Assembly (NCBI GenBank): GCA_027622975.1
Contig: JAQBVN010000010.1
Location: 1 to 64,000, forward strand
Source of the DNA: Bacteroidota bacterium
GTDB taxonomy: Bacteria > Bacteroidota > Bacteroidia > Flavobacteriales_D > Sanyastnellaceae
DNA: 64,000 bases
Reading direction: 5' to 3'
Position numbers and translations under genes: made by a program. The first letter of the stretch is position 1. Every line of letters starts with the position of its first letter. A model generated the notes under the pieces. That model was given only the letters and a program-made list of their open reading frames with translations. It did not search any database and had not been told where the DNA came from. Below, piece by piece: positions 1-64,000 of the stretch.

Positions 1-1156
1 AGCCGAACCGTAGATTGTAGTAGTCGCGGTAGACAACCTCGTCGTTGCCGAACAGGAGTCGGCTCCATGCGTTGGATCCATTGGGCGAGGAACTCCACCA
101 GATTCCGCTGCTTCCAGCGTTGCTGAAGCTTCCATTGTTGTCGTAGCGGTAGCCGCCCGGCAAACCTGAAAAACCGCTTGAGTTCGTGCCGTTGCCTCCA
201 TTATTCCAGCCGTAGTCCGTCTTCAATTGAGTGCCTTGGTCCGTGCCACGCCAACCTGTGCTGTTGGCTTCTGACTCACTCATCCCAAGCGCCATCTCCA
301 TCGTCATCCACTCTCCGTCCGTGGGGACGTGCCAGCCGCTCGGGCAGAGACCTCGTGCGTCGTCCACGGCGTACCAGTTGTACAAACGGCCGTATTCGTT
401 CAGAGACTGTGCAGGGTCGCACGCGTCGATGTCAGGTGAGTAATTGTTGCACCCAGCATCCTCCCCAAACACCGCCGTGGCGCCCGACGTGGTGGAAGAC
501 CATTCGCTGTCGCTCAAACCCGCTGAAATCGCGTCGCCGTTCTCGTAGTTCTCACTCCGAAGGTTCTCCGCAAACCAGCACTGGTCGCCGATCAAAACCG
601 TCGCGTAGTCGTAGCCCTGGTAGCTCACAGGGTCGCCGCAGTCGCCGAAGAAAGGCGCGCAGGTGTAACTGAACGTCGTGTCGGCGCCCACCTCGAACAC
701 GAACCACGTATCAATCTGCTCGGCATACACGCTGTCGTACAGGATTGTGATTTGGTCAATGACAATCTCCGTGGGGCCAGGGCCGTTGCAGACCCCGCAT
801 TCGTCGAGGTCGCCCACGCAGGTGTCCACGTCGTCGCAGATGCCGTCGTCGTCGCCGTCACCCTCGCAGCCCCCGCCGCAGATGCCCAGCACGTCGATGT
901 ACCCGCAAGGCTCCGTGGGGTCCGAGGCGTAGTTGCAGGCGCCTGTGTCCACGCACGCGTCCACGCTGTCCCAAACCCCGTCCAAATCCGAGTCCGTGTC
1001 TCCATACAGGCCAAGCAAGTCCAACAAGTCCGCGATTGTTACCGCACCGTCGCCGTTGCCGTCGTAAGGGTTGGGACAGCCTGTTTGGGCGGTTGCAGTT
1101 ATCGTCGCCGTCAGGCACACAGCCGCCGAAAAAAGCAAAGTGAAAAAGTGTTTCAT
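1..1156 (-). CDS. Secreted FISUMP-domain surface protein (3' end cut by window edge)
   Basis: Begins with a clear signal peptide (MKHFFTLLFSAAVCLTATI, cleavage near TATAQ). Then comes a dockerin-like or calcium-binding segment (NGDGAVTIADLLDLLGLYGD) and Asp/Cys-rich repeats of the thrombospondin type 3 kind (DTDSDLDGVWDSVDAC, CEGDGDDDGICDDVDTC). The C-terminal half is a Fibrobacter succinogenes major paralogous (FISUMP) domain. Its hallmarks are CWFAENLRSENYENGD, LYNWYAVDDARGLCPSGWHVP, GGYRYDNNGSF and WWSSSPNGSNAWSRLLF. The frame is still open at base 1, so only the last few residues of the domain (usually ending near SVRC) are missing. FISUMP proteins are exported, often by T9SS, but their binding partner is generally unknown. 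The gene diverges from the metzincin gene; the minus strand upstream carries TATCTTATG, close to a Bacteroidota -7 box. Confidence 0.85.
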   Translation of the reverse strand, partial: MKHFFTLLFSAAVCLTATITATAQTGCPNPYDGNGDGAVTIADLLDLLGLYGDTDSDLDGVWDSVDACVDTGACNYASDPTEPCGYIDVLGICGGGCEGDGDDDGICDDVDTCVGDLDECGVCNGPGPTEIVIDQITILYDSVYAEQIDTWFVFEVGADTTFSYTCAPFFGDCGDPVSYQGYDYATVLIGDQCWFAENLRSENYENGDAISAGLSDSEWSSTTSGATAVFGEDAGCNNYSPDIDACDPAQSLNEYGRLYNWYAVDDARGLCPSGWHVPTDGEWMTMEMALGMSESEANSTGWRGTDQGTQLKTDYGWNNGGNGTNSSGFSGLPGGYRYDNNGSFSNAGSSGIWWSSSPNGSNAWSRLLFGNDEVVYRDYYNLRFG

Positions 1157-1254
1157 GGCCAATCTTGATTTGGGAAACATAAGATACGCATTTTCCGCCT
1201 CTCCTGTGGCCGGGAGGGTCCCAATCCCACCCGCCGCGACGTACCTTGTCGCCC

Positions 1255-3888
1255 ATGAAACGTACTGCAAGCTGGGCGGCCCTCTCCCTCGCCGCCACCC
1301 TGTTGAGCGTGATGCCGACAGAAGGTTTGGCCCAAAAAGGCAAGAAAAAGAAGGGGAAAAAAGGCGACACCGAACAGGTGGACGGCAAGAAGAAAGGCGG
1401 AAAAGACGAACTGAAGAGCGTCGCCGACTTCACCAAGGATTTTCGGACCATGGACGGGCTGTTCACGCTCTATCAGGACACGGTGAAGGGAGACATGTAC
1501 ATGCACGTTCCAGCGGGCGCCATGGACACCGAGTTCATCTACTTCTCGCAAGTTGAAGACGGCGTGGTGGAAAGCGGTTTTTTCCGAGGAAGCTACCGAG
1601 GAAGCGAGGTTGTGACCTTCCACCGTCACTTTGGACAACTCGAGGTGCATGCGGAAAATACCAACTTCCACGTGGATCCTGCGAATGCCTTGATCAAGGC
1701 CGCGGACGCCAACCTCAACACCCCCATCCTTGCGAGCGTCAAAATTGAGGCCGAGGACAGCTCAGGGGTCGTGATTTCTGCAGACGCCTTGTTCTTGAAT
1801 GAGGAATTGCAGATGATCAAACCGCCATCGCGGCCCGGAAGCAAGTCGGCGCTCGGCAAACTCAGCAAATCCAAGAGCAAGGTCGTCGACGTCGCCAACT
1901 ACCCCTCCAACACGGAACTGTCCGTGGATTACGTCTACGACAACAGCAGCCCCACGGTAGGCGGCCCTGAATTCGAAGACGGCCGCTACGTCACCGTGGG
2001 CTACCGCCACGCGTTGTTGCCCATGCCTGAGGAAGGGTTCACGCCGCGTGCGGACGACCCGCGAATCGGGTTCTTCACCACGGAAGTGGACGACTTGACG
2101 GGCGTCAGCGCGGCCCCGTGGCGCGACATGATCCACCGGTGGCGCCTCGAAAAGAAGGACCCTTCGGCCGCCATGTCCGAACCCGTAGTGCCCATCACGT
2201 GGTGGATTGAAAACACGACCCCCGAGGAGTTCCGCCCCATCATCAAGGCGGGCGTGGAGAAGTGGAACCAGGCCTTCGAGCCCCTCGGATTCAAAAACGC
2301 CGTGGTCGTCAAAATCCAGCCCGACGACGCCGATTGGGACGCCGGCGATGTGCGCTACAACGTCCTGCGTTGGACGGCCTCCCCTTCGCCCCCGTTCTCG
2401 GGGTACGGCCCCAGCTTCGTGAACCCACGCACAGGGGAGATTCTCGGCGCGGACATCATGCTCGAGTACGGCGGGATGGTCGGTCGCCTCTGGCGCGCCG
2501 AGGTCTTCTCCAAGGCGGGCATGATTGAAGAGGCCATGGACGAAGAGTACGCGGCGCTCGACGCCGAAATGGTAGGCCGTTCGTCGCGCGAGATCTTGGC
2601 CGAGCAAATGAGTCGCTGCCACGCCGGCACCGTGATGGGCCGCAACAGCTTGCTCGCCGCCGCCGCCATGCGCGCCTACAACTTCACGGACGAAGAGCAC
2701 GCGGAGTTTGTGCGCCAAACCCTCCACCGCCTCGTCTTGCACGAGGTCGGACACACCCTCGGGATGAGCCACAACATGCACGCCAGCACTCTTTTGACGC
2801 CGGACGAGCTGAAGGACGCCGCGAAGGTGGCCGAGAACGGCATGTGCAACTCCGTCATGGAATACCCCGCGATCAACTTCGCCCGCAACAAGACCGAACA
2901 GACTCGCTTCTACGACGACAGCCCCGGGCCCTACGACAAGTGGGTGATCGAGTACGGATACAGCGTGGGACTTGACGATGCAGACGCTGAGGTGGCGCGG
3001 TTGAGCGCAATTTTGGAGCGCTCGACGGATCCGCTGCTGCAGTTTGGCAACGACGCGGACGACATGCGCGGCACCGGCCGCGGCATCAACCCCGACGTGA
3101 ACATCTACGACCTGAGCAGCGATCCGGTGGCGTACGCCGCCGAGCGTTGCGAACTCGTCAACGACCTCCTCCCCACCTTGGTCGAGAACTTCGCCCCCGG
3201 CGTGGACAGCCACCAGGAGGTGCTGCGCGCGTACTACGCCCTGACCGGCGAATACGCGACCCAGCTCCGCATCATGACCCGCCAAATCGCCGGCGTACGC
3301 TACAACCGCGCCACCCCGGCCCAACTCGACGGGGCCGCCCCCTACACGCCCGTGTCGGAGGCCGACCAAAAGGCCGCGATGAAGGCCCTGGCCACCTATG
3401 CCTTTGCGCCGGATGCGTTTGAGGCGCAGGCCGACGTGTTGGCCTACCTGCAGGCGCAGCGTCGCGGGTTTGGGTTCTTTGGTGGCGGGGAGGACCCCAA
3501 GGTCCATGCCCGTGTGGCCGGGGCCCAAAGCGCCGCCATGGCCCACCTCGTCCACCCCAACGTGCTGATGCGCGTTCTTGACAGCGGGCTCTACGGCAAC
3601 ACGTACGACCTCGCCGAATACATGGACGACCTGACCGATATGATGTTCAAGGCGGACTTGCGCACCTCGGTGAACACGTACCGCCAAGGGCTGCAGCTCA
3701 TGTACACGGAGATGTTGGTGGATGCGCTCGGTGACAAGTCCAAACTGAATGCCGTGGCGCAAAGCGTCGTGCTCGCCCAGTTGCGTCAAATCGATCGCCA
3801 ACAACGCGACGCGGCGTCTCCTGATGGGATGACAAGGGCCCACCGCGCCCACGTACGTCACCTCATTGAAGTGGCGCTCGATCGTTAA
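1255..3888 (+). CDS. Secreted zinc metalloprotease (DUF5117/DUF4953 metzincin family)
   Basis: Preprotein of 877 residues. The signal peptide is MKRTASWAALSLAATLLSVM, followed by a Lys-rich stretch. The zinc site HEVGHTLGMSH (from about residue 496) fits HExxHxxGxxH of the metzincin clan, with a downstream Met-turn in SVMEYPA. The upstream region resembles the DUF5118/DUF5117 part of large Bacteroidota zinc-dependent metalloproteases, and the catalytic part matches DUF4953. The likely role is extracellular or periplasmic protein breakdown; the substrate is unknown. An in-frame TTG nine bases upstream is possible, but ATG at 1255 directly opens the signal peptide and was preferred. The gene stands alone and is followed by a hairpin terminator. 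Confidence 0.88.
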   Translation: MKRTASWAALSLAATLLSVMPTEGLAQKGKKKKGKKGDTEQVDGKKKGGKDELKSVADFTKDFRTMDGLFTLYQDTVKGDMYMHVPAGAMDTEFIYFSQVEDGVVESGFFRGSYRGSEVVTFHRHFGQLEVHAENTNFHVDPANALIKAADANLNTPILASVKIEAEDSSGVVISADALFLNEELQMIKPPSRPGSKSALGKLSKSKSKVVDVANYPSNTELSVDYVYDNSSPTVGGPEFEDGRYVTVGYRHALLPMPEEGFTPRADDPRIGFFTTEVDDLTGVSAAPWRDMIHRWRLEKKDPSAAMSEPVVPITWWIENTTPEEFRPIIKAGVEKWNQAFEPLGFKNAVVVKIQPDDADWDAGDVRYNVLRWTASPSPPFSGYGPSFVNPRTGEILGADIMLEYGGMVGRLWRAEVFSKAGMIEEAMDEEYAALDAEMVGRSSREILAEQMSRCHAGTVMGRNSLLAAAAMRAYNFTDEEHAEFVRQTLHRLVLHEVGHTLGMSHNMHASTLLTPDELKDAAKVAENGMCNSVMEYPAINFARNKTEQTRFYDDSPGPYDKWVIEYGYSVGLDDADAEVARLSAILERSTDPLLQFGNDADDMRGTGRGINPDVNIYDLSSDPVAYAAERCELVNDLLPTLVENFAPGVDSHQEVLRAYYALTGEYATQLRIMTRQIAGVRYNRATPAQLDGAAPYTPVSEADQKAAMKALATYAFAPDAFEAQADVLAYLQAQRRGFGFFGGGEDPKVHARVAGAQSAAMAHLVHPNVLMRVLDSGLYGNTYDLAEYMDDLTDMMFKADLRTSVNTYRQGLQLMYTEMLVDALGDKSKLNAVAQSVVLAQLRQIDRQQRDAASPDGMTRAHRAHVRHLIEVALDR

Positions 3889-3961
3889 GAAACGATGAAA
3901 TCGCGGAAGGCCAACACCCCTTCATCCGCGACTCATCCACAGAATGTGAATAAGACAAGAC

Positions 3962-3988
3962 AGCGGGGCTTCGGCGCCGCTTTGTTTT
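3962..3988 (+). terminator. Intrinsic terminator after the metzincin gene
   Basis: AGCGGGGC and GCGCCGCT pair with one G-G mismatch around a TTCG tetraloop and are followed by TTTGTTTTG. It lies 73 bases after the protease stop codon. Confidence 0.6.
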
Positions 3989-4016
3989 GCCCTGAGGCCT
4001 TGCTAGCTTGGGGGAC

Positions 4017-4481
4017 ATGGACGAAGCATGCAGACGATTCAGGGTCATGGGCGGCAAGATGCAGCACGACGTATGCGATTACATCACTGCCATGACAAGC
4101 GAATCCGATGTTCAAGTCCATGTGGGGTGCGACTCACAGAACCACAAAACACACACGGTGTATGTCACCACAGTCGTGTTTCGATTTCCCAACAATGGGG
4201 CGCATGTCATCTACCGTCGCGAGAGGGTGCCCAAGATTGCTGACATGTGGACCAAACTTTGGGGAGAAACTGAGCGATCGGTGGCCTTGGCGTCCTTGAT
4301 TCTCGAGGAGTGCCATCTTCGGGTGCATCAAATCGATTTGGACTTCAACAGCGATGCCCAACACGCCAGCCACAAACTCGTCAGCGCCAGTGCAGGCTAC
4401 ATCACGTCCTTGGGTTTTCATTCCAAAGTGAAGCCCGAATTGCTCATGGCAGCATGGGCTGCCAATGTCCTGTGTCAGTGA
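4017..4481 (+). CDS. Ribonuclease H-like DUF458 (YkuK-type) protein
   Basis: A 154-residue soluble protein. The segment VQVHVGCDSQNHKTHTVYVT matches the first strands of the DUF458/RNase_H_like family (Bacillus YkuK), including the acidic residue and following Ser-Gln. Later family features are LWGETERSVALA, an HQIDLDFNSD strand with acidic residues, and GFHSKVKPELLMAAWAANVLC at the end. The acidic positions are compatible with a metal-dependent nuclease fold, but no activity is established for this family. The start is ATG at 4017; a TTG at 4008 is also in frame. It converges with the SRPBCC gene only 4 bases away. Confidence 0.78.
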   Translation: MDEACRRFRVMGGKMQHDVCDYITAMTSESDVQVHVGCDSQNHKTHTVYVTTVVFRFPNNGAHVIYRRERVPKIADMWTKLWGETERSVALASLILEECHLRVHQIDLDFNSDAQHASHKLVSASAGYITSLGFHSKVKPELLMAAWAANVLCQ

Positions 4482-4485
4482 TTTT

Positions 4486-4959
4486 TCACTCTGAAATGGT
4501 CAAGTTCACGCCACCGAAGCGTTTCAACAAAACGTCCGTTCGATGGGAGAAAATGGCCCGAACCTTGTCATGCACGAGCCAACCGGTCAACAGGTCACCC
4601 ATCCATCCGCCGCGTAGTTTGTAGTGCAGAATATCGTCCATTTGGACTCCCCCTTCCACGGGCTTGAAATGATGCTGGTGATGCCACATGGCATAGGGCC
4701 CAAAGCGCTGTTCATCCACGAAATACTTGCCCTGTTCACAATGGGTAATTTCAGTGACCCAGTGCATGGGCACATGAAAAAGCGGCCGAACGCGGTACTG
4801 AATGATTTGACCTGCATAGGTTCTTTTTTCATTCCGCGTGAGTATCTCAAACTTCATGTCCGCGGGTGTGATCTCATCCAGGTTGTCTGGCACGCTGAAA
4901 AATGCCCACGCTTCTTCGAGCGTCATGGAAAGGATCATGGAGGTGCGCAACTCATGCAT
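4486..4959 (-). CDS. SRPBCC-family ligand-binding protein
   Basis: A 157-residue cytoplasmic protein with the layout of bacterial SRPBCC (START/Bet v1-like) domains. It opens with TSMILSMTLEEAWAFFSVPDNLDEITP, which is the usual first strand and 'dpenLprltPp' helix. It continues with YRVRPLFHVPMHWVTEI and YFVDEQRFGPYAMWHHQHHF, and ends in a long C-terminal helix. The fold normally binds a hydrophobic ligand; many Bacteroidota carry one copy annotated only as SRPBCC, and the ligand is unknown. It lies downstream of the histidine kinase on the same strand, but a terminator separates them, so it probably has its own promoter. Confidence 0.75.
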   Translation of the reverse strand: MHELRTSMILSMTLEEAWAFFSVPDNLDEITPADMKFEILTRNEKRTYAGQIIQYRVRPLFHVPMHWVTEITHCEQGKYFVDEQRFGPYAMWHHQHHFKPVEGGVQMDDILHYKLRGGWMGDLLTGWLVHDKVRAIFSHRTDVLLKRFGGVNLTISE

Positions 4960-4997
4960 GTGGGCTTAACCTGTCCACCCTGAGATAGGTTCAAAGC

Positions 4998-5031
4998 AAA
5001 AAAATGGAGCACCCGCCGTTGCCGGTGCTCC
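4998..5031 (-). terminator. Intrinsic terminator after the hybrid histidine kinase
   Basis: On the minus strand GGAGCACC and GGTGCTCC form a perfect 8-bp stem around a 10-base loop, followed by seven T. It sits about 95 bases after the kinase stop codon. Confidence 0.85.
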
Positions 5032-5123
5032 ACTACGATTCACAACGAGGTCCTCCATGATTCAGATAGACCTTCACTTCTAAATTACAAGATGAACTTT
5101 CAATATCCAATATTAATCGACAT

Positions 5124-6752
5124 TTATTTATTATTCCTCGATGAAATAGCCTCAAGAAGTGCAGTCGGCGTGAATGGTTTGGCCACAAAACCCGTGCATC
5201 CAGACACCAAGGCGCGATGCCTGGTGCCCTCGTCGGCATAAGCCGTCACCATGTACACTGGCACACCGTGGAGGTTTGACCCTTCGGCAGCCCGAATTTG
5301 AGCCAATGCCTCCAGGCCATCCATCACAGGCATTTGAATGTCGAGCAAAACCACATCGAAGGTCTGATCTCTGCACGCACGCACGGCCTCTTGTCCATTG
5401 CTGACCAGCGTCAGATCGACCTTCCATTGATTCATCAACGCCTTGGCATACATGACGTTCAATTCGTTGTCTTCTGCCATAAGAACACGCGTTCCGGTGC
5501 CATCCCAGGACGGAACCGACAGGTCCTGGCCTTGGGCGACTTCCTTGGCGGGACCGCTCCAAGTTGAGGCTGGCAATTCCAATAGAAATGTGGATCCAAC
5601 CTCAGATGGCATGAGCAACAAGCTTCCACCCATCAATTCTGCAAGCTCCCTTGCTATGGACAAGCCAAGTCCAGAACTTCCCATGTTGGCAGAATCCAAT
5701 TCTCCCGAGGAACCAAACGGCGTGAACACAAGTTCCCTGTGCGACTCCGCAATTCCCGGTCCTGTGTCACTGACTTCCGCGTAGATCCAATCGGGCCGAG
5801 AAGGCTCCTCCCAAATGTCGAGCACGACGTCACCTTTCGACGTGTATTTGATGGCGTTTCCCAACAAATTGGTCAAAATTTGAAGCCATTTGTCTGTGTC
5901 AATTCGGCGTTTTTTGTTGACCAAACGGCAGCCGCATTGAAGCGTTAACCCTTTTTGATCTGCCAACAGATGATGCATTTGGGCGAGCCCGGAGGTGACC
6001 TCCACCACATCCACGCATTGCAGAGACACGGTTTGCCTGCCCTCCTCGAGTTTGGTCAACGTGAGGATGTCATCCACAGCCGTTCGAAGCATGTCTGCAG
6101 CCCTTTGCGCGCCCTGCCACAAAGACAACTCCTCCTGAGACCAACCGCGCGAATCCAACAAGTGAAACAGGCCGGTGATGGCATTGATGGGTGTCCGCAA
6201 TTCATGACTCATTTTCATCAGCAACTTGCGCTCCCGCTGTCTCGCCAAAGCTTCTTGATGGGCAGATCTTTGCATCTCGAGCTCCAGCTCTTTGCGCTCC
6301 GTGATGTCAAAGTGAATTCCCACGGATCCAACCACCTCACCCTTGACATTTCGGATGGGAGCGCCGGTGATTAACATCCAAATGCGATGACCCAAACGAT
6401 GCCGAATGGGAATCTCGTACGAAGAGGACTCACCTCCCTGTCTTCTTTCGATGACATCATCCATGATTCGGCGTCCCTCTTCATCCAGCATCAGTTCTCC
6501 TGAACGACCAAGGAGGTCCCTTCGGGTGTAGCCCGTCATGGCCAAAAACCGGTCATGAACCTTGGTGACGTTTCCTTCCTCATCCACCTCCATGTACCCA
6601 AAATCCAAATCCTCCAAAATGTTTCGGTATTTGAATTCGCTCGCATGCAACGCTTGAAAACTCGACCACAATGCGGGATGTTCCTTCAAGTTTTCCTCCA
6701 TCCAACCCAAGAGTCGTGGAGAATCTATGCCCTGCGGGTCAGGAGATTCCAT
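5124..6752 (-). CDS. Soluble PAS hybrid sensor histidine kinase / response regulator
   Basis: 542 residues from the ATG at 6752. An in-frame ATG at 6800 would add 16 residues but leave only 14 bases to the divergent gene. Domain order: PAS with PAC (about 43-154, with WMLITGAPIRNVKGEVVGSVG), a short coiled coil, HisKA with MSHELRTPINAI (phospho-His near 183), HATPase with DTGPGI and GLGLSIARELAELMGG, and a C-terminal receiver with the acidic pocket AEDNELN, phospho-Asp in LLDIQMPVMDG (near 471) and Lys in AKPF. No membrane segment or signal peptide is present, so it probably senses a cytoplasmic cue through PAS. All catalytic residues look intact. No separate output regulator is encoded beside it. 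Confidence 0.92.
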   Translation of the reverse strand: MESPDPQGIDSPRLLGWMEENLKEHPALWSSFQALHASEFKYRNILEDLDFGYMEVDEEGNVTKVHDRFLAMTGYTRRDLLGRSGELMLDEEGRRIMDDVIERRQGGESSSYEIPIRHRLGHRIWMLITGAPIRNVKGEVVGSVGIHFDITERKELELEMQRSAHQEALARQRERKLLMKMSHELRTPINAITGLFHLLDSRGWSQEELSLWQGAQRAADMLRTAVDDILTLTKLEEGRQTVSLQCVDVVEVTSGLAQMHHLLADQKGLTLQCGCRLVNKKRRIDTDKWLQILTNLLGNAIKYTSKGDVVLDIWEEPSRPDWIYAEVSDTGPGIAESHRELVFTPFGSSGELDSANMGSSGLGLSIARELAELMGGSLLLMPSEVGSTFLLELPASTWSGPAKEVAQGQDLSVPSWDGTGTRVLMAEDNELNVMYAKALMNQWKVDLTLVSNGQEAVRACRDQTFDVVLLDIQMPVMDGLEALAQIRAAEGSNLHGVPVYMVTAYADEGTRHRALVSGCTGFVAKPFTPTALLEAISSRNNK

Positions 6753-6814
6753 GACTTGCAAAATACCTTTGAATTGCACATGCAGGCAACTGCCCAGCAT
6801 GGAAATTTTGGCTG

Positions 6815-7642
6815 ATGCTTCAAATGACTTCAGGGGTCAATGTCCGCTCCGTTCAGTGGATCATGATGTGGGTCTCCTCGTGCGGCCTTGGCGCATGGAT
6901 TGTTCCGGCGCTTGGCCAAACCACTTCGTGGGTTCCCTCGGAATGTCCTGGTGCTGCCTTGGAATTCAAGGCAGACATCCGCATGCCCGATGAGTGGGAG
7001 GATCGCTGGGAACAGGCCTGGCCGGATATTTCGGAATCCATGCAAGCGTGGCGAGCCAACAATTTCGCCAGCTTGCAGGGCCTGTGGCGTTTCGCATCCC
7101 CTTGCATTGCCGATTGGACAGAGCGAGCCACGGCCCTCGGCCTTCCTCCGTCGGCAGGATGGCTCCCCCTGTGGATGTCCCTCCCGGAATCGACGACCTC
7201 CCCATGCGAATGCGGGGTTCCCGAAGTTTTTTGGTCTGAACTTTCACAAAGGAAAGATGACCCTGTTGGTGCACTCGAATGGCTTCAAGGAACGTCCGCA
7301 GGCTCATACTCAGGAACGTCCGCAGGCTCATACTCAGGAACGTCCGCAGGCACATACTCAGGAACGTCCGCAGGAACGTCCGAAGACTCATACTCAAGAA
7401 CGTCCGCAGGAACGTCCGCAGGCTCATCCAAGTCGGAAGATTCATGGGGAGCAAGCGTGCGCACCGGCATTCGTTTGATGGAGAACTTGAACATGCCCAT
7501 GGTGCACCTCACTCGCCCGGGAGATACGGTGTACAAGCTGGGTCGTCAATACAAAGTTTCCCCGACATGCATTTCGCAAGCCAATGGGGTTTGGAATGAA
7601 TTGCGGCCGGGCATCCCTCTTCTCATCCCTTTTGCAGAGTGA
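6815..7642 (+). CDS. Exported LysM-domain protein with Ser/Thr/Gly repeat linker
   Basis: 275 residues. An N-terminal signal sequence (hydrophobic WIMMWVSSCGLGAWIVPALG) is followed by a Trp-rich domain of about 115 residues, a low-complexity linker made of GTSAGSYS units, and a C-terminal LysM motif (VHLTRPGDTVYKLGRQYKVS to PGIPLLIP). LysM binds N-acetylglucosamine-containing glycans, chiefly peptidoglycan. The Trp-rich part contains LPPSAGWLPLWMSLPESTTS, which faintly recalls the 'LP..L.yL.l.ES' entry of lytic transglycosylases, but the rest of that fold is not recognisable. Starts at 6815, 6824 and 6863 are all possible. The stop overlaps the next gene as GTGA, indicating translational coupling with the SGNH/MBOAT pair. 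Confidence 0.75.
   Translation: MLQMTSGVNVRSVQWIMMWVSSCGLGAWIVPALGQTTSWVPSECPGAALEFKADIRMPDEWEDRWEQAWPDISESMQAWRANNFASLQGLWRFASPCIADWTERATALGLPPSAGWLPLWMSLPESTTSPCECGVPEVFWSELSQRKDDPVGALEWLQGTSAGSYSGTSAGSYSGTSAGTYSGTSAGTSEDSYSRTSAGTSAGSSKSEDSWGASVRTGIRLMENLNMPMVHLTRPGDTVYKLGRQYKVSPTCISQANGVWNELRPGIPLLIPFAE
7289..7429. repeat. 24-bp in-frame tandem repeat array in the LysM linker
   Basis: The unit, ggaacgtccgcaggctcata plus ctca, occurs twice perfectly. Degenerate copies and 12-bp half-units follow. Each unit encodes GTSAGSYS or a variant, so length changes stay in frame. Confidence 0.95.
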
Positions 7643-9078
7643 TTGAGAAGACAAGTTGGCCCGTGTGGAAATGGTTCCTGCTGTGGTCCTCGGTGCTGCT
7701 GCCATGGATGTTGATTCGAGGCTACGACGCGAGCTGGCCAGCCTCACGTCCTCCCGACCTTCAACCTTTGCAACCCCTTCCCCTGGTCACCATCGCCATT
7801 GATGCGGTGTCCAAGGAAGCTGCCACAGGACTGCAACAGCCCATGCCAGAGGGCCAAACGTCGTCATGGGCCCCTGACTACGACACACTCCATGTGACAT
7901 GGGGTCACCCCTGGCAGTTGGAGGGAAACAGCAAGGCGTGGTTTCGCATGGATGGGTTGTTTCGCAAACTTCTTCAATCCAGCCATGCGGGCGTGGATAT
8001 TTTCCATTGGGGAGACAGCCAAATTGAAGGCGACCGCATCACGGGAACGCTGCGGGCCAGTTTCCAACAATCCTGGGGAGGAACGGGTCCGGGGTGGGTG
8101 TTGCCAGCCATGCCCGCACCCAGTTTTGCCATGAAACCCACCGACGTACGCTCCATCAGGCGGCGCGCAGGTTTCGGGCGCGGCCGAGATCCGTCTGCGT
8201 TGCGCTTGCCATTCTTTGCCGTCAATGACCTCCCAGGTGGAACGCAATGGGAGGTTTCAGCCAATCCCGCAGGGCACGACACCCAGCACGGTTGGACGCA
8301 CACCATGGTTTGGTCTGAATCCCTCCAACCTTGGAACGTCAAAATGTTGGGCCAAATCCTCCAACCCGACGAACCTCGCGAACTCGACGAACCTCGCGAA
8401 CTCGACGAACCTCGCGAACTCGACGCACACGACGAACACGACGCACCTCTTCACCGCATCCCCACATGGATTCACATCGGGGAACATTCCGGTTTGACCC
8501 TGGAGAGTCCAACCGATCACTCCACACTGTTGGGGGTGAACCTGACGTCTGCTTCAGGCGTTCACATCCACAATGTTCCATTGCGGGGGAGCTCCGGAAC
8601 GCTGTTTGACGATGTTCCGGAGGAGGATTGGTCCATCCTCAGGATGCTCCATAACGTGGGGCTGGTCATTCTGCAATTTGGGGGCAACGCTGTGCCTTCA
8701 TTGGAGGGTGAGCAAGCCGCTCAGCGCTATGCCAGGGCCATCGAGACCAACATTCGACACATTCAAGATCAATTGCCAGGCATTCCCATTGTGTTCATTG
8801 GCCCTTCAGACATGGGAGCCTCCCCTTCAGATTTCCCAGGGCTTTCCTCGGTGATCAACGCCTTGCGCGAGGCGGTCATTTCAAACGATGCCCTCTTTTG
8901 GGACTTGCAGTCGGTCATGGGTGGACCTGGAAGCATGGCCACTTGGATGAACGCAGGACTGGCCGGACAAGATGGCATTCACTTCACCCCGCGCGGGGCA
9001 CGTGTTGTCGGTGAGAGACTCGATGCGGTGCTTCGCCAGGCAGGGAGAAACCGAGTCACCCGAGATCGCAAGCCATGA
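7639..9078 (+). CDS. Membrane-anchored SGNH/GDSL-type esterase or acetyltransferase
   Basis: 479 residues with one N-terminal membrane segment (WKWFLLWSSVLLPWMLI) and a large exported domain. SGNH blocks: the nucleophile Ser in HWGDSQIEGDR (block I), an LQFGGNA Asn block, and the Asp/His pair in DGIHFTPRGARVV (block V). It is encoded directly upstream of an MBOAT acyltransferase with a 4-nt overlap, and the start codon GTG overlaps the LysM stop. Such MBOAT/SGNH pairs move acetyl groups across the membrane onto glycans (PatA/PatB for peptidoglycan, AlgI/AlgX-J for alginate). The LysM partner makes peptidoglycan an attractive, unproven acceptor. An acidic linker contains a triple ELDEPR repeat. 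Confidence 0.82.
   Translation: MIEKTSWPVWKWFLLWSSVLLPWMLIRGYDASWPASRPPDLQPLQPLPLVTIAIDAVSKEAATGLQQPMPEGQTSSWAPDYDTLHVTWGHPWQLEGNSKAWFRMDGLFRKLLQSSHAGVDIFHWGDSQIEGDRITGTLRASFQQSWGGTGPGWVLPAMPAPSFAMKPTDVRSIRRRAGFGRGRDPSALRLPFFAVNDLPGGTQWEVSANPAGHDTQHGWTHTMVWSESLQPWNVKMLGQILQPDEPRELDEPRELDEPRELDAHDEHDAPLHRIPTWIHIGEHSGLTLESPTDHSTLLGVNLTSASGVHIHNVPLRGSSGTLFDDVPEEDWSILRMLHNVGLVILQFGGNAVPSLEGEQAAQRYARAIETNIRHIQDQLPGIPIVFIGPSDMGASPSDFPGLSSVINALREAVISNDALFWDLQSVMGGPGSMATWMNAGLAGQDGIHFTPRGARVVGERLDAVLRQAGRNRVTRDRKP
8368..8421. repeat. 18-bp tandem repeat inside the SGNH gene
   Basis: Three perfect copies of gacgaacctcgcgaactc encode DEPREL three times. A degenerate Asp/His-rich tail (gacgcacacgacgaacac) follows. 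Confidence 0.95.
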
Positions 9079-10715
9079 CCATGTCATTCACATCTTTGGA
9101 ATTTTGGGTGTTCTTCGCCTTGGCATTCACGGCCATGCACGCCCTGATGCCTTGGCTGTCTCAAAGGTTCTCTGCCTCCACCACGAGGAACCTCCGTCAG
9201 GGGGCCCTGCTGTTGTTCAGCGTAGCCTTCTATCTGATGGCGGCTGGTCATCTTGTGATCCTCATTTTGGCATCGATTGCCGTGAACCATGCCATGGCCC
9301 ATGTGATTTCTCGAGGTCATGGAACTTGGCGATTTGTTGCGACTTCCATCGCCGTGACGATGAATGTCTCGCTGCTGGGCGCCTTCAAATACGCCTATTT
9401 TGTCGCAGAGTTGTTGCCGCATGGTCCTTGGGGCACCCTGAGACTCGAACATTGGATGCTCCCCTTGGGCATTTCGTTCTATACATTTCAATCGCTCAGC
9501 TACATCCTCGACATCCATCGGGGCCACATTGAACGTCCTGCCCGGTGGTGGACATTCGCCACATACATCACTTTTTTCCCTCAATTGGTGGCGGGGCCCA
9601 TCGTCCGTGCCCGCGAGTTCTTGCCTCAACTAACCCAACCATTTCATGGTGTAAGTCGCTCAGAGGGTCGTGCGCATGTGGCATTGATTGTTTCAGGCTT
9701 CCTCAAGAAGCTGGTTTTTGGAGACTTGCTCGGGGCTTGGTTGGTCGATCCTGCATTTGCCGACCCGGAGGCTCAAGCGGGTTGGACTGTTTGGCTTGCC
9801 TTGTATGGTTACAGCCTTCAGGTGTACGCAGATTTCAGTGGATACACGGACATGGCCCAAGGCATGGCGGGACTGTTGGGCATTTCTTTGCCTGTCAACT
9901 TTCGCAGCCCCTACCGTGCCACATCCCCATCTTCATTCTGGCGACGATGGCATATCAGTTTGTCCACATGGTGGAAGGACTACCTCTACATCCCATTGGG
10001 CGGAAACCGCCATTTCACAGCCGTGTCATTGGGCTTTGTGGCCATGGCCTTGGGGGCCTTGGGATGGGCATGGAATGAGCCTGGGGGCTGGCTTGTGTTG
10101 ACTGGCGCTGTCCTGATGGCCACCGCAGCTGTGTTGATGTCCAATCAATGGATGACAAGGATTGCTGGAGCGACACACGTGCTGATCGTGATGTTGGTGG
10201 GCGGATTGTGGCATGGCGCGCACATGAATTTTATCACTTGGGGCGCCATCAACGGTGTGGCCCTTGCTGGATGGGTTCTGGTGGCTCCTAGGAATTCACA
10301 AAGTCCATCCAATCGGGTTCGGAGATGGTTGGGGTGGTTGATCACGTTTCACATTGTTGTTCTCTCGCGCATTTGGTTCCGGGCGGGATCCGTGATCTCG
10401 TGGGAAGAATCCCAGACAGGGCCACACCCGGACGACGCATGGGAAACTGCCTCAGCGCTGTGGAATCGACTGAATGATTGGACAACGCCCGTCGGGTTTG
10501 AAGCTCCTTTCGATTCCTACCTCATGGCTGGGATGGCCCTTTTGATCATGGGTTGGGCCCTGCATGCGCGGTCGGATGCCATGAGAGACCGCCATGTGAC
10601 TTGGTGGTCCCAGCGCCATGAGGCATTCCTGGTGGCCGCATGGATTGCCGGCGTCTTGGTCACCACGACTTGGCCCATCGCTGAGTCCAAGCCATTCATT
10701 TATTGGCAGTTCTAA
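9075..10715 (+). CDS. MBOAT-family O-acyltransferase (AlgI/DltB/PatA-like)
   Basis: 546-residue polytopic membrane protein. Family signatures in order: LPLGISFYTFQSLSYILDIH, TFFPQLVAGPIVRAREFLPQL, ADFSGYTDMAQGMAGLLG, SFWRRWHISLSTWWKDYLYI, and GGLWHGAHMNFITWG, which contains the invariant membrane His. MBOAT proteins of this branch export acyl groups, usually acetyl, for O-acylation of extracytoplasmic glycans. The start ATG overlaps the SGNH stop (ATGA). Together with the LysM and SGNH genes it forms a three-gene envelope-modification operon; the acceptor glycan is inferred only from the LysM neighbour. Confidence 0.93.
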   Translation: MTMSFTSLEFWVFFALAFTAMHALMPWLSQRFSASTTRNLRQGALLLFSVAFYLMAAGHLVILILASIAVNHAMAHVISRGHGTWRFVATSIAVTMNVSLLGAFKYAYFVAELLPHGPWGTLRLEHWMLPLGISFYTFQSLSYILDIHRGHIERPARWWTFATYITFFPQLVAGPIVRAREFLPQLTQPFHGVSRSEGRAHVALIVSGFLKKLVFGDLLGAWLVDPAFADPEAQAGWTVWLALYGYSLQVYADFSGYTDMAQGMAGLLGISLPVNFRSPYRATSPSSFWRRWHISLSTWWKDYLYIPLGGNRHFTAVSLGFVAMALGALGWAWNEPGGWLVLTGAVLMATAAVLMSNQWMTRIAGATHVLIVMLVGGLWHGAHMNFITWGAINGVALAGWVLVAPRNSQSPSNRVRRWLGWLITFHIVVLSRIWFRAGSVISWEESQTGPHPDDAWETASALWNRLNDWTTPVGFEAPFDSYLMAGMALLIMGWALHARSDAMRDRHVTWWSQRHEAFLVAAWIAGVLVTTTWPIAESKPFIYWQF

Positions 10716-10744
10716 ATGCTCACCCCACCGGGTGGCGCAAAGTC

Positions 10745-10882
10745 TCAGCGAGTCTGAACTGGCTGTACCTGTTGATATGCGCTGCAGGCTTGGCCTTGAG
10801 GAGCACATGACGACAGCGCTGCAGCTGCGATGGCTGCCCCCACCAACCAGGCCAACACGGGAATTTGACGTGACTTCTTCAT
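10745..10882 (-). CDS. Small lipoprotein (45 aa)
   Basis: Starts MKKSRQIPVLAWLVGAAIAA, a short basic n-region and hydrophobic core, then a lipobox ALSSC whose Cys (residue 27) would be lipidated. Only 18 residues follow (APQGQACSAYQQVQPVQTR), so the mature product is a tiny lipopeptide. Flavobacterial genomes often carry such short Ser/Gln-rich lipoproteins of unknown function. It converges with the MBOAT gene. An upstream in-frame ATG at 10942 exists, but the added residues look non-coding. Confidence 0.6.
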   Translation of the reverse strand: MKKSRQIPVLAWLVGAAIAAAALSSCAPQGQACSAYQQVQPVQTR

Positions 10883-10962
10883 GAGAGCAAGATTATTCAA
10901 AGCACTGCAATTCACAACATCAACCGTCCTTTTCATGAACAATCAAACGTTAAATTCGCGGA

Positions 10963-11268
10963 ATGTCCCCGACCAGGCTCTTGACAGGCGTCCTTTTCTT
11001 GCTTCTAGGCTACAATGCTGCATTTTTCTTCTTCCATGTCCAAGGTGATGCACGCGCTTGGGCTTCGGCGTTGTCGGACCTTCAATCGCTCCTGAATGTC
11101 ATGGAGCTGATTGCTGTGCTGTCTCTGTTCGTGGACTTGGTGGTTCGCTTTGACCAAATCCCAAAGACAAACCAGCCTTGGCGCACCCTGGCTGTCGGAA
11201 TCTGTGTGGCAGGCATGCTGTTCAAGTGGTTTGTGTTGTACCTGCGTTTGAGCTACCTGGTGGACTGA
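10963..11268 (+). CDS. Small integral membrane protein of unknown function
   Basis: 101 residues with about three hydrophobic segments: LLTGVLFLLLGYNAAFFFF, LIAVLSLFVDLVV, and LAVGICVAGMLFKWFVLYL. No family motif is recognised. It is flanked by the small lipoprotein (divergent) and a carboxypeptidase-regulatory-domain protein (convergent, 26 bases away), so it is a monocistronic unit. The composition looks like normal coding sequence for this genome. Confidence 0.6.
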   Translation: MSPTRLLTGVLFLLLGYNAAFFFFHVQGDARAWASALSDLQSLLNVMELIAVLSLFVDLVVRFDQIPKTNQPWRTLAVGICVAGMLFKWFVLYLRLSYLVD

Positions 11269-11294
11269 TTCAGCTCGGTCTGCAGCACCCTTCC

Positions 11295-12089
11295 TCAGTC
11301 TTTGTGGTATTCCATCTCGTCTCCGGGAAGGTCACGTGGAAGCAGGCGAAACAGCTGGTAACGTTGCTTGACATACAGAATAAATTCATATTGACTCCAT
11401 TGTTTCAACTGGGAGTCTCCTGGGTCACAAAACCGAGCAAACGCTTCAAATTCTGAGGATTCAAGATCCACAATGTCATAGTCGACATACTTGACAAACA
11501 ACTCTTGAAGCAAGGCAAGACGCCGATCGTCATTCTCCATTGCAGCCACGGCGCGCCGGCTTTGGGCTTCCCGAGAAAACGACTCATACAGGAAAGTGAT
11601 GGGGCTTTCAAAGGCATCGACGCCTGACACGCGAAAGTCCTCCTCCTTGTAGCCCAAAGCCTGGATGTCACGCACAATCTCGCGCAAGGTTCTGGGGGCA
11701 ATGACTTCAGCTGTGCCAATGTCAACCTTCAATGGAGCCAAACGCATGTCCCATCTCGGCGTACCATCGGGCAAGACAGCCTTGGAGACAGTCTTGTACC
11801 CCACCGCTCCAAAAACCAAGGTGTCTCCGGGGCAGACACGGATGAGAAATTCACCATCATTTCCCACGAACTCGCCTGCCCCCGTGGACCGATTCACAAC
11901 CATGGACGACGGAACCCATCGCCCCAGATCATTCAACACCGAGCCCGAAAGTACCCACGAGCTATCACACCGCGAAACCGAGGACTGGGACCAAACAGGA
12001 TTTGACCCCCACAATCCTAGGACGACCACCAGCCAGCATGCGACGCGAGCAAAGAGAGAGTGCATGACTGCAAAGTAAAGCCGCTTCAT
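11295..12089 (-). CDS. Exported protein with carboxypeptidase-D regulatory-like domain
   Basis: 264 residues. Signal peptide (LFARVACWLVVVLGLWGSN, cleavage after VWSQ), then an Ig-like carboxypeptidase-regulatory domain: VLSGSVLNDLGRWVPSSMVV, GEFVGNDGEFLIRVCPGDTLVFGAVGYKT, and DMRLAPLKVDIGTAEVI. This is the plug-like module often found at the start of TonB receptors, here as a stand-alone periplasmic or outer-membrane-associated protein. A C-terminal helical region of about 130 residues (YESFSREAQSRRAVAAMEND and on) is typical of a Bacteroidota family of unknown function. It diverges from meaB by 36 bases. Confidence 0.72.
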   Translation of the reverse strand: MKRLYFAVMHSLFARVACWLVVVLGLWGSNPVWSQSSVSRCDSSWVLSGSVLNDLGRWVPSSMVVNRSTGAGEFVGNDGEFLIRVCPGDTLVFGAVGYKTVSKAVLPDGTPRWDMRLAPLKVDIGTAEVIAPRTLREIVRDIQALGYKEEDFRVSGVDAFESPITFLYESFSREAQSRRAVAAMENDDRRLALLQELFVKYVDYDIVDLESSEFEAFARFCDPGDSQLKQWSQYEFILYVKQRYQLFRLLPRDLPGDEMEYHKD

Positions 12090-12125
12090 CCCTTGCTCCG
12101 AATGCCTTTCACGTATCTTCAGCCT

Positions 12126-13178
12126 ATGCCCGTCGATCCATCACGATCCCAGCAAGCCAAAGTTCGCGCCCAAAAGGCTGCCATGGCCAACATCCAAGGC
12201 TCCCAGCCCCCGGGTCCAGCAGATTTGGCCGCTGCTGTCATGTCAGGCAAGCGCGAGGCTCTTGCACAGGCCATCACGTGGGTGGAAAGCAACCGAGCGG
12301 AAGATTTGGTCCGGAACGCAGAATTGCTTCAACACGCCCAACCAACTTGTGAGAGCATTCGGATTGGAGTCACCGGAATTCCTGGTGCAGGAAAGAGTAC
12401 ATGGATCGAAAAAATGGGAATGGACGCCTTAGCCAGAGGATACCGCGTGGCTGTCTTGGCCATCGACCCCTCTTCCCAGCGCACTGGAGGCTCACTGCTC
12501 GGAGACAAGACTCGCATGAACCAGCTGTCTCAACAACCAAGAGCCTTTGTCAGGCCTTCCCCTTCGTCCAATGTGTTGGGAGGCGTGACTCGAGCCACGG
12601 CTGAGGCCATTCAACTGTGTGAAGCAGCGGGGTACAACTTCATCCTGGTGGAGACCGTGGGCGTCGGACAAAGTGAAACTTCGGTGCGAACCATGGTTGA
12701 CCTTTTCATGTTGCTCCTGATTGGCGGCGCAGGCGATGAGGTGCAAGGGATCAAACGCGGAGTGGTTGAGATGGCCGATGTGGTGATCATCCACAAAGCC
12801 GATGGGGATGCCCTACCCGCATGTCGCTCCACGGCAGTGGCATATTCCCAAGCGCTTCATGTGTTGCCGACACCGCCAAGCGGGTCCGCTGTTGAAGTTC
12901 TTCTCGCCTCGAGCATTACCGGAGAAGGTCACCCCGAACTCTGGGCGCACATCCAACATTTGGTGGGAACCTGGAAAGACTCTGGTTGGTGGGTTACACA
13001 GCGTGCCATGCAGCGAAACAGTTTGTTTGAACAGCATGCCAAACAGATTCTTGTTGAGGTTCATATGAATAAACACAAAGAATTGTATAACAAATATTTA
13101 GATGAAGTAAGAAAAGGGGTGCAAGGACCGTTTGAAGCGGCGAGAAGGTGGATCGCTTCGCATGAATCAAACGCATGA
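12126..13178 (+). CDS. meaB: MeaB-type G-protein chaperone of methylmalonyl-CoA mutase
   Basis: 350 residues. The G3E-type P-loop is GIPGAGKS (residues 84-91), followed by VAVLAIDPSSQRTGGSLLGDKTRM, the conserved Walker B/switch region, then ETVGVGQSET, and a base-recognition element HKADG in place of NKxD. Family members (MeaB/ArgK/MMAA) use GTP to gate cofactor loading and protect adenosylcobalamin mutases. The ATG at 12126 was preferred over an upstream frame that reads through the divergent promoter. No separate mutase gene adjoins it; a fused mutase (IcmF) with its own G-domain lies about 42 kb away. The stop overlaps the next start (ATGA). Confidence 0.93.
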   Translation: MPVDPSRSQQAKVRAQKAAMANIQGSQPPGPADLAAAVMSGKREALAQAITWVESNRAEDLVRNAELLQHAQPTCESIRIGVTGIPGAGKSTWIEKMGMDALARGYRVAVLAIDPSSQRTGGSLLGDKTRMNQLSQQPRAFVRPSPSSNVLGGVTRATAEAIQLCEAAGYNFILVETVGVGQSETSVRTMVDLFMLLLIGGAGDEVQGIKRGVVEMADVVIIHKADGDALPACRSTAVAYSQALHVLPTPPSGSAVEVLLASSITGEGHPELWAHIQHLVGTWKDSGWWVTQRAMQRNSLFEQHAKQILVEVHMNKHKELYNKYLDEVRKGVQGPFEAARRWIASHESNA

Positions 13179-13975
13179 ATTCTGTGGGACTTTGGGCGTT
13201 GGCCTTGGTGTTATTGGGGAGTTTTGCCACGGGTTGGGGGTTGTCTTGGTGGACACGACACCGATCTCCACGGCGACGCGAGGGCGATGAATCGACTTCT
13301 ACCTCATCCAAAGCCACAACCATCGATCAGTCAAGACCCCGACCAGACATGGATGCGCCGGCAGTTCATCCTCCGCTCGACCTGCTGCAAAACCGTTTTC
13401 AGCACGCAAGGGACGTGGGCATGCGGCATCGCGAGTTGGCCATCCAATTTGAGCGAAAGGCCCAAGAATGGCAGCAGGTGCAGACCCTCGAACACATCCG
13501 CGAACACATTGCACGGGTTTTGATCGAATTGGAGCAAGCCATGGATTCCTGGGTGCGCGAATCGGGCGAAGATGTCACTCCCCACCCCCTTTCTCGGACT
13601 CTTTCACAATCCAATCCTGACATGGCAAGAGACCATGTAGAATGGTTGCTTGAAATCACGAGCAAGACCTTGCGTCACGCCTTGGACATCTGCCGCTCGG
13701 AAGAGTGGGAATGGCAGGATCTTCAACCCAAACTGACGCACATTGCCCAAACGCTCGAAGCCTTGCACGCCCACACCAACGAGCGAAACACAATCAAGGG
13801 GCCAACACCAGCAACTTCGAGGGCTCAAGATTTGTGGAACAGCGACTGGCTGAGAATTTCGGAAGATGCCATCGTCGACGGTCCCGACATGCTTTTGGCC
13901 CTTCTACGCATGCAACCAGCACCCGAGGCCAACAATCTCGTGACGGAGTTTCAGGCCTCTCAGCCCAGCAAATGA
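13175..13975 (+). CDS. Membrane-anchored protein of unknown function, coupled to meaB
   Basis: 266 residues with one N-terminal hydrophobic helix (LWALALVLLGSFATGWGLSWW), a basic/Ser-rich linker, and a cytoplasmic helical domain rich in Glu, Gln and His (HRELAIQFERKAQEWQQVQT; TLEHIREHIARVLIELEQAM). I recognise no family. The start ATG overlaps the meaB stop, so it is probably co-translated. The end overlaps the convergent hisS by 16 bases. Confidence 0.62.
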   Translation: MNSVGLWALALVLLGSFATGWGLSWWTRHRSPRRREGDESTSTSSKATTIDQSRPRPDMDAPAVHPPLDLLQNRFQHARDVGMRHRELAIQFERKAQEWQQVQTLEHIREHIARVLIELEQAMDSWVRESGEDVTPHPLSRTLSQSNPDMARDHVEWLLEITSKTLRHALDICRSEEWEWQDLQPKLTHIAQTLEALHAHTNERNTIKGPTPATSRAQDLWNSDWLRISEDAIVDGPDMLLALLRMQPAPEANNLVTEFQASQPSK

Positions 13976-15336
13976 GCTCTGACGGCGGAGGCTGGAATGA
14001 CCCTTTGCGTGCCGTCGGACATGTTCTTCAGGGAAAAGCTCTGCGTGGCCGCCTCCTCCTCTCCTTGCAACAGAACCCATCGGGCACGACGGTCATCAGC
14101 GTATTTGAATTGCTTTTTCAACTTGGCTGTCTCCGGATACACTTCCACTCCCAATCCAGCTTCTCGAAGTTCCTTGGCCAACGCCAACTCTGACGACAAG
14201 GTTTGGTCACTCATTCTGAGAATCATCACATCCAAACCGCGGTTGACGAGCTCAGGCCAAGCGTCGAAATGATTGAGCACATCTTCAATGCGATCGGCTC
14301 CGAAACTGATGCCAACTCCGCTCATGCCTTCCCAACCAAAAATGCCTGTCAAATCCGCATAGCGACCTCCTCCACAAATGCTTCCCACTGGTGCGGAATC
14401 TACGACCACCTCAAAAATGGCGCCTGTGTAGTAATCCAGCCCGCGAGCCAACAGGGGGTCGATTCGAATGGACTCAGGCTTCACGCCCATGGCTTGCGCG
14501 CGTTCCAACAACGCTCTCATATCCTCCAAGCCCTGCTCGGCCTCTGCCCTTCCATCGCAACGTCGCGCCAATTCCTCCCATTGAATACCCTCGGCATTGG
14601 ATGCCCGAAGAGTCACAAGGCCCTTCATCGCTTCCTGAACCCCCTCAGACAATCCTCGATCAGCCAACTCTCGAATCACCCCTTCTACACCCACTTTGTC
14701 GAGTTTATCGACGGCCACGGTCCAATCTTGGAACTGGTCTTCATTCACACCAATCGATCCAGCGAGGGCCTGAAGAATGCGGCGGTCGTTCACCACAATC
14801 CGATAACCCGGCACACCCAAGGCGGTCAGTGCTTCATCAAAGATTTGGACCAAATCAAGCTCGCACAGGGTGCTCTCTGACCCGATGATGTCGCAATCGC
14901 ACTGGGTAAATTCCTGATACCGCCCCTTTCCTGGTCTGTCACCGCGCCACACGTTTTGGATTTGGTAACGCCTGAATGGAAAGGTGAGGTCGTTGCGATT
15001 CATCACCACAAATCGTGCAAATGGCACCGTGAGATCATAACGCAACGCCTTCTTGCTGATGGAAGCCGTCAGTCCCTTGCTGTCCTTCGCCGCCAATGCC
15101 CCTTCGTCGGCCTTGGCCAGGTAATCGCCGTTGTTGAGAATTTTAAAAATGAGTTGATCTCCCTCCTCTCCGTATTTCCCAGTCAGGGTCGAAAGGTTTT
15201 CAAATGAAGGCGTTTGGATGGGCACGAAGCCGTGACGCTCAAACACGTCGCGCAAGGTGTCAAACATCCATTGTCGACGAACCATGGCTTGCGGGCCAAA
15301 GTCTCGGGTGCCTTTGGGGATGGAAGGTTTGCTCAT
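13960..15336 (-). CDS. hisS: Histidyl-tRNA synthetase
   Basis: 458-residue class II synthetase. Motif 1 region IPKGTRDFGPQ at the start; TVPFARFV and FRRYQIQNVWRGDRPGKGRYQEFTQ (motif 2); the HisRS-specific LARGLDYYTGAIFEV and GGGRYADLTGIFG; motif 3 GVGISFGADRI. The C-terminal anticodon-binding domain is intact (LDVMILRMSD to RAHLLG). It charges tRNA-His in the cytoplasm. The ATG at 15336 gives the usual MSKPSIPKG start; a TTG nine bases upstream is in frame. A 26-residue microprotein lies just upstream on the same strand. Confidence 0.97.
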   Translation of the reverse strand: MSKPSIPKGTRDFGPQAMVRRQWMFDTLRDVFERHGFVPIQTPSFENLSTLTGKYGEEGDQLIFKILNNGDYLAKADEGALAAKDSKGLTASISKKALRYDLTVPFARFVVMNRNDLTFPFRRYQIQNVWRGDRPGKGRYQEFTQCDCDIIGSESTLCELDLVQIFDEALTALGVPGYRIVVNDRRILQALAGSIGVNEDQFQDWTVAVDKLDKVGVEGVIRELADRGLSEGVQEAMKGLVTLRASNAEGIQWEELARRCDGRAEAEQGLEDMRALLERAQAMGVKPESIRIDPLLARGLDYYTGAIFEVVVDSAPVGSICGGGRYADLTGIFGWEGMSGVGISFGADRIEDVLNHFDAWPELVNRGLDVMILRMSDQTLSSELALAKELREAGLGVEVYPETAKLKKQFKYADDRRARWVLLQGEEEAATQSFSLKNMSDGTQRVIPASAVRAHLLG

Positions 15337-15361
15337 CGTGGGCAAAAATAGCCCTGAATCG

Positions 15362-15442
15362 TCAGCGCTTCAGGCGACGACGGTACTGAATGAACAAGAC
15401 GACAATCAGGATGGCGACCGGAATGAAAATCATGTTTCCCAT
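15362..15442 (-). CDS. 26-aa single-pass membrane microprotein upstream of hisS
   Basis: Encodes MGNMIFIPVAILIVVLFIQY followed by a basic tail RRRLKR and TGA. A perfect small transmembrane helix with a positive-inside C-terminus in so short a frame is unlikely by chance. It sits 26 bases before the hisS ATG on the same strand and is probably in the same transcript. I do not recognise its function. Inner-membrane location is inferred from the sequence only. Confidence 0.55.
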   Translation of the reverse strand: MGNMIFIPVAILIVVLFIQYRRRLKR

Positions 15443-15504
15443 GGCGTGAAACTACGGCCCAATGTCAGCCTAGGCGCGTTCACAAGGCACCTTATTTTTG
15501 TGGC

Positions 15505-16389
15505 ATGCTGAAAGCCACTCCCATTCACACGTTTCGTGGTCATCAAGGGGCCGTGTATGACGTGGCATGGCATCCTGGATGGCAGCAATGGTTGTCTGCG
15601 GGCGGAGATGGAATTTTGGCTCTCTGGACCGACGGGGTCGACGATGCAACGGCACTCGCCCAACACAGCGCGGCCTTTTTTTCAGTCAGTGCGTGGGGTC
15701 CGGATCATGTGGTAGGCGGAAATTCGACGGGTGAATTGATGTGGTTAGGTCGTGGCGAATCGCGCAACTTGACTGCGCACAAAGCCCCCATCTACGCCCT
15801 GCATGCTTGCAACGACCAAACCCTTGTGGCCGGCGATGGCGAGGGAGTGGTCACGATGTGGCACCTTCCATCCCAAGGCATTCCCATCTTGAAAGGCAAG
15901 ATCGCCACGGGATTGGGCAAAATCAGGCATTTTGGCCCACATCCCCTTGGCACGTTGATGGCAACTGGGTCCGGGGCCTGGGCGGTGCTGAGCCCTGAAG
16001 GAACGATCTTGGAGAGCCATGTGGTTCATCGTCGGGCCTGTTACTGGGCGTGGTGGCATCCACAGAAACAGGCTGTACTGAGCACGGGACAAGACGGTGA
16101 ATTGATTGTCACCCATCACGGCTCGCCCCTCTTGCATTTGTCCATCCATCAAAGTGCAGTCTACAGAGGCTTGGTGTTTGGCGACACGCTTTGGACCGCA
16201 AGTCGCGACAAAAGCATCAAGGCATGGAATGTCCAAACCCTTGAAATCAAATCGCGGAAAGACATCGCACATGCCCGTTCGGTGAACGCCATGGCCTTGG
16301 GAGGCCTTCACGGGGATGTCTTGGTCACCGGAAGTGACGACAAATCCATCAAGGTTTGGGGTCCTTTGGGATTGGAAGGCCCGGCATAG
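15505..16389 (+). CDS. WD40-repeat beta-propeller protein
   Basis: 294 residues without signal peptide. Repeats begin IHTFRGHQGAVYDVAWHPGW and include LSAGGDGILALWTDG, HKAPIYALHACNDQTLVAGD, GVVTMWH, LSTGQDGELIVTH, WTASRDKSIKAWNVQT and VTGSDDKSIKVWG. That gives about six or seven GH-xx-WD-type blades, enough to close one propeller. Such proteins are cytoplasmic interaction scaffolds; close Bacteroidota homologues are annotated only as WD40 proteins. Converges with ung. Confidence 0.88.
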   Translation: MLKATPIHTFRGHQGAVYDVAWHPGWQQWLSAGGDGILALWTDGVDDATALAQHSAAFFSVSAWGPDHVVGGNSTGELMWLGRGESRNLTAHKAPIYALHACNDQTLVAGDGEGVVTMWHLPSQGIPILKGKIATGLGKIRHFGPHPLGTLMATGSGAWAVLSPEGTILESHVVHRRACYWAWWHPQKQAVLSTGQDGELIVTHHGSPLLHLSIHQSAVYRGLVFGDTLWTASRDKSIKAWNVQTLEIKSRKDIAHARSVNAMALGGLHGDVLVTGSDDKSIKVWGPLGLEGPA

Positions 16390-16396
16390 GCGGATG

Positions 16397-17134
16397 TCAC
16401 CACCGTATGGGGATCTCACCCCATGCCTGCAAAGCCCTGTTGGCGGCGGAAAATGGTCGGCTTCCCTGGAATCCCCGGTATGCAGACAACGGACTGGGGT
16501 GACTTGACCTTAACACCACATCCTGACTCCGATCGACACCAGAATCCAACCACATCTGGACCAAGCTGGCATGGAGGTTCTGTGCTGGCTTGCCCCACAG
16601 GATCCAAACGAGGTGCGGCCTAGCTTTGGCGGCGTGAATCAACACGTTGCGCGTGACTGACTCCCACCCCATGGCTTGGTGGGCTCCTGCCTGTCCCAGG
16701 GTCGTGGTCAACACGGTGTTGAGAAGCAAGACCCCTTGCATCGCCCAATCGGATAGGTCGTCGGAACGGAGTGGGTCGGAGCCCACGTCCGCTGCGCATT
16801 CTTCCAGAATGTTGCGCAGCGACGGCGGGCGACGCAACCCCGGCCTCCCTACACTGAAGGCCAAACCATGGGCTTGGCCTTGCCCATGGTAGGGATCCTG
16901 ACCCAGAATCACAACCCTCACCTCATGCGGTGACAACCCTTCAAGGGCACCCCAAATCTGATGTCGGGCAGGGCACAACATGCCGTGTTGATCCGCCTGC
17001 TCCAACGCCTCGACCAACCCATGAGGGACGCGCTCTTCAACAAGCCCACCACACCACGTCGGGATCGCGCATCTCCAGGGTTCTGGGGGCAATGTGGAAA
17101 ACCTCTTGAGAGCTCCTTGGCCACTCGCTTTCAT
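16397..17134 (-). CDS. ung: Uracil-DNA glycosylase, family 1
   Basis: 245 residues with the full family 1 UDG set: the water-activating loop ILGQDPYHGQGQAHGLAFSV (Asp80), LLLNTVLTT, LVWILWGKPAQ, and the DNA-intercalation loop HPSPLSAYRGF, followed by FSAANRAL. It excises uracil from DNA as the first step of base-excision repair. Length matches the family. Diverges from the helicase with 43 bases between the starts. Confidence 0.96.
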   Translation of the reverse strand: MKASGQGALKRFSTLPPEPWRCAIPTWCGGLVEERVPHGLVEALEQADQHGMLCPARHQIWGALEGLSPHEVRVVILGQDPYHGQGQAHGLAFSVGRPGLRRPPSLRNILEECAADVGSDPLRSDDLSDWAMQGVLLLNTVLTTTLGQAGAHQAMGWESVTRNVLIHAAKARPHLVWILWGKPAQNLHASLVQMWLDSGVDRSQDVVLRSSHPSPLSAYRGFQGSRPFSAANRALQAWGEIPIRW

Positions 17135-17177
17135 TCCGCCAATCTAGGCGGTATTTTTGCGCTTTCCCAAACGCACC

Positions 17178-18722
17178 ATGACCGAAGCCATTCCCATGCA
17201 CCAAGCCCTGATCGACCGATTGAACTCCAAGAAGGGCAAGGAGCTTTATGGGTACCAGGCCGATGCGATTGAGACCATGATGTCTCGGATTCGGAAATTT
17301 CCCACGGAATACAACCTGCTGTATCAGTTGCCCACGGGAGGAGGGAAAACGGTGATTTTTTCAGAGTTGGCGAAGCGGTACATCCTTGAAACGGGAAAAC
17401 GCGTGCTCATTTTGACCCACCGCATCGAGCTTTTGGGCCAAACCTCTTCGATGCTCACGGACATTGGAGTTCCCAACAAGATCATCAACAGCAAGGTCAA
17501 AGAAATGGCCGATAGCGAAGACCATTGGTGCTATGTCGCCATGGTTGAGACCTTGAACAACCGACTCAATGACGAGCGAATTGAGTTCGAAAACCTAGGC
17601 ATTGTGGTCGTTGACGAGGCGCACTACAACAGCTTTCGCAAGCTGTTCAAGCATTTCGAAAACCAGGTCATTCTCGGTGTCACGGCCACGCCGCTTTCAA
17701 GCAACATCAAGTTGCCTCTCTACGACAACTACGCTGAACTCATCGTGGGTGAGTCGATCTCAAGTTTGGTCGATCAAGGCTTTTTGGCAAGAGCCAGCAC
17801 CTACAGCTACGACGTGAATCTGCGGGCACTGAAAGTGGGAATCAACGGGGATTACACCGTGAGTTCCTCCGAGCGTTTGTACGGGAATTTTTTGATGCAA
17901 GAAAAGTTGTTGTACGCCTACGAGGAAAAGGCCAAGGGAACCAAGACCTTGATCTTCAACAACGGAATCAACACGTCCAAGCAAGTGCAGGCGATGTTTG
18001 CGGAGGAGGGCTATCCATGCATGCACCTCGACAACACCCACAGCGAGAAGGAACGGTCGGATATTTTGGAGTGGTTCCACAAAACACCCGACGCCGTGCT
18101 ATCGTCCGTGTCCATTTTGACCACGGGATTCGACGAGCCCACGGTGGAAACCATCATCCTGAATCGCGCGACGAAGTCTCTGACCCTCTATCACCAAATG
18201 ATCGGTCGAGGTTCAAGGGTGCTCAGCCATAAAAAGGAATTCACCGTGATTGATTTGGGAAACAATGCTCGTCGGTTTGGGCTTTGGGATGCCCACATCA
18301 ACTGGCATGACATTTTCAAATCTCCCCAGTCATACATCGACGGTCTGTACACAGATGAGGAAATCGAGAATGAGTTTGTCTTTGAAATGCCTGATGAATT
18401 GGCACCGCGGTTTGCGGGAGGGCCAGAAACGGAGTTTGACATGGCTGAAGCGTACCTCGAAGTGACGCGAGCCGGTTTGCGTCCGAAGGATGCCATCAAA
18501 CGAAGCATTGATCAGCACGTGGCCATCATTCACTACGCTGCGGAGGATTTTTGGGATGCCTCTGAACTGGTGGATTTGTTGGCGGATGACATCAAGTTCC
18601 GTGTGAAACAGTATTCCAAGTGCATTGCCAAGGCCACGGAGAATTACCGGAATTGGTTGCAGGAAGAATACACGCGCAATTTGAAAACCGCGCTGCGAAA
18701 CGCTTTCCTGACCGAGGAATAA
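17178..18722 (+). CDS. Superfamily II DEAD/DEAH-box helicase (RadD-like)
   Basis: 514 residues. Q-motif/entry YGYQADAIETM, motif I LPTGGGKTVIF (Lys57), Ia LILTHRIEL, II VVDEAHYN (DEAH), III GVTATP, and C-terminal domain motifs ILTTGFDEP, ILNRATKSLTLYHQMIGRGSR and IDLGNN. The layout matches DNA-repair type SF2 helicases such as RadD/YejH. A C-terminal region of about 150 residues (after APRFAGGPETEF) is not typical of E. coli RadD and is unassigned. The neighbouring divergent ung is consistent with, but does not prove, a repair role. The ATG at 17178 was chosen over an in-frame TTG at 17157. Confidence 0.88.
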   Translation: MTEAIPMHQALIDRLNSKKGKELYGYQADAIETMMSRIRKFPTEYNLLYQLPTGGGKTVIFSELAKRYILETGKRVLILTHRIELLGQTSSMLTDIGVPNKIINSKVKEMADSEDHWCYVAMVETLNNRLNDERIEFENLGIVVVDEAHYNSFRKLFKHFENQVILGVTATPLSSNIKLPLYDNYAELIVGESISSLVDQGFLARASTYSYDVNLRALKVGINGDYTVSSSERLYGNFLMQEKLLYAYEEKAKGTKTLIFNNGINTSKQVQAMFAEEGYPCMHLDNTHSEKERSDILEWFHKTPDAVLSSVSILTTGFDEPTVETIILNRATKSLTLYHQMIGRGSRVLSHKKEFTVIDLGNNARRFGLWDAHINWHDIFKSPQSYIDGLYTDEEIENEFVFEMPDELAPRFAGGPETEFDMAEAYLEVTRAGLRPKDAIKRSIDQHVAIIHYAAEDFWDASELVDLLADDIKFRVKQYSKCIAKATENYRNWLQEEYTRNLKTALRNAFLTEE

Positions 18723-18774
18723 GGCCCTGCTCTCCATCCTCTCATGAACAAGGGGATACACGCAACAATCCGGG

Positions 18775-19788
18775 GTGCACGCCCACAAAGTTCTGTCCAC
18801 CAAACCCAGGCTCCTGAGCCCATCCTGTGTAGTTTTCGCATTGATGGGGATGGTCGTTTTCTTCATTGGACTCGTGGGTCTTTGCCTCGGATGGCTGGCT
18901 GATCGAGCTTGGTCAGCGGGTGCTCCAAGCCCACAGCCGACCTCCCCAATTGACCCATCCTCGGATGAATTTGGCATCCAAGGCACGGGCATCGTTTCAT
19001 CCTCACACTCGGCTCAAGAGCCTCCCAAGGAGTGGCTCGAACGTCACCAACAGTTGCAGTCCCAATGGGCATTGGCTCATCGCCGTTCCCAGATTTCTCG
19101 AGAACGCCAAATTCTCAAGTCGCGAGGGCTGCACCTTCACCTCAGCCCGCACTTCATGTTCAATGCTTTGACCAGCGTTCAATGGCTTTGGTCAAGAAAC
19201 CAAGGTCAGCGGGCCTTGGCCAGTTTCCAATCGTTCATGGAGTTGTGGAACGCTCTATGGATGAATGCAGACCAAACAACTCACTCCATCGGGGCGGAAA
19301 TTGAAGCCCTTGGCAAATACCTCGACTTGGAGAACCAAAGAATCGCTCAACGAGTCGAGGTGCAGTGGGACATTGATCCCTCCCTGGACACGTCGCTTCA
19401 CATCCCCGTCTTGTTGTGCCAACCCATTCTCGAAAACGCCATTTGGCATGGGTTTTCAAAGATGGCAGAGAACCAAGTCACACCCCTGCTGTCCATCCAA
19501 TGGCAAGCCCTTCCTCCACGACAAGGGACGCCTTGGATTGCAATCACCATCCTTGACAACGGCTCCGGATTGCCCACCGATCTAGGTCGGGTCCATAAGC
19601 ATGGGGATGACCTTTCAACTCGGGCTCAACCGGCACAAGCATGTGGTCATCGGTCGCACGGCATGGAACTGCTGAGAGAATCGCTTTCCACGACTCACAA
19701 ACACGCGCAACTGGAGTTGACGAGGGCCAACGCGCCCTGGTCCACCCAAGCATGCATCACTCTACCCGGCGTGAGGCCAAAGGTTTGA
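18775..19788 (+). CDS. LytS/YehU-type sensor histidine kinase
   Basis: About 337 residues (GTG start; an ATG at 18844 just before the membrane helix would also work). One hydrophobic segment (GMVVFFIGLVGLCLGWLA) is followed by a His_kinase domain. The phospho-acceptor is in LHLSPHFMFNALTSVQWLWS, then EIEALGKYLDLENQR and QPILENAIWHGFSK (N box), and an ATPase G box TILDNGSGL. Kinases of this type usually signal to LytTR-domain regulators, but none is encoded nearby. Only one membrane helix replaces the usual four to eight. Its end overlaps tsaD convergently by 32 bases. Confidence 0.85.
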   Translation: MHAHKVLSTKPRLLSPSCVVFALMGMVVFFIGLVGLCLGWLADRAWSAGAPSPQPTSPIDPSSDEFGIQGTGIVSSSHSAQEPPKEWLERHQQLQSQWALAHRRSQISRERQILKSRGLHLHLSPHFMFNALTSVQWLWSRNQGQRALASFQSFMELWNALWMNADQTTHSIGAEIEALGKYLDLENQRIAQRVEVQWDIDPSLDTSLHIPVLLCQPILENAIWHGFSKMAENQVTPLLSIQWQALPPRQGTPWIAITILDNGSGLPTDLGRVHKHGDDLSTRAQPAQACGHRSHGMELLRESLSTTHKHAQLELTRANAPWSTQACITLPGVRPKV

Positions 19789-20797
19789 GCTCAGGCAACC
19801 TCGGCGATGGCGCCGCATCCCAGCTTCCAGTCAAACCCTCGAGGTGGTCGAGCCATCCAACCGCCGCAATCATGGCCGCATTGTCCGTGCAATAAGCCAT
19901 GGGTGGGATGTGTACTGTCCACCCCTCCTGAGCCTCCGCCTTCCGAAGCGCCTCGCGAAGGCCTGAATTGGCACTGACACCGCCTGCGATAGCCACTTCA
20001 CTTATTCCTTCTCTCAGGACAGCTTCTCGGAGTTTGTCCATCAACATCTCCACGACTGTCGCCTGAACAGATGCACACAAATCCACTTTGTTCTGTTCGA
20101 CGAAGTCCGGATTGCGCGCAACCTCTTTTTGCAGGAATTGCAACACTTGAGTTTTGAGTCCGCTGAAACTCCATTGCAAACCTTCCACACGTGGTTTGGT
20201 GAATGAAAAGGCCGTCGGGTTGCCCTCCTTCGCCAATGTGTCTACCAGCGGGCCTCCGGGATAAGGAAGCCCCATCAGTTTGGCCACCTTGTCAAACGCT
20301 TCACCTGCGGCATCATCCAACGTTTGGCCCAAGACCACCATGTCCGAGGGGGAATTGACACGCACCAACTGGGTGTGACCCCCTGAAACCGTGAGGCAAA
20401 GGAAGGGGAAATTGGGCGTGGGTCCGGGTTCCAACACGTGGGCCAAAATATGGGCTCTCATGTGATGAACTGGAATGGTCGGCAAGCCGTGCGCCCATGC
20501 AAAGGCTTTGGCAAAGGACGTCCCGACGTGCAGGGATCCTTGCAAGCCCGGTCCCAACGTGTAGGCCACGGCGTCCAATTCATGCGCTTGAACTCCGGCC
20601 TTGTCGAGAGCCGCCTGAACCACGGGTTGGATTTTGGCCAAATGGGCCCGAGATGCCCATTCAGGGACCACACCGCCAACCTCAGCGTGCAGTGCCTGAT
20701 TGGCCACCACATTGCTCAACACCTGGCTCCCGCGAATCACGGCTGCCGACGTGTCATCACAAGACGATTCAATTCCCAAAATCAACGAATCTTCCAT
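19757..20797 (-). CDS. tsaD: tRNA N6-adenosine threonylcarbamoyltransferase TsaD
   Basis: 346 residues from MEDSLILGIESSCDDTSAAV. Family marks: VVPEWASRAH, the metal-binding HHMRAHILAH, FLCLTVSGGHTQLV, GPGLQGSLHVG, DDAAGEAFDKVAKLMGLPYPGGP, and IAGGVSANSGLR. It transfers the threonylcarbamoyl group to A37 of ANN-decoding tRNAs, with TsaB/TsaE (not in the window). Alternative in-frame starts at 20806 and 20815 add a few residues. It diverges from the TamB gene, an arrangement I recall as common in Bacteroidota. Confidence 0.97.
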   Translation of the reverse strand: MEDSLILGIESSCDDTSAAVIRGSQVLSNVVANQALHAEVGGVVPEWASRAHLAKIQPVVQAALDKAGVQAHELDAVAYTLGPGLQGSLHVGTSFAKAFAWAHGLPTIPVHHMRAHILAHVLEPGPTPNFPFLCLTVSGGHTQLVRVNSPSDMVVLGQTLDDAAGEAFDKVAKLMGLPYPGGPLVDTLAKEGNPTAFSFTKPRVEGLQWSFSGLKTQVLQFLQKEVARNPDFVEQNKVDLCASVQATVVEMLMDKLREAVLREGISEVAIAGGVSANSGLREALRKAEAQEGWTVHIPPMAYCTDNAAMIAAVGWLDHLEGLTGSWDAAPSPRLPELKPLASRRVE

Positions 20798-20891
20798 AGC
20801 GAGCATTGCCGGCAAAAATACATCCCACGCCGCACCGCACTATCTTCGAGAGCCGTTTCGCACACCCCACGTTGGTCTTCCCATTCCCTTC

Positions 20892-23800
20892 ATGTCACGC
20901 TCAACCACGACATCGCATCCAAGGTCAAAGTCCAGATTGGCCTTGTGGGGTGGCTTGACCGTTCTGATGGTGGGAAGCGTGGTTGCGCTTTGGTGGAGTC
21001 GACATGCATGGATGGTTCATGCAGTGAACGGCATCTCCCATCAACTGGAGTTGGGCATTCATGTGGAGAACCTTGAAATCCATGCTTTTCCTTGGAGCGG
21101 ACGAGCAGGAGCTGTTGAATGGGCCTTGCCGGGCGGAATGGACACCTTGTGGATTCAGGGATTGAATGTGAATCGTTTGGGCCACGAGGACGAAATCTGG
21201 AGTGTGGGAGATGTTCACGTGGAATCGCTCCGCATGCTCATCCACACGGACCCCACATCCGACAACGCGCAGGACGAGAGCACCTCAAAACTTCAAGGAT
21301 TGTCGGAAGTCACAGCCTCTCTGCCCCATCTGACCTTCAACACACTGACTTGGGACACCTTGGAATTGTGGCACGAGGAGGCGGGTACGCTCATGCTGTG
21401 GGCTGGTGACCTGCGATCGGGAAAGATTGCCCAGGACACGTTGTCCGTGAATCTGCTGGCATGGGACTCCGGCCACTACGCATCCGATCATCCCTCCCTG
21501 GACATCGCGTTGGACCGAAGTGAACTGGAGATCCATATGCAAGGGCGGGAATGGCAATTGAAAAGTCCTGGGCTGAATATGCCCGGTTTTCATGCGGAAG
21601 GCTCGCTTTCGTGGCCCTTGCAGTTTGCCGAGGGACGGATGGACATTGGATGGAAAGATGCATCGCCTTGGGTGGAAGCGGTTGGCGGAGAGGCCTTGGG
21701 CTTCTTGGAATTGTTGCAGGGAGACACCACCACCGCCATTTGGGACCAAACAAACGGCAACTGGACCGCCCATGTGCACGGTCCATCTTGGATCGAAGCT
21801 CAGGCTGATGGACGCGACGGACACTGGTCAGTGAACGCTTCAGTGACATGGCCCAAGGATCTGCTTGCGTTGTTCCAACTCCCCGAATGGATGCGGGAAA
21901 CGCGCGTGTGGAATGTCCTTGCCGAGGGCGATATGTTCAGTGATTCCTCAGCCTTCTCCGGAAAATCAGGGGGTTCCAATGTGTCGATGAACAGCCCGTC
22001 TGACGTCCTTTCGGGAAGATTGGAGTGGACCGTGGATGACCGACTTGTCATGACCACGGACATTCACTACCTGGACCAATTCCAACTTCAAAGCGGCCAA
22101 CTGCAAGGGGAAGCATCGGTCCAACTGCACCACTGGCCCGGATGGTTGGATTCCCCCGGCGATGAGCTTTCCTTCCTGGTTTCTGGACATTCAGATTCGC
22201 TGAATTGGCAACTGAACCAGCGATCACGCTGGGGACAAGGCCATGGTCATGGCACGTGGATGGACTCAGTGTTCACCTGCGATGTGCACGTTCAGGAGGC
22301 AAGATGGGATGCCCAAGGCAAGCCTTGGAAAGGCACGTTGAAGGGGTCGGGTGTTTGGGGTGCCACGACCTTGCGCTGGGATGCCACGTCACGAAGTCCC
22401 CAATGGGACAACGAGGCGCTGTCTTTTCGAGTCAGCCTGCCTCTTGACGAGGGACGATGGAGAATGACTTTGGAAGGTGCCGGAATTCATGCCGAAGCCT
22501 CGAGCAGCGCCTCTTGGAACGAACTCGCGTCACACGGTCATGATTTGGTGCATCGCCTGCACAAGGGGCCCCTTCCCGACGCGCATCTTGCCATGCAGTT
22601 GGATCGCGTTCCTTGGTTGACTCAATGGTTGGCACCTGGCCTTTCACTGGACGACACGTTGTATGCCTCCATTTCTTCGAGTCCCTCTCAACTCACAGGC
22701 CTTGTGGAGGTCAAATCATGGGGCCTTGGCGACATTTCTCTCGGCAAGACACAGTGTGTTGTGGATGGGTCACCCCATGAATTGTTCGCCAATGCATTTG
22801 TAGAGTCAGGAGAACATGGACCCTCGTGGCTTCCCATGCATACGGCCGTGGATATCCGAGCTGATACCGCTTGGGCCTTTGATGTTGGTTGGACGATGAC
22901 CAACACCCCTGCCGCCTCTTGGTCGCTCGAAGCCATCCCGCCAAGGAAATCTGGTGGGATTGAACATCCATGGGACATGATCATTCATCGGGGTGAGGTA
23001 CCTCTTTCCTACGGCTCTTTGACCATGACTGGCACCCCCATTCTATGGTCCCTTCAAGACCATGGTCTCCCACCTCAATGGACCATGGCCGGATTGGGGG
23101 GTGAAGTCGACTTTTCATTGTCCGAATCCGCATCGTCGATGGCCCTGACCGTGGAAGGTGCCTTTCCTCGAATCCAAGAGCATCTCCCTCAAGAATGGTT
23201 CCCGGTCACCGTCGAGAACACTGAAATTAGGGGTCACTTCCCCCTCGATCGGTTTGAAGAGGGCTACGCACAAATCCGATGCACGGACGCCGTTTGGAAC
23301 ACCATTCACAGCCCGACCACCACATTGATCCTCGCGATGCGCGGTGGCCAATTGGCATCCAATTTCCAATCGAGGATGCGTGCAGGAAACAGTCAGGAAC
23401 AGGGAGTCGTCACCGGCCAAGCCACGTGGGACCTCGCCCAGAATGAACTCCAATCTCTCCAAGCGACAGGTCGCATGCTCCCCCTGGCATGGATCCAGTC
23501 CTTTGTCGACAGCGCAGATGCGAGGGTCGAAGGAACCTTCGAGATTGAAGATCTTCACATGTGGGGCAAGCTCGACGCACTCAACGTCCAAGGGACCGGC
23601 CGCGTCCTCGACGTTCGATGTGAGGTCCCGGGATTGGGAACCCATTTCTCAGCACAAGGCGACCTGTTGATTGAAACCCAGGATGTCACATTGAAGGACT
23701 GGCGGCTTCGCGATGCCCGAGGTAAGGAAGTCCGCTTGTCGGGAGCGGCCTTCCAAGATGAAGATGGATGGAACCTCAACCTCGGTTGCAGTGACTTCAC

Positions 23801-25037
23801 CCAGGATTTGTTGATCATGGACCTCCCCTACAATCCGGAATACGCGGTATACGGTACCTTGCTGGCCCGTGGTGATTTGGACTTCAACGTGTTTGACCAT
23901 CAGATGCTTTTGGTGGCCGACGTCATCGTCGATGCACCCACAGAATTCAACCTTTCGCTCGTCTCGGGCTCCACATCGAATTGGGGTGACGTCGTTCGAT
24001 TTGTCACACCTGAAACCCCTTCAGCCGCAGCTTTGCCTGAAGAAGACCAATGGGGTTTGCGGATGGAGATGAATCTCGATGTCAAAAAAGGCGCCAAGGC
24101 CAAACTGATCACCGACGAACTCACAGGAGCCAGCATTGTGGGTCGCACCATGGGCAATCTCTCCTATGTTTTGGAAGATTGGGAACGGATGGAATTGCGA
24201 GGCGAATTGGAGGTGGTGGAGGGCACCTACGACTTTGCCTTGGGACAATGGATCAAAAAGAAATTCATTGCCCAGCCCGGGGGGCGGTTGCGCTGGGATG
24301 GCGACCCTTACAATGGATCGCTGGATCTTGATGCAATCTTTCAAACCCGCGCCAACATCGCACCGATGATTGGGACGACCAACGGAGGGCGACAAATGGA
24401 AGCAGTGGATGTCATTTTGCATCTCAACGGCCCCATGCTTCGTCCCCAGATTTCGTTTGACCTGGATCTTCCAAGGACGGATGCCATCTCTCGGGATGCA
24501 TTTGCAAGCGCCCTGATGGATGAAAGCGAACAAACGAGTCAGGCCATTGCTCTGCTTAGTTTGCAAGAATTCATTCCTCAACAGGTCAACACCTTGCAAC
24601 TCGGTGCTTCGGGTCTTCAAGACAACAGTGTCGATGTTCTGACATCCCAACTTTCAGGCTGGCTCAGTCGCATCAATGACGACCTTGAGATCGGTGTGAG
24701 CTACGACCCGAGTCAAGGAGATGCGTCCACGGCAGCCGCCAATCAAGACGCTCTGCAACTTGCGATGAAGGCAACCCTGCTCAATGACCAACTCGAAATT
24801 GAGGGTTCTTTTGGCACACGTGATTTGACCCAGGAATCCCTCACGGCCACGCATCTTCAAGACTTGCGCGTCTTGTACCATTTGAACGAGGAGCAATCTG
24901 TTCAACTGACGGGCTTTTCAGAATCTCAATCCTCCATCACGCAAGGCGCCAATTCGACGACACAAGGCGTTGGCATCCGATGGCACCGATCCTTTGCATG
25001 GCCATGGCAGCGACCTGATACGCTGAGAACTGAATGA
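20892..25037 (+). CDS. tamB: TamB-family AsmA-like translocation/assembly protein
   Basis: 1381 residues from the ATG at 20892, which directly precedes the membrane anchor (RLALWGGLTVLMVGSVVALWW). The long middle is repetitive beta-strand-rich AsmA/TamB sequence. The C-terminal DUF490 domain is clear: LRGELEVVEGTYDFALGQWI, FIAQPGGRLRWDGDPYNGSL, AVDVILHLNGPMLRPQISFDL, and LSLQEFIPQ. TamB-like proteins are inner-membrane-anchored, span the periplasm and carry phospholipids to, or help assemble proteins in, the outer membrane. A reading frame extends further upstream through the tsaD promoter, but those residues look non-coding. Length is within the family range. Confidence 0.92.
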   Translation: MSRSTTTSHPRSKSRLALWGGLTVLMVGSVVALWWSRHAWMVHAVNGISHQLELGIHVENLEIHAFPWSGRAGAVEWALPGGMDTLWIQGLNVNRLGHEDEIWSVGDVHVESLRMLIHTDPTSDNAQDESTSKLQGLSEVTASLPHLTFNTLTWDTLELWHEEAGTLMLWAGDLRSGKIAQDTLSVNLLAWDSGHYASDHPSLDIALDRSELEIHMQGREWQLKSPGLNMPGFHAEGSLSWPLQFAEGRMDIGWKDASPWVEAVGGEALGFLELLQGDTTTAIWDQTNGNWTAHVHGPSWIEAQADGRDGHWSVNASVTWPKDLLALFQLPEWMRETRVWNVLAEGDMFSDSSAFSGKSGGSNVSMNSPSDVLSGRLEWTVDDRLVMTTDIHYLDQFQLQSGQLQGEASVQLHHWPGWLDSPGDELSFLVSGHSDSLNWQLNQRSRWGQGHGHGTWMDSVFTCDVHVQEARWDAQGKPWKGTLKGSGVWGATTLRWDATSRSPQWDNEALSFRVSLPLDEGRWRMTLEGAGIHAEASSSASWNELASHGHDLVHRLHKGPLPDAHLAMQLDRVPWLTQWLAPGLSLDDTLYASISSSPSQLTGLVEVKSWGLGDISLGKTQCVVDGSPHELFANAFVESGEHGPSWLPMHTAVDIRADTAWAFDVGWTMTNTPAASWSLEAIPPRKSGGIEHPWDMIIHRGEVPLSYGSLTMTGTPILWSLQDHGLPPQWTMAGLGGEVDFSLSESASSMALTVEGAFPRIQEHLPQEWFPVTVENTEIRGHFPLDRFEEGYAQIRCTDAVWNTIHSPTTTLILAMRGGQLASNFQSRMRAGNSQEQGVVTGQATWDLAQNELQSLQATGRMLPLAWIQSFVDSADARVEGTFEIEDLHMWGKLDALNVQGTGRVLDVRCEVPGLGTHFSAQGDLLIETQDVTLKDWRLRDARGKEVRLSGAAFQDEDGWNLNLGCSDFTQDLLIMDLPYNPEYAVYGTLLARGDLDFNVFDHQMLLVADVIVDAPTEFNLSLVSGSTSNWGDVVRFVTPETPSAAALPEEDQWGLRMEMNLDVKKGAKAKLITDELTGASIVGRTMGNLSYVLEDWERMELRGELEVVEGTYDFALGQWIKKKFIAQPGGRLRWDGDPYNGSLDLDAIFQTRANIAPMIGTTNGGRQMEAVDVILHLNGPMLRPQISFDLDLPRTDAISRDAFASALMDESEQTSQAIALLSLQEFIPQQVNTLQLGASGLQDNSVDVLTSQLSGWLSRINDDLEIGVSYDPSQGDASTAAANQDALQLAMKATLLNDQLEIEGSFGTRDLTQESLTATHLQDLRVLYHLNEEQSVQLTGFSESQSSITQGANSTTQGVGIRWHRSFAWPWQRPDTLRTE

Positions 25038-25063
25038 CGGACTGAACACAAGCTTCCACCAGA

Positions 25064-25112
25064 ACCGATTCCCGGCCAAGAATCCCGACCGAGAATCCCG
25101 ACCGAGAATCCC
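25064..25112. repeat. Short intergenic tandem repeat (12-bp unit)
   Basis: gaatcccgaccga occurs in direct tandem with flanking degenerate copies (gattcccggcca, gaatcccaagga). It lies between the tamB stop and the end of the convergent gene. No function is evident. Confidence 0.8.
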
Positions 25113-25120
25113 AAGGAGAT

Positions 25121-25579
25121 TCACATGGCGTCGGTCATTTCTCTGGCCACTTCCTCGGTGTTCACCCTCGATTCTACGTGTCGAAGCCAACAATCTTGCA
25201 ACCATCCCTTCGCCACTTGAGGATTTCTGAAAACGCGAAACGGTATGTCTGACGAGAAAAACATCCATCGAATGCGATGCTTCAATGCCGTAATTCCGGA
25301 AGGAACAACCACGGCCCTGGCGACCACTTGGGCCATGCACTCCTCACCCATCCAGATGCGGAGCGCTTCTTGATCCATCATGTCGATGTTGCTTGGAACC
25401 AAATGAAGCACGACACCTCGGTGATCCGGACACAACTCTCTGCGGTCTTGTTCGACTCGCATCGCCGTGGTCACATCCAGGATTTGCCTGGGATTGTGCT
25501 CGATTGTGCACATGCCAGAAGACCACGAAAAGTGCGCTCGCTCATTGTTGCATGTCAATGCGTGTTCCATGACGTCCAA
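25121..25579 (-). CDS. STAS/SEC14-like protein of unknown function
   Basis: 152 residues, soluble. The pattern of a short strand (HFSWSSGMCTIEHNPRQIL), a central strand and helix around HRGVVLHLVPSNIDMMDQEALR, ARAVVVPSGITALKHRIRWMF, and the ending PFRVFRNPQVAKGWL is that of small Bacteroidota proteins related to STAS/SpoIIAA folds (DUF7793-like). These have no known biochemical role. It converges with tamB. The 160 bases upstream to the DUF4249 stop hold no other gene. Confidence 0.6.
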   Translation of the reverse strand: MDVMEHALTCNNERAHFSWSSGMCTIEHNPRQILDVTTAMRVEQDRRELCPDHRGVVLHLVPSNIDMMDQEALRIWMGEECMAQVVARAVVVPSGITALKHRIRWMFFSSDIPFRVFRNPQVAKGWLQDCWLRHVESRVNTEEVAREMTDAM

Positions 25580-25737
25580 ATTGCATCAAGCCAAGGAAAG
25601 CTCATAGGTCAGGCTTGAAAACATGTCCACACCTGCTTTGTGGAGAAGCGCCGCCACAACGTTCCTTCCAGAAACGCTCTGATTGCGCGTGAAAAGTCAA
25701 CCTTCTTCTCCCCCAAGAACCCAGCCCCCGTTTCTGA

Positions 25738-26940
25738 TCAATCGCAGTAAAAGTCACTGATGGGGCTTGGAGAACAGAAGTTCAGCGGTGCCGTCAAATC
25801 ACCTTCTTGCAGGTGTTGCATGGTTTGTTTGGTGTAGCCCAAATCATACACCCCAAAAGTGGTTCGAGAGCCCCACAAACCGATTCCACCCTCAATGTTG
25901 GTCCACAGCGGACGATCTTGAACAATGCTGTTGGTCGTCTCGTTGACGTCGAGGTAAATGGCCAAATCTTGGTTCGCCACCTGAAGAACAAAATCAAAGG
26001 CGAGTTCCTTTTGAACTGCCTGACTGTATCGTCCAAGCACACGACGAATGCGGGGATTGGCCTCGAGCCGAGAAGCCATTTCTGAGTAGAAACGCTCTCC
26101 ATCAAATGTGACTTCCACTTGGGCGAAATCAGAAATGGATGTGACATCTCGCGTACCCAGAGGTATACTCATGACCCTTGATTTGACACTGTCCAAGAGT
26201 GTCAGGGCATCGTCCGCATAAAAACGCTCCTCGTAATGAACGCGAAGGGTCGCTGAGTACAAACTTGCCCCTGGGCTGACGTCCCAATTGAATGGGATTT
26301 GGCCGTAGTTGGGCACACCGCTGTTCACTGTGGCAAAACCCATTGGGAACCCTTGCAAATTGGGTCCCGATGGTGGGTAATTGATTCCTCCCACAATGGA
26401 CTCCACCATGGATGTGACAGCTTGGATTTCGCTTCCATCGGGCAACGTCATTCTCAACTGGTAGAGCATGTCATCACGAAGGTTGCCCCCTGAACCGTCC
26501 GCAGTGGCAGCGAAATACACCCTGTGGTAGGGACTGAAAAACACCCCATCCTCGCTTTTGGTCTCCAAAAGCGTGTCCCGCAGCACCCAACTACGCCCGG
26601 TCGGAACCTCGTTGCCGAGCACCTCGCCTGTTCCAGAGGGAATCAACTCATGAATGGAGGCAATCAACGATCCCGCCGGATACTCACTGCTGTCCGGAAT
26701 TTGCGCTGCCAACAGCTGGTTTCCTTCCCCGAGCCAGGTCCTGTTGATACGAACCCATTGGGTGTCGGCTTCCACCTCCAACAATCCATACACAACAGGG
26801 ATGCTGTCGTACGGGGCCGTGAGGTCAACCTCTGTTTTGCACCCCCACCACCCCACCATGGACATGACCATCACAAGGGCACATGCCATCCAACCTTGTC
26901 TCCCCGTGTATTGTGGTTTGAATTGCGAAGTCTTTGTCAT
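25738..26940 (-). CDS. DUF4249-like outer-membrane lipoprotein
   Basis: 400 residues. A lipoprotein signal (MACALVMVMSMVGWWGC; Cys34) is followed by TEVDLTAPYDSIPVVYGLLE, then DTQWVRINRTWLGEGN. This opening is typical of Bacteroidota DUF4249 surface lipoproteins, which resemble SusE/F-like or immunoglobulin-fold proteins and often accompany TonB receptors. No TonB receptor is adjacent here. The C-terminal half has LWTNIEGGIGLWGSRTTFGV, also family-like, and ends in a short Cys-containing tail (NFCSPSPISDFYCD). Ligand unknown. Confidence 0.68.
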   Translation of the reverse strand: MTKTSQFKPQYTGRQGWMACALVMVMSMVGWWGCKTEVDLTAPYDSIPVVYGLLEVEADTQWVRINRTWLGEGNQLLAAQIPDSSEYPAGSLIASIHELIPSGTGEVLGNEVPTGRSWVLRDTLLETKSEDGVFFSPYHRVYFAATADGSGGNLRDDMLYQLRMTLPDGSEIQAVTSMVESIVGGINYPPSGPNLQGFPMGFATVNSGVPNYGQIPFNWDVSPGASLYSATLRVHYEERFYADDALTLLDSVKSRVMSIPLGTRDVTSISDFAQVEVTFDGERFYSEMASRLEANPRIRRVLGRYSQAVQKELAFDFVLQVANQDLAIYLDVNETTNSIVQDRPLWTNIEGGIGLWGSRTTFGVYDLGYTKQTMQHLQEGDLTAPLNFCSPSPISDFYCD

Positions 26941-26964
26941 GGGCGCAAAAATACAAGACCTCGG

Positions 26965-28391
<1,427 letters not shown>

Positions 28392-28421
28392 GAATTCGGG
28401 GTGATGCTGCGTTCAACCCCC

Positions 28422-29312
28422 ATGAAGCTTTCCCTCCTGCTTGGGTTGTTCTTGGAATGCCTGTGGATTCTTCCATCACACAGCATCGCCCAAACCCCTG
28501 AACTGGCGCGCGCCAAGGCGACCTACGATGCCCTTCGCAAGGCAAGCAATGAAATGGATCGAATGGCGCTTCATGGCCAGTTGCAGTCGCTTTGGTCGGA
28601 GGCCCTTGAGGCTGGAGGGGTGTTGGACGTGAGCTGGGAAGATTGGGAACAGGCGGTGGTTGATTTGGGAGAAGGTCCGGACCGGCTGGTGGTTTTGACG
28701 TGGAATGTGGAAAAAGACAACCGAACCCATGTGTATGGCGGTTGGATTCTGATGGCCAATCCAAACAACCAAGAGCGAGGCTATGACTACGTCATGTTGT
28801 CTCATGATCCTGCACACAACCCGGAAGATGCCGCGCGCATGTACAGGCATGATAGCTGGCAAGGAGGGCTCTATTACGATGGCATCCTCACCTTTGACGG
28901 CAACCAACCCGTGTACACCTTGCTGGCATGGGACGGCGCCGATGCCCTGGTCACGAGGAAATGGGCTGAAACGATCGACGTTCGGAGAGGACGGGTCCGG
29001 TTGGGAACGCCGGCGTTTGAACTGCCAGAAGGACTTCGCAAGCGAATGGTGTTGACCTACCGAGATGCGGTTCAGGCCACCCTGACCTGGGAGCCTGAAA
29101 ACATGCGCATTGTCATGGACCATCTCGCACCTGAAGAACCAAGCATGACGGGGCAATATGCCTTCTATGGACCTACCTTGAGTTACGACGCACTCGTTTG
29201 GAAGCGCGGCGCTTGGGTGTTTGAAGCCGACGTGCAGGTCATCAACCCCTCAAGTGGAAGTCCCAAAGAGTACCGCGACCCCTCCAAAGCTCGGCGCTCC
29301 CGACGCAATTGA
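28422..29312 (+). CDS. Exported protein of unknown function, Bacteroidota type
   Basis: 296 residues. Signal peptide MKLSLLLGLFLECLWILPSH with cleavage near HSIAQ. The body starts with a helical segment (ARAKATYDALRKASNEMDRM), then a beta-rich domain with LVVLTWNVEKDNRTHVYGGW and YDGILTFDGNQPVYTLLAWDG. Similar exported proteins are widespread in Flavobacteriales without known role. An ATG at 28404 would add six residues. The next gene follows after 36 bases, possibly one operon. Confidence 0.65.
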   Translation: MKLSLLLGLFLECLWILPSHSIAQTPELARAKATYDALRKASNEMDRMALHGQLQSLWSEALEAGGVLDVSWEDWEQAVVDLGEGPDRLVVLTWNVEKDNRTHVYGGWILMANPNNQERGYDYVMLSHDPAHNPEDAARMYRHDSWQGGLYYDGILTFDGNQPVYTLLAWDGADALVTRKWAETIDVRRGRVRLGTPAFELPEGLRKRMVLTYRDAVQATLTWEPENMRIVMDHLAPEEPSMTGQYAFYGPTLSYDALVWKRGAWVFEADVQVINPSSGSPKEYRDPSKARRSRRN

Positions 29313-29348
29313 TGGCTCCCGGTGTGCGATTTTCTGTACCTTCAAGGC

Positions 29349-30191
29349 ATGAATGTTGCACGCTGCATTGGTTCCGCCCTGCTGGTTGTTTGGGGCATGA
29401 ATTCCCCTCTTGTTCAAGCCCAAAATTTGGACTCTGTCCTGACCAATCAACAGAAGTCAGGAGGTGAAATGATGACAGAACTCGTCCGTTTGACCATGGT
29501 GCCTTTGGCGGAAACGCCCATTCTCATGCGGGGCATGGCCTCGTTTGAATTTCAATCCAGAGGAAAGACGACCCTCGGTGAATTTCGCTGGAATGAGAAC
29601 GACCAACTGCTTTGGACAGACGATGTGAGGCTGCGCTCTCAGATGTCCCTGTGGATGGAAGACCGAAAACTCGCTGCCTACAATTTGGAAACTCAACAGG
29701 GCTCCTTTTGGCCTGAAGCCATGATCGATGGCAGTGGCCTGTTGCCTTCAAGCTCGGAGCGAATCACGTTGAAGGCCTCCAAATCAGAATCCAACCTTGA
29801 ATTTCGTGAATGGACTTGTCTTCCCCACGAAGGAAAATTGGACAAAGACCGGGTCGTGGTTTGGATGGCCGAAGAGGAAGTCGCTGGTTTTGATGCAGTC
29901 ATGGCATCGGCCTATCGCGACGCATTCATGAAATGGGCTCGCCTGCGCGTTGGACACCCCGTTGTCCAACGAATGCTAATCACGGAGGGAATTCCCGTGG
30001 CTTTGTCTTGGGGAACCAAAGAGGGACTAACCTCACACATGAAGGTGATGGATCTGTCGACCAAAGCCCGGGTCGAGATCGACGCGCCCAACATCCTGAT
30101 GCTGGTGCCAGGAAGGGACATCAACCAAGTCGCCCGGGAGTACAAGGATAAGATCAACGAAGGGCAGAACGCCCCCTTACCGCAAGATTGA
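29349..30191 (+). CDS. Exported protein of unknown function (lipoprotein-carrier-like fold possible)
   Basis: 280 residues with a signal peptide (MNVARCIGSALLVVWGMNSP, cleavage near VQAQ). The body has MRGMASFEFQSRGKTTLGEF and VRLRSQMSLWMEDRKLAAYN, repeated amphipathic strands reminiscent of LolA/DUF4412-like half-barrels, but no diagnostic motif. The C-terminal part includes VHLTRP-free, Lys-rich VAREYKDKINEG. Same direction and close to the previous exported protein, suggesting co-expression. Function not recognised. Confidence 0.55.
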   Translation: MNVARCIGSALLVVWGMNSPLVQAQNLDSVLTNQQKSGGEMMTELVRLTMVPLAETPILMRGMASFEFQSRGKTTLGEFRWNENDQLLWTDDVRLRSQMSLWMEDRKLAAYNLETQQGSFWPEAMIDGSGLLPSSSERITLKASKSESNLEFREWTCLPHEGKLDKDRVVVWMAEEEVAGFDAVMASAYRDAFMKWARLRVGHPVVQRMLITEGIPVALSWGTKEGLTSHMKVMDLSTKARVEIDAPNILMLVPGRDINQVAREYKDKINEGQNAPLPQD

Positions 30192-30216
30192 ACCATCGAA
30201 ATGGAACCATCGAATC

Positions 30217-30810
30217 TCACTGAGGGCGTCCGATGAACACCTCGGTGGCACCTGATCCGTACTGACGCGGATCCGCATCGCGGTAGCTACAATCAGGATG
30301 GTCCTGCTCGAGAAGGGTTCGGATTTGATGACGAAGAACCCCTTGACCCACACCGTGAATGAAGACGATTCGGCGGAGGTGCTCGCGCTTGGCAATGTCC
30401 ATCATTCGGTCAAAATGAGCCAACTGGATGGCCAGTTTGGCGCGATCTTCAAGGCCCTGTTGACTTTCCACGAGCTCGTGAATGTGCAGGTCCACCTCCA
30501 TATGCGCATCGCGACGATTCACATTCGTGGCCTGGGCATTTCTGTAACGAACCTCAAACTCCCGTTGCAACTGGCGCATGCGCCTCTCTCCCACCTCTTG
30601 GGCCAAGATTTGCGCCAAATCAGGCACCCTGTCACCATATCGCTTGGCTTCTTCTGTGGGATCAGGGGCCGCGAGAAGTTCCGACACCTCCACGGTGCGG
30701 TCAAACCCGTCTTCATCGGTGACAACCACTGAATTTCCACGCACCTCCACCACACGGGCAGAGCCGACATCGTTGAGAAACTTAACACGTTGACCGGGTT
30801 GAAATGCCAT
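30217..30810 (-). CDS. Smr-domain protein with N-terminal DUF2027-type barrel
   Basis: 197 residues. N-terminal KOW/Tudor-like strand set (FQPGQRVKFLNDVGSARVVE; VVVTDEDGFDRTVEVSELL), a basic linker, and a C-terminal Smr domain with HMEVDLHIHELVES and IVFIHGVGQGVLRHQIRTLL. The order matches Bacteroidota DUF2027/Smr proteins. Smr domains are nicking endonuclease or RNA-binding modules related to the C-terminus of MutS2; this one lacks the MutS ATPase. Expected to be cytoplasmic. Confidence 0.85.
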   Translation of the reverse strand: MAFQPGQRVKFLNDVGSARVVEVRGNSVVVTDEDGFDRTVEVSELLAAPDPTEEAKRYGDRVPDLAQILAQEVGERRMRQLQREFEVRYRNAQATNVNRRDAHMEVDLHIHELVESQQGLEDRAKLAIQLAHFDRMMDIAKREHLRRIVFIHGVGQGVLRHQIRTLLEQDHPDCSYRDADPRQYGSGATEVFIGRPQ

Positions 30811-30847
30811 GAGCGTGGAGGTTAATTGTTACGAAGGCTTGTTCTTG

Positions 30848-30887
30848 ATCAGGCGTTGGGTTTGCACATCAGGCATTGGGTTTGCCA
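30848..30887. repeat. 20-bp direct duplication at the methyltransferase 3' end
   Basis: atcaggcgttgggtttgcac is followed directly by atcaggcattgggtttgcca. The methyltransferase stop codon lies inside the second copy, so the duplication shortened or shifted the C-terminal end. Confidence 0.85.
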
Positions 30888-31471
30888 ATTACCCATTGAC
30901 AAGTAATGCCAAAACCCTGATGAAAGGGCCCCTCATCAAGCACTTGTTCGCACCTCGCGCACCACAGGACCTGAGCTTCATCACCCAAGTCATCCGGAAT
31001 CGTCGTTTCGGAGAAAAGCATGTCGATTTCTTTGGGACCACCCGAGGTCAACCCCAATTGATCCTTGTGAAACCCTTCGGCAAGAAGCAACCCACCAGGC
31101 TTCACCCATGTCCAGGCTCTTCGGTGAAAATCGGCACGAATGGCGTGAGGCATGTGGGCAAAGACAAGGGCAACAACATCAAACTGCTCATGGGGCTCCA
31201 CCGTCATGGCATCCCCCACAACCGCCTGAATCGCCACACCCCTTTGGGCAGCCAATGCATGTGATTTTTGAATTCCGACTTCGCTCGCGTCGAAGGTGCG
31301 AACACGCCATCCTTGTTCCGCAGCCCACACACCATTCCTACCTTCCCCATCGCATGGAAGGTAGATGGTCCCCGGTGTCCTCAGCGCCAGCTGACTAGCC
31401 AGGAACACATTGGGAAGGGTTCCATACACTGACGGGTGGGTTGCGTATCGTTGGTCCCATGCATTGCTCAT
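30869..31471 (-). CDS. Class I SAM-dependent methyltransferase (TehB-like)
   Basis: 200 residues. Starts MSNAWDQRYATHPSVYGTLP, and the SAM-binding motif I is IYLPCDGEGRNGVWAAEQGW, where the usual DxGCGxGRN is changed to PCDGEGRN. Motif II FDASEVGI and motif IV FDVVALVFAHMP are present. The C-terminal WCARCEQVLDEGPFHQGFG is a typical end of this small-molecule methyltransferase group (tellurite-resistance TehB-like). The substrate is unknown. Diverges from the M28 peptidase by 51 bases. Confidence 0.85.
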   Translation of the reverse strand: MSNAWDQRYATHPSVYGTLPNVFLASQLALRTPGTIYLPCDGEGRNGVWAAEQGWRVRTFDASEVGIQKSHALAAQRGVAIQAVVGDAMTVEPHEQFDVVALVFAHMPHAIRADFHRRAWTWVKPGGLLLAEGFHKDQLGLTSGGPKEIDMLFSETTIPDDLGDEAQVLWCARCEQVLDEGPFHQGFGITCQWVIGKPNA

Positions 31472-31522
31472 GCATCAAAGTTCGCTTCCATGGGTCTACC
31501 TTGCGTATCCACAAGCGATAAA

Positions 31523-33049
31523 ATGCAATCTCCAATCTCCATGTCTGTCACCCGCCTTTCAGCAGCTTCTCTCGCGTCTTCCTCTTGGTTCCTGGCTTTG
31601 ATGGGAATGTTGTTTTGGCTGGGAACGGTCGGTGGAATGCCCAAGACCTTAGGTCAAACTTCCAGCGACAGCCTGCTCATCCGGGCTGCATTCGATGAGG
31701 CGCTGGCCCATGGCGAGGCCCATGAAAATTTGCGCTCCCTATGCAAGGACATCGGTCATCGCCTCAGCGGTTCTCCCCAGGCTACTGAAGCCATGGCATG
31801 GGGAGCGGAGGTGTTGCGCACATACGGCGCGGACGAAGTTCGCATCATGCCTGTGGTGGTGCCTTCATGGACACGCGGCAATGTGGCAGAGGCTTCGGCA
31901 TCCTTTGTTTCAGACCTCGAATCACGAGGAAATGGCTCCTTGCCGAAGACCCGAAAAAAATCAATTTCGGAACCCACTTCCACCTCCGCTCCCATTCCTC
32001 TTCACATCACGGCCCTTGGAGGGTCCATCCCCACTCCTGACGATGGAGTTTTGGAAGGTCCATTGCTCGTGGTGAAAAACCTCGATGCTCTCGACACGCT
32101 CGATGCCACGGGCCACATCGTGCTGTTCAACCGAGCCATGGACCCCGTGCTGATTAACACGGGTGCGGCCTACGGAGGCGCGTTTGACCAACGCGGCCGT
32201 GGCGCCGTGGCTGCGGCCAAGGCCGGCGCCATCGGCGTGTTGGTCCGATCCCTGACCCATTCATTAGACACGCTGCCCCACACGGGGTCCATGAATTACG
32301 AAGACGGGGTCCCACGCATTCCAGCCGCGGCCATCTCTACGGTCGATGCCCGAATGTTGGCGGCTCATGCGGACGCTGGCGAACAAATTCGCGTCCGCAT
32401 GCAATTGAATTGTCGCGATTTGGGAGAAGTCGAACAAGGAAATGTAATCGGCGTTTGGAAGGGCGCCGAACACCCCGATGAAATCATCACCCTCGGAGGA
32501 CATCTCGATTCATGGGACATCGGAGAAGGAGCCCACGACGACGGCGCTGGCATTGTGCATACCTTGGAAACACTGCGCATCCTCAAAGCCATTGGATACC
32601 AGCCCAAGCACACCCTGCATTTTGTGCTGTTCATCAATGAAGAAAATGGCAACCGTGGCGGCATCACGTATGCTCAACAAGCTCGAGATGAGAGTACAGA
32701 GATTCACATTGCAGCCATGGAGTCAGATGCTGGTGGGTTTGTGCCACGTGGAGTTCGCATGGACGGAACCGATGATCAAGTGGCCTTGGTCAGGAGTTGG
32801 GAGTCGCTGTTTGAACCCTACAACCTCCACTATTTTGGTCGTGGAGGATCAGGGGTAGACATCGGCCCCCTCAAAGAACTGGAGCCTCGCCCCTTGCTCG
32901 TGGGATTGGTCCCTGATGGACAACGCTACTTTGATTTCCATCACAGCAGTCAGGACGTTTGGGAAAACGTTCACAAGCGAGAATTGGAACTTGGTGCGGC
33001 CACTTGCGCGGCCATGGTCATCATGCTCGACAAGAACTTGGGGCAGTAA
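31523..33049 (+). CDS. Secreted M28-family zinc aminopeptidase (carboxypeptidase Q-like)
   Basis: 508 residues with an N-terminal signal sequence (SSWFLALMGMLFWLGTVGG). A PA-domain insert (VVKNLDALDTLDATGHIVLF; GAVAAAKAGAIGVLVRSLT) precedes the peptidase core. Zinc ligands and catalytic residues line up as GGHLDSWDIGEGAHDDGAG (His/Asp, bridging Asp), FINEENGNRGG (Glu-Glu), AMESDAGG (Asp) and FDFHHSSQD (final His). This is the typical Bacteroidota M20/M25/M40-annotated M28 enzyme that trims peptides in the periplasm or outside. Start at 31523 or 31541; both keep the signal peptide. Confidence 0.92.
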   Translation: MQSPISMSVTRLSAASLASSSWFLALMGMLFWLGTVGGMPKTLGQTSSDSLLIRAAFDEALAHGEAHENLRSLCKDIGHRLSGSPQATEAMAWGAEVLRTYGADEVRIMPVVVPSWTRGNVAEASASFVSDLESRGNGSLPKTRKKSISEPTSTSAPIPLHITALGGSIPTPDDGVLEGPLLVVKNLDALDTLDATGHIVLFNRAMDPVLINTGAAYGGAFDQRGRGAVAAAKAGAIGVLVRSLTHSLDTLPHTGSMNYEDGVPRIPAAAISTVDARMLAAHADAGEQIRVRMQLNCRDLGEVEQGNVIGVWKGAEHPDEIITLGGHLDSWDIGEGAHDDGAGIVHTLETLRILKAIGYQPKHTLHFVLFINEENGNRGGITYAQQARDESTEIHIAAMESDAGGFVPRGVRMDGTDDQVALVRSWESLFEPYNLHYFGRGGSGVDIGPLKELEPRPLLVGLVPDGQRYFDFHHSSQDVWENVHKRELELGAATCAAMVIMLDKNLGQ

Positions 33050-33139
33050 CACGAAGCGCGGCATGCCAATAGGCTCACTGCCAATCGACGATCCTGTCAA
33101 GGCATCCCCCCTCCCCAGCCCTTGAAGGTGGATGACCTC

Positions 33140-33182
33140 ATGCGAAGTCTCCCATGCGAGGTCTCCCACACGAAGTCTCCAA
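33140..33182. repeat. 14-bp intergenic tandem repeat
   Basis: Three copies: gcgaagtctcccat, gcgaggtctcccac, acgaagtctccaac. They lie just after the end of the convergent tspO gene, between two stop codons. No promoter or protein is evident. Confidence 0.8.
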
Positions 33183-33187
33183 CCCCG

Positions 33188-33676
33188 TCACGCCATCGCT
33201 GAATAAGCGTTGAGCGATGTGGCAATGAGCAACCACACCACGTAGGGTGCAATGCACCATCGCCACCAGAGCTGGGTTCTTGGGAGCTTGGGGGAGCGTG
33301 GAGGAGCTGTTTGGATTGCCAAACTGACCACCACCACAAAAAGAGCCAAGATGACTGCAAGGGCAAGCCACACCTGATGCCACAGGAAGAAGACGGGATT
33401 CCAAGCGACGTTGAGCACCCAAGACAGGACAAACGTGCGGGTCACCTTGATTCGTTGGCCATGGGATGTCCACGCTCCGGCCATGAACAAACTCAATCCG
33501 ACCATCACGGTGGTCCAAGCTGCCCCAAACACCCATCCCGGTGGAGTCCACGGCGCCTGCGGGAGTTCCGCATACCAATTCGACTGAACGCCAGGGCCGG
33601 TGAAGACCCCACCAAGTCCGAGCCCCGCGAAGTTGAGAATGCCAAACAACAAGGCCACCAGTCCAAATGATTTCAT
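33188..33676 (-). CDS. tspO: TspO/MBR (tryptophan-rich sensory protein) family
   Basis: 162 residues, five hydrophobic segments. Family signature WYAELPQAPWTPPGWVFG followed by AAWTTVMVGLSLF, VLNVAWNPVFF, and the ending PYVVWLLIATSLNAYSAM. TspO binds porphyrins and cholesterol-like ligands in the inner or outer membrane and is linked to tetrapyrrole and stress control. The gene stands alone between the 14-bp repeats and tRNA-Arg. Confidence 0.94.
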   Translation of the reverse strand: MKSFGLVALLFGILNFAGLGLGGVFTGPGVQSNWYAELPQAPWTPPGWVFGAAWTTVMVGLSLFMAGAWTSHGQRIKVTRTFVLSWVLNVAWNPVFFLWHQVWLALAVILALFVVVVSLAIQTAPPRSPKLPRTQLWWRWCIAPYVVWLLIATSLNAYSAMA

Positions 33677-33738
33677 GCCCGAAGTTTACGTCAATCCTTC
33701 CGTCCATCGCTTGAGCTGCGCTCAGACTCCGTCCGCAA

Positions 33739-33775
33739 AGAAAAAAGCCCGATTGCTGTTCGCAATCGAGCTTCT
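33739..33775 (-). terminator. Intrinsic terminator of tRNA-Arg
   Basis: On the minus strand CGATTGC and GCAATCG form a stem, extended by AAGC(T)/(G)GCTT, around the loop GAACA, followed by TTTTTTC. It begins five bases after the tRNA 3' end. Confidence 0.85.
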
Positions 33776-33779
33776 TTCG

Positions 33780-33853
33780 TGACCCTGTAGGGATTCGAAC
33801 CCCAAACCTCCTCATCCGTAGTGAGGTGCTCTATCCAGTTGAGCTACAGAGCC
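33780..33853 (-). tRNA. tRNA-Arg (anticodon ACG)
   Basis: The minus strand reads GGCTCTGTAGCTCAACTGGA at the 5' end. Acceptor 7-bp stem (GGCTCTG with CAGGGTC, two wobble pairs), D-arm with AGCTCAACTGGATAGAGC, anticodon arm CCTCA-CTACGGA-TGAGG with ACG (read as ICG, decoding CGN), T-arm with GGTTCGAATCC, discriminator A. The CCA end is not encoded. Confidence 0.96.
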
Positions 33854-33936
33854 GATTCGACGACCACTGGGGCCAATCGGGGGGCAAAGATAGACAGGCT
33901 TGTTCAGCCACCAAATCCCTGCGACCAAATCTCTTG

Positions 33937-34005
33937 AAAAAAAGAAATCCGCACCGACCTGGTCCACTGTGTTGCCACAATGTTCCGCGCTGGCCGGTGC
34001 GGATC
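33937..34005 (-). terminator. Terminator closing the large RNA candidate
   Basis: ATCCGCACCG and CGGTGCGGAT (outer 10-bp stem on the minus strand) enclose a second GCAA-capped hairpin. They are followed by TTTCTTTTTTTC. Confidence 0.7.
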
Positions 34006-34693
34006 CTCCAGGCTCCTCTCCTTCTTGTGGTTGGATTGGAACACCCTTCCGCCTTTCGACTTTCGGGCCACATGCGTTTCCGCATCTGCTGGGCCTTCGA
34101 GGGACTCCTGCCGATATCCACCCACACGAGGTGGGTTGATCACGAGTTGTTCACGGTCCACATGGTGGGAAAGCTTACGCTCTCGGACCCTCCTCTCCAG
34201 CAAAGCCTTCGAGGAAACACTCGGCAAAACCAAGTGTCTGTGGCGTGCTCCGGTTCCTTTTCAAGAACACCGGTGTTCATCGCCCTTTGGCTTCCGACAC
34301 TCTCCGAGGAGGTTGTCGGTGGAATGCAGCTCGCACCAATTTGACTTGCGTCTCCTTGTGTCCGTCTGCCTTCCGACGCATGCACCGCTGCGCATCGTCC
34401 ACAAAGATCTTTCGAGGACTCAGTCGGTTCCCCTTCTTCGTCTGGTCACTTGCCTTTCGGCAATCTTCCCACCTCATCGGTGGTCCTTCATCCCTAAGTC
34501 CCTCGTGGTCTTTCAACTCGGTTGGGTGGTTCAGGGTGTCGGTTTGACCTCCTTGCTGACACAAAGAAGGCACAGAAAAAGCAGCGTCCCAAGAAAAAAG
34601 CAAATCTGAAATTCACACCGTATCAACCACAGTTACAAACAATTGTGTAAAACCTGGGGAGGTGCGGATGAAGGTTTCTCACACCCTGCATCA
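33937..34693 (-). ncRNA. Candidate large structured non-coding RNA, family not recognised
   Basis: The approximately 970-bp gap between tRNA-Arg and the methyltransferase has no credible protein frame on either strand. Its minus strand is purine-rich and holds perfect hairpins capped by GNRA loops: TTGCC-GAAA-GGCAA (34450-34463), ATGCG-GAAA-CGCAT (34072-34085), AGAGC-GTAA-GCTTT (34170-34183, with a G-U pair) and CATTGTG-GCAA-CACAGTG (33965-33982, with a G-U pair). CCACC-GATGA-GGTGG (34469-34483) and GAACACCGGTGTTC (34265-34278) add to these. It ends in a strong terminator. GNRA loops appear only when read on the minus strand, which fixes the direction. I looked for RNase P, tmRNA, SRP and 6S signatures and found none. 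The 5' end is a guess from the TATCTTTGC box; a shorter start near 34600 is possible. Confidence 0.5.
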
Positions 34694-34698
34694 AGCGC

Positions 34699-34707
34699 CG
34701 CAAAGAT
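34699..34707 (-). promoter_or_regulatory. Possible -7 box for the RNA candidate
   Basis: TATCTTTGC on the minus strand is a perfect Bacteroidota -7 element (TAnnTTTG). No well-spaced TTG -33 box is evident, so this is tentative. Confidence 0.35.
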
Positions 34708-34825
34708 ACGGCAAGCACTTGCCATTGATGACATGAAGCCCAGGAAAACCGGTGGACAAAGGCGCACCCTCAACAAGAGATGCACATCACAAAACACAGA
34801 AGGATCGGATGCCTGTGCCTCTGGC

Positions 34826-36421
34826 TCAGGCTCGGAAGAACCTCAGGCTGACCGTGGCTGGCAAACGGCTGGGGAACGTGCGACTGACTTCTGGGGCCAT
34901 GGTAAGACCTGCCTCCTCAGCCATGGCATCGAACACGGGAATCTCCACGATGTATTGGTCTGAATACCCATGGGTGGCATCGTATGCAGTGGCCGGAAGC
35001 TTGCCCTGCAAGGCACAGGCGTCCATGGGGTCCACAGTGTGCAATTCAATCATCAGCAGTCCATGCTGGGCCACATAGGGTGACCACTTCATCAAGTGCT
35101 CCTTGAGGCTTTGTTCCACATCACGCAGCTTCAAACGTTGGCCTCTGAAGGCATAAGCACCGGTGGTGGTTGGAATTTCCGGTCTGTGAACAAGCGGGAC
35201 GTTGTACACACGGTTGTGATCGAGAAAAGACCGAACATTCATCAAATCGCTCAATCTCACTCGGTGCATTTCGAACAGGTCCAAAGCAAGTTGATCGGGA
35301 TCTCCGATGTCGCCCCACAAAAAATGACCTTTGACCCCCTTGTGCATGAAATGATCAGCAGTCGCCACGAGTGCCTCTTGGTTAAAGTCAGCACCGACGA
35401 GCATCAGAGGATGGGTGTCAAGGTGCTTGCCACGGAGTGTATGACGAGCGATGAATTCGTGAAGGTGGAGAAGCAAAGCACCGTTGCCGCATCCCATGTC
35501 GCAAAGACCCTTGGGCTGAGAATCCAGAGGCTGGTCGAAGACGCCCCTGACCACTTCGTCCAAGTGCTTGAAATATGCCTTGTGCGCTCCCCCGGAGCCC
35601 CACACATTCAGTGTCCGATCCACGTGGATTTCAGCCTCACCAGGCTCTGTGCGCCACAGCCACTTGCCATCGCCAAGGAGCAATTCCTTGGCCCACAAAA
35701 AGGTTTGTGTGTACGACGTTGTGACGCCATAAGCTGCGGCACGTTCCACAAAGAAGGCCCCGAGTTCCGTCCCTGACCAACCCAGGGCATCACTGAGTCT
35801 CCACCAAGCCTCCTGTTTGGTGGGATGCAATTTGGTCAAGGCACGTTCCAAATCGCCGGTGGTCATCATGGGGTCGGTCCCGAAGGCCGTGCCCAGCGTG
35901 ACCAACCATGGAGCAACCATCGCACCTTCCACGTGCAAGGTCATGCGCTGCGCCAAACCTTCAGGCGCACCTTCAGGCAGCAACCCCAACTCTTTCCATG
36001 TCTCGCGCATCGTCAAAAACTCATCCAAAACCCATGCACACTCCGCTGAGAAAGGTTCCATCGGATGGTTCCATGAGCCCACGACCAATTCCAACCACTT
36101 CCGCCCTACACCATAAGCCTCTCGATGCTGTGCCCAATGGGCCACATCCGTCGTTTTGAGCGGCGTGTATGTGATTTTGTCCTCCCCCCGCAAGGCCTCC
36201 ACGATGCCTTGGGAACAAAGCATGCGCAAGCCAACGTTCAAATAGCCAGCATTGGCACCGTGCAACGCCGCAAGTTCATCCACATCTCCGCCAACCTGCA
36301 GCACCTCTTCGAGAAGTCCTGTCATGTCGAGTACAGGAACCACCCCACTCATGGCGAGCCCATCGAGGTGATAAAACAGGCGTGAACGCCAAATTCGTTC
36401 AAGTTCTTGCGAAGCCATCAT
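34826..36421 (-). CDS. Two-module SAM-dependent methyltransferase (AprA-MT2-like)
   Basis: 531 residues, soluble. The first 250 residues are helical with a winged-helix-like start (LERIWRSRLFYHLDGLAMSG; ELAALHGANAGYLNVGLRML), as in O-methyltransferase dimerisation domains. The C-terminal module is a class I SAM domain with motif I LCDMGCGNGALLLHLHEF, motif II VGADFN, and VGHFLWGDIGD-like acidic loops. Large enzymes of this plan occur as free-standing relatives of polyketide-synthase methyltransferases. The substrate cannot be predicted. Its ATG overlaps the stop of the upstream papain-like protease gene (ATGA), so the two are probably made together. The large RNA candidate and tRNA-Arg follow downstream on the same strand. 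Confidence 0.72.
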   Translation of the reverse strand: MMASQELERIWRSRLFYHLDGLAMSGVVPVLDMTGLLEEVLQVGGDVDELAALHGANAGYLNVGLRMLCSQGIVEALRGEDKITYTPLKTTDVAHWAQHREAYGVGRKWLELVVGSWNHPMEPFSAECAWVLDEFLTMRETWKELGLLPEGAPEGLAQRMTLHVEGAMVAPWLVTLGTAFGTDPMMTTGDLERALTKLHPTKQEAWWRLSDALGWSGTELGAFFVERAAAYGVTTSYTQTFLWAKELLLGDGKWLWRTEPGEAEIHVDRTLNVWGSGGAHKAYFKHLDEVVRGVFDQPLDSQPKGLCDMGCGNGALLLHLHEFIARHTLRGKHLDTHPLMLVGADFNQEALVATADHFMHKGVKGHFLWGDIGDPDQLALDLFEMHRVRLSDLMNVRSFLDHNRVYNVPLVHRPEIPTTTGAYAFRGQRLKLRDVEQSLKEHLMKWSPYVAQHGLLMIELHTVDPMDACALQGKLPATAYDATHGYSDQYIVEIPVFDAMAEEAGLTMAPEVSRTFPSRLPATVSLRFFRA

Positions 36422-37533
36422 CGTTTCTTCTGAGCCATGGCGTCACGATGCAATGTGACGGCGACGGTCTTGGCCTTAAAATACGCCATGCTGATGTATT
36501 GTTTGCCCCCGTAAAGGTTGCCATCGCCCCAACTGTTCTTGATGAGGAAGTACTCTCGGCCGTTTTGGTCTTGGGCCAAACCCACGATGTGCATCAAATG
36601 ATCATCCGTGGTGGCGTGGCTGTCAAAACCAACCTGCCGGTCTTCTTGGCTCACTTTGTCTTCGACGACCACAGATTTCCAAAGATTGTCCTTCTCCGCT
36701 TCCACAGGCCACAGAGCCATGCCCTGTTTGAAACTGAATCCCTTCTCAGAGACGTCGGCATCCCAAGCCACGGTGTAGCCATTCATCAACGCATTGCGCA
36801 CCACCCGCGTAAGCTCTTCGATGGGGAGGTTCAGGAACAACCCGCGTGAAAAATTGTCGGGAACTTCAAGCGCAAAAGTCTCTCCAAAGGGATGGTGGGT
36901 GAAACTCGTCAAACTCACATACTCGGAGGGAACGATTCCAAGCAAATCCCGAAATGAGGCAGGTGTATGCGTCTTTCCATCAAAGACAAACGATGAAGGG
37001 AGCGCGCCGAGGTAGGCGTCGCAAATTCCCTCCACGGCATCCTTCCAATCATCGGAAAGTGTGGAGCGTTCACTCAATGCTTTGAGACTCGCGGCCAACA
37101 CGGCATCGAACTCTCCGTGATCGTAACCGGCCTCGCCTGCGTCCAAGCCAGGGAATGCGACATCAGGAACCAACCCATAGCCCTCAGCTGCATTCAGCAC
37201 GTCGTGACAAAGGCTTCCTGGACCCAATTGGTAAAGACCATGATGACGCAAGTACACGTCAGCCTTGAGTGGATAAGTGTACCGAACCGAGGCCATTTCG
37301 CTCAGATTCACCAATTTCCCGCTGATGCGATAGGCTTCACTTTCCAGAAAACTCGTTGTCGAAAAACTCCAGCACGTTCCAGTGCGGCATTGATCTTTGA
37401 CTTCGGTGGCGGTGAGGTCCGCCAAGGTTTTGAAGGTGTACAGAGGTTGGTCCTGTTGGGCGACCAAACTGCCACTTGCGAGGGTCAAACAAGTCATCCA
37501 TGTGGCATACGAAGAGAAAAATGAACGCATCAT
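36418..37533 (-). CDS. Secreted C1 (papain/bleomycin hydrolase-like) cysteine peptidase
   Basis: 371 residues from the ATG at 37533. Signal peptide (YATWMTCLTLASGSLVA, cleavage before QQDQP). The active site is complete: oxyanion Gln and catalytic Cys in KDQCRTGTCWSFSTTSF (Cys54), His in DDHLMHIVG, and Asn in FLIKNSWGDGN. The arrangement and inserts fit the bacterial aminopeptidase C/bleomycin hydrolase side of family C1. It cleaves peptides in the periplasm or outside. First gene of a coupled pair with the methyltransferase (4-nt overlap), an odd combination of an exported protease and a cytoplasmic enzyme. Confidence 0.9.
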   Translation of the reverse strand: MMRSFFSSYATWMTCLTLASGSLVAQQDQPLYTFKTLADLTATEVKDQCRTGTCWSFSTTSFLESEAYRISGKLVNLSEMASVRYTYPLKADVYLRHHGLYQLGPGSLCHDVLNAAEGYGLVPDVAFPGLDAGEAGYDHGEFDAVLAASLKALSERSTLSDDWKDAVEGICDAYLGALPSSFVFDGKTHTPASFRDLLGIVPSEYVSLTSFTHHPFGETFALEVPDNFSRGLFLNLPIEELTRVVRNALMNGYTVAWDADVSEKGFSFKQGMALWPVEAEKDNLWKSVVVEDKVSQEDRQVGFDSHATTDDHLMHIVGLAQDQNGREYFLIKNSWGDGNLYGGKQYISMAYFKAKTVAVTLHRDAMAQKKR

Positions 37534-37618
37534 GTTGGTGATTGAGCGGATAAGGTACATCTCATCCCACGAACCTCAGCCCACTTTTCATCCCATCTCT
37601 CAAAGTCCGGAAGGACTG

Positions 37619-38629
37619 TCAAAAGGACGCTCGCACGAAATCACCCAGCTGCGAAGGAATCATCCATGTGACAAACAAAGCACCGTTCCATCGCTTGAAA
37701 TCCGTCGTTCCCAAACGCATGTTGTCCCTGCAAGCCCGCACATTAAGTTCGATGTTTCCACCCTCTTCAAAGGACAAATCCAATCCTCCCCCGACATACA
37801 TGCCCGTTCCCCATTGGGTCAACAAGTTGTTGGCTGCACCCAACGTCCCATTCCCATTGGCCGGTGCCGTCAGCAAATCCAAGCGCTTGGCTTGCGACTC
37901 GTTGTACTCCCACAACATGATGTAGTTCTCCTCCACAGTCAAGGCGTTGGCGAGCGCGCCTGCTTCAAAGGTCCAAGAGACACCCTCGGCCATGAACGCC
38001 GAGGTCCGATACCCAAGCAGGACATTCAGTCGGCGTTCCTTTCCCAGGATGGGGAAGGTCAAAATCTCAGCATTACCCTGACCCTGATCGGGCAATTGCC
38101 CCGTATTCAAGGTCCAAGCTCCCTCGGCCGTCATTTGCATGGCATCCACACTCACCACCAAGGCACTCTCAGGATTCCAGAATTTCACAGCCTTCAATCC
38201 AAACATCATGGCAGGCCGGTATTGCATCAGAGGCAGGCTTTCAAGCCTCCACCCCATGTTGCCATCGGTCAAAGAATTGAGAATGGCCGTCACAGGATGA
38301 GTCTGTTGCTGCTGTTGCAGCTGAAGCAGTCGGTCTTCGATGCCCCAGATCTGTCCACTGGCATCCCCCAACTCCCACATCCCTGAGCCGTCGTAGAAAT
38401 AAGCCGGCCAACTGTCGCCGCGATACAAACCAATGTTCAGACCAAACTCCAAGCCACGACGGCTGACATAGGTGTAGTCGTCTTCTGTGTCTCGAACCGT
38501 CATTTGGCCATGACAGAAAGCTGGAACCCCAAGCATCAACAATCCAGCCAATCCCCCGCTCCATGTCAGCCTTGACAGGGAAGTTTGGACTGTTGCTCGA
38601 ACGTCTACCGAGGGAAGAAAGAAGTGCAT
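37619..38629 (-). CDS. Outer-membrane beta-barrel protein of unknown function
   Basis: 336 residues from the ATG at 38629 (a TTG two codons upstream is also in frame). Signal peptide ends GVPAFCHGQ. The body alternates aromatic and polar strands (GLEFGLNIGLYRGDSWPAYF; NVLLGYRTSAFMAEGVSWTF; LTQWGTGMYVGGGLDLSFEE) and finishes with an aromatic residue (GDFVRASF), the usual outer-membrane barrel signature. A Gln run (LLQLQQQQQTHP) lies in a loop. Diverges from the cysteine-leader/sulfite-reductase operon. No recognised family. Confidence 0.68.
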   Translation of the reverse strand: MHFFLPSVDVRATVQTSLSRLTWSGGLAGLLMLGVPAFCHGQMTVRDTEDDYTYVSRRGLEFGLNIGLYRGDSWPAYFYDGSGMWELGDASGQIWGIEDRLLQLQQQQQTHPVTAILNSLTDGNMGWRLESLPLMQYRPAMMFGLKAVKFWNPESALVVSVDAMQMTAEGAWTLNTGQLPDQGQGNAEILTFPILGKERRLNVLLGYRTSAFMAEGVSWTFEAGALANALTVEENYIMLWEYNESQAKRLDLLTAPANGNGTLGAANNLLTQWGTGMYVGGGLDLSFEEGGNIELNVRACRDNMRLGTTDFKRWNGALFVTWMIPSQLGDFVRASF

Positions 38630-38697
38630 ATCCAAAGGTCGGAAGAAATTCCCTCCTTTTTATCCTATAAATCCGATAGGCTTTGTATATTAGGGCT

Positions 38698-38781
38698 ATG
38701 GTTTTGTTATTCGCCTGGAACGTGTGCTGCGGTTGCTGTTGTCCATCTCCCGAATCGGGAAGGTTGCTGACAATGCCGTGA
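38698..38781 (+). CDS. Cysteine-rich leader peptide (27 aa)
   Basis: Reads MVLLFAWNVCCGCCCPSPES, then GRLLTMP and TGA. Five of six consecutive codons (10, 11, 13, 14, 15) are Cys: tgc tgc ggt tgc tgt tgt. It lies between the divergent barrel gene and the sulfite reductase start, and an intrinsic terminator follows 25 bases after its stop. This is the classical layout of an amino-acid attenuator, with the controlled amino acid matching the pathway: sulfite reductase makes the sulfide used for cysteine. The translation is direct; the regulatory role is inferred. No Shine-Dalgarno is visible, as elsewhere in this window. Confidence 0.75.
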   Translation: MVLLFAWNVCCGCCCPSPESGRLLTMP

Positions 38782-38805
38782 AGTTTCGCGCTTCGGGCAA
38801 AGACA

Positions 38806-38837
38806 AAGGCCTCCCTCTCTGGGAGGCCTTTTTTTTT
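38806..38837 (+). terminator. Attenuator terminator
   Basis: GGCCTCCC-TCTCT-GGGAGGCC, a perfect 8-bp stem (extended by AA/TT pairs), is followed by nine T. It lies upstream of, not after, a structural gene, 39 bases before the sulfite reductase ATG. Confidence 0.93.
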
Positions 38838-38875
38838 CCATCTCACTCACTTCAACCCTAACTCACAATCCAATC

Positions 38876-40975
38876 ATGCAAAGTTTCATCAGTGAAATCG
38901 AGGATCCCATCGTGCAGCGAGACATCCTCGAGTTGAACAAGAAGATCCTGATGTTTCGTGAAGGCCGAATCGACGAGGAGCGTTTTCGCAGTCTGAGACT
39001 CGCTCGGGGCGTCTACGGCCAAAGGCAACCAGGTGTACAAATGATTCGAATCAAAGTGCCTTTGGGCCTGTTGACGTTTGGCCAGTTTCGTGGGATTCTC
39101 GACATCTGTGACCGGTACAGCACCGGAAAGTACCACATCACCACCAGGCAAGACATTCAGATTCATCACGTCAGATTGGAAGACAGCCCGGTGCTTTGGG
39201 CAGAGCTTGAGTCCCACGACGTCACTCTCCGCGAGGCATGCGGCAACACCGTCCGCAACATCACAGCTTCGCCCATGGCGGGACTGGATCCCAACGAACC
39301 CTTCAATGTCCTGCCCTGGGCCGATGCCACGTGGCGCTATTTCCTGCGCAATCCTGTATGCCAAGAGATGGGCCGGAAATTCAAAATTGCCTTCTCCAAT
39401 ACCGAAGAAGACAGTGCCATGGCAGTCATGCACGATCTCGGCGTGATTCCAGCCCTGAACAACCAGGGCCGTCCGGGATTCAAAATGCTCATCGGCGGAG
39501 GTTTGGGTGCCCAGCCGGCTGAAGCCGATGTGCTCTTCGATTGGGTGCCCACCGATGAGCTCATTCCTTGGACGGAAGCATTGCTGAGATTCTTCGATCG
39601 TGAAGGTGAAAGGACCAAACGACACAAGGCTCGCTTCAAGTTCCTGTATCAGCAACTCGGCAAGACAGCCTTGATGGAGGCCCTGAAACAAGAGCGTCTC
39701 GCGGTCACGGGGCCGTTTCCAGAAGTGAATCATCGTGACATCTCAGCGCCGTCCCGAGCCAGCATTCATGAGGAGGATGATCCCGAGGGCCACGAACTTT
39801 GGAGACAGAGCCAAGTGCAAGCCCAACGACAAGAGGGACGATTTGCCGTGGGAATCAGGGTTCCTTTGGGGGATGAAACAACCCATCGGACGCGACAATT
39901 GCTCCAAGCTCTTGAGCCACTTACAGAGGGGGAATTGCGTTTGACCCAAAGCCAAAACATCCTGCTCCCACACATCCGTGAAGAAAACCTCTCCGCCATT
40001 CACAGGGTATTGAAAACCTTGGGGTGGGATGCCTTGGGATTTGAATCCGGCGTGGATGTCACCGCATGTCCTGGCACAGACACCTGCAACTTGGCCATCA
40101 CCAACAGCACCCACCTGGCCACTGAATTGGAACACCTTCTGGAGGAGGAATTTCCCCATGTCATTCAAGACCGATCCTTCAGCGTGAAGATTTCTGGCTG
40201 CATGAACGCCTGTGGACAGCACACCCTGGCCTCGGTGGGTTTGCACGGGAGCAGCATTCGAAAAGACGGTGTTGTGATTCCAGCCATGCAAATTTTGGTT
40301 GGAGGCGGCAAGCGGCAAGATGGGTCGTGGCGCTTTGGAAAAAAGGTGATCAAACTTCCCACCCGCAGGATTCCAGAAGCCATACGCACACTCTTGATTG
40401 ACCATGAATCCCACCAGCGCCCCCATGAAACATTCGCGGATCACGTGGAGAATTTGGGTGATCGCTACTTCTACAACCTTCTGCTCCCTTTGGCCGATGT
40501 TCCAAACGCCGACGACAACTCGTTGCGGATGGACTGGGGATCGGACATCCCCTTCGTGCCTGAAATCGGCGTCGGAGAATGTGCAGGTGTCGTCATTGAT
40601 TTGGTGTCCACCTTGTTGCTGGAAGCTCGTGAAAAGTTAGATGCTGCAGAAGAGGCCTTGATCGAAGAAACATGGGGACATGCTGTCTATCACACCTACG
40701 CCGCATACATCGCCGGGGCCAAAGCTTTGCTGATTCAACGGGACCTCCCCACCAACAGCTATGCGGACATCATCGCCGCGTTTGACGAGCAGGTGGTGGC
40801 GACTGGAGAAATTTCGCTTCCGGCAGGATCCTTCACTGCCCAAACCCTCTCCTATCTCGGTGGGGGAAATCGCCCAGAATTTGCCCGTGCCTTTGCCGTC
40901 GATTGTGCCGAGTTTTTGGTCGATCTGCAACGACTTACTGGACACTCAACTTCCACAACACCTAAAGCATCATGA
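38876..40975 (+). CDS. Siroheme sulfite (nitrite) reductase with C-terminal HEPN domain
   Basis: 699 residues. Two nitrite/sulfite reductase repeats are present (ferredoxin-like half-domains at MIRIKVPLGLLTFGQFRGIL and FAVGIRVPLGDETTHRTRQL). The [4Fe-4S]-siroheme Cys ligands are C398 and C404 (TACPGTDTCNLA) and C442 and C446 (SGCMNACGQH). Substrate-binding basic residues lie in TTRQDIQIHHV. After the catalytic part, about 130 residues (LLEAREKLDAAEEALIEETWGHAVYHTYAAYIAGAKALL) resemble a HEPN helical domain. The Cys leader upstream and siroheme genes downstream argue for assimilatory sulfite reduction to sulfide. No flavoprotein partner (CysJ) is encoded here, so ferredoxin may be the donor. 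Confidence 0.88.
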   Translation: MQSFISEIEDPIVQRDILELNKKILMFREGRIDEERFRSLRLARGVYGQRQPGVQMIRIKVPLGLLTFGQFRGILDICDRYSTGKYHITTRQDIQIHHVRLEDSPVLWAELESHDVTLREACGNTVRNITASPMAGLDPNEPFNVLPWADATWRYFLRNPVCQEMGRKFKIAFSNTEEDSAMAVMHDLGVIPALNNQGRPGFKMLIGGGLGAQPAEADVLFDWVPTDELIPWTEALLRFFDREGERTKRHKARFKFLYQQLGKTALMEALKQERLAVTGPFPEVNHRDISAPSRASIHEEDDPEGHELWRQSQVQAQRQEGRFAVGIRVPLGDETTHRTRQLLQALEPLTEGELRLTQSQNILLPHIREENLSAIHRVLKTLGWDALGFESGVDVTACPGTDTCNLAITNSTHLATELEHLLEEEFPHVIQDRSFSVKISGCMNACGQHTLASVGLHGSSIRKDGVVIPAMQILVGGGKRQDGSWRFGKKVIKLPTRRIPEAIRTLLIDHESHQRPHETFADHVENLGDRYFYNLLLPLADVPNADDNSLRMDWGSDIPFVPEIGVGECAGVVIDLVSTLLLEAREKLDAAEEALIEETWGHAVYHTYAAYIAGAKALLIQRDLPTNSYADIIAAFDEQVVATGEISLPAGSFTAQTLSYLGGGNRPEFARAFAVDCAEFLVDLQRLTGHSTSTTPKAS

Positions 40976-41838
40976 CACGAGGACATCTTTGGCTTGTGGG
41001 AGCAGGGCCAGGAGATCCTGAGCTCATCACCCTGAAGGCCGCACGGGTATTGCAAGGAGCGGACGTTGTCTTGCACGACAGTTTGGTGCATCCCGACATT
41101 CTCAGGCATGCTCATCCCGAGGCGAATGTTCAATGCGTGGGGAAGCGTGCGGGTCGAGAAAGCACCCCCCAAGTGGTCATCCATGAACTCATCGCCGAGG
41201 CGGCTCAAGAGGGAAAACAAGTCGTTCGGCTCAAAGGCGGCGACCCCATGATGTTGGGGCGAGCCGGAGAAGAAATGGCCTTTGCTGACGAAGCTGGAAT
41301 TCCCTGGACGTATGTCCCTGGAATCAGTTCAGGGACCTCTTTGCCAGGACTGGCTGGCATCCCGCCCACCCTTCGCGGTGTGGCCTCCTCGGCATGGCTG
41401 GGAACCGCTACGGATCAACATGGACGTCTCACCTCTGATTTGGTCCAAGCCTTGAGCACCAACTCCACCTTGATCATCTTCATGGGACGACGTCGGATTC
41501 GGGACATTGCCTGGCATCTGGTCCATGGTGGTCGGGGCTCGATGCCCGTGGCCGTGATTTCTGAGGGAAGCTTGCCCGGCCAACAAACAGTCGTGCACGA
41601 TGCGGACACTTGGGTCTCATTGAAGAACCTGCCCACGCTGCCAGATCCTGCCCTCCTTGTGGTGGGAGAGGTGGTTCATCACCGCATCCAACACCAGTCC
41701 AATCAGGCCTTGATTCCAGAATCCCATCCACAGAAACACTCCCCCATCCGTCACTTTCCAACCTTTCAGCATGAACACGAAATTCCCCCTGTTCCTCAAA
41801 CCGGAAGCCGTCAAATTCAACGTCTTCGGAGGGTCTGA
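40972..41838 (+). CDS. cobA: Uroporphyrinogen-III C-methyltransferase (siroheme pathway)
   Basis: 288 residues. SUMT marks: LWLVGAGPGDPELITLKAAR, VVLHDSLVHPDIL, VVRLKGGDPMMLGRAGEE, TYVPGISSGTSLPGLAGIPP, LIIFMGRRR, and PALLVVGEVV. It methylates uroporphyrinogen III twice to precorrin-2, using SAM. The start overlaps the reductase stop (ATGA). After the usual end of the domain, about 45 extra His/Pro/Gln-rich residues run through the first 68 bases of the next gene in another frame. That tail is probably a by-product of the overlap. Confidence 0.94.
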   Translation: MTRGHLWLVGAGPGDPELITLKAARVLQGADVVLHDSLVHPDILRHAHPEANVQCVGKRAGRESTPQVVIHELIAEAAQEGKQVVRLKGGDPMMLGRAGEEMAFADEAGIPWTYVPGISSGTSLPGLAGIPPTLRGVASSAWLGTATDQHGRLTSDLVQALSTNSTLIIFMGRRRIRDIAWHLVHGGRGSMPVAVISEGSLPGQQTVVHDADTWVSLKNLPTLPDPALLVVGEVVHHRIQHQSNQALIPESHPQKHSPIRHFPTFQHEHEIPPVPQTGSRQIQRLRRV

Positions 41839-42346
41839 AATCGCCGAAGAAAAACTTCATTTCTTGCTCAAAAGCAGTCCACAGGCACAAATCCAGGTGT
41901 TTGCGGCATCCTTCTCTAAGCCTGTTCTCTCGCTCGCGCACAATCACCCAAACGTCCGACTCGTGAAGCGTTGGCGTGCATGGCCTTGGGATTTGGGACG
42001 AGGTGAAATCAGCATCGTCGCCACGGTGGTGGCACGCGAGGTTCTCTGGAATCAACGCGTGTGCCGATGGCGAGGTCACCTGCTCAATGTGGCGGATGTG
42101 CCTGACCAATGTGACTTCTACATGGGTGGAATTGTCACCAAAGGCCCCTTGAAGTTAGCCATCAGTACGGACGGCAAGGCCCCCATTTTGGCCAAGCGAA
42201 TGCGCGAATGGCTCGAAGACGTCCTTCCTGAAGATGTGGAGGCTTGCATCCATGAGGTTGAAGCCTTACGCCGTGAATTGCGTGGAGACTTCGCCCAAAA
42301 ACAAGCGACCCTTCGCGCCCTGACTAGGCACTTTCGTGCGTCATGA
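41771..42346 (+). CDS. Precorrin-2 dehydrogenase / sirohydrochlorin ferrochelatase (Met8p/CysG-N-like)
   Basis: 191 residues. Starts MNTKFPLFLKPEAVKFNVFG, with a Rossmann dinucleotide site where GGSEIAEEKL stands for the GGG-x-A of CysG. Further CysG-N features are NVADVPDQCDFYMGGIVTKG and LAISTDGKAPILAKRMREWLE. It oxidises precorrin-2 with NAD and inserts iron to give siroheme for the sulfite reductase encoded two genes upstream. It starts 68 bases inside cobA, an overlap that suggests coupled translation. A dedicated ferrochelatase is absent, so this bifunctional type fits. Confidence 0.85.
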   Translation: MNTKFPLFLKPEAVKFNVFGGSEIAEEKLHFLLKSSPQAQIQVFAASFSKPVLSLAHNHPNVRLVKRWRAWPWDLGRGEISIVATVVAREVLWNQRVCRWRGHLLNVADVPDQCDFYMGGIVTKGPLKLAISTDGKAPILAKRMREWLEDVLPEDVEACIHEVEALRRELRGDFAQKQATLRALTRHFRAS

Positions 42347-42386
42347 AGGGTGAACGCTCGTCCAGCCATCAGACCGCTCCGGGCTG

Positions 42387-43262
42387 TCATTCAGGCCATG
42401 CAATGCGCATTTCCAACCTGGTAAGAGGCCAGTCGCTGTCGTCCGTGGGTGTGGCCGCGAGTTTGTCCACAGCTTCCATCCCCGAGACAACACGGCCAAA
42501 CACAGTGTGCTCACCATCCAAATGGGGAGTCCCACCTTCTTCACGGTACATGCGTCTTTGATCTTCGGAGTAAGACCACCCCCGATCGCGCTCCAACCTC
42601 GCCAGCTCCTTCTCTCCCACGTTCCTCCCTGTCACGATGTAAAAATCGTAGGCAGAAGAACGCTTGTCCGGATTGTCCGAGTAGCTGCGAGACATGGCCA
42701 AGGCTCCACGAACGTGGATGTGATTGTCGTCCAATTCCGCAGGCAAGGTGTGCCGTCCGATCAGGAATCTCAACTGCTGGGGGCGCTCCTCCTCGCTGTT
42801 TCCACCCTGCACCACAAAATCAGGAACAACTCGTGTCAACTCGGTGGGGTCATAATAACCTCGGTACACCTTGTACAGAAAATTGGCCCTGTGAATGGGA
42901 ACATCGTCGAAGAGTTGAATCTCCACTGGACCGAATTCCGTCATGATGCGAAGGTTGCTCAGTGCTTGTTTGGCGCCCCATTCCGTCAAAAACGCTTCTG
43001 AATTTTCATCAGTCAAGGTGGGAAACTCCGAGGAGACCAAACGGCGAATGCGTTCATCCACCTCGTCCGGTGACACCTGGGGTTCTTGAGGCGCTCCACC
43101 CCCTTGAACGACAGCAGGCCCCGTGTTTGGCAAATCCTGTTCCTCCCCAGAACCGCATCCCGACAAGGCGCACCCCAAGACCATCATCACGACCGTTGTC
43201 ATCACGACGGCATGCCAAGGCTCAATGGCCGAGCACCTTCCCCTGCATTCCAATTTCCTCAT
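42387..43262 (-). CDS. Lipoprotein cyclophilin-type peptidyl-prolyl isomerase
   Basis: 291 residues with a lipoprotein signal (VVMTTVVMMVLGCALSGC) and a Pro/Gln-rich spacer. The cyclophilin domain has MTEFGPVEIQLFDDVPIHRANFLY, FVVQGGNSEEE, RGALAMSRSYSDNPDKRSSAYDFYIV, and HTVFGRVVSGMEAVDKL. It helps fold proteins in the periplasm or at the outer membrane. An insert of about 30 residues (VGEKELARLERDRGWSYSED) sits before the last strand. Converges with the precorrin-2 dehydrogenase gene. Confidence 0.92.
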   Translation of the reverse strand: MRKLECRGRCSAIEPWHAVVMTTVVMMVLGCALSGCGSGEEQDLPNTGPAVVQGGGAPQEPQVSPDEVDERIRRLVSSEFPTLTDENSEAFLTEWGAKQALSNLRIMTEFGPVEIQLFDDVPIHRANFLYKVYRGYYDPTELTRVVPDFVVQGGNSEEERPQQLRFLIGRHTLPAELDDNHIHVRGALAMSRSYSDNPDKRSSAYDFYIVTGRNVGEKELARLERDRGWSYSEDQRRMYREEGGTPHLDGEHTVFGRVVSGMEAVDKLAATPTDDSDWPLTRLEMRIAWPE

Positions 43263-43349
43263 GCCCCAAACTTACCTCCCATGCATGGATTTTGCCCTTT
43301 GTGAATCTCTCCGTACATCCATTGAGGTGTGCCTCGCCATCTTCGCACC

Positions 43350-44708
43350 ATGCAGTTTGCCATTGTAGACATTGAAACAACGGGAAGCACGCGCAAAGAA
43401 TGTGGCATTACCGAGATTGCCGTGGTCATCACAGACGGCAAGAATGTCCTGAATCAATGGTCCTCTTTGATCAACCCCATGGAGCCCATCCCCCCGCGCA
43501 TCGTGGCTTTGACCGGCATCAATGACGCCATGGTTGAGGCGGCACCGAAGTTTGAAGAGGTGGCTCTCAGCCTGCATGCATTGCTGGCAGATTCCATCTT
43601 CGTGGCTCACAATGTGGGCTTTGATTATGCTTTCATTCGAGGTCATTATGAGGCCATAGGTATGCCGTTTCAGAGGCCCAAACTCTGCACCGTACGACTT
43701 GCCCGCAAGGCCATTCCGGGTCTGCCCCGCTACGCACTTGGTGCCCTGTGTGACTCGCTTGGCATTTCTCACACCAACCGACATCGCGCCATGGGAGATG
43801 CCATGGCCACCGCCGAGCTTTTTCATCGCATGTTCATGACTCCGCGTGGGGCCTTGGCCATTGACGAAGCGCTGAAACGAGGCACGCGAGAACATTGGAT
43901 GCCTCAACACGTCGATTCTGCTGAATTTGATGGCATTCCAAATGAACCTGGGGTGTATTGGTTTTTGGACGGCCAAGGGCGCCCCTTGTACATCGGGATG
44001 AGCGTGCACATGCAGCAGCGAGTGAGGAGCCATTTCTCTGGGACTACGGCCTCCTACAAACGCCAAACACTCATGCGCGAGATGCGCAGTTTACGCCATG
44101 AATTGGCAGGGTCGGAATGGATGGCTGCGGTCATCGAAGATGTTCGAATTCGATCGCACTGGCCTCCGTTGAACCGTGCACAAAAACAGCCCGCAGCCTA
44201 CCGGACCGTCATCCATTACATCGACCGCAAAGGATTCCATCGCTTGGCCATTCGAACCCAACGAAGCTCAAGGGATGCCATTCGAACCTTTCACAGCGAA
44301 GCAAGCGCACGCGCTTGGCTTTTTGAGCAAGCGCGATCACATCAACTCATCCCAGAGATGCTCGGACTTGGCACCCTTGGCGGCGAAATCGATGTAACTC
44401 TGGAGGAACATCAAGTTCGCTTTGCACAGGCTTTGGAGTCTTGGAAACGAGGGGTCTCGGGATGGTTCATCCTGCCTGGCCGTTCCAACGATGAACGGGG
44501 AATCATTCGGGTGTCCCAAGGCCACGTCAGCGGGTTTGGATTTGTCGAGGCTGTGGATCTTCACGGAGACTTCGCATCCACAGAAGGACGGATTCAATTG
44601 GATGCCCTCAGTGAGAACCTTGAGCCTGTCGCACCATCCTCAACCTTGGATGCACGCCTGCGAGATGCATTGGAAAGTCATCCTTGGATTCCAGATGAGC
44701 GGAACTGA
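43350..44708 (+). CDS. DnaQ-like exonuclease fused to GIY-YIG nuclease domain
   Basis: 452 residues from the ATG at 43350 (a GTG 21 bases upstream is in frame). Domain 1 is DEDDh: FAIVDIETTG (Exo I), FVAHNVGFDYAFIRGHYE (Exo II), and HRAMGDAMATAELF (Exo III). Domain 2 is GIY-YIG: GIPNEPGVYWFLDGQGRPLYIGMS with RVRSHF and the Glu/Arg helix, as in UvrC/Cho. A C-terminal region of about 170 residues has no assignment. The same fusion exists in E. coli Cho-like/exonuclease proteins of Bacteroidota and actinobacteria. It probably nicks and trims DNA in repair. Confidence 0.88.
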   Translation: MQFAIVDIETTGSTRKECGITEIAVVITDGKNVLNQWSSLINPMEPIPPRIVALTGINDAMVEAAPKFEEVALSLHALLADSIFVAHNVGFDYAFIRGHYEAIGMPFQRPKLCTVRLARKAIPGLPRYALGALCDSLGISHTNRHRAMGDAMATAELFHRMFMTPRGALAIDEALKRGTREHWMPQHVDSAEFDGIPNEPGVYWFLDGQGRPLYIGMSVHMQQRVRSHFSGTTASYKRQTLMREMRSLRHELAGSEWMAAVIEDVRIRSHWPPLNRAQKQPAAYRTVIHYIDRKGFHRLAIRTQRSSRDAIRTFHSEASARAWLFEQARSHQLIPEMLGLGTLGGEIDVTLEEHQVRFAQALESWKRGVSGWFILPGRSNDERGIIRVSQGHVSGFGFVEAVDLHGDFASTEGRIQLDALSENLEPVAPSSTLDARLRDALESHPWIPDERN

Positions 44709-45055
44709 CAACAGTCAGCATCCCTCGCCTTCAGTTACGAAGGAAGTCTGTCGGTCCCAGCTTCGTTGTCATTGGGGCAAAAGCTGCTGAATAGCTCAAA
44801 ATACGCCGCACCACCTCGGGCCGAGGCAAGTTGGTTGAAGCGTGGTCAGGGCGGTGGTCAGGGCAAGAAAGTGCTGGAGAGAAGAGTGAATTCATACACG
44901 TTGGGCGTTGGATGTTCATCCCTGAAACGACGAAAGGTGCACGCTATTGTGCACCTTCGAAAAAAAGTTGGTTGGCGGATTGCAACAGGCCATGGGTCTG
45001 CGCCTGCCTCCTCGATTGGAGACCAGCGAGCACCCTGCGGAGGCCGGGGGGGAGA
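44709..45055. other. Intergenic stretch without a convincing gene
   Basis: Between two convergent stop codons. It holds a strong inverted repeat, AAGGTGCAC-GCTATT-GTGCACCTT (around 44935-44958), but the seven A lie on its 3' side on the plus strand, so it is not an intrinsic terminator in either direction. A 62-codon minus-strand frame is Pro/Ser-rich and unconvincing. Confidence 0.5.
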
Positions 45056-45640
45056 TCAATGCGCGGTCAACACCACCTCTCCGTTTTCCACCATGCGGCG
45101 CAGGTTGATGAGCGCATAACGCATGCGCCCCAAAGCGGTGTTGATGCTGACATCAGTTTCTTCAGCAATCTCCTTGAAACTCAAATTGTGTTCCATCCTC
45201 ATTCGAACGACCTCTTGCTGCTCAGGAGGAAGCATAGGAACCAATTGTTGCAATTCAGACAGGATGTCTTGTTGCACCAATCTCTCCTCCACGGTGCATT
45301 CGTCACCGGAGATGGTATCAAAAATGTCAAACTCCTCGGTGGGACGCACCATGCGCACCTTGCGGTTGCGACGGAAATAATCAATGGCTGAGTTGTGCGC
45401 AATACGCAAAACCCAAGGGCCAAACTTCCCCTCTTCCACATACTTTCCCGTTTTCAGCACCTGGACCACTTTGATCCACACGTCCTGAAACAAGTCGTTG
45501 GCGACTTCACTGTCCCTGACAATGAATTGGATTTTGGTGAACACCGCGTGCTGGTAGCGGTTTAACAACGATTCAAAGGCACGTTCATCACCTACCCTGT
45601 AGGCATGAATGAGTTCTCGATCTGTGAGGGATGCACGCAT
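45056..45640 (-). CDS. ECF-type RNA polymerase sigma factor
   Basis: 194 residues. Region 2 (ALTDRELIHAYRVGDERAFESL-like start; NDLFQDVWIKVVQVLKTGKY; FGPWVLRIAHNSAIDYFRRNR) and region 4 (LPPEQQEVVRMRMEHNLSFK; EIAEETDVSINTALGRMRYA) are both complete. No anti-sigma gene follows it on the minus strand, unlike many ECF loci. The 185 bases upstream (shared with uvrA) hold divergent promoters. Target genes cannot be told from the sequence. Confidence 0.93.
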   Translation of the reverse strand: MRASLTDRELIHAYRVGDERAFESLLNRYQHAVFTKIQFIVRDSEVANDLFQDVWIKVVQVLKTGKYVEEGKFGPWVLRIAHNSAIDYFRRNRKVRMVRPTEEFDIFDTISGDECTVEERLVQQDILSELQQLVPMLPPEQQEVVRMRMEHNLSFKEIAEETDVSINTALGRMRYALINLRRMVENGEVVLTAH

Positions 45641-45825
45641 AACACAACTCTTTGAAGTTCATTGCCTGTATTCGGGACGTTCCCGCTTTCAGGCCCATGA
45701 TGGAAGACAAGAGTCGAATGTTTCGATGCGTGTGAGTTAGATGTTTGACCTAAACGATGACCTAAGATACTCTTTTCAACTGACGTGACCAAACCTCAGG
45801 TACCTTCGAGGTGTTAAAAACTGCA

Positions 45826-48618
45826 ATGAGCATTCGCATTCAAGGAGCACGGGTACACAACCTCAAAGGCGTGGACGTGGAGATCCCCAAGGAACAGCTG
45901 ACCGTTGTGACGGGGCTCAGTGGGTCTGGCAAAAGTTCGCTTGCCTTTGACACCCTGTATGCTGAGGGGCAACGTCGCTATGTGGAAAGTTTGAGCAGTT
46001 ATGCGAGGCAGTTTCTCGGGCGATTGGACAAACCCGATGTCGACAGAATCGACGGCCTGTCCCCTGCTGTTGCGATCGAACAGCGGTCGGCGACTGGCGG
46101 ACCCAGAAGCACCGTAGGCACGCGCACAGAAATTCATGACCATCTTCGGATGCTCTTTGCCCGCATTGGAGAAACGCGCTCACCTGTGAGTGGTGAAGCC
46201 GTCAAGAAAGACAGCCCTGAAGATGTGGTGAAGGCCCTTGCGGGCACAGAGTCCTCGTTGACCTTGGTGGTGGCCCCTTGGTCCACCAGGACAGGCCGAA
46301 GCGACGAAGATGCTTTGCGCATTATCCAACAGCAAGGATTCACGAGGGTTTGGACTGGCTCCGAGGTTGTCCGAATCGAAGATGTTTTGACCCAAGACGT
46401 CAAAGGCGTCGTGGTCGATCGTTTTTCCGAAGACACCCTTCTCGAGGACCCAGGGCGCGTCGCGGACAGCGTGGAGACGGCGTTCTTTGAGGGGCAAGGG
46501 CGATGTTGGGTCATCACCACGAACGACCTCGAGCAAGCCGAAGTCAGGGAATTCAATGACCGCTTTGAGCGAGATGGTCTGACATTTCCAGAGCCTCATC
46601 CCGATTTGTTCAGCTTCAACAGCCCAGCAGGTGCTTGCACTCGATGCGAGGGCTATGGCCATGTTTTGGGAATTGATCCAGAAAAGGTCATTCCTGACCC
46701 GTCCAAGAGCATCTACGACCAGGCGGTGGCCCCATGGAGGGGTGAGCGAACGGGGCGTTGGCGTGAGCACCTCATCATGGGTGCGTCAGCAGCAGGCCTG
46801 CCCATTCATACTCCCTGGCACGACTTGAATCAAGCACAACAAGCGTTGGTTTGGAATGGATGTGAGCACTTCCGGGGAATCTCTGCCTTCTTTGCCCAGC
46901 TGGAAGCCAAGAGCTACAAAATCCAGAACCGCGTGATGATCAGCCGTTATCGCGGCAAGACGCTCTGCCCGTCGTGTGAAGGAACAAGGCTGGGAAAGGA
47001 TGCCCACAACGTCTTCATCCTCGATCACAACCTCCCCATGCTCCTGCGCATGCCCGTGAGTGAAATGTTGGTTACTGTCCGATCTTGGACTCTCAACAAG
47101 CTTCAACGAACCATCGCTGAAAGGCTCCTGTGGGAAATTGAATCCCGGCTCCAAAGCTTGGAAGATCTCGGTTTGGGATACCTGACCCTTTTGCGGAGCA
47201 GTCCCACATTGAGCGGGGGTGAATCTCAACGAATTGCCCTCAGCACATGCGTGGGAAGCAGCTTGGTCGGCAGCACCTACGTGCTCGATGAGCCAAGCAT
47301 TGGATTGCATCCCGAAGACACGTCACGCCTTATCGGGGTCCTGCAACGCCTTCGGAATCAGGGGAACACCGTGGTGGTGGTTGAGCACGACGACGACATC
47401 GTGCATGCCGCTGATCATCTCATCGACATGGGTCCATTGGCCGGCTCATTCGGAGGAGAAGTCGTATTCTCCGGAACGCACAAAGATTTCATCTCTCTGC
47501 CGGAGGATCACCCCTCCCTGTCTGCCGCCTATCGCACTGGTCGAATGTCCATTGCCGTGCCACAGCGTCGACGCATCCTTCACGACAAACTGAGCCTCCT
47601 TGGCGTCAGGGCGCACAATCTCCGTGGATTCGACATCGACATCCCGTTGCACGGCTTGGTGGCCGTTACAGGGGTCAGTGGTTCTGGGAAAAGCACCTTG
47701 GTGACACAATTGCTGGTGCCCGCCATGCAGGCTGAATTGGAGGGATTTGGAGGTAATTACAAAGGTTTTCGCGCCCTTTCTGGTGACGTAAAAAGCGTGG
47801 CTCACCTCGAATTTGTGGACCAAAATCCCTTGGGAAAAAGCTCGCGATCCAATCCCGTAACCTACGTCAAGGCATTCGACGAAATCCGCAACCTGTTGGC
47901 TGACACTGCCCATGCCAAAGCAAGAGCACTCAAACCTTCTCACTTCAGTTTCAATGTGGCGGGTGGCCGCTGTGAGACCTGCGAAGGCGAAGGACAAGTG
48001 ACTGTGGGCATGCAATTCATGGCAGATTTGCACCTCACATGTGAAACGTGCGGGGGAAAACGATTCCAAGACCATATCCTTGAGGTGAATTACCAAGGCA
48101 AGAACGTGGCTGACATCTTGCGCATGACAGTCGACGATGCTTTGTTGTTTTTTGCGCCCTCTCCCGGCAAAAAGGCTCATGCCACCATTCGTCGATTGTT
48201 GGCCAAACTGCAACCGCTTGCGGATGTGGGTTTGGGCTATGTCACCCTTGGGCAAGGATCCAACACCCTCAGCGGAGGAGAAGCTCAAAGAATCAAACTT
48301 GCTGCCTTCCTTTCTCGGGGAGATCGCCAAGGCCACACTTTGTTTGTGTTTGATGAACCCACCACGGGGTTGCACGTTCATGATGTGGCCCAACTGCTCC
48401 GTTCTTTTGAAGCTTTGATTGCACAAGGACATTCAGTGATTGTGATTGAGCATCATTTGGACGTCATCAAATGCGCTGATTGGGTGATCGACCTCGGTCC
48501 GGGAGGCGGTATTCACGGCGGTAACCTCGTGCATGCTGGGACCCCTGAGTCCTTGGCCCAAAACCCAGATTCACTGACCGGCAAACACCTCGCCCCCAAA
48601 CTTGGCAACCGTTCATGA
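45826..48618 (+). CDS. uvrA: Excinuclease ABC subunit A
   Basis: 930 residues from [20 protein letters not shown]. Both ABC modules are complete: Walker [16 protein letters not shown] and [15 protein letters not shown], signatures [11 protein letters not shown] and [11 protein letters not shown], and Walker [13 protein letters not shown] and [12 protein letters not shown]. Zn-binding Cys motifs: [24 protein letters not shown] and CETCGGKR. It recognises bulky DNA lesions in nucleotide-excision repair. The stop overlaps the msrB start (ATGA). Confidence 0.98.
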
Positions 48619-49208
48619 CGTTCTCATCCAACCATCCCCAATCTAAGGGAATTCCCAGGCCACTTTCCTGGCTGGCAGGCCTGTGGGTGCTTGGCATCAC
48701 GGGTTGTGGCGCGCAGGTTCAACCCTCCGAAAACTCAAGCCCTGCAGCGGCCCGTGGAGACACCACAAGTTGGTGTGGCATCTTAAGTCCAGATGCCTAC
48801 CGTGTGTTGAGGCAGCAAGGAACAGAACCACGGTTTTCTGGCGAATTTTGGTTGCACGAGGAGGACGGCGTCTACATCTGCATGGGATGTGGAGCTCCCC
48901 TTTTTGACTCGGGAGCCAAATTCAAAAGCAACAGTGGATGGCCAAGTTTTTGGGCACCCGCTGATCATCAAGCCACCATGCTGCGAGAAGATGGGAGCCA
49001 TGGCATGCAACGGACAGAAATTGTATGTGCCACTTGTGACGGTCATTTGGGACACGTCTTTGAAGATGGGCCCCAACCCACGGGTTTGAGGTACTGCATC
49101 AACAGTGTGGCCCTTGACTTCATCCCGCGAGACAGTCTGCATCACCTTGCACCCTCCACGCCTGCCCCCATTCACAACACAGGCGCCCCATCGGAGCGCC
49201 CGCATTGA
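48615..49208 (+). CDS. msrB: Lipoprotein peptide-methionine (R)-S-oxide reductase
   Basis: 197 residues with a lipoprotein signal (LSWLAGLWVLGITGC), so the enzyme is exported. MsrB features: LSPDAYRVLRQQGTEPRFSG, two zinc Cys pairs (CMGC and CATC), FKSNSGWPSFW, DGHLGHVFEDGP, and the catalytic Cys in GLRYCINSVALDF. It reduces the R-sulfoxide of oxidised Met, here presumably in envelope proteins. An exported, lipidated MsrB is less common than the cytosolic form. Translationally coupled to uvrA. Confidence 0.95.
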   Translation: MTFSSNHPQSKGIPRPLSWLAGLWVLGITGCGAQVQPSENSSPAAARGDTTSWCGILSPDAYRVLRQQGTEPRFSGEFWLHEEDGVYICMGCGAPLFDSGAKFKSNSGWPSFWAPADHQATMLREDGSHGMQRTEIVCATCDGHLGHVFEDGPQPTGLRYCINSVALDFIPRDSLHHLAPSTPAPIHNTGAPSERPH

Positions 49209-49267
49209 TTGTCTTTCCGGGTTCACTCGATTCGAAAACCTCGGTTTGGTAGCGATTCTTCTTCCCT

Positions 49268-49891
49268 TCAGGGCTTTTTGCAGAAGAAGGTCAAACCCTC
49301 CGCTTGGATGACTTCCTGGCCTTGAATGACATTCCCCTCCATGTCGGTCACAGCTCTCGTTCGACCGTGGAGGTTGATCAGACCTTCAACTTCACCGGCA
49401 GTCGTCAATTGCATCAACAAGATGCGCTTGCTAGGCGGTGCCATGGCCTGGCGCTTGTCGGGTGTCACAAACCAAGCACCATCACGGGTCGACAAAGGTC
49501 CTCCCTGGTCAAAACTTGTGAAGTCCATGATGAATCCGGACACTGCATTCATGTAGTTGTCTTCGGCACCAATGGTCACCCACGAATCGTACAACAAGGA
49601 TGAATCATCCATGGTATCTATGCGCTGAATGTCCGCCGACAACGACCCCCCGCGAGGATGCTGGTAAAATGGCTTGGTGGAAGTGATGTTCAGAGGCGCA
49701 GAGGCTTCCCCAAAGACCGCATCGAGGATGTCTCCCTCATGTTCCATCACAGCATACACCCTGTAGGTGTCCCCAGGAACGAGCCCTTGGTTGTCGATGT
49801 AATCCACTTCGATGCGCACCACTTGTGCCGAAGCCATCGCTGCACACCCCATCATGGTCACAAATAACGAGTGCTTGAAGATTGTGTTCAT
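49268..49891 (-). CDS. Exported protein, domain shared with nearby T9SS cargo
   Basis: 207 residues with a signal peptide (SLFVTMMGCAAMASA, cleavage before QVVRIE). The remainder parallels the N-terminal region of the gliding-motility protein two genes upstream: YRVYAVMEHEGDILDAVFGE / YIIYADVEYETDWIGELYAL; KPFYQHPRGGSLSADIQ / TSCYNHPQASLSMAMN; LYDSWVTIGAED / EYDSFIGLGALS. So it is a one-domain relative of that surface protein, without a CHU_C or other sorting domain. I do not recognise the domain. It follows the PorP/SprF gene on the same strand. Confidence 0.65.
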   Translation of the reverse strand: MNTIFKHSLFVTMMGCAAMASAQVVRIEVDYIDNQGLVPGDTYRVYAVMEHEGDILDAVFGEASAPLNITSTKPFYQHPRGGSLSADIQRIDTMDDSSLLYDSWVTIGAEDNYMNAVSGFIMDFTSFDQGGPLSTRDGAWFVTPDKRQAMAPPSKRILLMQLTTAGEVEGLINLHGRTRAVTDMEGNVIQGQEVIQAEGLTFFCKKP

Positions 49892-49952
49892 GTCATTTTG
49901 GTATTGTTCTGCGCCCTTCCTAAAGGCGCTCCTCGAAATTACGAAATAGTCC

Positions 49953-50900
49953 TCACTTCAAAATTCGATCGCCGAAGCCCAACCCTCGGCTTGAACCAGG
50001 ACGGCTTCTGAAACCCGAACGCCGCGGGACAAAAAAGCCCATTGTGAATTCATGTGAATGCGAACTGATCAAACTGGAGGCGAGTGTAATGTCGTAATTG
50101 TATCCCACGGTGAATTCCGCATACCTCATGCCCACACTGATGACCACAGCATCTTGTGGCCGGAATCCCAATCCGCCCCAAAACGTACCATTGACAATGG
50201 CGCGACAGTACATGTCCAATTGCACAGGGGTGCTTTCCGTCAATCGCAACAAACCACTGGGTTGAAGGGAAACTTGGCCGTTCACCTTGTAGAGGTATGA
50301 CCCCATGAAGTTGTAGTGACGCACCAACCGATTCGCTCCAGATTCTACGCTGGAAAACTCCAATTCCCTTTGCATCAAGTTGTGAATGGCAAAACCAAAA
50401 TAGTAGTCCTTGCCATACACCATCATGCCGACGTTGGCATCGACGTCGAAACTCGTCTCGAGCGTCCCAGGGAGGGCCTCATCCAAAGGCTGCCAAACCT
50501 GGAGGTTGGTGCCATCAAATTCAAATTGGTTCCCTTTGAGACTCAGTCCAAACGACACTGCATCTTCATTGTTCAGCAGAATGCTGTACGCACCAGTCAA
50601 TTCAAATCCAGTCTGTTGGATGGCCCCACCCATGTCATCGCTGTAGAAGATTGCCCCGATGCCAAGTCCGTTGGGGACAGCCTTGTGTGCACTGAACAGC
50701 ACGGTACTCGGGGCTCCTCCAAACCCTGTCCATTGGTGACGGAATGTGGATGAGAGCAGCGTCCCTGGTTCTGTGCCAGCCACGGCTGGGTTGGCCGCGT
50801 ATGTGTTGGTTACAAATTGGGAGCGGCGCAGTTGCTGTTGGCCTTGCACCGTCCAGACGAAGCTCATCAAGAGCAATGCGAAAATGTAATTGCGCTTCAT
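49953..50900 (-). CDS. PorP/SprF-family type IX secretion membrane protein
   Basis: 315 residues. Signal peptide MKRNYIFALLLMSFVWTVQG, then QQQLRRSQFVTNTYAANPAVAG, the family's typical N-terminal signature. Family features follow: FRHQWTGFGGAPSTVLFSAH, GLGIGAIFYSDDMGGAIQQTGF, FGLSLKGNQFEF, and the ending EFTMGFFVPRR. PorP/SprF proteins are outer-membrane partners that secrete or anchor adjacent CHU_C-bearing adhesins. The large adhesin gene ends four bases upstream on the same strand, exactly the known sprB-sprF arrangement. Confidence 0.94.
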   Translation of the reverse strand: MKRNYIFALLLMSFVWTVQGQQQLRRSQFVTNTYAANPAVAGTEPGTLLSSTFRHQWTGFGGAPSTVLFSAHKAVPNGLGIGAIFYSDDMGGAIQQTGFELTGAYSILLNNEDAVSFGLSLKGNQFEFDGTNLQVWQPLDEALPGTLETSFDVDANVGMMVYGKDYYFGFAIHNLMQRELEFSSVESGANRLVRHYNFMGSYLYKVNGQVSLQPSGLLRLTESTPVQLDMYCRAIVNGTFWGGLGFRPQDAVVISVGMRYAEFTVGYNYDITLASSLISSHSHEFTMGFFVPRRSGFRSRPGSSRGLGFGDRILK

Positions 50901-50904
50901 GAGA

Positions 50905-53430
50905 TCAGTATTTCAAGGTTACCGTGCCGCGTATGGGAAGCGCCCCTGGGAAGAGCTCGATGGTGTAGTAATAGTCTGCCACCGGCAATCGCGCCCCGTT
51001 GAAACGGCCATCCCAACGCTCTTGCCCACCGTCCGTGGTGAATAGCAATTGACCCCAGCGATTGTAGACCTTCAGTTCTGACTGCGGAAAATCCTCCAAC
51101 CCGCCCACAACCCATTCGTCATTTTTACCATCGTCATTGGGCGTGAGCGCATCTGCGATGAACAAACAACCTTCAATCACATCCACTTCCTGTGTGGCCG
51201 AGCGACGGCATCCCAGAGCATCGGTCACAGTCACAGTGTAGGTGTCTTCCGTCAATCCAACGGCCGTGGACGTGGTTTGGGCGAAGGGATCACTCCAACT
51301 GAAGGTGAAGGGTGCCTCTCCGCCATTGACACTCACAGTCGCAGTGCCATCTGCTGCGTTCCAACAAGTGACAGGAGACATGAACGTTTGTACCACCATG
51401 TCCGTGATGAAATCAACGCCAATGCTGAAGGTTTCAGTGTAATTGCACCCGATTTGATCCGTCACCACGGCCAGGTAGGTCATCTCGCTCAAGTTGTTCA
51501 AATTGGCCACATTGCCAGCTGTATCAAGGACAAACCAATCATACTCCTGGTCAGAAACTGTCCCTCCAATTGGAAAGATGTCGGCGGATCCATTGCTCAT
51601 GCCCGTGCAAGTCGCATTCGAAGGAGCAATCAAAAAGTCGAGTGGCGCAGGTGCGTCGATGAAAAACGGCACAGATGAAGTGCACCCTGAAGAATCAATG
51701 ACCGTGGCCACGTGGTCTCCTGGACACAGCGATATTGAATCAGGCGGGGACGATCCAAGGGTGATGTTGAAATAGTTGATGGACAAATCACCGGAACCCC
51801 CACCCACGGAAACCAACACAGTTCCATCGCAATCATTTCCACAGGCAATGGGGGTGGTAGAAATCAATTCGATGCTGACGGGTGAAGGCTCTGTGATTGT
51901 GAACAGGACCGGGTCCGTTTCACACCCGAATTCGTCCACCACATTGACCAAGTACTGACCTGGGCTCAGGTCCGTCAGCCCTTCTTGAGCAGAAGCCGTC
52001 TCGCTTTGACTCGTAATGAACAAGGATCCGGAACCCCCGGAAGCCTCGGACACAATGAAGCCATTGGCATCCCCCGCACAAATCACATTCCCAAACTCAT
52101 ACTCCACTTCGATGGGAGCCGGGCAATTGACCGTGATGACGTCCACATAAGTACAGCCATTGGCATCGCTCACGGTGAAGGTAAACTCCCCATCTCCACC
52201 TTGACAAACCAGTCCGTCCCACACCAAGCCAAAGGGACCTTGGGTGCTCGGCACCAAGACACCTCCAGGTGAAAGTGCCGTGACTGACAGGGCCCCCGTA
52301 CCACCTGAAACCAGCGAATCGGGGAGCTCCACCACGGCATCAGCCTCGCCAAAACAAGCGTTGTCGTCCACCAATGAGATTTGCGCCTGAATCGCGGGAG
52401 GTGCCACAACGCTGATGTTCACAGTGTCCCGGCAGGTGTTGCCATCCTCGGTCACAAGCACGTATTCACCCTCTTCCAATCCGTTGAAAATCATAGGCCC
52501 TGAACCACTTTCGACCTCCAATTCTCCCAAATCGTACAACACGTAATTCATGGAATTGACATCAATGTTTTCAGCACCCATGAATTCGACTTCAACGTTG
52601 GCCAAGGCGCCAGGACATGGCAATGACAATCCTGTGATGGCTGGCGTTTCCTCGACGTACCTGCGGCAAACATTGTCAAAGCAGAGCGCTTCCTCCATCT
52701 CGAATCGGTTGTCCTGCAACCACTGATCGTGCAATGGATCAGCGTTGTCATATGGATTGGTTGCTCCTTGTGGTCTGAATTGAAGATTGATCAAGAGGCA
52801 GATGTCCCCATCCGTTGTGATTCTCGCAATGGGCACCTTTAAATCTTCTCCGCCAAACTGAGCAACCGGACCAACGACAAAATCCCCGGAAGGATCCAAA
52901 GTTTGGTTTCTGTAGAAAGCCCCATCAAAAATCTGGGAACCACAAAAACCTGAACCTTGTTGCGTGTTGATGGCCTCCAAAACAGCCGAAGCATCATCCG
53001 TACTCAATGCGCCAAGTCCAATGAAAGAGTCGTATTCCAGCGCTGGGAAAAATTGGTACGCGAATTGACTCTGTGACGAATTCATCGCCATGCTCAAACT
53101 CGCCTGAGGGTGGTTGTAACACGAGGTGGTCGAGGAAAAGAACACCGGCTCTGTGATCTCAGCGGGGTCTCCGTTCGGTTGTGCCTCCAAGGCATAGAGT
53201 TCTCCGATCCAGTCCGTTTCGTACTCCACGTCCGCGTAAATAATGTAACTGACCATGCCCACCAGAGGCTCATAGGCCGGCACTTCGATGGCATCCTCAG
53301 CATAAAACACGCGGTCTACCTCGTAATGAATCCCAGTGACCTGGGCCATCGCCTGAGACGTACAGAACACGATCAACATCATTCCAACCTTTCGGAATGT
53401 GTTCCAAACAGAAGATTTTTGAGGCATCAT
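50905..53430 (-). CDS. T9SS-exported adhesin-like protein with SprB-type repeats and CHU_C domain
   Basis: About 841 residues from MMPQKSSVWNTFRKVGMMLI (ATG at 53430 or 53427; 53448 is also in frame). Signal peptide, an N-terminal domain shared with the small exported protein downstream, then repeated SprB-like units of about 80 residues (CFGEADAVVELPDSLVSGGT; CAGDANGFIVSEASGGSGSL; CWNAADGTATVSVNGGEAPF). The C-terminal gliding-motility domain is FIADALTPNDDGKNDEWVVG through FNGARLPVADYYYTIEL, a type B T9SS signal. It is probably exposed at the cell surface and handled by the PorP/SprF product of the next gene. Confidence 0.92.
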   Translation of the reverse strand: MMPQKSSVWNTFRKVGMMLIVFCTSQAMAQVTGIHYEVDRVFYAEDAIEVPAYEPLVGMVSYIIYADVEYETDWIGELYALEAQPNGDPAEITEPVFFSSTTSCYNHPQASLSMAMNSSQSQFAYQFFPALEYDSFIGLGALSTDDASAVLEAINTQQGSGFCGSQIFDGAFYRNQTLDPSGDFVVGPVAQFGGEDLKVPIARITTDGDICLLINLQFRPQGATNPYDNADPLHDQWLQDNRFEMEEALCFDNVCRRYVEETPAITGLSLPCPGALANVEVEFMGAENIDVNSMNYVLYDLGELEVESGSGPMIFNGLEEGEYVLVTEDGNTCRDTVNISVVAPPAIQAQISLVDDNACFGEADAVVELPDSLVSGGTGALSVTALSPGGVLVPSTQGPFGLVWDGLVCQGGDGEFTFTVSDANGCTYVDVITVNCPAPIEVEYEFGNVICAGDANGFIVSEASGGSGSLFITSQSETASAQEGLTDLSPGQYLVNVVDEFGCETDPVLFTITEPSPVSIELISTTPIACGNDCDGTVLVSVGGGSGDLSINYFNITLGSSPPDSISLCPGDHVATVIDSSGCTSSVPFFIDAPAPLDFLIAPSNATCTGMSNGSADIFPIGGTVSDQEYDWFVLDTAGNVANLNNLSEMTYLAVVTDQIGCNYTETFSIGVDFITDMVVQTFMSPVTCWNAADGTATVSVNGGEAPFTFSWSDPFAQTTSTAVGLTEDTYTVTVTDALGCRRSATQEVDVIEGCLFIADALTPNDDGKNDEWVVGGLEDFPQSELKVYNRWGQLLFTTDGGQERWDGRFNGARLPVADYYYTIELFPGALPIRGTVTLKY

Positions 53431-53437
53431 GAGATGA

Positions 53438-54271
53438 TTGTCGGACATCAGCTTCAAATTAGCTCGCAAATTAGCGGAATTGGCGGACTCTTCAACCACC
53501 CACGCACAAGGTCCTTCCACGGAGGGGCGTTCAGAACCTTCCTATGCAGTTTTGTACGAGGATGATTCCATGCTCGCTGTGTCCAAACCTTGCAGATTGC
53601 TGGTACACCGGACCGACATTGACTTCCACGAACCGCACAATTTGAGAGATCTTGTCAACAAAACCCGCGAGAAAGACGCTTGGTTGCAGCCCGTTCACAG
53701 ACTCGACAAGCCCACCAGCGGCATTGTGCTCTTCGCTACGCCTGGAGACGCGCTCAACGGCCTGAAGTTGGAGTTTGTGCATCGTCGAACCACCAAGGTG
53801 TACTGGGCCGTGGTTCGCGGATGGACAGAAGACGAGGGAATCATTGAAAAACCGCTTCCAACGGCCCACAACCCTGAACCGAAGGAAGCGCGAACGGCTT
53901 ATCGCACCTTGGCACGCACGGAACTTGCGCACCCCGTTGGTCCGTACGAGACGGCGCGTTACAGCCTGGTCGAATGCCGACCCGAAACCGGCCGTTTTCA
54001 CCAAATCCGCCTCCATTTCCGGCACCTGAGGCACCCCCTCGTGGGCGATTCCCGGTACGGAGACAAAAAGCACAACCGCTTTGTGGCGGCCTCGACCGGG
54101 ACCGACACACTCTTGCTACACGCGGGACGACTTGAAGTGAACCACCCCGGGACAGGCCGAACGATGACCGTGATTGCGGGAGTTCCCGAAGCGTGGCATG
54201 CCATCTTGGACGGCTGGGAATGGGACGGGGAATTGTTGGGGGTGCCAAGACGCGACGCGACGTTCATCTGA
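53438..54271 (+). CDS. RluA/TruC-family tRNA or rRNA pseudouridine synthase
   Basis: 277 residues as the longest frame. Core: MLAVSKPCRLLVHRTDIDFH, catalytic Asp in PVHRLDKPTSGIVLFA, RRTTKVYWAVVRGW, YSLVECRPETGRFHQIRLHF, HPLVGDSRYGDKKHN and LLLHAGRLEV. It lacks an S4 domain, as in TruC (tRNA U65). The true start is uncertain: the TTG at 53438 leaves only seven bases to the divergent adhesin, whereas the TTG at 53552 (VLYEDDSM) would give a typical TruC N-terminus. Exact target RNA not assigned. Confidence 0.9.
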   Translation: MSDISFKLARKLAELADSSTTHAQGPSTEGRSEPSYAVLYEDDSMLAVSKPCRLLVHRTDIDFHEPHNLRDLVNKTREKDAWLQPVHRLDKPTSGIVLFATPGDALNGLKLEFVHRRTTKVYWAVVRGWTEDEGIIEKPLPTAHNPEPKEARTAYRTLARTELAHPVGPYETARYSLVECRPETGRFHQIRLHFRHLRHPLVGDSRYGDKKHNRFVAASTGTDTLLLHAGRLEVNHPGTGRTMTVIAGVPEAWHAILDGWEWDGELLGVPRRDATFI

Positions 54272-54336
54272 GCCGAAAACCTCGGACGCGTGCGGCGCAG
54301 GGTTTGGCCTAATTTCGCGGAGTCCCACGCAACGCC

Positions 54337-57300
54337 ATGGAGAACCCCACCCCGTACACCCCCAAGAACAAAGTCCGAATCGTGACGGCCGCGAGCCTGT
54401 TTGACGGTCACGACGCGGCCATCAACATCATGCGTCGCATCATGCAACGCACGGGATGTGAAGTCATTCATTTGGGGCACGACCGCAGCGTCGACGAGGT
54501 GGTGACCACCGCCATTCAAGAAGATGCCCAGGCCATCGCCATGACCTCCTACCAAGGTGGGCACATGGAGTATTTCAAGTACATGAAGGACCTGCTGGAC
54601 GAGCGCGGTGCAGGACACATTCGGGTGTTTGGGGGCGGGGGCGGAACGATTTTGCCCGAGGAAATCGCCGAGCTCCATGAATACGGCATCGCGCGGATCT
54701 ACCACCCCGACGACGGTCGCGCGATGGGTTTGCAGGGCATGATCAACGACTTGATCGAGAAGGCGGACTTCAACACCGTGCCTTCCTTGGACGACCTCGA
54801 CGGGGCGATGGACCGGTTGGGCGAGCGCAACGTGCGCGACCTCGCGCGATGCATCACCGCGGCCGAGAACAACGCCGAAGAATTTGGGAAGGCGTTTGAG
54901 AAGGTGCGCGCCTCCCTCCCTTCCGTCCCGGTACTCGGAATCACAGGAACGGGTGGTGCCGGCAAGTCCTCCATGGTCGACGAGTTGGTGCGGCGTTTCT
55001 TGATGGACTTCCCCGAGAAGCGAATCGCCCTGGTGAGCGTCGATCCTTCCAAACGCAAGACGGGTGGGGCTTTGCTTGGCGACCGCATCCGCATGAACGC
55101 CATCCACTCAGATCGGGTGTACATGCGTTCGTTGGCGACACGTCAATCGAACCTCGCGCTGTCGCGTCACGTGCAAGAGGCGTTGGACATTTTGAAAGCG
55201 GCCCAGTTCGACTTGATTGTGCTCGAAACGAGCGGAATCGGCCAAAGCGACACCGAAATCATGGACCACAGCGACGTCTCGCTGTACGTGATGACGCCGG
55301 AATTTGGGGCTGCAACGCAGCTCGAGAAGATCGACATGCTCGACTTCGCCGACGTGGTGGCCATCAACAAGTTTGACAAACGGGGCGCTCAAGACGCGCT
55401 GCGCGACGTGCGCAAGCAATTCAAGCGCAACCACGATTTGTGGGAGGCCAACGACGAAGACCTTCCTGTGGTCGGCACCATTGCATCGCAGTTCAACGAC
55501 CCCGGAACCAACGAGCTCTACCGCCGCATGATGAACACGCTGGCGCAGAAAACCGGCGCCGGGCTCACCTCGACGTTTGCCGCCGAGCAAGGAACGAGCG
55601 AGAAGGTGTTCATCATTCCCCCTTCCCGGACGCGTTACCTCAGCGAGATTGCCGAGAGCAACCGCGCGTACGACCGGTGGGCGGAGAAACAGGCGGATTT
55701 GGCCGGACGGCTTCAAGCGGTGCACACCGCTGCGGCAGAAGTAAGTGGAGACGCCGCTCAGGCTTTGACCGCCGCGGGTGAGCAGCTGCAACTCGACCTC
55801 GACGCGCGACTTCACGAGTGGCTTCAAGCCTGGCCGGAAATGCAAGCGCGCTACGCCGCTTCCGAGTACGTCTTCCAAGTGCGCGGCAAGGACATTCGCA
55901 TCCCCACCACGAGCAAGTCGCTCTCGCACCAAGACATCCCCAAGGTGGCTCTGCCTTCCCTTCATGGCTGGCGCGACCTTGCCAAGTGGCACCTTCAAGA
56001 AAACCTCCCCGGTTCGTTCCCCTACACCGCGGGCATCTACCCGTTCAAGCGCGAAGGCGAAGACCCCACGCGCATGTTTGCCGGGGAAGGCGGTCCGGAA
56101 CGGACCAACAAGCGGTTCCACTACGTGTCGCTCGGCATGCCGGCCAAGCGCTTGTCGACGGCCTTCGATTCGGTGACGCTCTACGGCCGCGACCCGGACC
56201 TCCGCCCCGACATCTACGGCAAGGTGGGCAACTCGGGGGTGAGCATCTGCTGCCTCGACGACGCCAAGAAGCTGTACAGCGGGTTTGACCTGTGCGCGCC
56301 CAACACGAGCGTGTCGATGACGATCAACGGGCCCGCTCCCGTCATGTTGGGGTTTTTCCTGAACGCCGCCATCGACCAGCGCTGCGAAAAGCACCTGCGT
56401 GAGAAGGGGCTGGAGGCGGACGTCGAGAAGGTTCTGAAGGCCAAATGGGACGACCGCGGCCTCCCCCGCCCCGCCTACCAAGGCGAGTTGCCGGAAGGCA
56501 ACGACGGCCTGGGGTTGTTGCTTCTGGGCTGCACCGGAGACGAAGTGCTTGACGCGAAGACGTACGCCGCATTGAAAGCCGAGGCCTTGAGCAGCGTTCG
56601 AGGCACCGTCCAAGCCGACATCCTCAAGGAGGACCAAGCCCAAAACACCTGCATCTTCTCCACCGAGTTTGCCCTGCGCCTGATGGGCGACGTGCAGGAC
56701 CACTTCATCCGCCACAACGTGCGGAACTTCTATTCCGTGTCGATCAGCGGCTACCACATTGCCGAAGCCGGAGCGAACCCCATTACGCAGTTGGCCTTCA
56801 CCCTCGCCAACGGGTTCACCTACGTGGAGTACTACTTGAGCCGCGGGATGGACATCGACAAATTCGGGCCCAACCTGAGCTTCTTCTTCTCCAACGGCAT
56901 CGATCCAGAGTATGCCGTGATTGGTCGGGTGGCACGACGGATTTGGGCCAAAGCAATGCGCGAGAAATACGGCGCCTCCGACCGCGCCCAAATGCTGAAG
57001 TACCACATCCAAACGTCCGGCCGATCGCTCCACGCGCAGGAGATTGATTTCAACGACATCCGCACCACGCTTCAGGCACTCTACGCGATTTACGACAACT
57101 GCAACTCGCTGCATACCAACGCGTACGACGAGGCCATCACAACCCCTACTGAAGCCAGCGTTCGCCGGGCCATGGCCATCCAGCTCATCATCAACAAGGA
57201 GCTCGGTCTGGCGAAAAACGAGAACCCACTCCAGGGCTCGTTCATCATTGAACAGCTCACCGACCTCGTCGAAGAAGCGGTGCTGAGCGAGTTCGATTGC

Positions 57301-57699
57301 ATCACCGAACGGGGCGGCGTGCTTGGCGCCATGGAGACCATGTACCAGCGTTCTCGCATCCAGGAAGAAAGCCTGCACTACGAGATGCTGAAGCACACCG
57401 GCGAATACCCCATCGTCGGCGTGAACACCTTCCTCAGCAAGGAAGGCTCTCCCACCTTGGTGCCGGGCGAAGTCATTCGGGCGACGCAGGAGGAAAAGCA
57501 ACAGCAGCTTTCCAACCTCGGTGCGCTTCACGGCATGTCCGCAGGAAAAGCCACCGACGCGCTGAAGCGCGTGCAAGAGGCAGCCGTGGCCGGAGAGAAC
57601 ATCTTCGACGTGTTGATGGAAGCCTGCAAGTGGTGCTCGCTCGGGCAGCTGACCGAGGCCATGTTTGACGTCGGCGGTGCCTACCGCCGGAACATGTGA
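54337..57699 (+). CDS. icmF: Fused isobutyryl/methylmalonyl-CoA mutase IcmF
   Basis: 1120 residues. Order: B12-binding domain (about 10-150; [15 protein letters not shown] holds the cobalamin-ligating His), MeaB-like G-domain (about 195-430; P-loop GTGGAGKS at 204-211; [30 protein letters not shown]), linker, and a TIM-barrel mutase domain (about 540-1110; [86 protein letters not shown]). IcmF uses adenosylcobalamin to rearrange isobutyryl-CoA to n-butyryl-CoA and related acyl-CoAs, with GTP-driven cofactor editing. It has its own chaperone domain, so the free MeaB in the window may serve another mutase. Confidence 0.96.
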
Positions 57700-57720
57700 G
57701 GACTCTCCTATCTTGGGCAC

Positions 57721-57900
57721 ATGTCTGAATTCGCCACTCCTGCCAAGCGAAGCGCGACCGAAGTCGTACGCGACATCGTGGGCGTCGTTGTCGGAGTCTT
57801 CTCTTTCCCCATTCTCGTGTCCTTGGGCCATGCTCTGTTTTCCCGACTCGGCGTTTCTCAAGCGCCTTCTGTTGGACCCGATCAGGACCCCGAGGCGTAG
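57721..57900 (+). pseudogene. N-terminal half of a small membrane protein, ended by an amber codon
   Basis: 59 codons: MSEFATPAKRSATEVVRDIV, then one hydrophobic helix (VGVVVGVFSFPILVSLGHAL) and PSVGPDQDPEA before TAG. The frame stays open after TAG and reaches the next ATG nine bases on. Compared with the intact paralog downstream (GPFDNPVAWDSYLNNL), the TAG sits exactly where that protein has Trp (TGG). It therefore looks like an ancestral 159-codon gene broken by a G-to-A change, unless read through or re-initiated. Confidence 0.6.
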
Positions 57901-57909
57901 GAAGCGTTC

Positions 57910-58200
57910 ATGCAAAGCCTGAGCACCCTGGAATTGTTGTCGGCGACCGCTGCCCACATAGGCGGGACGTTTCTGGCAGCCGGGATCGCGATGCTGATCG
58001 CGACGTCACGCACCCGCCGCCCCGGCCTCATCTTGGGTGGTTTTGGGATGTTGGGAGGCGTTCTCAACGCCGCGATGTTGCCGGGCCAACCCGCGTGGCT
58101 GATGATTCTCGACGTCGCGCTTTACGTGCCGGCGGGATGGTTGGCAGCGGAGGTGGTGCTGCGCCTCAAGGGCGCGGATCGGAACAACCAAAAGCATTGA
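57910..58200 (+). CDS. C-terminal half of the interrupted membrane protein (possibly expressed alone)
   Basis: 96 residues: MQSLSTLELLSATAAHIGGT, then three hydrophobic segments (FLAAGIAMLIA; GLILGGFGMLGGVLNAAML; LMILDVALYVPAGWLAAEVV). It aligns along its length with the C-terminal half of the downstream paralog (PGLILGGFGMLGGVLNAAML / PGWILGGVGLVYALLNAWLI; PGQPAWLMI / PGQPVWLIA). It is in frame with the upstream half across a single TAG. Function unknown. Confidence 0.6.
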   Translation: MQSLSTLELLSATAAHIGGTFLAAGIAMLIATSRTRRPGLILGGFGMLGGVLNAAMLPGQPAWLMILDVALYVPAGWLAAEVVLRLKGADRNNQKH

Positions 58201-58362
58201 TTCAGAACATCAATCAGCACGTTCAGAGATTTACTGGGGAAAGTGTCGAAACCACCGATGAGCCACTGAACTAAGGAAGACTCTTCCCCCAATTCACATG
58301 TCGTCACACAATTCTAGAATGTTGTGTTGATTTTCATCAATACAAACACCTACTTTCGGGGC

Positions 58363-58830
58363 ATGACCAAATTCGAATCCCCGTGCGCCTCTCGGGATTG
58401 GACCACAACCTCACGAAACATCCTGGCCATCTTGGTCGGATTGGCTTCCTTGCCCGTCTTTCTCTCCGTCGGTTCCTTGATGTCCTATTCGTGGGGTGTT
58501 CCGGCACCTCCCGCCGTAGGACCCTTTGACAACCCTGTGGCATGGGACAGCTACCTGAACAATTTGACAATGATGGAATTGATGTCCTCTTTGTTGGTCA
58601 ATCTCGTGAGTCTCTTCCTTTCTTCGTTGCTCGCCTCCTTGATTTATGGCACACGAGGCATTCAACCCGGATGGATTCTTGGAGGAGTCGGATTGGTCTA
58701 TGCATTGTTGAATGCTTGGTTGATTCCCGGTCAACCGGTTTGGTTGATAGCACTGAACATGATCGCGGTTTTCCCCGTGGCATTGGGCATTTCTTGGAGC
58801 GTGTTGAAAGTGAAGAACTTCTTGGCTTAA
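58363..58830 (+). CDS. Four-helix membrane protein, intact paralog of the preceding split gene
   Basis: 155 residues from MTKFESPCASRDWTTTSRNI. Four hydrophobic segments: ILAILVGLASLPVFLSVGSL, LLVNLVSLFLSSLLASLIYG, GWILGGVGLVYALLNAWLI and VWLIALNMIAVFPVALGISW. No family motif known to me. The tandem arrangement of two related genes suggests a local duplication. The next gene starts 4 bases after the stop. Confidence 0.65.
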   Translation: MTKFESPCASRDWTTTSRNILAILVGLASLPVFLSVGSLMSYSWGVPAPPAVGPFDNPVAWDSYLNNLTMMELMSSLLVNLVSLFLSSLLASLIYGTRGIQPGWILGGVGLVYALLNAWLIPGQPVWLIALNMIAVFPVALGISWSVLKVKNFLA

Positions 58831-58833
58831 TTC

Positions 58834-59544
58834 ATGAGAATTGCGCTTTGGGCTGGACCTCGCAGCGGAAGCACGGCTTTGATGTACAGCTTTGCTCAAC
58901 GGTCTGACACCAGGGTCGTGGATGAACCGTTGTTTGGTCATTTCCTAGCTCACACTGGGGCCAAACGCCCTTCCAGGCAAGAGGTCATGGCCACCATGCC
59001 CACTGACATGGCATCGGCCTTGGCCACAATCCAATCTCGACAGGATGACCAACATGTCTTTTTGAAGCACATGGCGAACCACATCGAGGGCGTTCCTTTT
59101 TCGTACCTCGATGGAGACGATGTCAGGCACGTGATTCTGATTCGCCATCCCGATGGGGTGTTGCCCTCGTACCGTGTCCATGTCGATCATCCCACCATGC
59201 TAGACCTCGGATACTCCCATCAGCGGTTGTTGTTTGAACATTTGGGGGAACGGGCTTTGGTGATGACAGCGGAACATCTTCACGCCCAGCCGAAAGAAAG
59301 CTTGCAAGCTTTATGTGCGGCTCTTGATTTGGCTTGGGATGAGAGGATGATGAGTTGGAGACCGGGACCACGTCCAGAAGATGGCGTTTGGGCCAAATAT
59401 TGGTACCAAGGCATCCATCAAAGCTGCGGATGGGAAGTGAGACCACTGCCTCAGCAGGATGTTCCTGAAAATCTTCAGGCACTTCGCGATGAGTGTCTCC
59501 AACATTATCTTGCCCTGTCCGGGAAAGCCATTCCTCCCCTTTAA
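58834..59544 (+). CDS. Sulfotransferase-family protein
   Basis: 236 residues. Starts MRIALWAGPRSGSTALMYSF, which is the 5'-phosphosulfate loop of PAPS-dependent sulfotransferases (PRSGST). The 3'-phosphate-binding element is VRHVILIRHPDGVLPSYR, with the Arg-His-Pro and a Ser. It would transfer a sulfuryl group to an unknown small molecule or glycan. The next gene, a class-IV aminotransferase, starts 9 bases after the stop, making a two-gene unit. PAPS would come from the sulfate-assimilation pathway, part of which (sulfite reductase) is in this window. Confidence 0.8.
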   Translation: MRIALWAGPRSGSTALMYSFAQRSDTRVVDEPLFGHFLAHTGAKRPSRQEVMATMPTDMASALATIQSRQDDQHVFLKHMANHIEGVPFSYLDGDDVRHVILIRHPDGVLPSYRVHVDHPTMLDLGYSHQRLLFEHLGERALVMTAEHLHAQPKESLQALCAALDLAWDERMMSWRPGPRPEDGVWAKYWYQGIHQSCGWEVRPLPQQDVPENLQALRDECLQHYLALSGKAIPPL

Positions 59545-59553
59545 TTCAATGCC

Positions 59554-60471
59554 ATGGCCAAATACAATCAACCCGATCCTCGAAACGCTGAGACTTGGTG
59601 TTGGGTCAATGGCCTGGTCAGACGAGAGGAAGCCAAAGTCAGTGTGTTGGACAGCGTCGTTCAGGGAGGAGATGCCGTGTGGGAAGGGCTTCGCGTTTCA
59701 CAAGGGCGAATTTTTCAATTGACGGAGCACCTGACCCGATTGCACAAGAGCGCCCATGCCTTGATGTTCGTCAACGTCCCAGGGATGGATGAAATTCAAG
59801 ATGCTGTTTTCCAAACGCTTGAAGCCAACAACATGACTGACGGCGTTCACATCCGTCTCACCTTGACAAGGGGCAAAAAGTCAACGTCAGGCATGGATCC
59901 AAGGCTCAACATTTTTGGAAGCACTCTCATTGTCTTGCCTGAGTACAAAGGGGCTGTGTATGGATCCGGAGAAATCAGACTGATCACGAGCAGCATCCGT
60001 CGCAACAGCCCTACGTTTTTAGATTCCAAGATTCATCACAACAACCTGCTCAACAACATCCTCGCCAAAATTCAGGCCAACCACGCAGGTGCCGATGACG
60101 CATTGATGCTCGATGACCGGGGATTCATCGCTGAAACCAATGCCACCAATGTATTCTTTGTTCAGGGTGGAGAATTGTGTACCCCCTTCGGTCATGCCTG
60201 CCTTCCCGGGCTCACCAGGGAATATGCTTTGACCTTGGCGGAACGCTTGGGGATCCCCGCAAGAGAGGGCGATTTCAGCTTGACCGAACTCTACAATGCG
60301 GACGAGGCCTTCACCACGGGAACCATGGGGGGACTTGCCCACATCGTGGAAGTGGACGGTCGCCGAATCGGCCCCGCGGATCGCAACGGGCCAGGGCCCA
60401 TCACCCAGATGCTTCAAGCGGCGTATCCCGAACACATTCCCTCAGTTCCTCTTCCATTTGCCGTGTTGTGA
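59554..60471 (+). CDS. Class IV aminotransferase (branched-chain/D-amino acid type)
   Basis: 305 residues, PLP-dependent fold type IV. Features: VSVLDSVVQGGDAVWEGLRV, HLTRLHKSAHAL, VHIRLTLTRGKKSTSG, the PLP Lys region PTFLDSKIHHNNLLNNILAK, DRGFIAETNATNVFFV, and CLPGLTREYALTLAERLGI. It could be IlvE or a related transaminase; the ALMLDDRGFIAETNATNVFF pattern fits both. Pairs with the sulfotransferase gene upstream. Overlaps the following gene as GTGA. Confidence 0.88.
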   Translation: MAKYNQPDPRNAETWCWVNGLVRREEAKVSVLDSVVQGGDAVWEGLRVSQGRIFQLTEHLTRLHKSAHALMFVNVPGMDEIQDAVFQTLEANNMTDGVHIRLTLTRGKKSTSGMDPRLNIFGSTLIVLPEYKGAVYGSGEIRLITSSIRRNSPTFLDSKIHHNNLLNNILAKIQANHAGADDALMLDDRGFIAETNATNVFFVQGGELCTPFGHACLPGLTREYALTLAERLGIPAREGDFSLTELYNADEAFTTGTMGGLAHIVEVDGRRIGPADRNGPGPITQMLQAAYPEHIPSVPLPFAVL

Positions 60472-60878
60472 AGCACCTGGTCCAGTCAGCATTTCGTGTT
60501 TTCATCGGCTTTTGTGCGGGGACGATGTTCAGCTGGGGCGTAGGCCAAACCCTACAAGACATCCTGGCCCAAGGGGTCCCACGCCCGAGTACCAGCGACA
60601 GAGCATCCCTTGCACAGTTCTTGGAATCACTTCCTCCTTTGGCTCACGCAGGCCGTCTCGTGGGACTGGGAGCCGGTGTGATGTTGGGATGTGCGCTGGT
60701 GCGGCGCCTGAACGGAAATCGGCCCACAGAGGCGTGGGCGCTTGCGCTGTTGTTTGGAATGGGTGCGGTTGCAGATGTTGTGCGCGTGCCTCATGGAAAT
60801 CCACTTGGGATTGCCACCATTGCACTCATCTTGCCCTCCGCATGGATGGGCATTCGCCTGGCGTCACGCCGCAGGTAA
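60468..60878 (+). CDS. Small polytopic membrane protein of unknown function
   Basis: 136 residues from a GTG that overlaps the aminotransferase stop. Hydrophobic segments: FRVFIGFCAGTMFSWGVG, GRLVGLGAGVMLGCALV, WALALLFGMGAVADVV and LGIATIALILPSAWMGIRLA. No family recognised. The coupling suggests translation together with the sulfotransferase/aminotransferase pair. A longer frame continues upstream into the aminotransferase but is its shadow. Converges with the EamA gene (15-base overlap). Confidence 0.6.
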   Translation: MKHLVQSAFRVFIGFCAGTMFSWGVGQTLQDILAQGVPRPSTSDRASLAQFLESLPPLAHAGRLVGLGAGVMLGCALVRRLNGNRPTEAWALALLFGMGAVADVVRVPHGNPLGIATIALILPSAWMGIRLASRRR

Positions 60879-61733
60879 GCCCTTGATTCTTGCCTTCAGC
60901 ACGGTGTTGGCCACGATGCTCGCAACCACGAGGGCCATTCCGACAAGGCTAACCATGGACATGTGCTCTCCGTACCCCCACCACCCCACAATCAAGGCCA
61001 GCACAGCTCCGAGGTACTTGAACGGCATCACTGTTCCGGCATCTTCGTTGTGAAGTGCGACCGTCATCATGACTTGGGCAACGATGCTCAGCACCCCAAT
61101 GGCCAGGGCCAGGACCCAATCCGTTCCCACCATTGGCACCCAATCGCCGACGGACAAAAGCCCCATGATGGGCACCGCCAACATGTGAAACCACACCACC
61201 ACCCCTACCGGGTGATCGGAATCTCTGCATTTCATGGTGGCCAAGTAAGCCACGGCAGAAAAGCATGCCGAGGTCATGCCCAAGCCCCACATTCCCCAAG
61301 TCACACGCGGATCAAACCCCTTCACCATCACAATGCCGACCAAAGCCAGGCCCAAAAAAAGCCATTGGGCCTTATGAACGCGCTCTTTCAAAAACATCAG
61401 GGCCAACACGACCGTGAAGACAGGACTACAATATTGGATGACCGTAGCGCTGGCCAATGGAATGTGCCTCAAAGTATGGAAAAAACCGGCGAGCGCAACC
61501 ATGCCAGCAAGTCCACGAACCACCAGCCAGGTGCGGTTGTAACCCAAAACAGGAATCCCGCGCCACCGAAGAAAGGCCACACACAACAACAGAGAAACGG
61601 TGGACCTAAGAAAAACTAGTTGACACGTGCCGAGATGAGAAAGTTCCTTGACACATCCATTGGCCGATGTGAACAACACCACCGCGCCCAGCATGGCAAC
61701 ACCCCCCCTCCTCACCGGACCACGGTGACCCAT
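60864..61733 (-). CDS. EamA/DMT-superfamily transporter
   Basis: 289 residues, ten hydrophobic segments in two EamA repeats (VAMLGAVVLFTSANGCVKEL; FHTLRHIPLASATVIQYCSP; VFTVVLALMFLKERVHKAQW; and IVAQVMMTVALHNEDAGTVM; FKYLGAVLALIVGWWGYGEH). It is an inner-membrane drug/metabolite exporter-type protein of unknown cargo. Its start overlaps the end of the upstream CotH gene by 22 bases. Confidence 0.92.
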   Translation of the reverse strand: MGHRGPVRRGGVAMLGAVVLFTSANGCVKELSHLGTCQLVFLRSTVSLLLCVAFLRWRGIPVLGYNRTWLVVRGLAGMVALAGFFHTLRHIPLASATVIQYCSPVFTVVLALMFLKERVHKAQWLFLGLALVGIVMVKGFDPRVTWGMWGLGMTSACFSAVAYLATMKCRDSDHPVGVVVWFHMLAVPIMGLLSVGDWVPMVGTDWVLALAIGVLSIVAQVMMTVALHNEDAGTVMPFKYLGAVLALIVGWWGYGEHMSMVSLVGMALVVASIVANTVLKARIKGLPAA

Positions 61734-64000
61734 CCCCGGAGCACAGTCGGCTCCAATTCATGGAAGCCCTGGGCTTTGGCCAGGTAGCCGTAGACTCCGT
61801 CAGGCACAAAATGTTCCCCGCCCTGCTGGTTGTTTTGTCCAAACCATGGCTCCTCAGAATCTTCGGTGTAAAACACCCATTCTCCCCAACGATTCAACAC
61901 CGTGAAACTGTACGATTCCGCCCGAAATCCTTCCCCAAAAGGCAAGAAAGAATCATTGACTCCATCGTTGTCCGGAGTGAAGGCATTTGGCACGTACAAT
62001 GTGAACTCCACAGGGTCAAAATGAGCAATGACCAACTCCGCAGGAACACCTTGTAGTTGAAGGGACATCTCCCATGCCTTGTCATCAGGGAATGGAGAAG
62101 TGACAACCGTCTCCCAATGGCTGAATTGCCATTCTTCTTCGGCCATGGCCTCAAACACAGTGGGGCCATTGGGCTCGAAGGAAGTGCTCCAAGTGTCAGT
62201 GACCATCATCATGTTTTTCACGCGAACTTGCCCAGCCTGCGCAGGGGAAACCATCACAGTCAAATCCGTGTGTGGAATTGGAACAAAATGAGCGGTCACT
62301 TGACCGGGCTCAAACACATTCAAATCCGCTGGGATCGATGTTGACTCGGGTCCTATGTCGTTGCCATTCCAAGTCCAGTGTGAAAAAGCCCACCACTCCG
62401 TAGGGTCGACATTCAGATTGTGTGCTCCGACCTGAATCAAGTCGGTGAACGGATTGGCGTTCAGTGTATTTCCATCCAAAACAATGAATCCAGAACCCAT
62501 TGGCTCAACAGAAAATGTCAATTCCTCAGGGGGGACGGGAATGCCAAAGTGAGCGACCAAATGCACATCGCCACTCAGGGTCAAGGGGAGCCATGGATCC
62601 GTCACGTCAGCGATGATGACATCGCCAGACACGACTTCCCAGTATAAGAAGGCCAAACCATAATCCTCCTCAGCCTCTAGCGTGATGGGAACCCCTTCAA
62701 AATACCACCCTGAAAAGGGAACCATGCTCGGGGTGATGTCCACGCTGTTGAGCTCGACATCACCCATGCCCACAATGTCGAGGGTCAGGGTGACAGGAAC
62801 GACATCATAGCAATCTTCCATGCCACCAAGCAATTCGTCTTCACAACGGCTGTCAATGAAGTCCCTCAACTGTTGAAGCTCCACCTCCCAGCCAGCGACG
62901 CTCCCTCCCCATCGTTGACATTGACGAGGCATTTCAGGCTCAATCACCACCACCATGCTGTCCAACACGGCGTGCATCGTTTCGCAGGTAAACCAGGTAT
63001 TCCCAAGATCTGCCCACCGGTTGATGTACGTGGCCCAAAACGTGTCGTTGCCCAACAACGCATTCAAGACGGGAATGTGACCTTGTCCCCCCACATTTCC
63101 CATGCCTTCGGGGTTGCAAGGATCGGCCGTGGGTCCCGTATCAGGCACACCTGTGTAGTTGATGTAATGCCCAAAACTTGCGTCCATGTCCCACAACGCG
63201 TAACGCCATCTCTTCGCATCTCCGTCTGGATGGCGCCCTCTCCACCAAGCTGTGTTCCAGTTCAACCAGTCCATGGTAACGATGTAACTGTTGAGCACAA
63301 AGTAGTCGATCAACGACATGGGGTTGAGCTGCGTCACGACGTAATCGTAGTTGGCCGCCACAGTCATGTCCTGCGTGGTGCAGAAATTGACCAAGTCATA
63401 CCAATCTGTCCCACTTCCATATTCCTCCCACGTACCACCCCATGTCTTGAGAAAGTCTACAAAATGCCTGGGTTGATCGTAGTATTTCTCAGTAAAATCA
63501 ACGTCATCAACCTTCTCGCGGTATTCATACACTCCCCAATACTGCCCATTGAGATAGACAATGCAACTTTCGTTGGTGCGCTCATCCAAATGAAGCTCAG
63601 CGAGATGGCTCAACGTATGAACATAGGCATCACGAATGTGTGCTCCTGGTTCAAAAGGATAGTTGTCGTTGGCCGCCGCCTTGAAAATCAAACGTTGAAA
63701 CTTGTCGCGGTCCTTGACGTGAAAGAGTTGGGCCTCCAGGGCGAAGTCATACCCCATTTGGTCACGGGTGATGTAATCGAAGCCACGCTGGCCGTATGCA
63801 TTGCTGTCGTTTCCGTGTTCGTTGCTATCCCCCGTGGCCTCGACCCAAAAGGTCCCGTCCGTATGAAAAAATTCGATGTGGGCTGGTTCTCCATTGCCCC
63901 AACCCCATGCGCCATCCTCTTGACCATCTCCACTCACAGAGACCACAGGAATGGTGTGAGCATCCGCCCCAATGAAGTACGTGTTGGTTGCAATGAAACT
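61712..64000 (-). CDS. CotH-like kinase surface protein with InlB repeats and CHU_C sorting domain (5' end beyond window)
   Basis: At least 762 residues; the frame is open at the right edge (TNTYFIGADAHTIPVVSVSG), and the signal peptide lies outside. CotH domain: AHIEFFHTDGTFWVEATG, FKAAANDNYPF, YLNGQYWGVYEYREKVDDVD, SLIDYFVLNSYIVTMDWLNW, and KRWRYALWDMDASFGHYI. Two InlB/divergent Ig-like repeats follow (LTFSVEPMGSGFIVLDGNTL; LTVMVSPAQAGQVRVKNMMM, each with an FSHWE/T). The end is a gliding-motility CHU_C domain (YVPNAFTPDNDGVNDSFLPF; VLNRWGEWVFY), a T9SS type B signal. CotH proteins are atypical kinases; this one is presumably secreted and surface-bound. Confidence 0.92.
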   Translation of the reverse strand, partial: SFIATNTYFIGADAHTIPVVSVSGDGQEDGAWGWGNGEPAHIEFFHTDGTFWVEATGDSNEHGNDSNAYGQRGFDYITRDQMGYDFALEAQLFHVKDRDKFQRLIFKAAANDNYPFEPGAHIRDAYVHTLSHLAELHLDERTNESCIVYLNGQYWGVYEYREKVDDVDFTEKYYDQPRHFVDFLKTWGGTWEEYGSGTDWYDLVNFCTTQDMTVAANYDYVVTQLNPMSLIDYFVLNSYIVTMDWLNWNTAWWRGRHPDGDAKRWRYALWDMDASFGHYINYTGVPDTGPTADPCNPEGMGNVGGQGHIPVLNALLGNDTFWATYINRWADLGNTWFTCETMHAVLDSMVVVIEPEMPRQCQRWGGSVAGWEVELQQLRDFIDSRCEDELLGGMEDCYDVVPVTLTLDIVGMGDVELNSVDITPSMVPFSGWYFEGVPITLEAEEDYGLAFLYWEVVSGDVIIADVTDPWLPLTLSGDVHLVAHFGIPVPPEELTFSVEPMGSGFIVLDGNTLNANPFTDLIQVGAHNLNVDPTEWWAFSHWTWNGNDIGPESTSIPADLNVFEPGQVTAHFVPIPHTDLTVMVSPAQAGQVRVKNMMMVTDTWSTSFEPNGPTVFEAMAEEEWQFSHWETVVTSPFPDDKAWEMSLQLQGVPAELVIAHFDPVEFTLYVPNAFTPDNDGVNDSFLPFGEGFRAESYSFTVLNRWGEWVFYTEDSEEPWFGQNNQQGGEHFVPDGVYGYLAKAQGFHELEPTVLRGWVTVVR

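Follow-up and report, generated by a model that had tools for sequence, protein, structure and literature searches.

What does a short cysteine-rich reading frame do directly upstream of a sulfite reductase gene in a member of the Bacteroidota? The frame lies in a stretch of 64,000 nucleotides, the whole of which is called the window here. A sequence-only reading had interpreted it, together with a downstream hairpin, as a leader peptide and ribosome-mediated attenuator of a sulfite reductase/siroheme operon. The gene content is as that reading proposed. The first gene (sir, 38876-40975, plus strand) encodes a sulfite/nitrite reductase-type hemoprotein of 699 amino acids with two stretches each of Pfam NIR_SIR and NIR_SIR_ferr. 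It is followed, on the same strand, by genes for two siroheme functions, a uroporphyrinogen-III C-methyltransferase (40972-41838; NCBIfam TIGR01469 and NF004790 above cut-off) and a precorrin-2 dehydrogenase/CysG N-terminal domain (41771-42346; NCBIfam TIGR01470 above cut-off). Judged from these three gene families, the operon makes a sulfite reductase-type enzyme together with its own siroheme. The C-terminal extension of the reductase (40610-40795) shows a weak HEPN match of 20.5 bits, below the curated cut-off of 22.

The leader frame spans 38698-38781 on the plus strand, from ATG at 38698 to TGA at 38779-38781, and encodes the 27 amino acids MVLLFAWNVCCGCCCPSPESGRLLTMP. Its Cys codons start at 38725, 38728, 38734, 38737 and 38740, which amounts to five Cys in six codons (CCGCCC, 38725-38742). 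When the 240-bp intergenic region was dinucleotide-shuffled 5000 times, this density was never reached, and no other ATG frame with five Cys in six codons was found on either strand of the window or in 20 shuffled windows; the 27-codon frame of the original description is thus beyond chance. An in-frame TTG at 38683 could lengthen it, while the ATG at 38698 is the start kept in relatives. Between frame and first gene lies an intrinsic terminator (38805-38837, plus strand; AAAGGCCTCCC-TCTCT-GGGAGGCCTTT and a T run), which is also kept in relatives. Its hairpin core, GGCCTCCC-TCTCT-GGGAGGCC at 38808-38828, is situated 26 bases past the leader stop, and nine T occupy 38829-38837. Hairpin, T run and position ahead of the structural gene had been recognized correctly; the stem had been given as 8 bp, but flanking A-T pairs make it one of 11 bp (38805-38831). 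The upstream gene (37619-38635, minus strand) is divergent from sir, and hence a plus-strand terminator at this place serves the sir transcript rather than its neighbor.

The genus sample comprised 11 genomes, five with sir and six without. All five sir-bearing genomes carry the leader at the same place, with CCGCCC here and a run of five or six Cys in each of the remaining four, and a strong intrinsic terminator separates leader and gene in every leader of the genus. A DNA search of the six sir-less genomes, some of them incomplete, revealed no leader, and a DNA search for paralogous leaders across the genus returned sir copies and terminator-like matches only. The frame appears to be conserved as such, judged from gaps in multiples of three and synonymous TGC/TGT changes among relatives. 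In both genus leader alignments, those of sir and of the cysM leaders described below, in-frame gaps come in threes, and gaps past the stop codon include some of one or four bases. The Cys-codon leader with its terminator before sir is a genuine element.

A second poly-Cys leader with terminator precedes the cysM operon in all eight genus genomes with upstream sequence, this genome included. Its Cys runs comprise 4-7 residues, and the operon is ordered cysM, JAMM-type protease, MoaD/SAMP-like carrier, MoeB/ThiF-like enzyme. This arrangement resembles the CysM-CysO-Mec (CysO) cysteine route, which mycobacteria use. In the present genome, cysM (G000:C28:44838-45764, locus L224) follows a leader with seven consecutive Cys codons, MTFSTNMCCCCCCCLTDRGRLRMRG, and a terminator, AAGAAGCCCTCGTT-CGT-AACGGGGGCTTCTT; the remainder of the operon was seen in relatives. 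A search of the genus genomes with the pattern TGYTGYTGYTGY led to the cysM leader, but showed no enrichment over a backwards control and was dropped as evidence. No Cys leader was found before cysH, cysD or cysS in the genus.

To extend the comparison to the phylum, 161 nonredundant sir loci were scanned for the combination of a frame that starts with ATG and has two Cys within three codons, a terminator at most 70 nt from its stop and a gene at most 200 nt from the terminator. Along with the five sir genomes of the genus and the second cysteine operon, 35 of these loci, in which a Cys-codon leader, a terminator and a following gene were identified, bear out the Cys runs in orthologous leaders on which the sequence-only reading depended. 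The same scan with other residues gave 21 loci for Met (often the same frames as for Cys), 11 for Asn, 10 for Lys and fewer for the rest; a stricter four-in-seven scan retained 11 for Cys, 2 for Leu and 0-1 for the others. Among the leader-bearing species are Christiangramia aestuarii, Christiangramia oceanisediminis, Gillisia limnaea, Mucilaginibacter roseus and Mucilaginibacter straminoryzae, and several families of the phylum have candidate elements of similar build ahead of their sulfite reductase genes. At the remaining 126 loci, no such leader was found by the scan rule. The element is accordingly patchy, which indicates frequent gain and loss or other systems at these loci.

In operons that begin with another gene than sir, the leader is located further upstream. 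Named by reading the translations, the order is leader, short gene, cysH, cysD, cysN and sir at L159, and leader, aldo-keto reductase-like gene and sir at L109. Two leader-terminator units in series occur at L006, L159, L295 and L301; no separate promoter is evident for the second unit of L295 and L301. At L006, a tRNA-Cys (gca; 3560-3633, minus strand) is encoded between the double Cys attenuator and sir, so that the attenuator may also control the supply of the very tRNA it would sense. Met codons are frequent beside the Cys codons in many leaders of the phylum outside the genus. Met accounts for 9.4% in leaders versus 5.6%, a modest excess that hinges in part on which start codon is assumed. 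Leaders with Met near Cys may sense both sulfur amino acids.

On the promoter side, a -7-like box, TATATTAG (38686-38693, plus strand), resembling the Bacteroidota motif TAnnTTTG, ends 4 nt before the ATG of the leader. Across the genus, all five sir leaders have similar boxes 3-4 nt upstream of the ATG, and most cysM leaders have one at 4 nt, four of the latter also with TTTG 19-20 nt further upstream. According to PMC9723704, the box spans -12 to -5, which together with its spacing here puts the 5' end of the RNA at or next to the ATG. The leader RNA is therefore, by motif position, probably leaderless. In Bacteroides thetaiotaomicron, leaderless messages are rare, with about 3.7% of 5' UTRs shorter than 10 nt (PMC7366714).

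Overlapping the sir promoter is a 17-bp dyad, CCTAT-AAATCCG-ATAGG (38664-38680), found once in the window at up to two mismatches (0.04 expected). Its consensus, CCTAY-N7-RTRGG, lies ahead of sir in all five genus genomes that have this gene, with variants ahead of cysH in most of them; the dyad also occurs at leader-bearing sir loci of another family (L109, L291, L294, L296, L298). The dyad probably serves a sulfur regulator as operator. A single Rrf2-family gene turned up in the genome (G000:C19:119852-120196), directly upstream of cysH (region G000:C19:119852-120902). Since CymR and other sulfur regulators belong to the Rrf2 family, Rrf2-type promoter control on top of attenuation is plausible at sir.

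Does the leader RNA offer the alternative structures that attenuation demands? A candidate antiterminator strand, GGGAAGGTT (38757-38765, plus strand), emerged from the RNAalifold consensus of the five sir leaders. Its predicted partner is CCTCCC in the 5' arm of the terminator, the pairing leaving one bulged A. Directly 3' of the Cys codons, the folds contain a putative protector hairpin, CCCG-AAT-CGGG (segments 1:2; 38749-38759, plus strand), whose predicted form is poorly kept in genome G007. At full length, all 13 leaders of the genus are more stable than their shuffles (z -2.9 to -6.5). When a ribosome halted at the Cys codons was simulated and the RNA truncated ahead of the terminator 3' arm, the fold in most cases was a long antiterminator (about -19 to -28 kcal/mol), compared with about -19 to -24 kcal/mol for the terminator fold; with the ribosome placed at the stop codon, the terminator alone remains. 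In the consensus folds of both the sir and the cysM leader sets, the antiterminator is composed of the post-Cys strand and the terminator 5' arm, and a slide of the pairing partners by one base loses about half of the pairing in genus leaders. Taken one by one, leaders often show no significant antiterminator energy, and the stalled fold of G009 barely uses the terminator arm.

Covariation of the hairpins had been named as a check, and its outcome is divided. Base-pair covariation within the genus is weak among 5-8 close sequences, one test (cysM set) being not above shuffles and one modest. In contrast, a significant signal was obtained across the phylum, where 26 leaders with dissimilar terminator arms were tested for pairing of the post-Cys segment with their own against foreign terminator 5' arms. 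The own arm was favored by 2.0 kcal/mol over the foreign expectation (z -4.8, P about 5e-5) and likewise over dinucleotide shuffles (z -4.5, 0/1000). The segment ends followed a single rule with no per-leader tuning, and the scan that supplied the leaders already requires Cys codons and a terminator. The signal is confined to the Cys-proximal half of the segment and absent in the terminator-proximal half and in upstream, downstream and reversed controls of the 26 leaders; some leaders (e.g., L002, L067, L159, L291) show no preference for their own arm. By this calculation, candidate antiterminator strand and terminator co-vary from lineage to lineage, and the segment after the Cys codons that had been proposed to pair with the 5' arm is supported by the local pairing, the consensus folds and the phylum-wide test alike.

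The locus hence combines a short frame ahead of the operon in which codons for the amino acid of the operon's pathway form a run, an intrinsic terminator between leader and first gene, apparent from sequence and fold, and behind the control codons a strand computed to exclude this terminator. With high confidence we regard it as a cysteine-specific, ribosome-mediated transcription attenuator of the trp/his type before the sir operon, a reading put forward from the sequence alone and strengthened by leader conservation, terminators and pairing tests. From the frame and the terminator, the conservation of both, their link to cysteine genes and the co-variation described above, we infer a course of translation, stalling, termination and response to cysteine, beginning with leaderless initiation. 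The leader frame would be translated behind RNA polymerase. With ample Cys-tRNA, the ribosome would proceed as far as the stop codon (38779); with the antiterminator strand either covered or paired too late, the terminator at 38805-38837 would form and stop transcription before sir. With Cys-tRNA scarce, the ribosome would stall on the Cys codons and cover the protector strand. GGGAAGGTT would then be free to pair with the 5' arm of the terminator, allowing transcription of the sulfite reductase/siroheme operon. In this way the element very probably switches on sulfur assimilation when cysteine runs short.

An output at the level of translation, in which stalling on Cys would alter how accessible the start codon of sir is and the hairpin would be incidental, is improbable in our estimate. 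It draws on mycobacteria, whose poly-Cys leaderless frames are called translation attenuators in PMC13236596 and its reference 47, and the leaders studied here look leaderless, too. However, a strong terminator is part of all genus leaders (and, by selection, of the 35 phylum loci), the observed co-variation involves the terminator 5' arm, and serial units as in L006, L159, L295 and L301 fit termination, but less so the masking of one start codon. Less probable still is a functional Cys-rich peptide, binding metal or thiols or acting in trans, with the hairpin ending its own small mRNA. Such peptides have precedent in leader peptides with functions in trans (PMC7298713), and the peptide is conserved in the genus, yet sequences outside the Cys run differ widely between lineages, Cys spacing and number vary, and the conserved part after the Cys run of the cysM leaders coincides with the antiterminator strand. 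A chance Cys frame beside an ordinary intergenic terminator, for which only the abundance of terminator-like sites in the window (8 and 9 on the two strands) would speak, is already refuted by the comparative data, the shuffle statistics and the divergent upstream gene.

How does the proposed transcription attenuator before sir relate to known systems? In an Rfam search, no riboswitch, T-box or leader family reached its gathering score, Phe_leader and Thr_leader remaining far below; the Phe_leader match (29.8 bits versus 55; 38772-38836) covers the terminator end only and was rejected. The classical trp, his, leu, ilv, thr and phe leaders of Enterobacteria likewise combine end-product codons, antiterminator and terminator before an operon, along with a protector such as is predicted here. 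The present element differs from them in its predicted sensing of cysteine, in its occurrence in Bacteroidota, in a probably leaderless frame and in having no sequence in common. Another counterpart is uORFC-8-2 before cysS of Rhodobacterales, with tandem Cys codons and an intrinsic terminator, for which ribosome-mediated attenuation was proposed (PMC8632094). It belongs to a different phylum and is set apart by gene context, cysS instead of sir, the cysS of our genus having no Cys leader.

Within the phylum, PMC9723704 mentions leader-peptide attenuation for amino-acid operons of Flavobacterium psychrophilum without details, its main text naming neither a Cys leader nor sulfite reductase. The earlier remark of knowing no established example in Bacteroidota thus has to be qualified, since it does not extend to leader-peptide attenuation as such. 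We found no published Cys attenuator of the phylum in the open literature; an earlier prediction is possible, e.g., by Lopatovskaya 2010, cited in PMC4833913. Whether Cys attenuators are widespread in sulfur assimilation of Bacteroidota, with leaderless frames, serial doubles, possible sensing of Cys and Met, tRNA-Cys within the transcript in one lineage, and a place below an Rrf2-type promoter switch, is in our judgment evenly balanced. The attenuator proposed here would by itself provide a clear sensor of tRNA charging for sulfur assimilation in a phylum with little known control of amino-acid pathways at the RNA level. For annotation, short frames with Cys runs before sir and cysM operons should be treated as regulatory and not as peptide genes.

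Poly-cysteine leader frames before cys operons of mycobacteria were reportedly described by Canestrari in 2020. These and other actinobacterial leaders share with the present element the Cys run, the probably leaderless frame and cysteine genes downstream. That Cys-rich leaders precede sulfur genes in actinobacteria, as the sequence-only reading had stated, is in line with PMC1262725, according to which these leaders lack conserved terminator hairpins. The present element, in contrast, has an intrinsic terminator and a predicted antiterminator strand co-varying with it. Due to this terminator, it is not placed among the mycobacterial leaderless frames even though it would sense the same amino acid. 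If our reading is correct, poly-Cys leaders would serve two outputs, a transcriptional one here and a translational one in mycobacteria.
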